A stretch of 23,937 bases of DNA from a virus. The notes under the pieces were generated by a model. That model had not been told where the DNA came from. It did not search any database and saw nothing but the letters and a program-made list of their open reading frames with translations. The position numbers were made by a program, and so were the translations under genes. Positions within the stretch are counted from its first letter, which is position 1, and every line of letters starts with the position of its first letter. Positions 1 through 23,937 of this stretch are shown here, piece after piece. The stretch spans positions 1-23,937 of the IMG/VR virus record IMGVR_UViG_3300048589_001599; one strand, 5' to 3'.

Positions 1-1482
1 ATGACCCCACAGGAACTCAAGAACAGCATCTTGCAGCTTGCAATTCAGGGCAAGCTGGTGGAACAGCGCGCGGAAGAGGGCACGGGAGAACTGCTGTACC
101 GTGAGATTTTGGCGGAGAAAGCGAAGCTTGTAAAGGCGGGAAAGATCAAGAAAGAAAAGCCTCTGCCGGAGATTGCAGAGGATGAGAAGCCGTTTGATAT
201 CCCGGAGAGTTGGGCGTGGGCTAGATTAAAGACAATTGCCACGAAAATCACAGATGGTACTCACAACTCACCACCGAATTCAGAATTTGGTGAATTTATG
301 TATGTTACCGCAAAAAACATCAAAAACGCTGGCGTTTCAACTGCTGGGATTACTTTCGTTTCAGCAAGTATTCACAAGCAAATATATGCAAGATGCAACC
401 CTGAGTTGGGCGACTTACTGTTAATCAAAGATGGTGCAACAACAGGAACCGTTACAGTTAACGATTTAACAGAGCAATTTAGCATGTTGTCGAGTGTGGC
501 ATTGATAAAACTGCCCGATTGTGTTGACAAGTGGTATTTAGTATATATGCTTCGTTCAAATTTGCTTTATAAAGAGTTAAGAGCGCAAATGAAAGGAACC
601 GGCATCACACGTATTACTTTAACGCAAATAGAACCCTTAGTTTTCCCCCTCCCGCCCCTCGCCGAACAAAAACGTATCGTCGCCAAGATCGAGGAACTCA
701 TCCCCTATATCGACCGCTACGAACAGGCTTGGCGTAAGCTGGAGGACTTCAACAAACGTTTCCCCAGCGACATGCAAAAATCCATTCTACAGTTTGCGAT
801 TCAGGGCAAGCTTGTTGAGCAGCGCCCGGAGGAAGGCACGGGCGCGGATTTAATTCCGCTCTGTAAGGCAGATAAGGCACGTGCTATAAATGATGGAAAA
901 TGCAAGAAAGAAAACTTTCATGGTGCAATAACTAACGAAGATCACATTCCATTTGATATACCAGATTCATGGGTTTGGATGTTCATATCGGATGTTGCGT
1001 TTTTCCAAGAAGGGCCTGGGATTATGGCTATAGATTTCAGAAATTATGGCGTCCCATTGATAAGAATAGCCGGGATGCAAAAAGACTCCGTTACGCTAGA
1101 TGGATGTAACTATCTTGATGAGAACATGGTTGAATCAAAGTGGTCTCACTTCAGGCTCGACGTAGGAGATATAGTAATTAGTACAAGTGCTTCAATGGAC
1201 AAAGTTGCTGAAGTCGATGATTCATGTTCGGGTTCTATTCCATATACTGGCCTTATTAGATTCAAGATGTATGGCGGTATTGACAAGAATTATTTTAAGT
1301 TGTTTATTAAATCTCCTTTTTACACGAAGCAAGTTGATGAACAAAAAGCGGGCGGAACAATTAAGCATTACGGACCGAGTCACTTAAGGAAAATGGTAAT
1401 ACCTCTCCCTCCCCTCGCCGAACAAAAACGCATCGTCGCCAAGCTCGAAGAAATCCTACCTCTTTGCGAAAAGCTGAAATAA
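1..1482 (+). CDS. hsdS: Type I restriction-modification specificity subunit (HsdS)
   Basis: HsdS is the DNA-recognition subunit of a type I restriction-modification complex. It binds HsdM and HsdR and fixes the bipartite target sequence. The 493-residue protein has the normal two-repeat design. Each half opens with a helical repeat (ILQLAIQGKLVEQR near 10-23; SILQFAIQGKLVEQR near 261-275). A target recognition domain follows, starting at PFDIPESW (64-71) and PFDIPDSW (317-324). Each half ends in PLPPLAEQKRIVAK (about 216-229 and 468-481), the conserved coiled-coil spacer that sets the gap between half-sites. Both target domains are AT-richer than the conserved parts, as is usual for swapped domains. 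The ATG is the first base of the window and the N-terminus matches the family start, so the gene looks complete. The partner hsdM would lie to the left and hsdR is not seen. The RT operon follows in the same direction. Confidence 0.93.
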   Translation: MTPQELKNSILQLAIQGKLVEQRAEEGTGELLYREILAEKAKLVKAGKIKKEKPLPEIAEDEKPFDIPESWAWARLKTIATKITDGTHNSPPNSEFGEFMYVTAKNIKNAGVSTAGITFVSASIHKQIYARCNPELGDLLLIKDGATTGTVTVNDLTEQFSMLSSVALIKLPDCVDKWYLVYMLRSNLLYKELRAQMKGTGITRITLTQIEPLVFPLPPLAEQKRIVAKIEELIPYIDRYEQAWRKLEDFNKRFPSDMQKSILQFAIQGKLVEQRPEEGTGADLIPLCKADKARAINDGKCKKENFHGAITNEDHIPFDIPDSWVWMFISDVAFFQEGPGIMAIDFRNYGVPLIRIAGMQKDSVTLDGCNYLDENMVESKWSHFRLDVGDIVISTSASMDKVAEVDDSCSGSIPYTGLIRFKMYGGIDKNYFKLFIKSPFYTKQVDEQKAGGTIKHYGPSHLRKMVIPLPPLAEQKRIVAKLEEILPLCEKLK

Positions 1483-1507
1483 GAAACAACCGCAGCGAAT
1501 CCATGGC

Positions 1508-1607
1508 CTCGGTTCCAAAAGAATCGCCATTTCGGAGCATCATGTGCGCTTGTTTGTAAACTCGGCAATGACGATGGCCGACTTCATTTTAGCGGTTGGG
1601 AACCGAG
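1508..1607 (+). ncRNA. Candidate structured RNA upstream of the first reverse transcriptase
   Basis: This hsdS-drt3a gap (1483-1638) has no usable ORF but folds well on paper. A perfect 9-bp inverted repeat, CTCGGTTCC at 1508-1516 and GGAACCGAG at 1599-1607, encloses a second helix: AATCGC at 1522-1527 with GCGGTT at 1592-1597, one G-U pair. A small inner hairpin pairs TCGGC (1562-1566) with GCCGA (1577-1581). Long-range pairing directly ahead of a defence RT is how RT-associated non-coding RNAs are often arranged. It could instead be a leader or attenuator of the RT operon. Covariation has not been tested, so the call is an inference from pairing and position. Confidence 0.4.
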
Positions 1608-1638
1608 ATTTGTAATCGAATGATCTGAGGTAATGCAA

Positions 1639-3039
1639 ATGCGATTTGTTGATGAGATCCATAAAGCAGTAAGGCATCAGTATGCTCTTGACACGAATAG
1701 TACAAAAACAGAAGACGAGTTAAGGATTATTGAGGAAGCCATTTGTACTGCCATTTCAGCCGACACCTTTGATTTCTCGAATTCCGAATCAATCGTTTTA
1801 AAGCAAAGCGGTGGTAAGCGGAGATTTGTAAAACGGTATACAGATATTTATTCGCCAGAAAGCGTACTCTGTCAGTGCATCAAGCAAATTCTTGACCGAT
1901 CTTTTAGAGTAAAGTATCCCAACCGAAACAAATCAGTTAGAACTTTATTTGACACATTAAAAGCTGTTCGACAAATGGCAGACTTTACAATTATCAAGTA
2001 TGACTTCAAGGATTTTTTTAACTCGGTTTCATCGCCTTATGTATATGAGAAGTATTTGGCAGAAAATTTATCAGACCGATTTGAAGCTGATTTAGTCAAA
2101 CGCTTCGCCAAAGAAACGAAGTATGCCTACGCAGGCTTTAGTACTTCCAATGTAATCTCTGAGATAATAGCACAGAGATTTGATTCCGAGGTTAGTCTTG
2201 CGTTTGATGGCAAATGTCTTCTTATCTTCGATAGATACATTGACGATAGCATCATTATAGTAAACCAACACATCGAAGAAGTCGAGTGTCGCAAACTATT
2301 GGAGGATGCCCTCAATAAAGTATTTCATGATAATACCATTGCGGAGCTTCCAAAATGCAAAACGCATTTCAATGGTTCTAAGTTTAGATATGTTTCTCGT
2401 CGCATGTTGACTGGCCGTCAGAAGAGCATCGATTACTTAGGGTACGAATTTAAATTCAAAACACAAAATGACAAAACAGAAATTAAATTTGGAATTACAC
2501 AGGCAAAAATTGATAAATACAATAAACGAATTGATGAGATAATCCGGCTTTATAGCAATCCTGTCGGGCATAATGGCGAAGCGAATCCTGATTATCAGAA
2601 AATGGAGTTGCTACGACATCGTATTGCTGCTTTTACTTCAAGATCGGTCTATCGAACAAACAGATTCAATACAATAGTATGGAAAACTAAGGGATTTATC
2701 GGGAATTACGGTGAACTACGGTATCTTCTCGACGGTCCATTGATTGATGCAAGAACAAAAACATTTTTGGAGCGTATGGTAGAAAACGCTTTCCAACGTG
2801 CTCTATTACCGATTCCCTATTTTTTAAGAGGTTCAACTGGAAAAAGCGGGTACAATTTACTCGATAATATGAAGACAAATAAGACTCTTCTTTTTGTAGA
2901 TAAAATTGGATACTCAAAACGCGCTCTCGAAAATTTGTGCGCTCAAATTGACATAAACACAGTCGATAGAAACGGGAGAACACGCGGGTATGGTCAACTA
3001 GTTCGCGAGTATCTGATTAAAGTTAAGGTTGGGTATTAA
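1639..3039 (+). CDS. drt3a: Defence reverse transcriptase, UG3-like (DRT type 3 subunit A candidate)
   Basis: This is a reverse transcriptase of the UG/Abi type. In the 466-residue form the palm motifs are clear: motif A YDFKDFFNSV (121-130) with metal ligand D122, motif B GFSTSNVISEIIA (166-178), the catalytic YIDD (200-203), and IDYLGYEF (264-271) in the thumb-proximal part. About 190 residues follow without a domain I recognise. There is no maturase or HNH domain and no retron VTG motif. An upstream in-frame ATG at 1633 lies only 2 nt after GAGG (1627-1630), so ATG 1639 with 8-nt spacing is preferred. Another RT follows in the same direction. Known DRT3 systems pair UG3 and UG8 RTs with a non-coding RNA and protect against phage, apparently by making repetitive DNA. 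RT identity is firm; the UG3 assignment rests on length and the pairing. Confidence 0.8.
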   Translation: MRFVDEIHKAVRHQYALDTNSTKTEDELRIIEEAICTAISADTFDFSNSESIVLKQSGGKRRFVKRYTDIYSPESVLCQCIKQILDRSFRVKYPNRNKSVRTLFDTLKAVRQMADFTIIKYDFKDFFNSVSSPYVYEKYLAENLSDRFEADLVKRFAKETKYAYAGFSTSNVISEIIAQRFDSEVSLAFDGKCLLIFDRYIDDSIIIVNQHIEEVECRKLLEDALNKVFHDNTIAELPKCKTHFNGSKFRYVSRRMLTGRQKSIDYLGYEFKFKTQNDKTEIKFGITQAKIDKYNKRIDEIIRLYSNPVGHNGEANPDYQKMELLRHRIAAFTSRSVYRTNRFNTIVWKTKGFIGNYGELRYLLDGPLIDARTKTFLERMVENAFQRALLPIPYFLRGSTGKSGYNLLDNMKTNKTLLFVDKIGYSKRALENLCAQIDINTVDRNGRTRGYGQLVREYLIKVKVGY

Positions 3040-3218
3040 TAACGAAGCGGCAAGGTTGCCCTCGCCGCTCCGGAACAATTGCCGTAGCTATGTTCAAAAC
3101 GCAGTGTCGTATCACCGAAATGATCGTACAAAACGCCGATGATGTGTGTACGGTTGCCCGCACTGCAAGTGAATTCGACTTGCTTATCTATATAATAATT
3201 CAAATGGGGGAAAAGTCA
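3040..3218 (+). ncRNA. Candidate DRT3-type non-coding RNA between the two RT genes
   Basis: The 179-nt gap is dense in complementary arms: CGGCAA (3048-3053) with TTGCCG (3079-3084); AGCGGC (3046-3051) with GCCGCT (3064-3069) as an alternative; GCAGTG (3101-3106) with CACTGC (3161-3166), enclosing CGTACA (3125-3130) with TGTACG (3147-3152); and GCAAGT (3165-3170) with ACTTGC (3178-3183). A short dinucleotide run TGTGTGT (3143-3149) lies at the loop/stem edge of the inner hairpin. DRT3 is known to use a non-coding RNA, and as I recall it carries an AC-repeat template for GT-repeat DNA. The run here is the complement on the plus strand, so either the strand or the role is uncertain. Frame 3 is open from 3090 through this gap, but the start at 3219 fits better. 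Confidence 0.45.
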
Positions 3219-5237
3219 ATGGCATGGAAGGGACTTGAGCGAAATAAGCTTGATTACATTTTGACAGATTTGCTGCCTGTTGAGCTATCTGAGCTATTTT
3301 CTTTTCGTCCCTTCTATGATTTTCTTACTCGGAAAGAGCAGCAAAAAACTTTATCCTTACTCTCTGAGGAGCTAAGAAAAGTAAATGCAAAATCAACTGA
3401 AGTCATGTTTAAGTCCAAATGGGCAACAGTACCATTCAAGTATAATATTCTCAAGGGGAATGATTCATTCCGCGAGATGAGTGTTATGCAACCACTATCT
3501 GCACTCAACTTGTTTCTTTTCTTGGAGTGTTATCAAAAGGACATTCTCAATTTCTTCGATAACCATCATTGCTTCTCAATTCGGTATCATAGAAAAAACT
3601 CTGAGCTCTACTATAAGACTCGTTCAAAACGTGCTGTTGAGTACTTCTCCATTGATATGCGCCGTAGGGTTGGTAAGGCTGCCGTACAGCAAACCGGCAG
3701 TTATTTCAAAATCGCGAATTTTGAATCAATCAATTCCTTTGCAGACTCACGTTTGTGGAGATTTGCCAACTTTCAATTCAAACATTACGCCAAAATGGAT
3801 TACAAGTCTTGTTTTGATAGTGTATATTCTCACGTATTTAAATGGATCATCGAACGAAATGTAATTGATTCAAAAGACGCTAGCAACTCGAATTTGTTTA
3901 TTACATTAGATCGAATATTACAGAATATAAACGGTAGGCAATCAAATGGACTTATTGTAGGCCCAGAATTTTCCCGAATGGTAGCAGAGGTTTTGTTGCA
4001 GCAAATTGACACTGAAGTAAAGTACAAACTATCGAATGTCGGATTGATGCACAAAACGAACTATACTGTTTTCAGATATGTTGATGATATTTTTGTTTTT
4101 GCCGATTCACAAGAGAACTTAAATTATATTACAAGAATTTTCACCGAAGTTGGAAGTCGCTACTTGCTGCGCCTAAATGAACTCAAACTATACAAAGGGA
4201 CAACCCCTTGTTTGCCAAAGAAATGGTTAGAAAGAACGCGTATTCTCGCCGATGTCATCGACGGCTTCTTCGATAACCGAAAAAAAGCTGAATATGATGC
4301 TTTGCCTGAAGAGAGCAAATATATTGTTAAAAAAGACTATTTCCCTGTTGATCGGGTTAAAGATGAGTTTATCAATCTTATGAATGATTTCCCTGACGAC
4401 AGACGAACTATAGTGTCATTTTCGCTATCAGCCTTGTTGAACAATATTGGTAAAAAAAAGGATGGTTATCGTCTTTTCGGCAATGGCAAGGCTAATAAAG
4501 CCAGGTTACTAATTGATTTAGGTTTCTTTATATACGCTTTTTCAGCGACATTTGATTCAACGCGTAAGTTGATATCAATAATAGCCTATATGAATGACGA
4601 ATTGCACTTTAGCGAGAAAGATAGTCGAGAAAACAGGAACTTGCAGGATACCATTCGAAGATATTCTTTTGTCTTCCAGCGCGGTAATCTACCTGACTTG
4701 TGTGATTGGTTTGCATTCTTTGCCGAGTACAATTTAAACTTGGATTCTAGTACGGAAAAGAGAATAATCGCTAACGCAGAAAAAGATAATAACCCAATAA
4801 CATGGGCAAATATTCTTTCATATTCGCGGTATTATAATCCGTATTTTGTTGCGACTTTGGCCAAAGTTGAAAAAATAATAGATACGCAAATTTCAAAAAT
4901 GTCGCGCAAAGAAGCTATGATGCAGAACGAATTCTGGTATGTATTAGTATTTCATAACTGTCCGCATATAAGTAATACACTAAGAGCAAAGGTCGACTTA
5001 TTTATAAACGAAATAAAAACACTAGCAGCTTCAGGATGTCCCGCAGATCAAGCTGCGTTATTAGTCTGCAATTTCTTATGCCAAATGTCCCCTGGAGGTA
5101 ACAAGCCTCGAGAAAGCTTCTACGATTGGAGCGAAAATAGAAGTATCTCAGAGCAAATTACATATCGAACATTTCAGCGTACAATATTCAAGCGCTACAG
5201 AGGATCACGAAATAATCTTTATGCAAGTATTGAGTAG
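3219..5237 (+). CDS. drt3b: Defence reverse transcriptase, UG8-like (DRT type 3 subunit B candidate)
   Basis: This is the second, larger UG/Abi-type reverse transcriptase. From ATG 3219 it is 672 residues. Motif A is AKMDYKSCFDSVYSH (191-205) with D194, motif B is GLIVGPEFSRMVAEVLL (244-260), and the catalytic box is RYVDDIFVF with YVDD at 287-290. About 190 residues precede the palm. Roughly 330 residues after the thumb are mostly helical, with no domain I recognise. GGGGGA (3206-3211) lies 7 nt before ATG 3219. An in-frame ATG at 3090 would add 43 residues but has no good ribosome site and runs through the structured gap, so it was not used. Paired with the 466-residue RT, this matches the UG3+UG8 layout of DRT3. 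Its 3' end overlaps the last recombinase gene by 33 bp on the opposite strand, so its final residues may come from a prophage junction. Confidence 0.78.
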   Translation: MAWKGLERNKLDYILTDLLPVELSELFSFRPFYDFLTRKEQQKTLSLLSEELRKVNAKSTEVMFKSKWATVPFKYNILKGNDSFREMSVMQPLSALNLFLFLECYQKDILNFFDNHHCFSIRYHRKNSELYYKTRSKRAVEYFSIDMRRRVGKAAVQQTGSYFKIANFESINSFADSRLWRFANFQFKHYAKMDYKSCFDSVYSHVFKWIIERNVIDSKDASNSNLFITLDRILQNINGRQSNGLIVGPEFSRMVAEVLLQQIDTEVKYKLSNVGLMHKTNYTVFRYVDDIFVFADSQENLNYITRIFTEVGSRYLLRLNELKLYKGTTPCLPKKWLERTRILADVIDGFFDNRKKAEYDALPEESKYIVKKDYFPVDRVKDEFINLMNDFPDDRRTIVSFSLSALLNNIGKKKDGYRLFGNGKANKARLLIDLGFFIYAFSATFDSTRKLISIIAYMNDELHFSEKDSRENRNLQDTIRRYSFVFQRGNLPDLCDWFAFFAEYNLNLDSSTEKRIIANAEKDNNPITWANILSYSRYYNPYFVATLAKVEKIIDTQISKMSRKEAMMQNEFWYVLVFHNCPHISNTLRAKVDLFINEIKTLAASGCPADQAALLVCNFLCQMSPGGNKPRESFYDWSENRSISEQITYRTFQRTIFKRYRGSRNNLYASIE

Positions 5238-6788
5238 AGAAAACTCGAGTCCACCGTTTTTTTGAATCGTGATGCTATTTACAGCCATTTTCCACACCCC
5301 CTCATCAAACTCCACCAGCGGCCCCGCCATTTTCAATACCTTGTAGAACGCATCCAGCTCGCGCTTTCTTGCTCTCCGTTGCTCCCGTTGCTCCCCGATC
5401 TCAGCAATCTGCTCCTCAAGCGCCCGGCTTTGAGCCAAGAGCTCTGCGTATCGATCGTCGTAAGCGGCTTGTTCGATCAAAGCTCGTGCGTAATCGTCGA
5501 CCACCTTGCGCATCAAAGCGGATACAGCTTCTAGCTCTTTACCCGCAGTGGCTTCCCTTTCTTCCAAATCACGCGAATCGGTTAGCGTCGCAATGAACAT
5601 CTTGATGTCAGTCAGAACCTGATCCTTATTCGCAATCAACCGATTTATTTCTTCAACAAACGCCGCCTTGATCTGATCTTCAGTCACGTGCGGCGTTTTG
5701 CATGGTTCACCATTGTCGTATTTGTGTTGGCAACGCCAAATCACCGTCCGATACTTGTCGTTGCTATGCCACACCTTCCTACCATAGTAGCTGCCGCACT
5801 CCCCGCAGATGATCTTGCTGGAAAAGCACCCGCTCCTGCCAACATAGCGAGCTTCACGGCGGCGTTTCAATTCCTGCTGCACCTCGTCGAACACCTCGGA
5901 AGAAACGATCGCCGGGTGGCTCTGCTCTACATAGTATTGGGGCAGTTCTCCTTCGTTCCGCTTCATTTTCTTGGTCAGAAAGTCAACGCAGAAGGTTTTC
6001 TGGAGCAGCGCGTCCCCTTTGTACTTTTCGTTGGTCAAGATGCTCTCAACCGTGCCCGGTTGCCAGCGAGGCTTTCCTGCCGGAGAAAGTATGCCGATGG
6101 TTTCCAGCCGCTTGGCGATACCGGAAGGCATGAGGCCTTCCAGAAAAAGCGAATAGATCAAGCGAACCGTCTTTGCCTGCTCCTCAACGATCTGCGGTAG
6201 CCCTTCCGCCCCTTTTTCATATCCAAGGAACTGTTTGTATGGCAGGTACACCTTGCCCTCTTCACACTTCGCACGCTTGCCCCAAGCAACGTTCTCGCTG
6301 ATCGAGCGGCTCTCCTCCTGTGCCAGAGAGCTCATAATCGTGATCAGCAGCTCTCCCTTAGAATCCATGGTGTAGATATTCTCTTTCTCGAAAAACACCT
6401 CTACGCCCTTCTCCTTGAGCTGGCGAACCGAAGTCAATGTATCGACCGTGTTCCTAGCGAAGCGGGAAATGCTCTTCGTTATGATCAAATCAATCTTCCC
6501 TGCAATTGCATCCGCGATCATTCGGTTGAATCCGTCACGTCTCTTTGTGTTCGTTCCGCTGATGCCCTCATCCGTATAGACCTCAACCATCGTCCAATCC
6601 GGGTTAGCGGTGATCTGGCGGGTATAGTAATCTACCTGTGCTTCAAAGCTCGTAAACTGCTCATCGCTATCGGTCGATACCCGCGCGTATGCCGCAACGC
6701 GCCGTTTCGCAAGAGGTCGAATCTGGTTCTTTCCTTGCCCCACCGATGTTCGCTCAATTTTCGTTACCCGTTTCTGGATCGCTTCCAT
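5205..6788 (-). CDS. Large serine recombinase (second of a pair, prophage integration)
   Basis: A large serine recombinase cuts and rejoins DNA at attachment sites through a covalent 5'-phosphoserine link. The 527-residue protein has the resolvase catalytic domain first (about 30-175) with RVAAYARVST, nucleophile S38 and the nearby R36. A recombinase domain follows (about 190-300). Then comes a zinc ribbon: CGECG near 323, with WRCQ and GEPCK. A long coiled coil (about 410-490) carries many E/R/A residues. Start ATG 6788 has AAAGGAG about 10 nt upstream and overlaps the end of the preceding recombinase by 35 bp, so the two are probably translationally coupled. It is the last prophage gene before the DRT locus, and its tail overlaps drt3b convergently. 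The family usually has its attachment site next to the integrase. Confidence 0.92.
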   Translation of the reverse strand: MEAIQKRVTKIERTSVGQGKNQIRPLAKRRVAAYARVSTDSDEQFTSFEAQVDYYTRQITANPDWTMVEVYTDEGISGTNTKRRDGFNRMIADAIAGKIDLIITKSISRFARNTVDTLTSVRQLKEKGVEVFFEKENIYTMDSKGELLITIMSSLAQEESRSISENVAWGKRAKCEEGKVYLPYKQFLGYEKGAEGLPQIVEEQAKTVRLIYSLFLEGLMPSGIAKRLETIGILSPAGKPRWQPGTVESILTNEKYKGDALLQKTFCVDFLTKKMKRNEGELPQYYVEQSHPAIVSSEVFDEVQQELKRRREARYVGRSGCFSSKIICGECGSYYGRKVWHSNDKYRTVIWRCQHKYDNGEPCKTPHVTEDQIKAAFVEEINRLIANKDQVLTDIKMFIATLTDSRDLEEREATAGKELEAVSALMRKVVDDYARALIEQAAYDDRYAELLAQSRALEEQIAEIGEQREQRRARKRELDAFYKVLKMAGPLVEFDEGVWKMAVNSITIQKNGGLEFSLLNTCIKIIS

Positions 6789-8094
6789 AAGTAAGTGACT
6801 CCTTTATTGCCAGTGATCTTTCTTTTGCTGCCTGTTTCATTTCGTCCGTCCAGCTTTCCGCGCGGGAACGGTCTTTCCATTGATACTCGTATCGGTGCCC
6901 ATCAGCGAACACAAAAAGAAGTATGTTCGGCGCAGGAACCTCTATATGATCGATTCGCTTTGATAAGGGGGTCTCATCAAAATGCTCCGTCCCAAGCGCC
7001 TCTGCGACAGCACACAGCAATATCTCTTCCGGGATTTGCTTCGCTGGACAGGCGCTTTTGCCGTGCTCTAAGTAGGTAGCGCATTGCCAGCTTATCTTTC
7101 CCTTTGTCGTTTTTCGCTGAAATTTCTTACCGCAAATGCCGCAGACGATTTTGCCTGTGAATGGATATCGTACGTTGATCGGCTTCCCGGGTTTGTTTTT
7201 CTCACTCGCGCGCGCAAGCAGCTCCTGCGCTTTTTTGAATGTATCCATATCGATAATCGCTTCATGTGATTGCTCCACATAGAAGGTCGGTAGTTTGCCC
7301 CTGTTCCGTTTCTTGTTCTTATTCAAGTAGTCTGAAATGTAGGTTTTTTGCAGTAACGCGTTCCCGGTATATTTCTCGTTTGCCAGAATCTCCCTCACAT
7401 GTTTGGGTGTCCATGCGACATGGGTCAGCGTCGTTTCTTCTCTCGTATTGAGATTTCGCGCAATTGAAACACTCGATTCTCCGGAAATGTAAAGGCCGAA
7501 AATCTCGCGTACAATCTCAGCCTGCCTTGTTTCGATCTGAATCTCTTTCCCGCGTATGATGTAGCCGTACATGGCGCGCAATCCGACGATCTCGCCCTGT
7601 TCCATCTTCTTTCGAATCCGCCACTTGCAGTTCTCGGAAACCGAGCGGCTCTCTTCCTGCGCAAAAGAAGAGAGGATGGTAAGCATCAGCTCGCCATCCC
7701 CTGAACCGCTGTGAATGTTCTCCCGTTCAAAGAACACATCCACACCTTTTTGCTTCAACTCTCTCAGAACGTTCAGCGTATCGACCGTGTTTCGAGAGAA
7801 TCGGCTGAGCGATTTTGTGATCACCATGTCGATCAGACCGGCATTGCAATCCGTGATCAGTCGCTTGAATTCAGGACGATCGCTTTTTGTGCCGGTGATG
7901 CCCTCGTCGGCGTAGACCCCGATATACTGCCATTCGGGATTGCGTTGGATATGGGATCTGTAATAACCAATCTGCGCAGCCAGAGATTCGATCATGGATT
8001 CTTTTTCGATCGACACCCTTGCATATGCCGCAACACGCTTTCTGGGCTGGATTGCAGGAATCGTCGGTTTTCTTGTGTGAATGATCCTTGCCAT
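6754..8094 (-). CDS. Large serine recombinase (first of a pair, prophage integration)
   Basis: The 446-residue protein belongs to the same family as its downstream neighbour but is clearly diverged from it. The resolvase domain (about 18-165) begins with RVAAYARVSIEKES, giving nucleophile S28 with R26. The recombinase domain covers about 175-285. A zinc ribbon has CGICGKKF and WQCATY followed by SACPAKQ near 310-355. It lacks the long coiled coil of the second enzyme, ending instead in a short tail with IEVPAPNILLFVFADG and a charged helix. ATG 8094 has AGGAGG close upstream. Such pairs are common in clostridial prophages and integrative elements, where both proteins may be needed for integration or excision. 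That division of labour is an inference here. Confidence 0.9.
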   Translation of the reverse strand: MARIIHTRKPTIPAIQPRKRVAAYARVSIEKESMIESLAAQIGYYRSHIQRNPEWQYIGVYADEGITGTKSDRPEFKRLITDCNAGLIDMVITKSLSRFSRNTVDTLNVLRELKQKGVDVFFERENIHSGSGDGELMLTILSSFAQEESRSVSENCKWRIRKKMEQGEIVGLRAMYGYIIRGKEIQIETRQAEIVREIFGLYISGESSVSIARNLNTREETTLTHVAWTPKHVREILANEKYTGNALLQKTYISDYLNKNKKRNRGKLPTFYVEQSHEAIIDMDTFKKAQELLARASEKNKPGKPINVRYPFTGKIVCGICGKKFQRKTTKGKISWQCATYLEHGKSACPAKQIPEEILLCAVAEALGTEHFDETPLSKRIDHIEVPAPNILLFVFADGHRYEYQWKDRSRAESWTDEMKQAAKERSLAIKESLTYGSDPETGNEN

Positions 8095-8130
8095 ATGCCC
8101 CTCCTGTCGTGTCGCATATTACCTCTGTTT

Positions 8131-8313
8131 TCAAGATTTATCAACGATTGATTGACACATCAGGCCAGCAAATACAGGGTTGTGTTTCTCAATCATTTTT
8201 CTGTCGAACGCATCGTATTCGTCTTTGGAGATCAACCCTCTCGCCAACATTGTTCTAACCACCGCCATCACTGTCCGATAGCGCATTTCGCGCTCAAATT
8301 GCTCTTTGGTCAT
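8131..8313 (-). CDS. Small SHOCT-like protein of the recombinase module
   Basis: This is a 60-residue protein with start ATG 8313 and an AAGG-type ribosome site just upstream. The sequence MTKEQFEREMRYRTV is followed by MLARGLISKDEYDAFDRKM (about 22-40), a short helix-turn-helix pattern typical of SHOCT domains, which are small C-terminal modules thought to mediate protein contacts. It overlaps the end of the HTH/zinc gene by 20 bp and precedes the two recombinases. The same small gene commonly precedes recombinase pairs in clostridial mobile elements, so a role as accessory factor or regulator of recombination is likely but unproven. The frame is open further upstream (to 8586), but that part is out-of-frame reading of the HTH gene. 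Confidence 0.72.
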   Translation of the reverse strand: MTKEQFEREMRYRTVMAVVRTMLARGLISKDEYDAFDRKMIEKHNPVFAGLMCQSIVDKS

Positions 8314-8719
8314 CCGTAACCTTGCGCACGAAACGATCCCGAATGTAGCAGGCGTGGCAGCAATACTTCCTGTGGTTACGGGTATATTCTTCAAACATAC
8401 GTCCGCAGGATACGCACTGTACTGAAACCGCAGTCCTTTTCTTGCCAGATTCCCGATGCGTCTTCCACCAAGCTCGGCGGCAGGCCGTTGAGCAAAAGAG
8501 TCTCTGCTTCTGTCCTCCTGTCTGTACGATCCGTGTACCGCAGTTCTGGCAATGCTCCTGATCGTGCGACGCATTAACTTCCGCACCCGGCAGAAAGGCG
8601 TATCTTTGACAAATGGATTTCACCGTGTTCCGCGACAGATTCAATATTTCCGAGATCTGCGTATAGCTGTGCCCCGCGGATCTGAGCCGCCTGATATCAG
8701 CTTTATTTTGTTCCGTCAT
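8294..8719 (-). CDS. HTH and double zinc-finger protein of the recombinase module
   Basis: The 141-residue protein has an N-terminal helix-turn-helix (about 5-40; GHSYTQISEILNLSRNTVKS is typical of resolvase/transposase-type HTH). Two cysteine clusters follow: C57-x2-C60 with C76-x3-C80, and C102-x2-C105 with C120/C121 and C124, giving two likely zinc sites. It would bind DNA. Its position just ahead of the SHOCT protein and both recombinases suggests it regulates them or acts as a directionality factor; that is an inference. The start ATG 8719 has AGGAGGG nearby. A terminator closes the lysis genes just upstream, so this module probably has its own promoter, which I could not place. Confidence 0.78.
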   Translation of the reverse strand: MTEQNKADIRRLRSAGHSYTQISEILNLSRNTVKSICQRYAFLPGAEVNASHDQEHCQNCGTRIVQTGGQKQRLFCSTACRRAWWKTHRESGKKRTAVSVQCVSCGRMFEEYTRNHRKYCCHACYIRDRFVRKVTDDQRAI

Positions 8720-8736
8720 ACTTCCCTCCTGATATG

Positions 8737-8764
8737 AAAAAAGGAGCGCCTCGAAAGACGCTCC
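8737..8764 (-). terminator. Rho-independent terminator after the holin gene
   Basis: On the minus strand GGAGCG pairs with CGCTCC (plus-strand arms 8759-8764 and 8743-8748) around a 10-nt loop, followed by six T residues. It lies between the holin stop and the HTH gene, so it ends the late/lysis transcript and separates it from the integration module. Confidence 0.85.
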
Positions 8765-8784
8765 CGCTGGTCGTTATGCTTTTT

Positions 8785-9255
8785 TTACTTCATGCTGCCG
8801 ATCAGATGTTCCGCAGTCCCGGTGATCAACGCGGAGATGTCTACCTGTGCGGCGGTCAGAACCTCCAGTGCGGAAGTGGATAGTTTTGCGGTGGTCTTCT
8901 CATAGAGAAGTTGACCAAGTTGCGCGATCTCTTCTTTGGTCAGCTTACCCTCCTTATGCGCAGCCTTCATGCCGTCGACGACCGTCTGTTTCAACTCACC
9001 AACCGTGATCTGCGCGAGCTTGATCAGCTCCTGCTGGGCGCGGTTCACGGTGTCCAGTTGCGTTGCCTTACCGAGTTTTGCAGTCAGCCACGCGCCGAAC
9101 ACGCCGATCAGGGCAATAAAAAACGCCGCGGCAATTTCCACAGCGTTCTCGATCAGAATGTCGGCGGCGTTCGTGCCACCTGTATCCGCCAGCGCGACGG
9201 CGGGCAGCGCGAGCAGCAGGAGTGTGATCATCACGAGAATCAATTTCTTTTTCAT
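8785..9255 (-). CDS. Phage holin, LLH-like family
   Basis: This 156-residue protein would form membrane lesions that let the endolysin reach the cell wall. Residues 1-23 look like a signal peptide (MKKKLILVMITLLLLALPA, then VALA before D24). A second hydrophobic segment (about 40-63) contains AAAFFIALIGVFGAWLT. The rest is a soluble amphipathic region (about 65-156) with KLGKATQLDTVNRAQQEL and a lysine-rich stretch. One transmembrane segment followed by a long helical tail is the pattern of LLH-type holins. ATG 9255 has AGGAGGA well placed. It is the last gene of the lysis group, followed by a strong terminator. The alternative is a general membrane accessory protein, with the smaller neighbour acting as the holin. 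Confidence 0.75.
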   Translation of the reverse strand: MKKKLILVMITLLLLALPAVALADTGGTNAADILIENAVEIAAAFFIALIGVFGAWLTAKLGKATQLDTVNRAQQELIKLAQITVGELKQTVVDGMKAAHKEGKLTKEEIAQLGQLLYEKTTAKLSTSALEVLTAAQVDISALITGTAEHLIGSMK

Positions 9256-9266
9256 TGTAATTCCTC

Positions 9267-9569
9267 CTAGATTGATGTAGCCTGCTCCGAGGCAAGCTCA
9301 TGGACAAAATCGTCATATTCCTCTTGCGCGGTTTCCGCTTTCTCACGCGCTGTCTTCATCTCACCGTTCGTCTCCCCACGTTCCACTGCAATAGCCGTAG
9401 CAAGGGAAAGCGACAGGCTCGCATCTTGCATCTTCATGGCGAGTTTTGATTCCTTCGCGCGAATAGCGGCTCTCTTTTCCGCCTGTTTTCGATCGCGCGT
9501 CATTCGCACTTCCAGCCATACAACCAGCAGTGCAAATACGCCCGATATGATCTCCCCGATATAATCCAA
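9267..9569 (-). CDS. Small phage membrane protein of the lysis cassette
   Basis: The 100-residue protein has one N-terminal transmembrane segment (about 5-21; IGEIISGVFALLVVWLEV). A charged helical cytoplasmic part follows (RKQAEKRAAIRAKESK near 27-42), then a predicted coiled coil to the C-terminus. The start is TTG 9569 with GGGGGA 6 nt upstream. It lies between the endolysin and the holin, a place where clostridial prophages often carry such single-span proteins. It may be a holin partner or a second holin. I do not recognise a catalytic domain and the exact role is open. Confidence 0.7.
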   Translation of the reverse strand: MDYIGEIISGVFALLVVWLEVRMTRDRKQAEKRAAIRAKESKLAMKMQDASLSLSLATAIAVERGETNGEMKTAREKAETAQEEYDDFVHELASEQATSI

Positions 9570-9584
9570 CTTTGTTCCCCCACT

Positions 9585-10337
9585 TTATTGATATAGGAGC
9601 TTGCAGCGTCCGCATTTGTGCCAGTAACCGCTGCCGCTCAGGTTGATTCCCTCCACAACAACGCCTACATCACGGCCTTTCGCGTGGATGACCATGCCGC
9701 GGCCTAAATAGAGTCCAACATGCGTTTCATCCTCGGCATTCGTGGTGCTGTTGCGAAACAGAAAGTCGCCAGCGATCAGCTCGTTGCGCGCGACAACGCT
9801 GCACAACGCCCAAAGCCCATCGCAATTCTTGCGATCGTCCCAAATTCCCGTCTCACGCATGAGCCATGAAAGAAAGCCGGAACAGTCGTGTGCCATGAGG
9901 TCGGCATAGCCCGCTTTATACTGATTCTCGCGAAACGCAATCGCGCGCGCGAACTCATCGTCCATCGCTTTGATCTTTGCGTCGGAGAGGTCGGTTAACG
10001 CAGATGTTCCCCAAACATAAAGGTCGCCGATGCGTGTCAGCGCCAGAGCACAGATTGCCTTTGCCTTGTCCGATACCGTACTTTTCTTGACCGGCTCTGT
10101 CTCCTTAATTGTGCCGTCAATCAGAGCCGCCCACGTTTCCTTCCCGATCACTCCATCGACGGTCAGCGCGGCTTGGGCCTGGAATCGCTTCACAGCCTCC
10201 AGCGTGTCCGCGCCGAACGTCTTCCTGGTAACCGTCGTGATATGGTCTCCGTAGTACCCAAGTTCTAAGAGTTTTTGCTTACAAAAAAGCACGTCCTCGC
10301 CGGACGTGCCTTTTTTCAAATTGCGCAAGAATTCCAT
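9585..10337 (-). CDS. Endolysin with peptidoglycan-binding and NlpC/P60 domains
   Basis: This enzyme cuts cell-wall peptides at lysis. In the 250-residue form, residues 7-72 are a PG_binding_1 domain (GEDVLFCKQKLLELGYYG, then DTLEAVKRFQ and DGVIGKETW). Residues 90-250 form an NlpC/P60 cysteine peptidase with AHDCSGFL (C152 nucleophile), DETHVGLYLG (H206) and VIHAKGRD (H218) as the likely catalytic set. A linker rich in K/E/P/V joins them. ATG 10349 is possible, but GGAGG overlaps it and sits 5 nt before ATG 10337, which is preferred. There is no signal peptide, so release depends on the holin. The cell-wall domain is at the N-terminus, the reverse of many endolysins but common for PG_binding_1. 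Confidence 0.9.
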   Translation of the reverse strand: MEFLRNLKKGTSGEDVLFCKQKLLELGYYGDHITTVTRKTFGADTLEAVKRFQAQAALTVDGVIGKETWAALIDGTIKETEPVKKSTVSDKAKAICALALTRIGDLYVWGTSALTDLSDAKIKAMDDEFARAIAFRENQYKAGYADLMAHDCSGFLSWLMRETGIWDDRKNCDGLWALCSVVARNELIAGDFLFRNSTTNAEDETHVGLYLGRGMVIHAKGRDVGVVVEGINLSGSGYWHKCGRCKLLYQ

Positions 10338-10498
10338 TGCTTCCTCCATTCAAAACAATAGATATTTCATAGTTTGTTTATGGTTTTCTTCTTGTCGACC
10401 TGCTAGAATATAAGTGGAAAGAATCTTGCATGGTATACACAAACCTACCTACCCGGGTATGTCCCAATCCCTAATAAGATTCATACCATGCATAACAG

Positions 10499-10530
10499 AA
10501 AGGCACTCTTTCCCCCGAATGAGTGCCTTT
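10499..10530. terminator. Hairpin with 10-bp stem, probable terminator
   Basis: AAAGGCACTC (10499-10508) pairs perfectly with GAGTGCCTTT (10521-10530) around a 12-nt loop. A four-T run completes it on the plus strand and a three-T run on the minus strand, so it may act in both directions. Both flanking genes are on the minus strand. Confidence 0.55.
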
Positions 10531-10637
10531 TATATGGAAACTTTCTTTCCATGATGAACTTTACGTGAATTGCATGGTTCAGCCCAATTCCAATGACATC
10601 ATTAATTCTGTTCCCTCCTAGTCAATTGAACCATGCA

Positions 10638-10666
10638 ATAAAAGGGCGCTCCGAGAGGGGCGCCCT
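10638..10666 (-). terminator. Rho-independent terminator after the tail tip gene
   Basis: On the minus strand AGGGCGC pairs with GCGCCCT (plus-strand arms 10660-10666 and 10643-10649). The inner CC/GG and one wobble pair extend the stem to about 10 bp with a 4-nt loop, and TTTTATT follows. It lies 14 nt after the tail tip stop codon and ends the structural transcript. Confidence 0.82.
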
Positions 10667-10679
10667 ATCGATTTATACC

Positions 10680-12758
10680 CTATGCGGTTCGCTTCCAGAA
10701 ATAGCATGTGATGTAGGGCTGCAGGTTGTTGTGCGCAGCACCGCTACCGTTGCTGCCGACAGAGCCAGATACGGAACCTGTATGGTCATGCGATCCGCCG
10801 GAACCGGTCGTTTGCCCGCTCGTGCTACCGCCGTTGGTCATATAGTAATAAGTAGAGCCTGAACCGCTGCCGACCTTATACGATCCTGACGACGCCTGGT
10901 GGGTATGCGCACCATTGGCATTGATCGTTACCGATCCGCTAAACGTGTGATTATGCGACGGCATTTCCGCAGTCGCCAGTGTATGCGTGTTCGCACCGCC
11001 TGTTTTCTCCACCGTATTGAAGTTTGTATCGGATGTATTCACACCCACCGGCACTCGGCCGGTGCCCCATCGCACCCAGGTTCCTCCGAGGAACGTGCTT
11101 TCATCCGCGGCGGATACCGTCATACGAATACTGCCGACCGGGAAGATCAGATTCACGAGCCATAGGACACTCGAAAAGACTACACCATCGTCGAACTGCA
11201 CATTCTCGCGGAACCGTGCCGGCCAGCCAACATCGAAGCTATCCTCTTCGGCGACCTTGCCCACCGCAAGTCCCATGCCGGTACTGCGAACGGAGAGAAT
11301 GACCTCCGCCGTACTCAGGTCGGTGTATCCATATGCTTCGCCGAAATAATCGCCGAGCGTGGCGCGGATATCATAGGTATACTGGTTCGACAAGCTGCCG
11401 CCGATGCGGTATGACCCGTTGGCGATGTAGTTTGTAATCGTCTGTGTCGTTTCCGTGTAGTATGTTTCGCTCTTTCGCTTATACCCGATTTTGAGTACGC
11501 GGGTGTTCTTGTTATTGACCGACGATATTGTTCCTACGACCGCAACCATTGCGTAGGTGCCAGTGCTGCTGGCGTTACCGGCCGCATCGCAGCGAAAGAC
11601 CGATACCGACTGCACGGCGGGCGAGTCATATGCCACGACTTCGAATGTGTTGGTTAGTATCGTGGTTCGACCTCTGCTGTCCGTGATCGTCACTCGGATC
11701 GTATTCGTTCCCACGGTATTCAGCTCGTTCGTTGAAAAGGAGCCTCCTGAATACGTCGCTCCATTGACCGTTGTTGAGATCGATGAGATTGACGAACCAT
11801 ACACGCCAGCAGACGATATCGTAACGTTCAGCTTGCTCTTGCGCTGTACAAAGCATTTGAATTGTGCTGCAAAACCGGCCTCCGCTTCCGAGAAAGAAAG
11901 CGAACCGGTCGGTGTAACGCTTACAGGTATCGCGGCCGATATGCTTACCTGCGTTGTTCCAAGAAGCGCGCCGCCAGAGTAGGTATCACAAAATAGTGTC
12001 CCTGCGACACTTGTCGCGTTCGGCGCGGCGTTAGCTTCGTCCAGCGACGGCGTCCAAGAGATGTTCGTCGCGGCAGTTTGCGTCGCAATCGTCGTCTCGA
12101 CACGCGAGCCGAACTTTGCCCTTAGCGTGTGTAAGAACGCGCCTGACGCGGGTGTGAGTGTGATCGTCGCCGCGCTGCCAAGCGTGATAGCAGAGACGGA
12201 GGGCGTGGTCACGCGTGGGATTGCCGGCAGAGATATGACTACGCTGCCGCTTGCTGTCCCGATCGATGCGGAGTAGGTGCAGTTGGCTGTAAACGCCAAC
12301 GTAAACTGACGAGTTCCATCCGAATTATGGGTCACCGTACACTCGCCATATGCTTCACTCTCTGTGCTCGCGTTATCGGTCAGGATCATGAGGTATTGGT
12401 ACCCCATCGCAATATCGTACGGTTCCTGATACTGCGTGATATATTCGTTGCGATAAGGGATCCGCGAGATGGCGAATCCTCTGCCAACGCGGTTATACAC
12501 AGCGCTTCCATCGACCGTTACACTCATCGCGCCGCGCGAATTTGAGTCTAAGTTGTTGCAATAGACATCAAACTGCGAAGTGTTGCCGGAGGTCGCAAGA
12601 AACACGTAGAAACGGATGGTTGACGTGTTGTTTGCGACAGACTGAGATACAATCTTATACTCCAGCCAGCAGGAAACCTTGCTTGCCGCGGTTCCAGATA
12701 GGGATCCATTAACAATCGTGTATCCGTCATGAATCGACTCATACGGCCAATTCGCCAT
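10680..12758 (-). CDS. Tail tip/fiber protein (DUF859-like with gp10-type C-terminus)
   Basis: The 692-residue structural protein is probably the host-contacting tip of the siphophage tail. Residues 1-180 have a beta-rich DUF859-like start (WLEYKIVSQSVANNTSTIRF). The middle (about 180-510) has Ig-like repeats with many T/S and the pattern TNTIRVTITDSRGRTT. The C-terminal part (about 540-692) resembles baseplate gp10/tail collar tips: FPVGSIRMT, FLGGTWVRWG, AEMPSHNHTFSG, HTHQASS, GSHDHTGS and LQPYITCYFWKRTA. The several HxH groups could bind metal in a trimer, by analogy with other phage tips. ATG 12758 lies 4 nt after the upstream stop, with GTGAGGAA as ribosome site. A terminator follows. 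The receptor cannot be inferred. Confidence 0.85.
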   Translation of the reverse strand: MANWPYESIHDGYTIVNGSLSGTAASKVSCWLEYKIVSQSVANNTSTIRFYVFLATSGNTSQFDVYCNNLDSNSRGAMSVTVDGSAVYNRVGRGFAISRIPYRNEYITQYQEPYDIAMGYQYLMILTDNASTESEAYGECTVTHNSDGTRQFTLAFTANCTYSASIGTASGSVVISLPAIPRVTTPSVSAITLGSAATITLTPASGAFLHTLRAKFGSRVETTIATQTAATNISWTPSLDEANAAPNATSVAGTLFCDTYSGGALLGTTQVSISAAIPVSVTPTGSLSFSEAEAGFAAQFKCFVQRKSKLNVTISSAGVYGSSISSISTTVNGATYSGGSFSTNELNTVGTNTIRVTITDSRGRTTILTNTFEVVAYDSPAVQSVSVFRCDAAGNASSTGTYAMVAVVGTISSVNNKNTRVLKIGYKRKSETYYTETTQTITNYIANGSYRIGGSLSNQYTYDIRATLGDYFGEAYGYTDLSTAEVILSVRSTGMGLAVGKVAEEDSFDVGWPARFRENVQFDDGVVFSSVLWLVNLIFPVGSIRMTVSAADESTFLGGTWVRWGTGRVPVGVNTSDTNFNTVEKTGGANTHTLATAEMPSHNHTFSGSVTINANGAHTHQASSGSYKVGSGSGSTYYYMTNGGSTSGQTTGSGGSHDHTGSVSGSVGSNGSGAAHNNLQPYITCYFWKRTA

Positions 12759-12762
12759 TTCC

Positions 12763-14406
12763 TCACCCCGCTATCTTTTTGAAGTTCAAGTTGCCGCTCT
12801 CAGGCACCCATGAGTAACCGCCAATGCGCAGCGATGAAAGCACCTGGACATCGTTGACGTATAGCTTGCCGGACGAAAAATATGCGATCGCGCTGTCTGT
12901 GGTCACGCTGTCCTCACTGCCGGAAAAGAAATATAGAATATCGTTCTCAAGCTTCAACTTGATTGCCGATGTACTCTTTCCAATTACAATTCCGGACGAG
13001 ATCAGGCGAATGAAGCTGCGTACCGACTCAAACTGCTGCGAAGTTTCACCGTTCAATGTCGAGATGCGGCTTGCCGTCTCCGTGAAGTTCGCCTCGATCG
13101 TTCCCGCCATGATGGAGAATGAAGTTTGAATCGTATTATGCAGCGCGACGAAATCCTGTGTTCGGACATAATCTTCCAACGCCGTTAGTATGATCTGCTG
13201 CGCGGATTGCAGAATCGAAGTATTCTGCGAAATCTGCTCCTGCACGATCTCCTTGATTTCGCCGTGCGTAGTATAGTCAGCCTCGATCGTCCCAATGCGA
13301 TTCTTCACCGACGAGTTTTGCTGAATCTCCTCACCGATCAATGATGAGCGTTCATCCCCGAGTACGATACCAGTGCTTGCCGGGTTGTTCAACGGGATCG
13401 TTAACTCCGAAAGAACATACGTCTCTTCCGGGCAGAGTGTGCCACAGGAAACGACCACCTTATCCAAGAAGTGAAACGACTCGACATTCGCGTCGGCGTT
13501 GTGCAGATCGACCGCTGAGAGCTTGAGCGTCTTCTTGAATCGCGCACCGGTACCGCTCAGCCAATCGCGGCCCCGGTTCATAAGGATCGTCGCGTCGGTG
13601 ATCTCGTCCCACGTGGTCAAGCCAGTCGGCGCAAAGATCACACCATATTCTGCCGCGAGTGCCGCATCAATCAGGGATTCTTGCCCATCGTTCACGCTTT
13701 CAATCGTCAACCGCGCATCGCTCTCCGATTCCGGATCGATATCTCGCAGCGCTGCGCCGAGCGGAACGCAAGCGGTATAAGTTTCGGATGCGCTCTTGCT
13801 CAGCACAAGGTCGATCAGGTTTTCGCCAAACTCGATCCGCTGTGTCGATGTATCCGGTACGTCGGCAAGGTAGTCCAGAATCGGATTCTCGTTGTCATCG
13901 AATCTGACGATTAGGTAGCCGCCGAGCGTATCAACTAGACTGTTTTTCAGGACTTGCCATACGGAAAGGTAATCTTTCGTCGCAATACTAACCGAGTCGG
14001 AAAGATCGCAGGTTCCGATTTCTATGCGCTGGTTCGCGTTCACTTGCGCGTTGTGCTGCGCGAGAATATGTCCCCAGATTTCCGCAGCAGCACCATCCGT
14101 GGTAAATGGTCGAAGGATACTATCCAACAAAAGTGCCAGAACGCCTTCTACTACGACTTTGCGATTTTCGTATAGGTCGCGCTCGTCCTCGATCGCTCGC
14201 CCGACCCAGATCAGAGTGTCGTCCCGATAGACCTTGACGCGGCTCTTGAGCTTTTCCAGCACGCCATAGTGCGGGTGTTCCTTGGATATCTTGAACGTCA
14301 GCACGCCCGGCTCGTTCTTCTTTTGTGTCAGTTCTGGTTCGAACACAAAGAGCTCCGGCAGACGTGGATCGTAGAGCACGTAGGAATCGCACATTATTCG
14401 ATACAC
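12763..14406 (-). CDS. Tail hub / tail endopeptidase-like protein (Tal)
   Basis: This 547-residue protein sits after Dit and before the tail tip gene, the position of the tail-associated hub in Gram-positive siphophages. The N-terminal part (about 1-370) resembles phage tail hub proteins: LFVFEPELTQKKNEPG, VYRDDTLIWVGRAIEDERD and ENRKVVVEGVLALLLDS. Residues about 375-460 form a likely coiled coil (SILQSAQQIILTALEDYV, then ANFTETASRISTLNGETSQQ). A beta-rich tail follows to the end. I see no clear peptidase active site, so an enzymatic role is unsupported. The start is GTG 14406, overlapping the Dit stop as TAGTG, with AAGGAG upstream. Confidence 0.82.
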   Translation of the reverse strand: MYRIMCDSYVLYDPRLPELFVFEPELTQKKNEPGVLTFKISKEHPHYGVLEKLKSRVKVYRDDTLIWVGRAIEDERDLYENRKVVVEGVLALLLDSILRPFTTDGAAAEIWGHILAQHNAQVNANQRIEIGTCDLSDSVSIATKDYLSVWQVLKNSLVDTLGGYLIVRFDDNENPILDYLADVPDTSTQRIEFGENLIDLVLSKSASETYTACVPLGAALRDIDPESESDARLTIESVNDGQESLIDAALAAEYGVIFAPTGLTTWDEITDATILMNRGRDWLSGTGARFKKTLKLSAVDLHNADANVESFHFLDKVVVSCGTLCPEETYVLSELTIPLNNPASTGIVLGDERSSLIGEEIQQNSSVKNRIGTIEADYTTHGEIKEIVQEQISQNTSILQSAQQIILTALEDYVRTQDFVALHNTIQTSFSIMAGTIEANFTETASRISTLNGETSQQFESVRSFIRLISSGIVIGKSTSAIKLKLENDILYFFSGSEDSVTTDSAIAYFSSGKLYVNDVQVLSSLRIGGYSWVPESGNLNFKKIAG

Positions 14407-15047
14407 TAGAGTGCTCCTTTCCGGTAGGTGAACGTGATTCGCCCAGTCCCTGTTATCGCAATCTCCGTGTCACCCTCGATGAGCACTAGCGATGGAATGA
14501 TGTGCGTTCCCGCCGCTAGAGTGACGGTATATTCTTTCTCATTCAACGTGTACGTCAGCGTCATCTCGGCGGACACGGTGATCGAAGGCACGACAGGCAT
14601 GCGTGTGTTCGTCAGTGTTACTGATGCACTACCCGTGGGAAGAACCGTGATCGTTGTTTCAAAATGCTCCAGCTTATACGGCTTCGCGCGGCATTCCAGC
14701 GATAGTTCGCAATATCCCGCATGCCTCTCCACATCCTCGAGCGTAATGCGTGCATCGTAATAATAGGCAGGGTCACGATCGAGGATCATGTTCATGCGCC
14801 GACCATGCACATCCGCTGCAAATACGGAGATCAGTGTGTCGAATGTTGCGCGCGCATATAGCGTCAGCGGGATAATCCGGTCGGCATATCGCACCGCGCC
14901 GAACGCTTCTGACAGGTCGAGCGCGCCGTCGCGTCCGGGAATCTCCACAAAGTTCGTCTGCGGCTCCGGCATGGGGATGGCGTAGGGCGCAACGATCAGG
15001 CCATAGTCCGCGTGCGCCCATTTGGTTCCGAATCGGATATCGCTCAC
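14406..15047 (-). CDS. Distal tail protein (Dit, siphovirus type)
   Basis: The 213-residue protein forms the ring that joins the tail tube to the tip complex. The N-terminus has the family pattern, with FVEIPGRDGALDLSEAFG near 32-49 followed by a strand-rich region and PLTLYARATFDTLISVF. VHGRRMNMILDRDPAYYYDA follows near 79-98. The second half is a beta-sandwich with TVTLAAGTHIIPSLVLIEGD. It starts at GTG 15047, where GTGA overlaps the tape measure stop, and ends on TAG next to the hub GTG. This tight coupling is normal in a tail operon and the order tape measure-Dit-Tal supports the call. Confidence 0.88.
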   Translation of the reverse strand: MSDIRFGTKWAHADYGLIVAPYAIPMPEPQTNFVEIPGRDGALDLSEAFGAVRYADRIIPLTLYARATFDTLISVFAADVHGRRMNMILDRDPAYYYDARITLEDVERHAGYCELSLECRAKPYKLEHFETTITVLPTGSASVTLTNTRMPVVPSITVSAEMTLTYTLNEKEYTVTLAAGTHIIPSLVLIEGDTEIAITGTGRITFTYRKGAL

Positions 15048-17383
15048 CCTAGTCGCTCCTTTCGTCTGCGAATCGCGCCGAGCGCGTCGTCCATGGCCGG
15101 CGCAAGCCAGCCGATGGTCGCGCCAGTGTCCGCGACCAGCTGCATCCCCGCAAGCTGTGGCAGATATCGCCGCACTTCTGAAATCAGGACATCGAGTTTT
15201 TGCGACAACAGATCGCTCGTCCCACCGATGCCAATACTGTTTGGCAGATTCGTCAGCACGTCGATTGCGCCCACATCCACGCTGGTCGGAATCGCGCTCT
15301 GAATCTGCTTGTTCACGTCTTCCATGGCGTCGGTAAAACCAACGCCCACGCCCTCACCCATGTTCTCGCCGATCCCGGCAAACACCTTGGACGGCGATGC
15401 GATTCCAAGCGCTTTCTTCGCGCTTTTCACGATGTTAGAGAAGAAGTCGCGCACCTTTGATGCGAGCCACGAGGCCATGCTCTTGATGCCTTCCCAAAGA
15501 CCGCTGACGATGTTCTTGCCGATCTCAACGACTGATGACACTGATTGACGAAATCCGTTCAGAATCGCGGAGACGATCTGCGGCAGCACGGCGATCAGCT
15601 GCGGGAGCGCCTTAATCAAGCCAGCAGCAAGCTGAACCGTCAGCTCGATGCCCATGATGACGAGCATGGGCAGATTCTGCATGAAGAAGTTGATGATCCC
15701 TGTGATGAGCTTCGGGAGCGCTTCGATCAATTTCGGCAGCGCGCGGATCATGCCCTCCGCTAAGCCCTTTACGATCGAAAACGCCGCAGCCATGAGCTTG
15801 TCCATGTTGTCGAGCAGCGTTTCGCAGATCAGCAGCACCGCTTCGATGATTGCCGGAATTAGCGTCGGCAGCGCATCCCCAATTCCTTGCACAATTGAAG
15901 CAATCATCTCAATCGCCGCTTCGACTAATGCGGGCAGGTTATCGACAATCCCTTTTGCAAGCGTGGTGATCAGCTGCACTGCACCATCTGTGAACGCAGG
16001 AAGAGAGGTAATCACGCCCTGCACTAGCGTCATAACGATGCCAGACGCGGCGGAAACCAGCGTCGGGAGGTTCGCCGCCAGCGCGCCGCCGATCGCTCTC
16101 ACGATGCTCATACCCACCTGCACAAACTGCGGCAGGCTGCGGAGAATCATGTTTGCGATCCCGCCGACCGTTTCGCCGAGCACGACGGTGATCTTGTTGA
16201 AGTCGCCGCCCGCCTCGGCAAGCCCGGAGGTGAAATCCCCAAGTAGGGAAACACCGTCATCCGCGAGCGTCTGCAACTGCGGGAGCAGTACCGTTCCCAT
16301 GACCCGCTGTGCCGCTTGAGCGCCCTGCTTGAGTCGCTGAACCGAATCGTCGAACACGCCAAACTTCGCAATCGTGTCCTCGCTCAAAACCGCACCCATG
16401 CGCTTGGCTTCATCCGTCAGTGCCGCGATGCCTTCGCTGCCCTGTGCAATGAGGGGGTTGAGGTCCTGCGCGCTTTTACCAAAGAGCTGCATGGCCAGCG
16501 CGTCGCGTTCCGTTTCGTTTGACACCTGCCCAAGCGCGTCGATGGCATCCCAATAGACATCCTCACTGTCGCGAAGCGATCCGTCCGCATTGGTCACAGA
16601 TACGCCGAGACGATCATATGCTTTGGCAAACTGTTCGCTGCCGCCAGCGGCGCTGGACATAGACTTCACATTCTTCGCCATGGAGCCGGTCATGGTCTCC
16701 AGCGATACATCCACGAGATCAGCCGCGTAAGAATACGCCTGCAACCGCTCCACGCTCATGCCGGTGATGGAACTCTGCGTCAGCATTTCATCCGCATATG
16801 CCGCGGTGTTGACCGTCATTTCAACGAGCGCTTTGCCAGCGGCTACCGCCGCCGTGCCGATTGCCACCATAGCCGCGCCGAGCGCGACGCCGATCCCCTT
16901 CACGACCGAACCGAACTTGTCAAAACGCCCGCCCGCATCGTCCGCCTGATCGGCGGACTGTTTAATCTCGTCGCCGAACTCGTCCGCCTGTTTGCCAGCC
17001 GAATCCAGATCGTTCGCCGTGCTTTCCAGCGCGGTTTCGTTCGCGCCAAGCTCACGTTCCATTCCGTTGAGCGCGGCCTTCGCGTTATTGAGCTGCACCT
17101 GCCAAGACTGGGTACGCTTATCGTTCTCCCCAAAAGAAGAAGCCGCGTTCTGCAACGCGGCTTCGAGGGTTTCAACCTTATCTTTTTGAGCGTCGATTTC
17201 TTTTCGCAGGACTTGGTTTCGGGCGGTCAGTGCGCCGATCGATTTATCCTGTTTGTCGAACTGGGAGGTGACGAGGTTCATTTCGCTCCCAAGAATCTTG
17301 AACGATTGGTTGATCTCGGAGAGGGCTTTCTTGAACTCTTTTTCCCCTTCAATTCCAATCTTGAGTCCGAAGTCGGATGCCAA
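15044..17383 (-). CDS. Tail tape measure protein
   Basis: This 779-residue protein sets tail length inside the tube and is ejected during infection. Residues 20-150 form a long coiled coil (LRKEIDAQKDKVETLEAALQ). A hydrophobic segment lies at about 160-185 (ALGAAMVAIGTAAVAAGKAL). Residues about 414-606 hold repeated hydrophobic units built on LPxLIxALP (LPALVEAAIEMIASIVQGIG and similar), common in tape measure proteins of Gram-positive phages. The C-terminus has ASPSKVFAGIGENMGEGVGVGF, a frequent motif of the family. By the usual rule of about 0.15 nm per residue the tail would be near 115 nm. The start is TTG 17383 with AAGGAGGTG 6 nt upstream, an unusual start codon with a very strong ribosome site. 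Confidence 0.93.
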   Translation of the reverse strand: MASDFGLKIGIEGEKEFKKALSEINQSFKILGSEMNLVTSQFDKQDKSIGALTARNQVLRKEIDAQKDKVETLEAALQNAASSFGENDKRTQSWQVQLNNAKAALNGMERELGANETALESTANDLDSAGKQADEFGDEIKQSADQADDAGGRFDKFGSVVKGIGVALGAAMVAIGTAAVAAGKALVEMTVNTAAYADEMLTQSSITGMSVERLQAYSYAADLVDVSLETMTGSMAKNVKSMSSAAGGSEQFAKAYDRLGVSVTNADGSLRDSEDVYWDAIDALGQVSNETERDALAMQLFGKSAQDLNPLIAQGSEGIAALTDEAKRMGAVLSEDTIAKFGVFDDSVQRLKQGAQAAQRVMGTVLLPQLQTLADDGVSLLGDFTSGLAEAGGDFNKITVVLGETVGGIANMILRSLPQFVQVGMSIVRAIGGALAANLPTLVSAASGIVMTLVQGVITSLPAFTDGAVQLITTLAKGIVDNLPALVEAAIEMIASIVQGIGDALPTLIPAIIEAVLLICETLLDNMDKLMAAAFSIVKGLAEGMIRALPKLIEALPKLITGIINFFMQNLPMLVIMGIELTVQLAAGLIKALPQLIAVLPQIVSAILNGFRQSVSSVVEIGKNIVSGLWEGIKSMASWLASKVRDFFSNIVKSAKKALGIASPSKVFAGIGENMGEGVGVGFTDAMEDVNKQIQSAIPTSVDVGAIDVLTNLPNSIGIGGTSDLLSQKLDVLISEVRRYLPQLAGMQLVADTGATIGWLAPAMDDALGAIRRRKERLG

Positions 17384-17413
17384 TGAATCACCTCCTTAGG
17401 GAAAAATGGGCAT

Positions 17414-17435
17414 AAAAAAACGACCCGAAGGTCGT
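17414..17435 (-). terminator. Rho-independent terminator after the AAA+ ATPase gene
   Basis: On the minus strand ACGACC, loop TTCG and GGTCGT form a perfect 6-bp UUCG tetraloop hairpin, followed by six T residues. It lies 25 nt after the ATPase stop and about 30 nt before the tape measure start. A strong terminator inside a tail operon is unusual and marks the ATPase as its own unit. Confidence 0.88.
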
Positions 17436-17459
17436 AATTTGAAAAAACCTCATCAAATG

Positions 17460-19040
17460 TTAGTTATTGCGATATCTCGCCGTATCTGCTTTCTTGCGAC
17501 TATCGACCAAAGTCTTTGCTGCTTTTATGAAGTCACATTCGAGTATAATATTCTCGGCTGATACACAAAACACAACATCTTTCTGGAACACTCGTTTAAT
17601 ATCAACAGTTCTTCGAATGGAGTTATATGCTGCCTCGGATGCCACAAATGCAATTTCTGCGCCTGAACAACCTGTTAAGTATTTGCTTACAAAAGAATCT
17701 CTATCAAAAGATTTATCGACAGGCATCTTTTCAGTATGTATGCGAAATATGGCCTTGCACCCTTCAATTGATGGACGCTGAATTTCTATTACGTAATCAA
17801 ATCTCCCAGGACGTCTAACTGCTTCGTCTATCATATCTATCCTGTTTGTGGATGCAATAGCGCAAACTTGGCTCGTATCATCGATCCCATCCATTAGCGT
17901 TAATAACTGATTCACCACGGTTGCCATCAACGGATTCCCATCTGCATCACGAGTCGACGATATTGAATCAAACTCGTCAAAATAAATAATCGTTGGGTTG
18001 TTTCTTTTTGCTTCATCGAATATTTTCCTAAGGTTAGCCTCAGACTGTCCAACATACTTATTTAGTATCTCTGGACCGTTTACTGATATAAAATGCGCGT
18101 TGATTTCGTTTGCAACCGCCTTCGCGATCAGTGTTTTCCCGCATCCTGGCGGTCCATATAGTAGAATCCCCTTGTGTGGCTTAATATTATAATGTTCGAA
18201 TATTGCTGGCGCAATTAGCGGAAGTTCAATTACTTCTCGAACCTGTTGAACTATATCGTCGATCCCACCAATATCACTAAAAGTTACCGAAGGTACATTT
18301 TTCTCATCGCCATCTTGGTGGTCGTCCCTCTCACTGGAAGATCCCATTGAGATTGAAATGCCTAAACCACCTTCATAATCATAAGCATGTTTCTCATGTG
18401 GCCTCACACCAATTACTTCGGTTTGTTTCATACCGACCGGAGCTTCTCTATATTTATATTCCCATTCGCAGCTATTATCGTCTGTTACAATAATCTTCTC
18501 AGGCAGAGTCAAAAGCGCACTCTCCAACCTACTCAAAGCGAAGAACCTGCACGCCTCAACATGTTTTTCAGCAACTTCTTTTTTTAGTTGCTCGAGAATT
18601 TTGTCTTTATCTACAAGCCATTCCTCATCTTGAAAACGACCAAATTCATACCAGTTCAAATTCGAACGATGATAATATGATGCGCGACGTAGAGCTATTG
18701 AGTTGATATATCTACATCCCCAACCGGTCTCGTCATAACAATACTCATTCGAAATTACACATTCACTGCATCGCTTTTCGCACTCAAATATCGCCAAGAT
18801 TGCTTCAACTGAATAAAACGATGCCCTATTACCATTTATATAGTATTCTGTTTTGCTCCAACTTTTGATTACTGTAAGAATACTTTTGATGTTCTGTTGT
18901 TTTTCCCGCAGATCATCTAAACTAAGAGTCAGAGTATTTTTTGATTTCTCCTGCTCATACGTTTCAAGAAATCTACAACTTTCACATAGTGATTCGTAGT
19001 ATTGAGAAGACGATTTGTAAAAAACAATCTTAATAATCAT
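17460..19040 (-). CDS. AAA+ ATPase (Cdc48/FtsH-like) with cysteine-rich N-terminus, phage moron candidate
   Basis: The 526-residue protein has one classical AAA+ module at its C-terminus. Its parts are FSDIGGIDD (254-262), Walker A GPPGCGKT (296-303), pore-loop YVG (329-331), Walker B IIYFDEFD (351-358), sensor-1 N399, arginine fingers in RRPGRFD (409-415), and [11 protein letters not shown] in the lid. It should remodel or unfold a protein in a hexameric ring. Residues 1-240 match nothing I know. They contain C19-x2-C22 and the group C87, C91, C94, C101, C109 (EKRCSEC, then GWGCR), which could bind zinc or an Fe-S cluster. No protease domain is present. It interrupts the usual chaperone-tape measure order, is visibly AT-richer than both, and has its own predicted promoter and terminator. 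Defence, superinfection exclusion or host modulation are possible roles; none is shown. Confidence 0.85.
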
Positions 19041-19095
19041 GTTTAATCAGCATCTCCTTAAAGAAGAAATACTAAGATGCAATAGCGTCTTAACT

Positions 19096-19124
19096 ATTAT
19101 TCAGTGTAATCCAACTGGCATCAA
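19096..19124 (-). promoter_or_regulatory. Predicted sigma-70 type promoter for the AAA+ ATPase gene
   Basis: On the minus strand TTGATG (19119-19124; 4 of 6 to consensus) is followed after 17 bp by AATAAT (19096-19101; 5 of 6). It lies at the very end of the frameshifted chaperone tail, about 55 bp before the ATPase start. AAGGAG (19055-19060) lies about 14 nt before ATG 19040, a somewhat long spacing. The prediction rests on boxes alone. Confidence 0.42.
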
Positions 19125-19678
19125 GTAATCAATAAAATGTTCGTCCTTTCGGTTCGAAAAGCCGTACATTTGCCGATACACCTCCCACTGGTCGAGCAGA
19201 GCGCCAAGTGGCATGAGCCAAACCTCGCGCTCAGACCGTCCCAGCAGTGTCACCCCGCAAAAGATCAGTCGGGCAAACAGCTCTTCGTCGCTTGCCCGAC
19301 TGGCACGTTTTTTGAGTGTTCCTCCTCGCTTTCGACATAGCGCTTTGTCCCCTTGACCATCGCTTCCATGATCGCGGTTTTGTAGCCGGAAAGATCCAGC
19401 GGTGTGGTGAGCAGCTCGACCGCTTCTTCGGTCAAAAGCTCGCGCTTGCTGTCCGGCTCAAGTAGGTTGTGCACCAGTATGTTCTGGTTGGCGAGCAAAG
19501 TGATCAGCCACACCACCTCATCCAACGCCAGCTCGAAGTTCTCCGCTTTCATGAGCTTGTCGCCTAGGTGTTCCAGCCCACCGTAGCGCTTGGCTATCTC
19601 TTTGGTCGCGCGGGTGGTCAGAAGCATCTCATACTCCCGATTGCCGATCTGGATCATAGCGCCTCTGTCGTTTTCCAT
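19101..19678 (-). CDS. Tail assembly chaperone, -1 frameshift fusion (gpGT-like)
   Basis: This is the long product made when ribosomes slip back one base at A AAA AAC (19307-19313) after N124. The new frame gives 68 more residues before TGA at 19101, for 192 in total. The added part reads ARLIFCGVTLLGRSEREVW, then LMPLGALLDQWEVYRQMYGF and SIDD-like FIDYLMPVGL. It closely follows the usual C-terminal T domain of Gram-positive siphophage chaperones (LGxLLDxWExYRQ, then xDxxxPxG). As in lambda G/GT, both forms would be needed to load the tape measure and recruit tail tube subunits. Normally the tape measure gene follows directly; here the ATPase lies between. Interrupted coordinates: 19307-19678 in frame one, then 19307-19101 in the shifted frame. 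Confidence 0.85.
19265..19678 (-). CDS. Tail assembly chaperone, unshifted form (gpG-like)
   Basis: This is the short, main product of the chaperone gene, 137 residues. It has QIGNREYEMLLTTRATKEI (10-28), then RYGGLEHLGDKL and an acidic helical core with VVWLITLLANQNIL (55-68), a pattern typical of the G-like chaperones of Gram-positive siphophages. The last residues (VPVGQATKSCLPD) come from reading past the slip site in frame zero. ATG 19678 has GGAGGG about 7 nt upstream, and the tail tube gene ends 3 nt before it. The protein guides tail assembly and is absent from finished particles. Confidence 0.85.
   Translation of the reverse strand: MENDRGAMIQIGNREYEMLLTTRATKEIAKRYGGLEHLGDKLMKAENFELALDEVVWLITLLANQNILVHNLLEPDSKRELLTEEAVELLTTPLDLSGYKTAIMEAMVKGTKRYVESEEEHSKNVPVGQATKSCLPD
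19268..19313 (-). promoter_or_regulatory. Programmed -1 ribosomal frameshift signal
   Basis: On the minus strand the heptamer A AAA AAC (19307-19313) is in the right phase (TCA AAA AAC). A 6-nt spacer follows, then a perfect 9-bp stem, GTCGGGCAA with TTGCCCGAC (plus-strand arms 19292-19300 and 19268-19276), with a 15-nt loop. Heptamer, spacer length and stem all match the classic -1 design. Confidence 0.88.
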
Positions 19679-19681
19679 ATG

Positions 19682-20272
19682 TTAACCCTCCGCCGCAAAT
19701 GTCGGCTCGTAGACCTGTGTGTACCATCCCGAGATCGTCGCCGCCGGTACACTCGTATCGTCCTCGTTGACTTCCGCTTTCCAAGGGTGCTTGCCCTGAC
19801 CGTCCAGCTTGTTGCGCCGGATAATCGTGCCTTCGATCGACGGGGTCGAGAACGTGATGTTGTCGCCCTTTGTCTGCAAGTTTGTCGCAGGAATACCGAA
19901 TACGACGCGATAGAGCCAGAAATAGCGATACTTGCCGTTGCTCTTCTTCGCGCGGAAACCGATTGCGACCGGCTGACCGCCGTTCTCGCTCTGGGAAACC
20001 AGCACCTTGTTGTCATCGATCTGCGAACCGGTCAGATCGCTCGCGACCGCCGCGCCGATGTTGTCGATACCGAGCGTCAGCGTACCGCTCTTGAATTCTT
20101 TGACCACCTCGGCCGCGCCATCGTCTGCGTAGAGCGTCGCTTCGTTGATATCGATCTTCAACTCCGCGGACATCGCCTTTGCGAGCGAAACAGGAGCGGC
20201 GTAGGTCTCGTCGCCGTTTGTACCCTCGGTGATCTTCGCGTAGTACAGTTTATCCAATCCGATGGTTGCCAT
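19682..20272 (-). CDS. Major tail tube protein (phi13 family)
   Basis: This 196-residue protein polymerises into the tail tube. It starts MATIGLDKLYYAKITEG, followed by ELKIDINEATLYADDGAAEV (about 37-56), FKSGTLTLGIDNIG and, in the second half, FRAKKSNGKYRYFWLYRVVF with FSTPSIEGTIIRR. All of this matches the phi13-type major tail proteins of Gram-positive phages, which have the same length. No Ig-like extension is fused at the C-terminus. It follows the tail terminator candidate and precedes the chaperone gene, the standard order. Confidence 0.9.
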   Translation of the reverse strand: MATIGLDKLYYAKITEGTNGDETYAAPVSLAKAMSAELKIDINEATLYADDGAAEVVKEFKSGTLTLGIDNIGAAVASDLTGSQIDDNKVLVSQSENGGQPVAIGFRAKKSNGKYRYFWLYRVVFGIPATNLQTKGDNITFSTPSIEGTIIRRNKLDGQGKHPWKAEVNEDDTSVPAATISGWYTQVYEPTFAAEG

Positions 20273-20614
20273 CTAATCTTCCTCCAAATACTCCTTTGCC
20301 ACATCCATGGCAAAGTGGTGATAGCCCGTATCCTCTTCCAGCCCGATATAGCGGCGTTCGGATACCAAAAATCCCGCCGTGAGCAGCAATCGAACGAGCT
20401 GCCGTTTCTTCGCGCCATAGTTGCCCTTCGAAAAAAGCGACAGCCGCGCCTCCTCGATGTTCATACCCGGAGCATTGTCCGAAAACAGCTCGAAATGCTC
20501 CGAAATCGGCGTGATCACAACGTATTCGTCCGGCGCGGTGGTAGAGAAAACGCCGGTCTCCACAGGAAGTCCGGCGCTTTCGACGATCATATTCAGTTCT
20601 TCCAACATACTCAC
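20273..20614 (-). CDS. Tail terminator / tail completion protein candidate
   Basis: The 113-residue protein lies between the gp10-like neck protein and the tail tube gene, where siphophages carry the tail terminator. It has YVVITPISEHFELFSDN (about 31-47) and LFSKGNYGAKKRQLVRLLL (about 60-78), followed by a strand/helix end (HHFAMDVAKEYLEED). The size and mixed fold suit the terminator family. The call rests on position and general pattern more than on a specific motif. It starts at GTG 20614, where GTGA overlaps the upstream stop codon, and GAGGAA is the ribosome site. It ends next to the tail tube ATG. Confidence 0.68.
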   Translation of the reverse strand: MSMLEELNMIVESAGLPVETGVFSTTAPDEYVVITPISEHFELFSDNAPGMNIEEARLSLFSKGNYGAKKRQLVRLLLTAGFLVSERRYIGLEEDTGYHHFAMDVAKEYLEED

Positions 20615-21039
20615 AGGAGATCAAGTTCCTCCTTCAACGCCGTCTGCATCGCCTCAATGCACGGTTTCCGACTCGATAATTTCGTGCGCTTAAGAAACGG
20701 CTTTGGCGACTGACCGTGCTTCCCATATTCCAGTACATTGGCAAGCATGGCATTGCTCACGCTACCGCGACCTTCTGAGAAACCGACCTTTACATCGAGG
20801 TTGCCATCGCGATCCAGCTTCGCGGGTGATAGACCGAGCGACGCGGCAAGCTTGCCAGTCGAGCGGGATTTCTTCTTCGTGCCAGTCCCGATCGCCGCTC
20901 GGAGGTTGGACACCATCTTGTCCAGAACGACTTTGCCGCCCGCAACAAGTGCTTTGGGTATCGCCGCGTCAAGCGCATTGCCCATGCCGGCGATTTGATT
21001 CAGAAACTCATCCGGCATTTCGATCTTCACCCTAGCCAC
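20611..21039 (-). CDS. HK97 gp10-like neck / tail completion protein
   Basis: The 142-residue protein resembles the HK97 gp10 family, which joins head and tail. It opens with VKIEMPDEFLNQIAGMGNAL (4-23), then IPKALVAGGKVVLDKMVSNL (27-46), and a basic loop (KKKSRSTGKLAASLG). The family-typical end follows: NAMLANVLEYGKHGQSPKPF, then a C-terminal helix. The start overlaps the head closure gene by 8 bp, and the stop overlaps the next start as GTGA. This tight packing is the norm for the head-tail joining genes here. Confidence 0.86.
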   Translation of the reverse strand: MARVKIEMPDEFLNQIAGMGNALDAAIPKALVAGGKVVLDKMVSNLRAAIGTGTKKKSRSTGKLAASLGLSPAKLDRDGNLDVKVGFSEGRGSVSNAMLANVLEYGKHGQSPKPFLKRTKLSSRKPCIEAMQTALKEELDLL

Positions 21040-21364
21040 CCGGCGTCACCTTCTTTGCCAGAACTTCAAGGTACATCCCTCTGCCCTTCACGTCCTCGAC
21101 GGACGTGATTGCAAATCGATCATCCCCACAAAGGATCACGTGAGCAGTGATTACAGCTAGGCCCGGGATAACTCGAAATCGGAACAAATCCGTCGCTTCT
21201 GAAAAGGAGGCGCGGTTCACCCATTTCTGAGAACCGTGCCGCCCTTCCCGGTACGCATGTATGGTAGCGAGGGTGATATCCGTTTTCGTTGCAAACCCTT
21301 CTGCGTCCTTTTCGATCAATTCCGCCATGATCGAAATCAGCGTGTTCATTCTGCCGAAGCTCAT
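21032..21364 (-). CDS. Head closure / head-tail adaptor protein
   Basis: The 110-residue protein is of the phage head-tail adaptor type, which closes the portal channel and docks the tail. MNTLISIMAELIEKDAEGF is followed by ITLATIHAYREGRHGSQKWV (about 29-48), the usual core with RxGxKxW-like features, and a strand-rich end with FRFRVIPGL and DRFAITSVEDVKGRGMYL. ATG 21364 overlaps the stop of the gp6-like gene as ATGA and has GGAAGGTGG upstream. An in-frame ATG at 21379 lies within that ribosome site and is less likely. Confidence 0.85.
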   Translation of the reverse strand: MSFGRMNTLISIMAELIEKDAEGFATKTDITLATIHAYREGRHGSQKWVNRASFSEATDLFRFRVIPGLAVITAHVILCGDDRFAITSVEDVKGRGMYLEVLAKKVTPGG

Positions 21365-21678
21365 GAACCCACCTTCCAATCACGGTCAAGGCGGAGCAAC
21401 GTGTTCACAGTGTTCCACACCTGCTGCCCCGCCTGCACATTATCCGCAAAGAACCCGCCCGTGCTGCCATCCCGACTCTCGTAAAAATGGGAAGCAAGCA
21501 TGGTCACCGCCGCCTCGGTAGTCGGCGGCATAGCCGCCGCTTCGTAAGTTCCAGCGGTCAGGTGTTGGTAGCTCTCGGCGTAGGATACTGCGGCGTCGAT
21601 CAGACGTTGAAGGAGTTCATCATCCGCGTCGTGCGTCAGGATCAGGTTCGCCTTGACCTTACTTAGCAGCGTCGCCAT
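21361..21678 (-). CDS. Head-tail connector protein, gp6-like
   Basis: The 105-residue helical protein forms a ring below the portal. MATLLSKVKANLILTHDADD is followed by LLQRLIDAAVSYAESYQHL (about 22-40), then TTEAAVTMLASHFYESRDG and a C-terminal stretch with NTLLRLDRDW. This is the expected series for gp6-like connectors (DDELLxxLIDAA, then HFYExR). It follows the head fiber gene and shares an ATGA overlap with the head closure gene. Confidence 0.9.
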   Translation of the reverse strand: MATLLSKVKANLILTHDADDELLQRLIDAAVSYAESYQHLTAGTYEAAAMPPTTEAAVTMLASHFYESRDGSTGGFFADNVQAGQQVWNTVNTLLRLDRDWKVGS

Positions 21679-21679
21679 C

Positions 21680-21976
21680 TCACATCGAACCCGGCTGGTC
21701 TGCTGCCATGATTCCTGCGTTCTTGAGTTTCATAAGAAGAGCGTTGAAATCGCTCTTCAAGTCAGCAATCGTCGTTGCGGCGCTATCCGCCTGATTCGTC
21801 GCCTGATACACGCTGCCAGCCGTCTGTTCGGAAGCGTATCCCGATTGCAGGCCGGTGACGGTGGCGGTATCCAGAACCTCCAGAGTACCGCCAATCACCA
21901 GTTTGTCCCCGCCGTCGGTCGTGTAGTTCTTACAGTTACGGGTTACGTCACCCGCAGGGGTCTCAATGATTTCCAT
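21680..21976 (-). CDS. Head fiber-like protein
   Basis: This 98-residue protein comes directly after the major capsid gene. The N-terminal half is strand-rich (VIGGTLEVLDTATVTGL near 26-42). A linker follows, then the helix TTIADLKSDFNALLMKLKNA (68-87), which matches the C-terminal helix of phage head fiber proteins found next to capsid genes in Gram-positive phages. It probably decorates the capsid surface and is not essential for assembly. The start is ATG 21976 with a GGGGGAT ribosome site, and it ends 2 nt before the connector gene. Confidence 0.72.
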   Translation of the reverse strand: MEIIETPAGDVTRNCKNYTTDGGDKLVIGGTLEVLDTATVTGLQSGYASEQTAGSVYQATNQADSAATTIADLKSDFNALLMKLKNAGIMAADQPGSM

Positions 21977-21988
21977 ATTTATCCCCCA

Positions 21989-23188
21989 TTACGCCTTCTG
22001 CTGCAGGACCTTGATCGCTTCCGGCAGAATGAGCTTGCCATCGAGACGCTGGGATGCGAGGAAGCCGATCTGACCCGTCGTGGCGTACAGCTCGTTCAAG
22101 CGCTTGAAGGTGCGACCCTGACGATCGGCGATCCAGTAATAGGAGAAGTCGCCGAACGCGATGGATTTATTGCCCGCCGCGACGGAGGGCATGAACTCGC
22201 TCGTCACGATCCGGTGACCGAGAATCGTATCCGGCGCATTTTCCGTGATACCCGGACGCCAGAGGTATTGCCCGTCGCCGTCCTTGAGTTTGCGCAGCAA
22301 CTTCACGGTCGTATCGTTGAGCACGAACACTGCGCCTTTGCGGTACGGCGCACGAAGTGAGTACACGAGGTCGATCAGTTCATCGCCCGTGATCGCGGAT
22401 ACGCCCGCCGTGGTCACACCAACCTCCGCGCCGCCCGTGGCATTGAGAATACCGATGGGCTTGCTCACGCCGTTACCGTTGAGGAACGCATCCTCTTCCT
22501 TATCGCCGATGCGTTTGCCGAACTGCTCGGACACATACCCTTCGATATCAAAGATGCTATCCGAGAGCAGCTCTTCCGACACCTTAATCATGGTCGCGAG
22601 CTTGCATGCCCCGAGGACGACCTGCGAGAAGGAATCATCCGATAGCGGATAGGTGCCCTCTTCGTCAACCCAGTCGGCGGTGCCCTTCGACGCGACTACG
22701 GGAATCTTCCGATCGCCATAGCTCGTCTGGATGACATGGCACAACGGGCGGAGCAAATTAGCTTCCGTCAGCTTCTGCACCAGTGTGCGCTCGAACTCGT
22801 CGGGAACGAGGTATCCGCCCTCGCTGTCGGTGCCCTCTTGAAGCGCATTAAAAATCTCCGTTCTAGGATTCTTGGAGCGGATCGCGTTCCAGAATGCCTT
22901 CTTGTACTCGGCGGTAGCGCGACCCGTCTTTTGCTCCGTATTGGTTTGCGCGGGCTTACTGGTCAGCGGGTCGGTGATGGGTTTGTTCAGTTCCGCGTCC
23001 AGCGCAACCTGACGCTCTAGACGCTCGACCTCTTTGCCGAGAGCTACAACTTCGGCCTCCATCTTTTCATATGCGCCAGCATCTTCGGCGGAGAGCAGAC
23101 CATCCGTACCGCGCTTGACGTCCAGAAACGCCTTCGCGGCGTCCCATTTCTTCGCGCGATTCTCGCGCAGTTGCAAAATCGTATTCAT
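21989..23188 (-). CDS. Major capsid protein, HK97 fold
   Basis: The 399-residue protein forms the icosahedral head. Residues 1-68 are a delta (scaffold) domain with a coiled coil (AYEKMEAEVVALGKEVERLE). A flexible T/Q/K-rich linker (about 70-92) is the likely prohead protease cut region. The mature fold begins near EYKKAFWNAIRSK. Family marks include GGYLVPDEF (124-132), LLRPLCHVIQTSYGDRKIPV, DWVDEEG, LATMIKVSEELLSDS and GKRIGDKEEDAFLNGNG. The pairing with a ClpP-like protease just upstream is the usual HK97-type head module. ATG 23188 has AGGAGG upstream. Confidence 0.95.
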   Translation of the reverse strand: MNTILQLRENRAKKWDAAKAFLDVKRGTDGLLSAEDAGAYEKMEAEVVALGKEVERLERQVALDAELNKPITDPLTSKPAQTNTEQKTGRATAEYKKAFWNAIRSKNPRTEIFNALQEGTDSEGGYLVPDEFERTLVQKLTEANLLRPLCHVIQTSYGDRKIPVVASKGTADWVDEEGTYPLSDDSFSQVVLGACKLATMIKVSEELLSDSIFDIEGYVSEQFGKRIGDKEEDAFLNGNGVSKPIGILNATGGAEVGVTTAGVSAITGDELIDLVYSLRAPYRKGAVFVLNDTTVKLLRKLKDGDGQYLWRPGITENAPDTILGHRIVTSEFMPSVAAGNKSIAFGDFSYYWIADRQGRTFKRLNELYATTGQIGFLASQRLDGKLILPEAIKVLQQKA

Positions 23189-23199
23189 TTGTTTCCTCC

Positions 23200-23937
23200 T
23201 CAGTGTGAAATCAAAGAGAGCCGCTGATAAAGCGGCTCCACAGGGTATTTCGGTTCGGTTGTTTGTGCAGGAGGTGTCTCCTCCGCCACAGGTGGTTTAC
23301 TCGCCTGTTTTCGCTGGACCTTGTTCAGAAGCGAGTTGGTAACCGCGCGGCGGGAGAAGCTGAACACCACATCGTCGCGCGTCGCTTGTTTCTTCTCGTC
23401 CTCCAGGACACCGTCTGCGAAACCAAGCTCGATTGCTTTATTCGCGTTCATCCAGGTTTCGGCGTCCATGAGGTGCGCGAGCTTCGCGCGGGACATTCCC
23501 GTTTTCAGCTCATACGCGTTGATGATGCTCTCCTTGACCTCGTCCAGCATGTCGATGGCTTTCTGCATTTCTTCCGAATCGCCGATGGCTACCGTCAACG
23601 GGTTATGGATCATGATCAAGCTCGTCGGCGCCATGAGCACCTCGGTACCCGCCATGGCGATGACCGACGCGGCGCTTGCCGCGATGCCGTCGATCTTGAC
23701 CGTGATATGGCCTTTGTAATCCATGAGCATGGTGTAGATCTGGCTCGCCGCCACACAATCGCCGCCCGGGCTGTTGATCCAAATCACAACGTCACCCGCT
23801 CCGGCGTTCAGTTCGTCCCTGAACATCCTCGGGGTGACGTCGTCCTCAAACCAACTCTCTTCGGCGATCGTGCCGTTCAGTGTCAAAGTTCGGGTGCCGT
23901 CCTCGTTTCGCACCCAGTTCCAGAACCTTCTGATCAA
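23200..23937 (-). CDS. ClpP-like prohead protease (S14 family), 5' end at window edge
   Basis: This protease matures the capsid by removing the scaffold domain. Of 245 visible residues, 1-180 have the ClpP fold: VVIWINSPGGDCVAAS (50-65), catalytic S88 in GIAASAASVIAM, catalytic H111 in LIMIHNP, and a likely catalytic D158 in LMDAETWMNANKA. The lysine/proline-rich end (about 200-245) is a tail of the type often seen in prohead proteases. The first codon in the window is TTG and the N-terminus RRFWNWVRNE resembles family starts. The true start could be this TTG or lie just outside the window. Confidence 0.92.
   Translation of the reverse strand: MIRRFWNWVRNEDGTRTLTLNGTIAEESWFEDDVTPRMFRDELNAGAGDVVIWINSPGGDCVAASQIYTMLMDYKGHITVKIDGIAASAASVIAMAGTEVLMAPTSLIMIHNPLTVAIGDSEEMQKAIDMLDEVKESIINAYELKTGMSRAKLAHLMDAETWMNANKAIELGFADGVLEDEKKQATRDDVVFSFSRRAVTNSLLNKVQRKQASKPPVAEETPPAQTTEPKYPVEPLYQRLSLISH

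What the first reader, a model, noticed from the sequence alone, without database searches (positions are those of the whole stretch)
1639..5237. Two consecutive defence reverse transcriptases: a DRT type 3 system in a Bacillota genome
Two RT genes in tandem, one about 466 residues with YIDD and one about 672 residues with YVDD, are rare. They match the UG3+UG8 layout of antiphage DRT3. Both catalytic Asp pairs are intact, so both may be active. The 330-residue C-terminal part of the second RT is unassigned. Known DRT3 work describes paired RTs making complementary repeat DNA; whether this distant version does so is open.
Basis: partly seen in the sequence, partly recalled or inferred. Interest (0 to 1): 0.68.

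Follow-up and report, generated by a model that had tools for sequence, protein, structure and literature searches.

The report
DRT3 defence with inverted RNA gene
This is a bacterial anti-phage system of a known kind (two reverse transcriptases thought to write matching strands of a repeat DNA), but in this Clostridia-type branch the small RNA that templates one strand appears to sit between the two enzyme genes and to be read from the opposite DNA strand, a layout I found in none of the standard systems examined here.

Summary
In detail: two intact RT genes lie in tandem (466 aa, YIDD; 672 aa, YVDD). They are DRT3: the best profile hits are Drt3a (1.5e-35) and Drt3b (4.4e-121), and RT2 matches the solved Drt3b structures. 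Both score below NCBIfam's equivalog cut-offs, so the pair is divergent. Seven relatives carry the same pair, and all eight form one supported clade.

RT2 keeps the residues reported to gate poly(dC-dA) synthesis (E22, R71, R241) and a near-terminal Tyr.

The new point is the ncRNA. Canonical DRT3 genes abut or overlap, and the ACACAC-bearing ncRNA lies downstream in sense. Here the genes are about 180 nt apart and no ACACAC lies in sense nearby. The gap instead carries, on the MINUS strand, a sigma-70 promoter overlapping the drt3b start, a five-hairpin RNA with 5'-ACACACAUCAUCGGC, and a terminator ending at the drt3a stop. Promoter and terminator hairpin recur in all eight loci. The ACACAC/CACACA template is in seven; phage SE-1 has only ACACA there. 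Twenty-eight of 43 base pairs change on both sides, and wobble pairs (32 G-U against 4 A-C) favour the minus strand.

Verdict: a DRT3 branch with a relocated, inverted ncRNA gene and probably the same chemistry. No RNA or DNA product has been measured.

The parts
1639..3039 (+). drt3a (UG3, Class 2) reverse transcriptase, 466 aa, YIDD; alternative in-frame ATG at 1633
   Evidence: PADLOC Drt3a 1.5e-35; NCBIfam Drt3a 98 bits, below its cut-off of 200; predicted fold closest to DRT9 RTs, E 9.7e-11
3219..5237 (+). drt3b (UG8, Class 1) reverse transcriptase, 672 aa, YVDD, with helical C-terminal half and C-terminal ...LYASIE
   Evidence: PADLOC Drt3b 4.4e-121; PDB 26cz 1.6e-32 and 9z6y 2e-27; E22, R85 (=R71), R253 (=R241), F199 (=F187), YVDD all conserved
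3034..3185 (-). predicted ncRNA gene, about 150 nt, five stem-loops, encoded antisense between drt3a and drt3b; start and end approximate
   Evidence: covariance model recovers all five training loci and L058, which was left out (9.2e-07); 28 of 43 pairs with changes on both sides, 94% of cells paired
3135..3149 (-). predicted RT template segment, RNA 5'-ACACACAUCAUCGGC-3' (ACACAC at 3144-3149)
   Evidence: ACACAC/CACACA on the minus strand in the gap of 7 of 8 loci and on the plus strand in none
3192..3219 (-). predicted sigma-70 promoter of the ncRNA: -35 TTGACT (3214-3219, overlapping the drt3b ATG), 16-nt spacer, -10 TATTAT (3192-3197)
   Evidence: 2 mismatches, shuffle p = 0.004; same placement in the other seven loci
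3034..3072 (-). predicted intrinsic terminator: hairpin 3043-3072, then a T-rich tail across the drt3a stop codon
   Evidence: hairpin fully paired on the minus strand in all aligned sequences (G-U 10, A-C 0); 52 T against 21 T in the 12 nt beyond the hairpin on minus versus plus strand, 8 loci
1..1482 (+). flanking gene: type I restriction specificity subunit (HsdS), defence-island context
   Evidence: PADLOC Specificity_I 2.3e-134; Pfam Methylase_S
5205..8094 (-). two overlapping large serine recombinases at the edge of an adjoining siphovirus-type prophage; their 3' end overlaps the drt3b 3' end by 33 bp
   Evidence: Pfam Resolvase/Recombinase; phage structural genes follow

Best explanation
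This is a DRT3 anti-phage system of a distinct, mainly Clostridia-type branch whose ncRNA gene has been moved from downstream of drt3b into the drt3a-drt3b gap and inverted. A minus-strand promoter overlapping the drt3b start codon drives an RNA of about 150 nt that ends at a terminator at the drt3a stop codon (inferred from sequence). Drt3a (Class 2 RT) copies the RNA's ACACAC segment again and again into poly(dT-dG). Drt3b (Class 1 RT) makes poly(dC-dA) with no nucleic-acid template, gated by E22, R71 and R241(253) and primed from the C-terminal Tyr668. The strands anneal, and build-up of the double-stranded repeat halts the infected cell when the host nuclease (RecBCD in E. coli; AddAB is the likely counterpart here) is blocked. 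Supported by sequence: both RTs, intact catalytic sites, the gate residues, and the conserved minus-strand promoter, RNA fold and terminator. Inferred from EcoDRT3: the products, the priming, the duplex and the abortive infection.
For: Family. Gate residues: E22, R71, F187, R241 equivalents and the YxDD are conserved in all eight clade members, with mechanism from PMC13174585. Canonical layout: in five plasmid DRT3 loci the genes overlap or abut (gap 0 to -11) and ACACAC lies in sense 50-222 nt downstream of drt3b. In all eight clade loci the gap is 140-289 nt, and no ACACAC/CACACA occurs in sense within the gap or 400 nt either side; seven of eight carry it on the minus strand in the gap, SE-1 having only ACACA there. 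In L003 the upstream and downstream gaps are only 32 and 50 bp, leaving no other room. Minus-strand promoter at the same place in 8 of 8, single-locus shuffle p from below 0.0005 to 0.0575; the best plus-strand site in the same stretch is worse in every locus. Structure: 28 of 43 pairs change on both sides, 0 of 500 shuffles reach it. Strand: G-U 32 against A-C 4 on minus; a strand-symmetric helix search gives 10 against 3; alifold energy -48.6 minus against -33.1 plus, and the plus-optimised fold has more A-C (13) than G-U (7).
Against: No transcript, cDNA or defence phenotype was observed. Only eight loci were found, six of them close. In phage SE-1 the gap motif shrinks to AUACACAUCAGCGG (ACACA only), the covariance model scores it at E 1.9, and a second minus-strand ACACACATGGCGG lies downstream of its drt3b. 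The model gives no hit in L006. The more distant L144 has only TACACAA in a 112-nt gap. L006 lacks the near-C-terminal Tyr (ends LAWGSI), and the window's Tyr is five residues from the end rather than within the last three. Both proteins score below the NCBIfam cut-offs. The covariance model finds nothing in canonical loci, so homology of the two ncRNAs is unproven.
Confidence: 0.85

Rival explanations
1. The gap encodes a sense-strand RNA (processed from the operon mRNA) whose GUGUGU/GAUGAU segment templates a different product, for example poly(dA-dC), so this branch makes other DNA than EcoDRT3.
For: The 15-mer GCCGATGATGTGTGT is invariant in the plus strand of the window, L001 and L003, and hairpins also fold on the plus strand.
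Against: Wobble pairs, folding energy, T-tails and promoter placement all favour the minus strand. A sense GUGUGU template would give poly(dC-dA), the same strand that Drt3b's conserved gate residues predict for Drt3b, so no duplex would form.
Confidence: 0.06
2. The conserved gap is only a regulatory region (operon attenuator, or bidirectional promoter and terminator), and the real ncRNA lies elsewhere, beyond the prophage insertion or upstream of drt3a.
For: In the window drt3b is cut off from its former downstream flank by the recombinase gene. The window has an inverted repeat upstream of drt3a (1508-1607). SE-1 has a second ACACAC downstream.
Against: The upstream repeat is not conserved and that stretch folds no better than shuffles (z 0.42). 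L003 has only 32 and 50 bp of outer gaps. No sense ACACAC occurs within 400 nt on either side in any of the eight loci. The gap RNA has strong covariation around a conserved ACACAC segment.
Confidence: 0.07
3. The pair is another UG combination, or decayed RTs, not a working DRT3.
For: Scores below NCBIfam equivalog cut-offs for both proteins; about 25-27% identity to canonical Drt3b.
Against: The next-best RT families score far lower for RT2 (Drt6 2.2e-29 against Drt3b 4.4e-121). All catalytic and gate residues are intact in eight divergent loci, which implies purifying selection.
Confidence: 0.03

Closest known systems
EcoDRT3 (Drt3a/UG3 + Drt3b/UG8 + ncRNA; PMC13174585, and Deng et al. 2026 as reviewed in PMC13314766)
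   Same: Two tandem RTs, Drt3a then Drt3b; catalytic YxDD in both; Drt3b gate residues E22, R71, F187, R241; near-C-terminal Tyr; helical C-terminal half; an RNA with an ACACAC segment.
   Different: ncRNA between the genes and antisense instead of downstream and sense; genes about 180 nt apart instead of touching; no cross-hit of the ncRNA model to canonical loci; Tyr five residues from the end; proteins only about 25-30% identical.
Canonical plasmid DRT3 loci (Zymomonas, Bacteroides, Enterobacter, Vibrio, Novosphingobium; L008-L012)
   Same: Same gene order, same conserved Drt3b residues (Vibrio has E22D).
   Different: drt3a/drt3b overlap or abut, and sense ACACAC lies 50-222 nt downstream of drt3b.
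DRT9/DRT10 (Class 2, ncRNA-templated repeat synthesis)
   Same: The window's Drt3a model is structurally closest to DRT9 RTs; a ncRNA with a short repeat template.
   Different: Single RT, no Drt3b partner; other templates (poly-dA or other repeats, per PMC13174585 and PMC12632851).
Class 1 UG RTs without ncRNA (AbiK, Abi-P2, DRT4)
   Same: Drt3b resembles them in sequence; protein-primed, untemplated synthesis.
   Different: No ncRNA-templated partner RT.

Membership tests
DRT3 | Drt3a (UG3) and Drt3b (UG8) RTs in one locus | tested here: met
DRT3 | intact RT catalytic motifs in both proteins | tested here: met
   YIDD and YVDD; upstream Asp (D194) in Drt3b
DRT3 | Drt3b residues E22, R71, R241 that gate dA/dC incorporation | tested here: met
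   E22, R85, R253 in the window; conserved in all eight
DRT3 | C-terminal priming Tyr (Y666 in EcoDRT3b) | tested here: inconclusive
   Tyr668 of 672 in the window; present near the end in 7 of 8, absent in L006
DRT3 | ncRNA with ACACAC template encoded near the RTs | tested here: met
   predicted on the minus strand in the gap; 7 of 8 loci; transcription not shown
DRT3 | ncRNA downstream of drt3b in sense orientation (described layout) | tested here: not met
   recombinase gene overlaps the drt3b end; no sense ACACAC in the gap or 400 nt either side in eight loci. A layout feature, not a chemical requirement.
DRT3 | NCBIfam equivalog score for Drt3a/Drt3b | tested here: not met
   98.4 against 200 and 247.1 against 350 bits: divergent members
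DRT3 | poly(dT-dG) and poly(dC-dA) products, duplex accumulation, phage defence | not testable with these tools
   needs wet-lab work
DRT3 | Drt3b hexamer / 6:6:6 complex | not testable with these tools
   Drt3b model too poor in the RT domain (pLDDT 50.8)

The most novel reading that the evidence does not exclude
Putting the ncRNA gene antisense inside the operon makes it a built-in switch: the drt3a-drt3b mRNA is fully complementary to the ncRNA, and operon and ncRNA polymerases meet head-on, so ongoing host transcription would keep the template RNA sequestered or scarce. Phage interference with transcription would free it and start DNA synthesis. EcoDRT3's dependence on GreA (PMC13174585) fits a transcription link, but this is speculation.
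Probability: 0.15. Interest if true: 0.75.

Novelty: new variant of a known kind. Interest (0 to 1): 0.58.

Why it matters
DRT3 is a recently described example of a protein acting as template for a DNA sequence. This branch is far from EcoDRT3 (about 25-30% identity) yet keeps both the ACACAC template and the protein gate residues, although the RNA gene has moved and flipped. That supports the pairing of RNA-templated TG and protein-templated CA as the selected trait and the gene layout as free to change. Practically, ncRNA searches that look only downstream of drt3b (as in PMC13174585) would miss this branch, and a clone made by that rule could be mis-trimmed. The antisense layout also raises a testable regulatory question.

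Tried and rejected
Inverted repeat upstream of drt3a (1508-1607) as the ncRNA: not conserved in L001 and folds no better than shuffles. Rfam: no hit in the window. Downstream ncRNA: no room in the window, no ACACAC in sense. Sense-strand reading of the gap: worse on wobble pairs, energy, T-tail and promoter. RT2 start at 3090: not shared by homologues. AlphaFold2 of Drt3b from three sequences: RT domain unusable, fold search uninformative. IMG/VR scans with Drt3a/Drt3b profiles and the 15-mer GCCGATGATGTGTGT added only L003 (one contig under several ids) and the distant L144. Whole genome of the host: not available, as the window is a virus record. Phage insertion breaking drt3b: rejected, because the C-terminus ...LYASIE matches L001.
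Full report
Observation. RT1 spans 1639-3039 (466 aa, YIDD) and RT2 spans 3219-5237 (672 aa, YVDD). PADLOC ranks Drt3a first for RT1 (1.5e-35) and Drt3b first for RT2 (4.4e-121). NCBIfam agrees, but both scores are below its equivalog cut-offs (98 against 200 and 247 against 350 bits), so these are divergent members. RT2's best solved relatives are 26cz and 9z6y, both Drt3b. 26cz is annotated as a SUMO fusion of an RNA-directed DNA polymerase; its numbering with an offset of 108 places E22 and R241 exactly, which is how I identified it as EcoDRT3b. A moderate-confidence model of RT1 (pLDDT 63) is closest to DRT9 RTs, which are also Class 2.

Known mechanism. PMC13174585 reports that EcoDRT3a copies an ACACAC segment of a ncRNA, encoded downstream of drt3b, into poly(dT-dG). 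EcoDRT3b makes poly(dC-dA) with no nucleic-acid template: E22 and R241 gate alternating dA and dC, R71 contributes, and Y666 primes. The strands form duplex DNA, whose build-up leads to abortive infection when RecBCD is inhibited. PMC13314766 reviews the parallel work of Deng et al.. Those are the authors' results, not mine.

Relatives. Starting from L001 (Clostridia MAG) I collected L003 (IMG/VR), L006 (MT836158, fecal phage contig), L007 (Erysipelothrix phage SE-1), and three genomes, L055, L057 and L058. All seven carry drt3a followed by drt3b. They are rare: one to three hits per 137-399 genomes searched, the query's own source genome included. In maximum-likelihood trees of either protein the eight form one group, apart from five canonical plasmid DRT3 loci and L056, at 100/100 support. 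The programme warns of long branches.

Active site. Every clade member keeps the equivalents of E22, R71, F187, R241, the upstream catalytic Asp and the YVDD. In the window these are E22, R85, F199, R253, D194 and Y287-D290. A Tyr lies at 668 of 672. Canonical proteins have it within the last three residues; L006 lacks one near the end.

The ncRNA. In the five canonical loci the genes overlap or abut (gap 0 to -11) and ACACAC occurs in sense 50-222 nt downstream of drt3b. In the eight clade loci the gap is 140-289 nt, and no ACACAC/CACACA occurs in sense in the gap or within 400 nt outside. L003 has only 32 bp before drt3a and 50 bp after drt3b, so the gap is the only space there. The gap DNA is strikingly conserved, with the 15-mer GCCGATGATGTGTGT invariant in the first three loci compared. 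On the minus strand this reads ACACACATCATCGGC.

Four signs point to the minus strand. First, a sigma-70 promoter lies there in all eight loci with the -35 box on the drt3b start codon, up to a perfect TTGACA-N17-TATAAT in SE-1. Single-locus shuffle p-values run from below 0.0005 to 0.0575; they are not independent because the loci share ancestry. The best plus-strand site in the same stretch is worse in every locus. SE-1's -35 box sits a few bases differently relative to the ATG, so the match is not merely a conserved start-codon context. Second, the last hairpin is followed by a T-rich tail on the minus strand (52 T against 21 T in 12 nt over eight loci), clearest in SE-1 (TTTTTT) and L006 (ATTTTTAT); L057 is the exception. 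Third, wobble pairs: on the minus strand the consensus helices hold 32 G-U and 4 A-C cells. A strand-symmetric search gives 10 against 3. Even the fold optimised on the plus strand holds more A-C (13) than G-U (7). Fourth, consensus energy is -48.6 on minus against -33.1 kcal/mol on plus.

The structure itself is well supported: 94% of cells paired, 28 of 43 pairs with changes on both sides, 0 of 500 shuffles reaching either value, and slid controls at 36-44% paired. The alignment was fitted to the model, which inflates these numbers somewhat, but L058, left out of the model, was recovered at 9.2e-07 in the expected place and strand. The RNA is SL1, SL2, the single-stranded ACACAC(A)UCAUC segment, SL3, SL4, then the terminator SL5.

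Weak spots. SE-1 has only ACACA in its gap, a marginal model hit (E 1.9) and a second minus-strand ACACACATGGCGG downstream of drt3b. The model does not hit L006, whose promoter, ACACAC and terminator were read by eye and script. L144, a more distant pair, has a 112-nt gap with a TTGACA box, TACACAA and a terminator, and is equivocal. No RNA or DNA was measured. The literature searched describes the ncRNA only as downstream. The main paper retrieved 250 nt downstream of each operon to seed its model, then searched 1 kb around Drt3b homologues with it, and never mentions antisense or Bacillota. The library lacks many subscription papers, including Deng et al. and Mestre et al., so prior notice of this layout cannot be excluded.

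Verdict. The added finding is a branch of DRT3 whose template RNA is relocated between the RT genes and inverted. I put the same chemistry as EcoDRT3 as most likely, since both halves of the code (RNA ACACAC, protein E/R/R) are kept. Whether the antisense layout has a regulatory role is open.

Noticed in passing
window 5205-5237: The prophage's large serine recombinase gene overlaps the drt3b 3' end by 33 bp, and its last residues (after about 518) are not shared with 82-88% identical recombinases elsewhere, suggesting the prophage attachment site lies at the drt3b stop codon and leaves Drt3b intact.
   Followed up: partly
L056 (G180:C257) 1525-1901: A more distant Drt3b has its Drt3a-like RT partner divergently oriented; between them a long inverted repeat (GTGGGTCTAGTATA...TATACTAGACCCAC) encloses a segment with ACACA on the Drt3a strand: possibly a third DRT3 layout.
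   Followed up: partly
window 1-1482; L003 654-3968; L006 231-2042: DRT3 of this branch sits next to restriction genes: HsdS in the window, type I HsdR ending 32 bp before drt3a in L003, a GmrSD_N protein in L006.
   Followed up: partly
L055 886-2019; L006 6062-7003: A DUF2971 protein lies directly beside the DRT3 genes in two of the eight loci, before drt3a in one and after drt3b in the other.
   Followed up: no
L007 and L001: In Erysipelothrix phage SE-1, DRT3 lies between the endolysin and integrase genes, annotated 'hypothetical' and 'DNA binding protein'; in L001 it follows what look like holin and lysozyme genes: phage-carried DRT3.
   Followed up: no
window 17463-19040 (-): A 526-aa CDC48/PAN-like AAA ATPase lies among siphovirus tail genes, next to the tape-measure gene; role unknown.
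   Followed up: no
L006 drt3b C-terminus: Ends LAWGSI without the otherwise conserved near-terminal Tyr, so it may use another priming residue.
   Followed up: no
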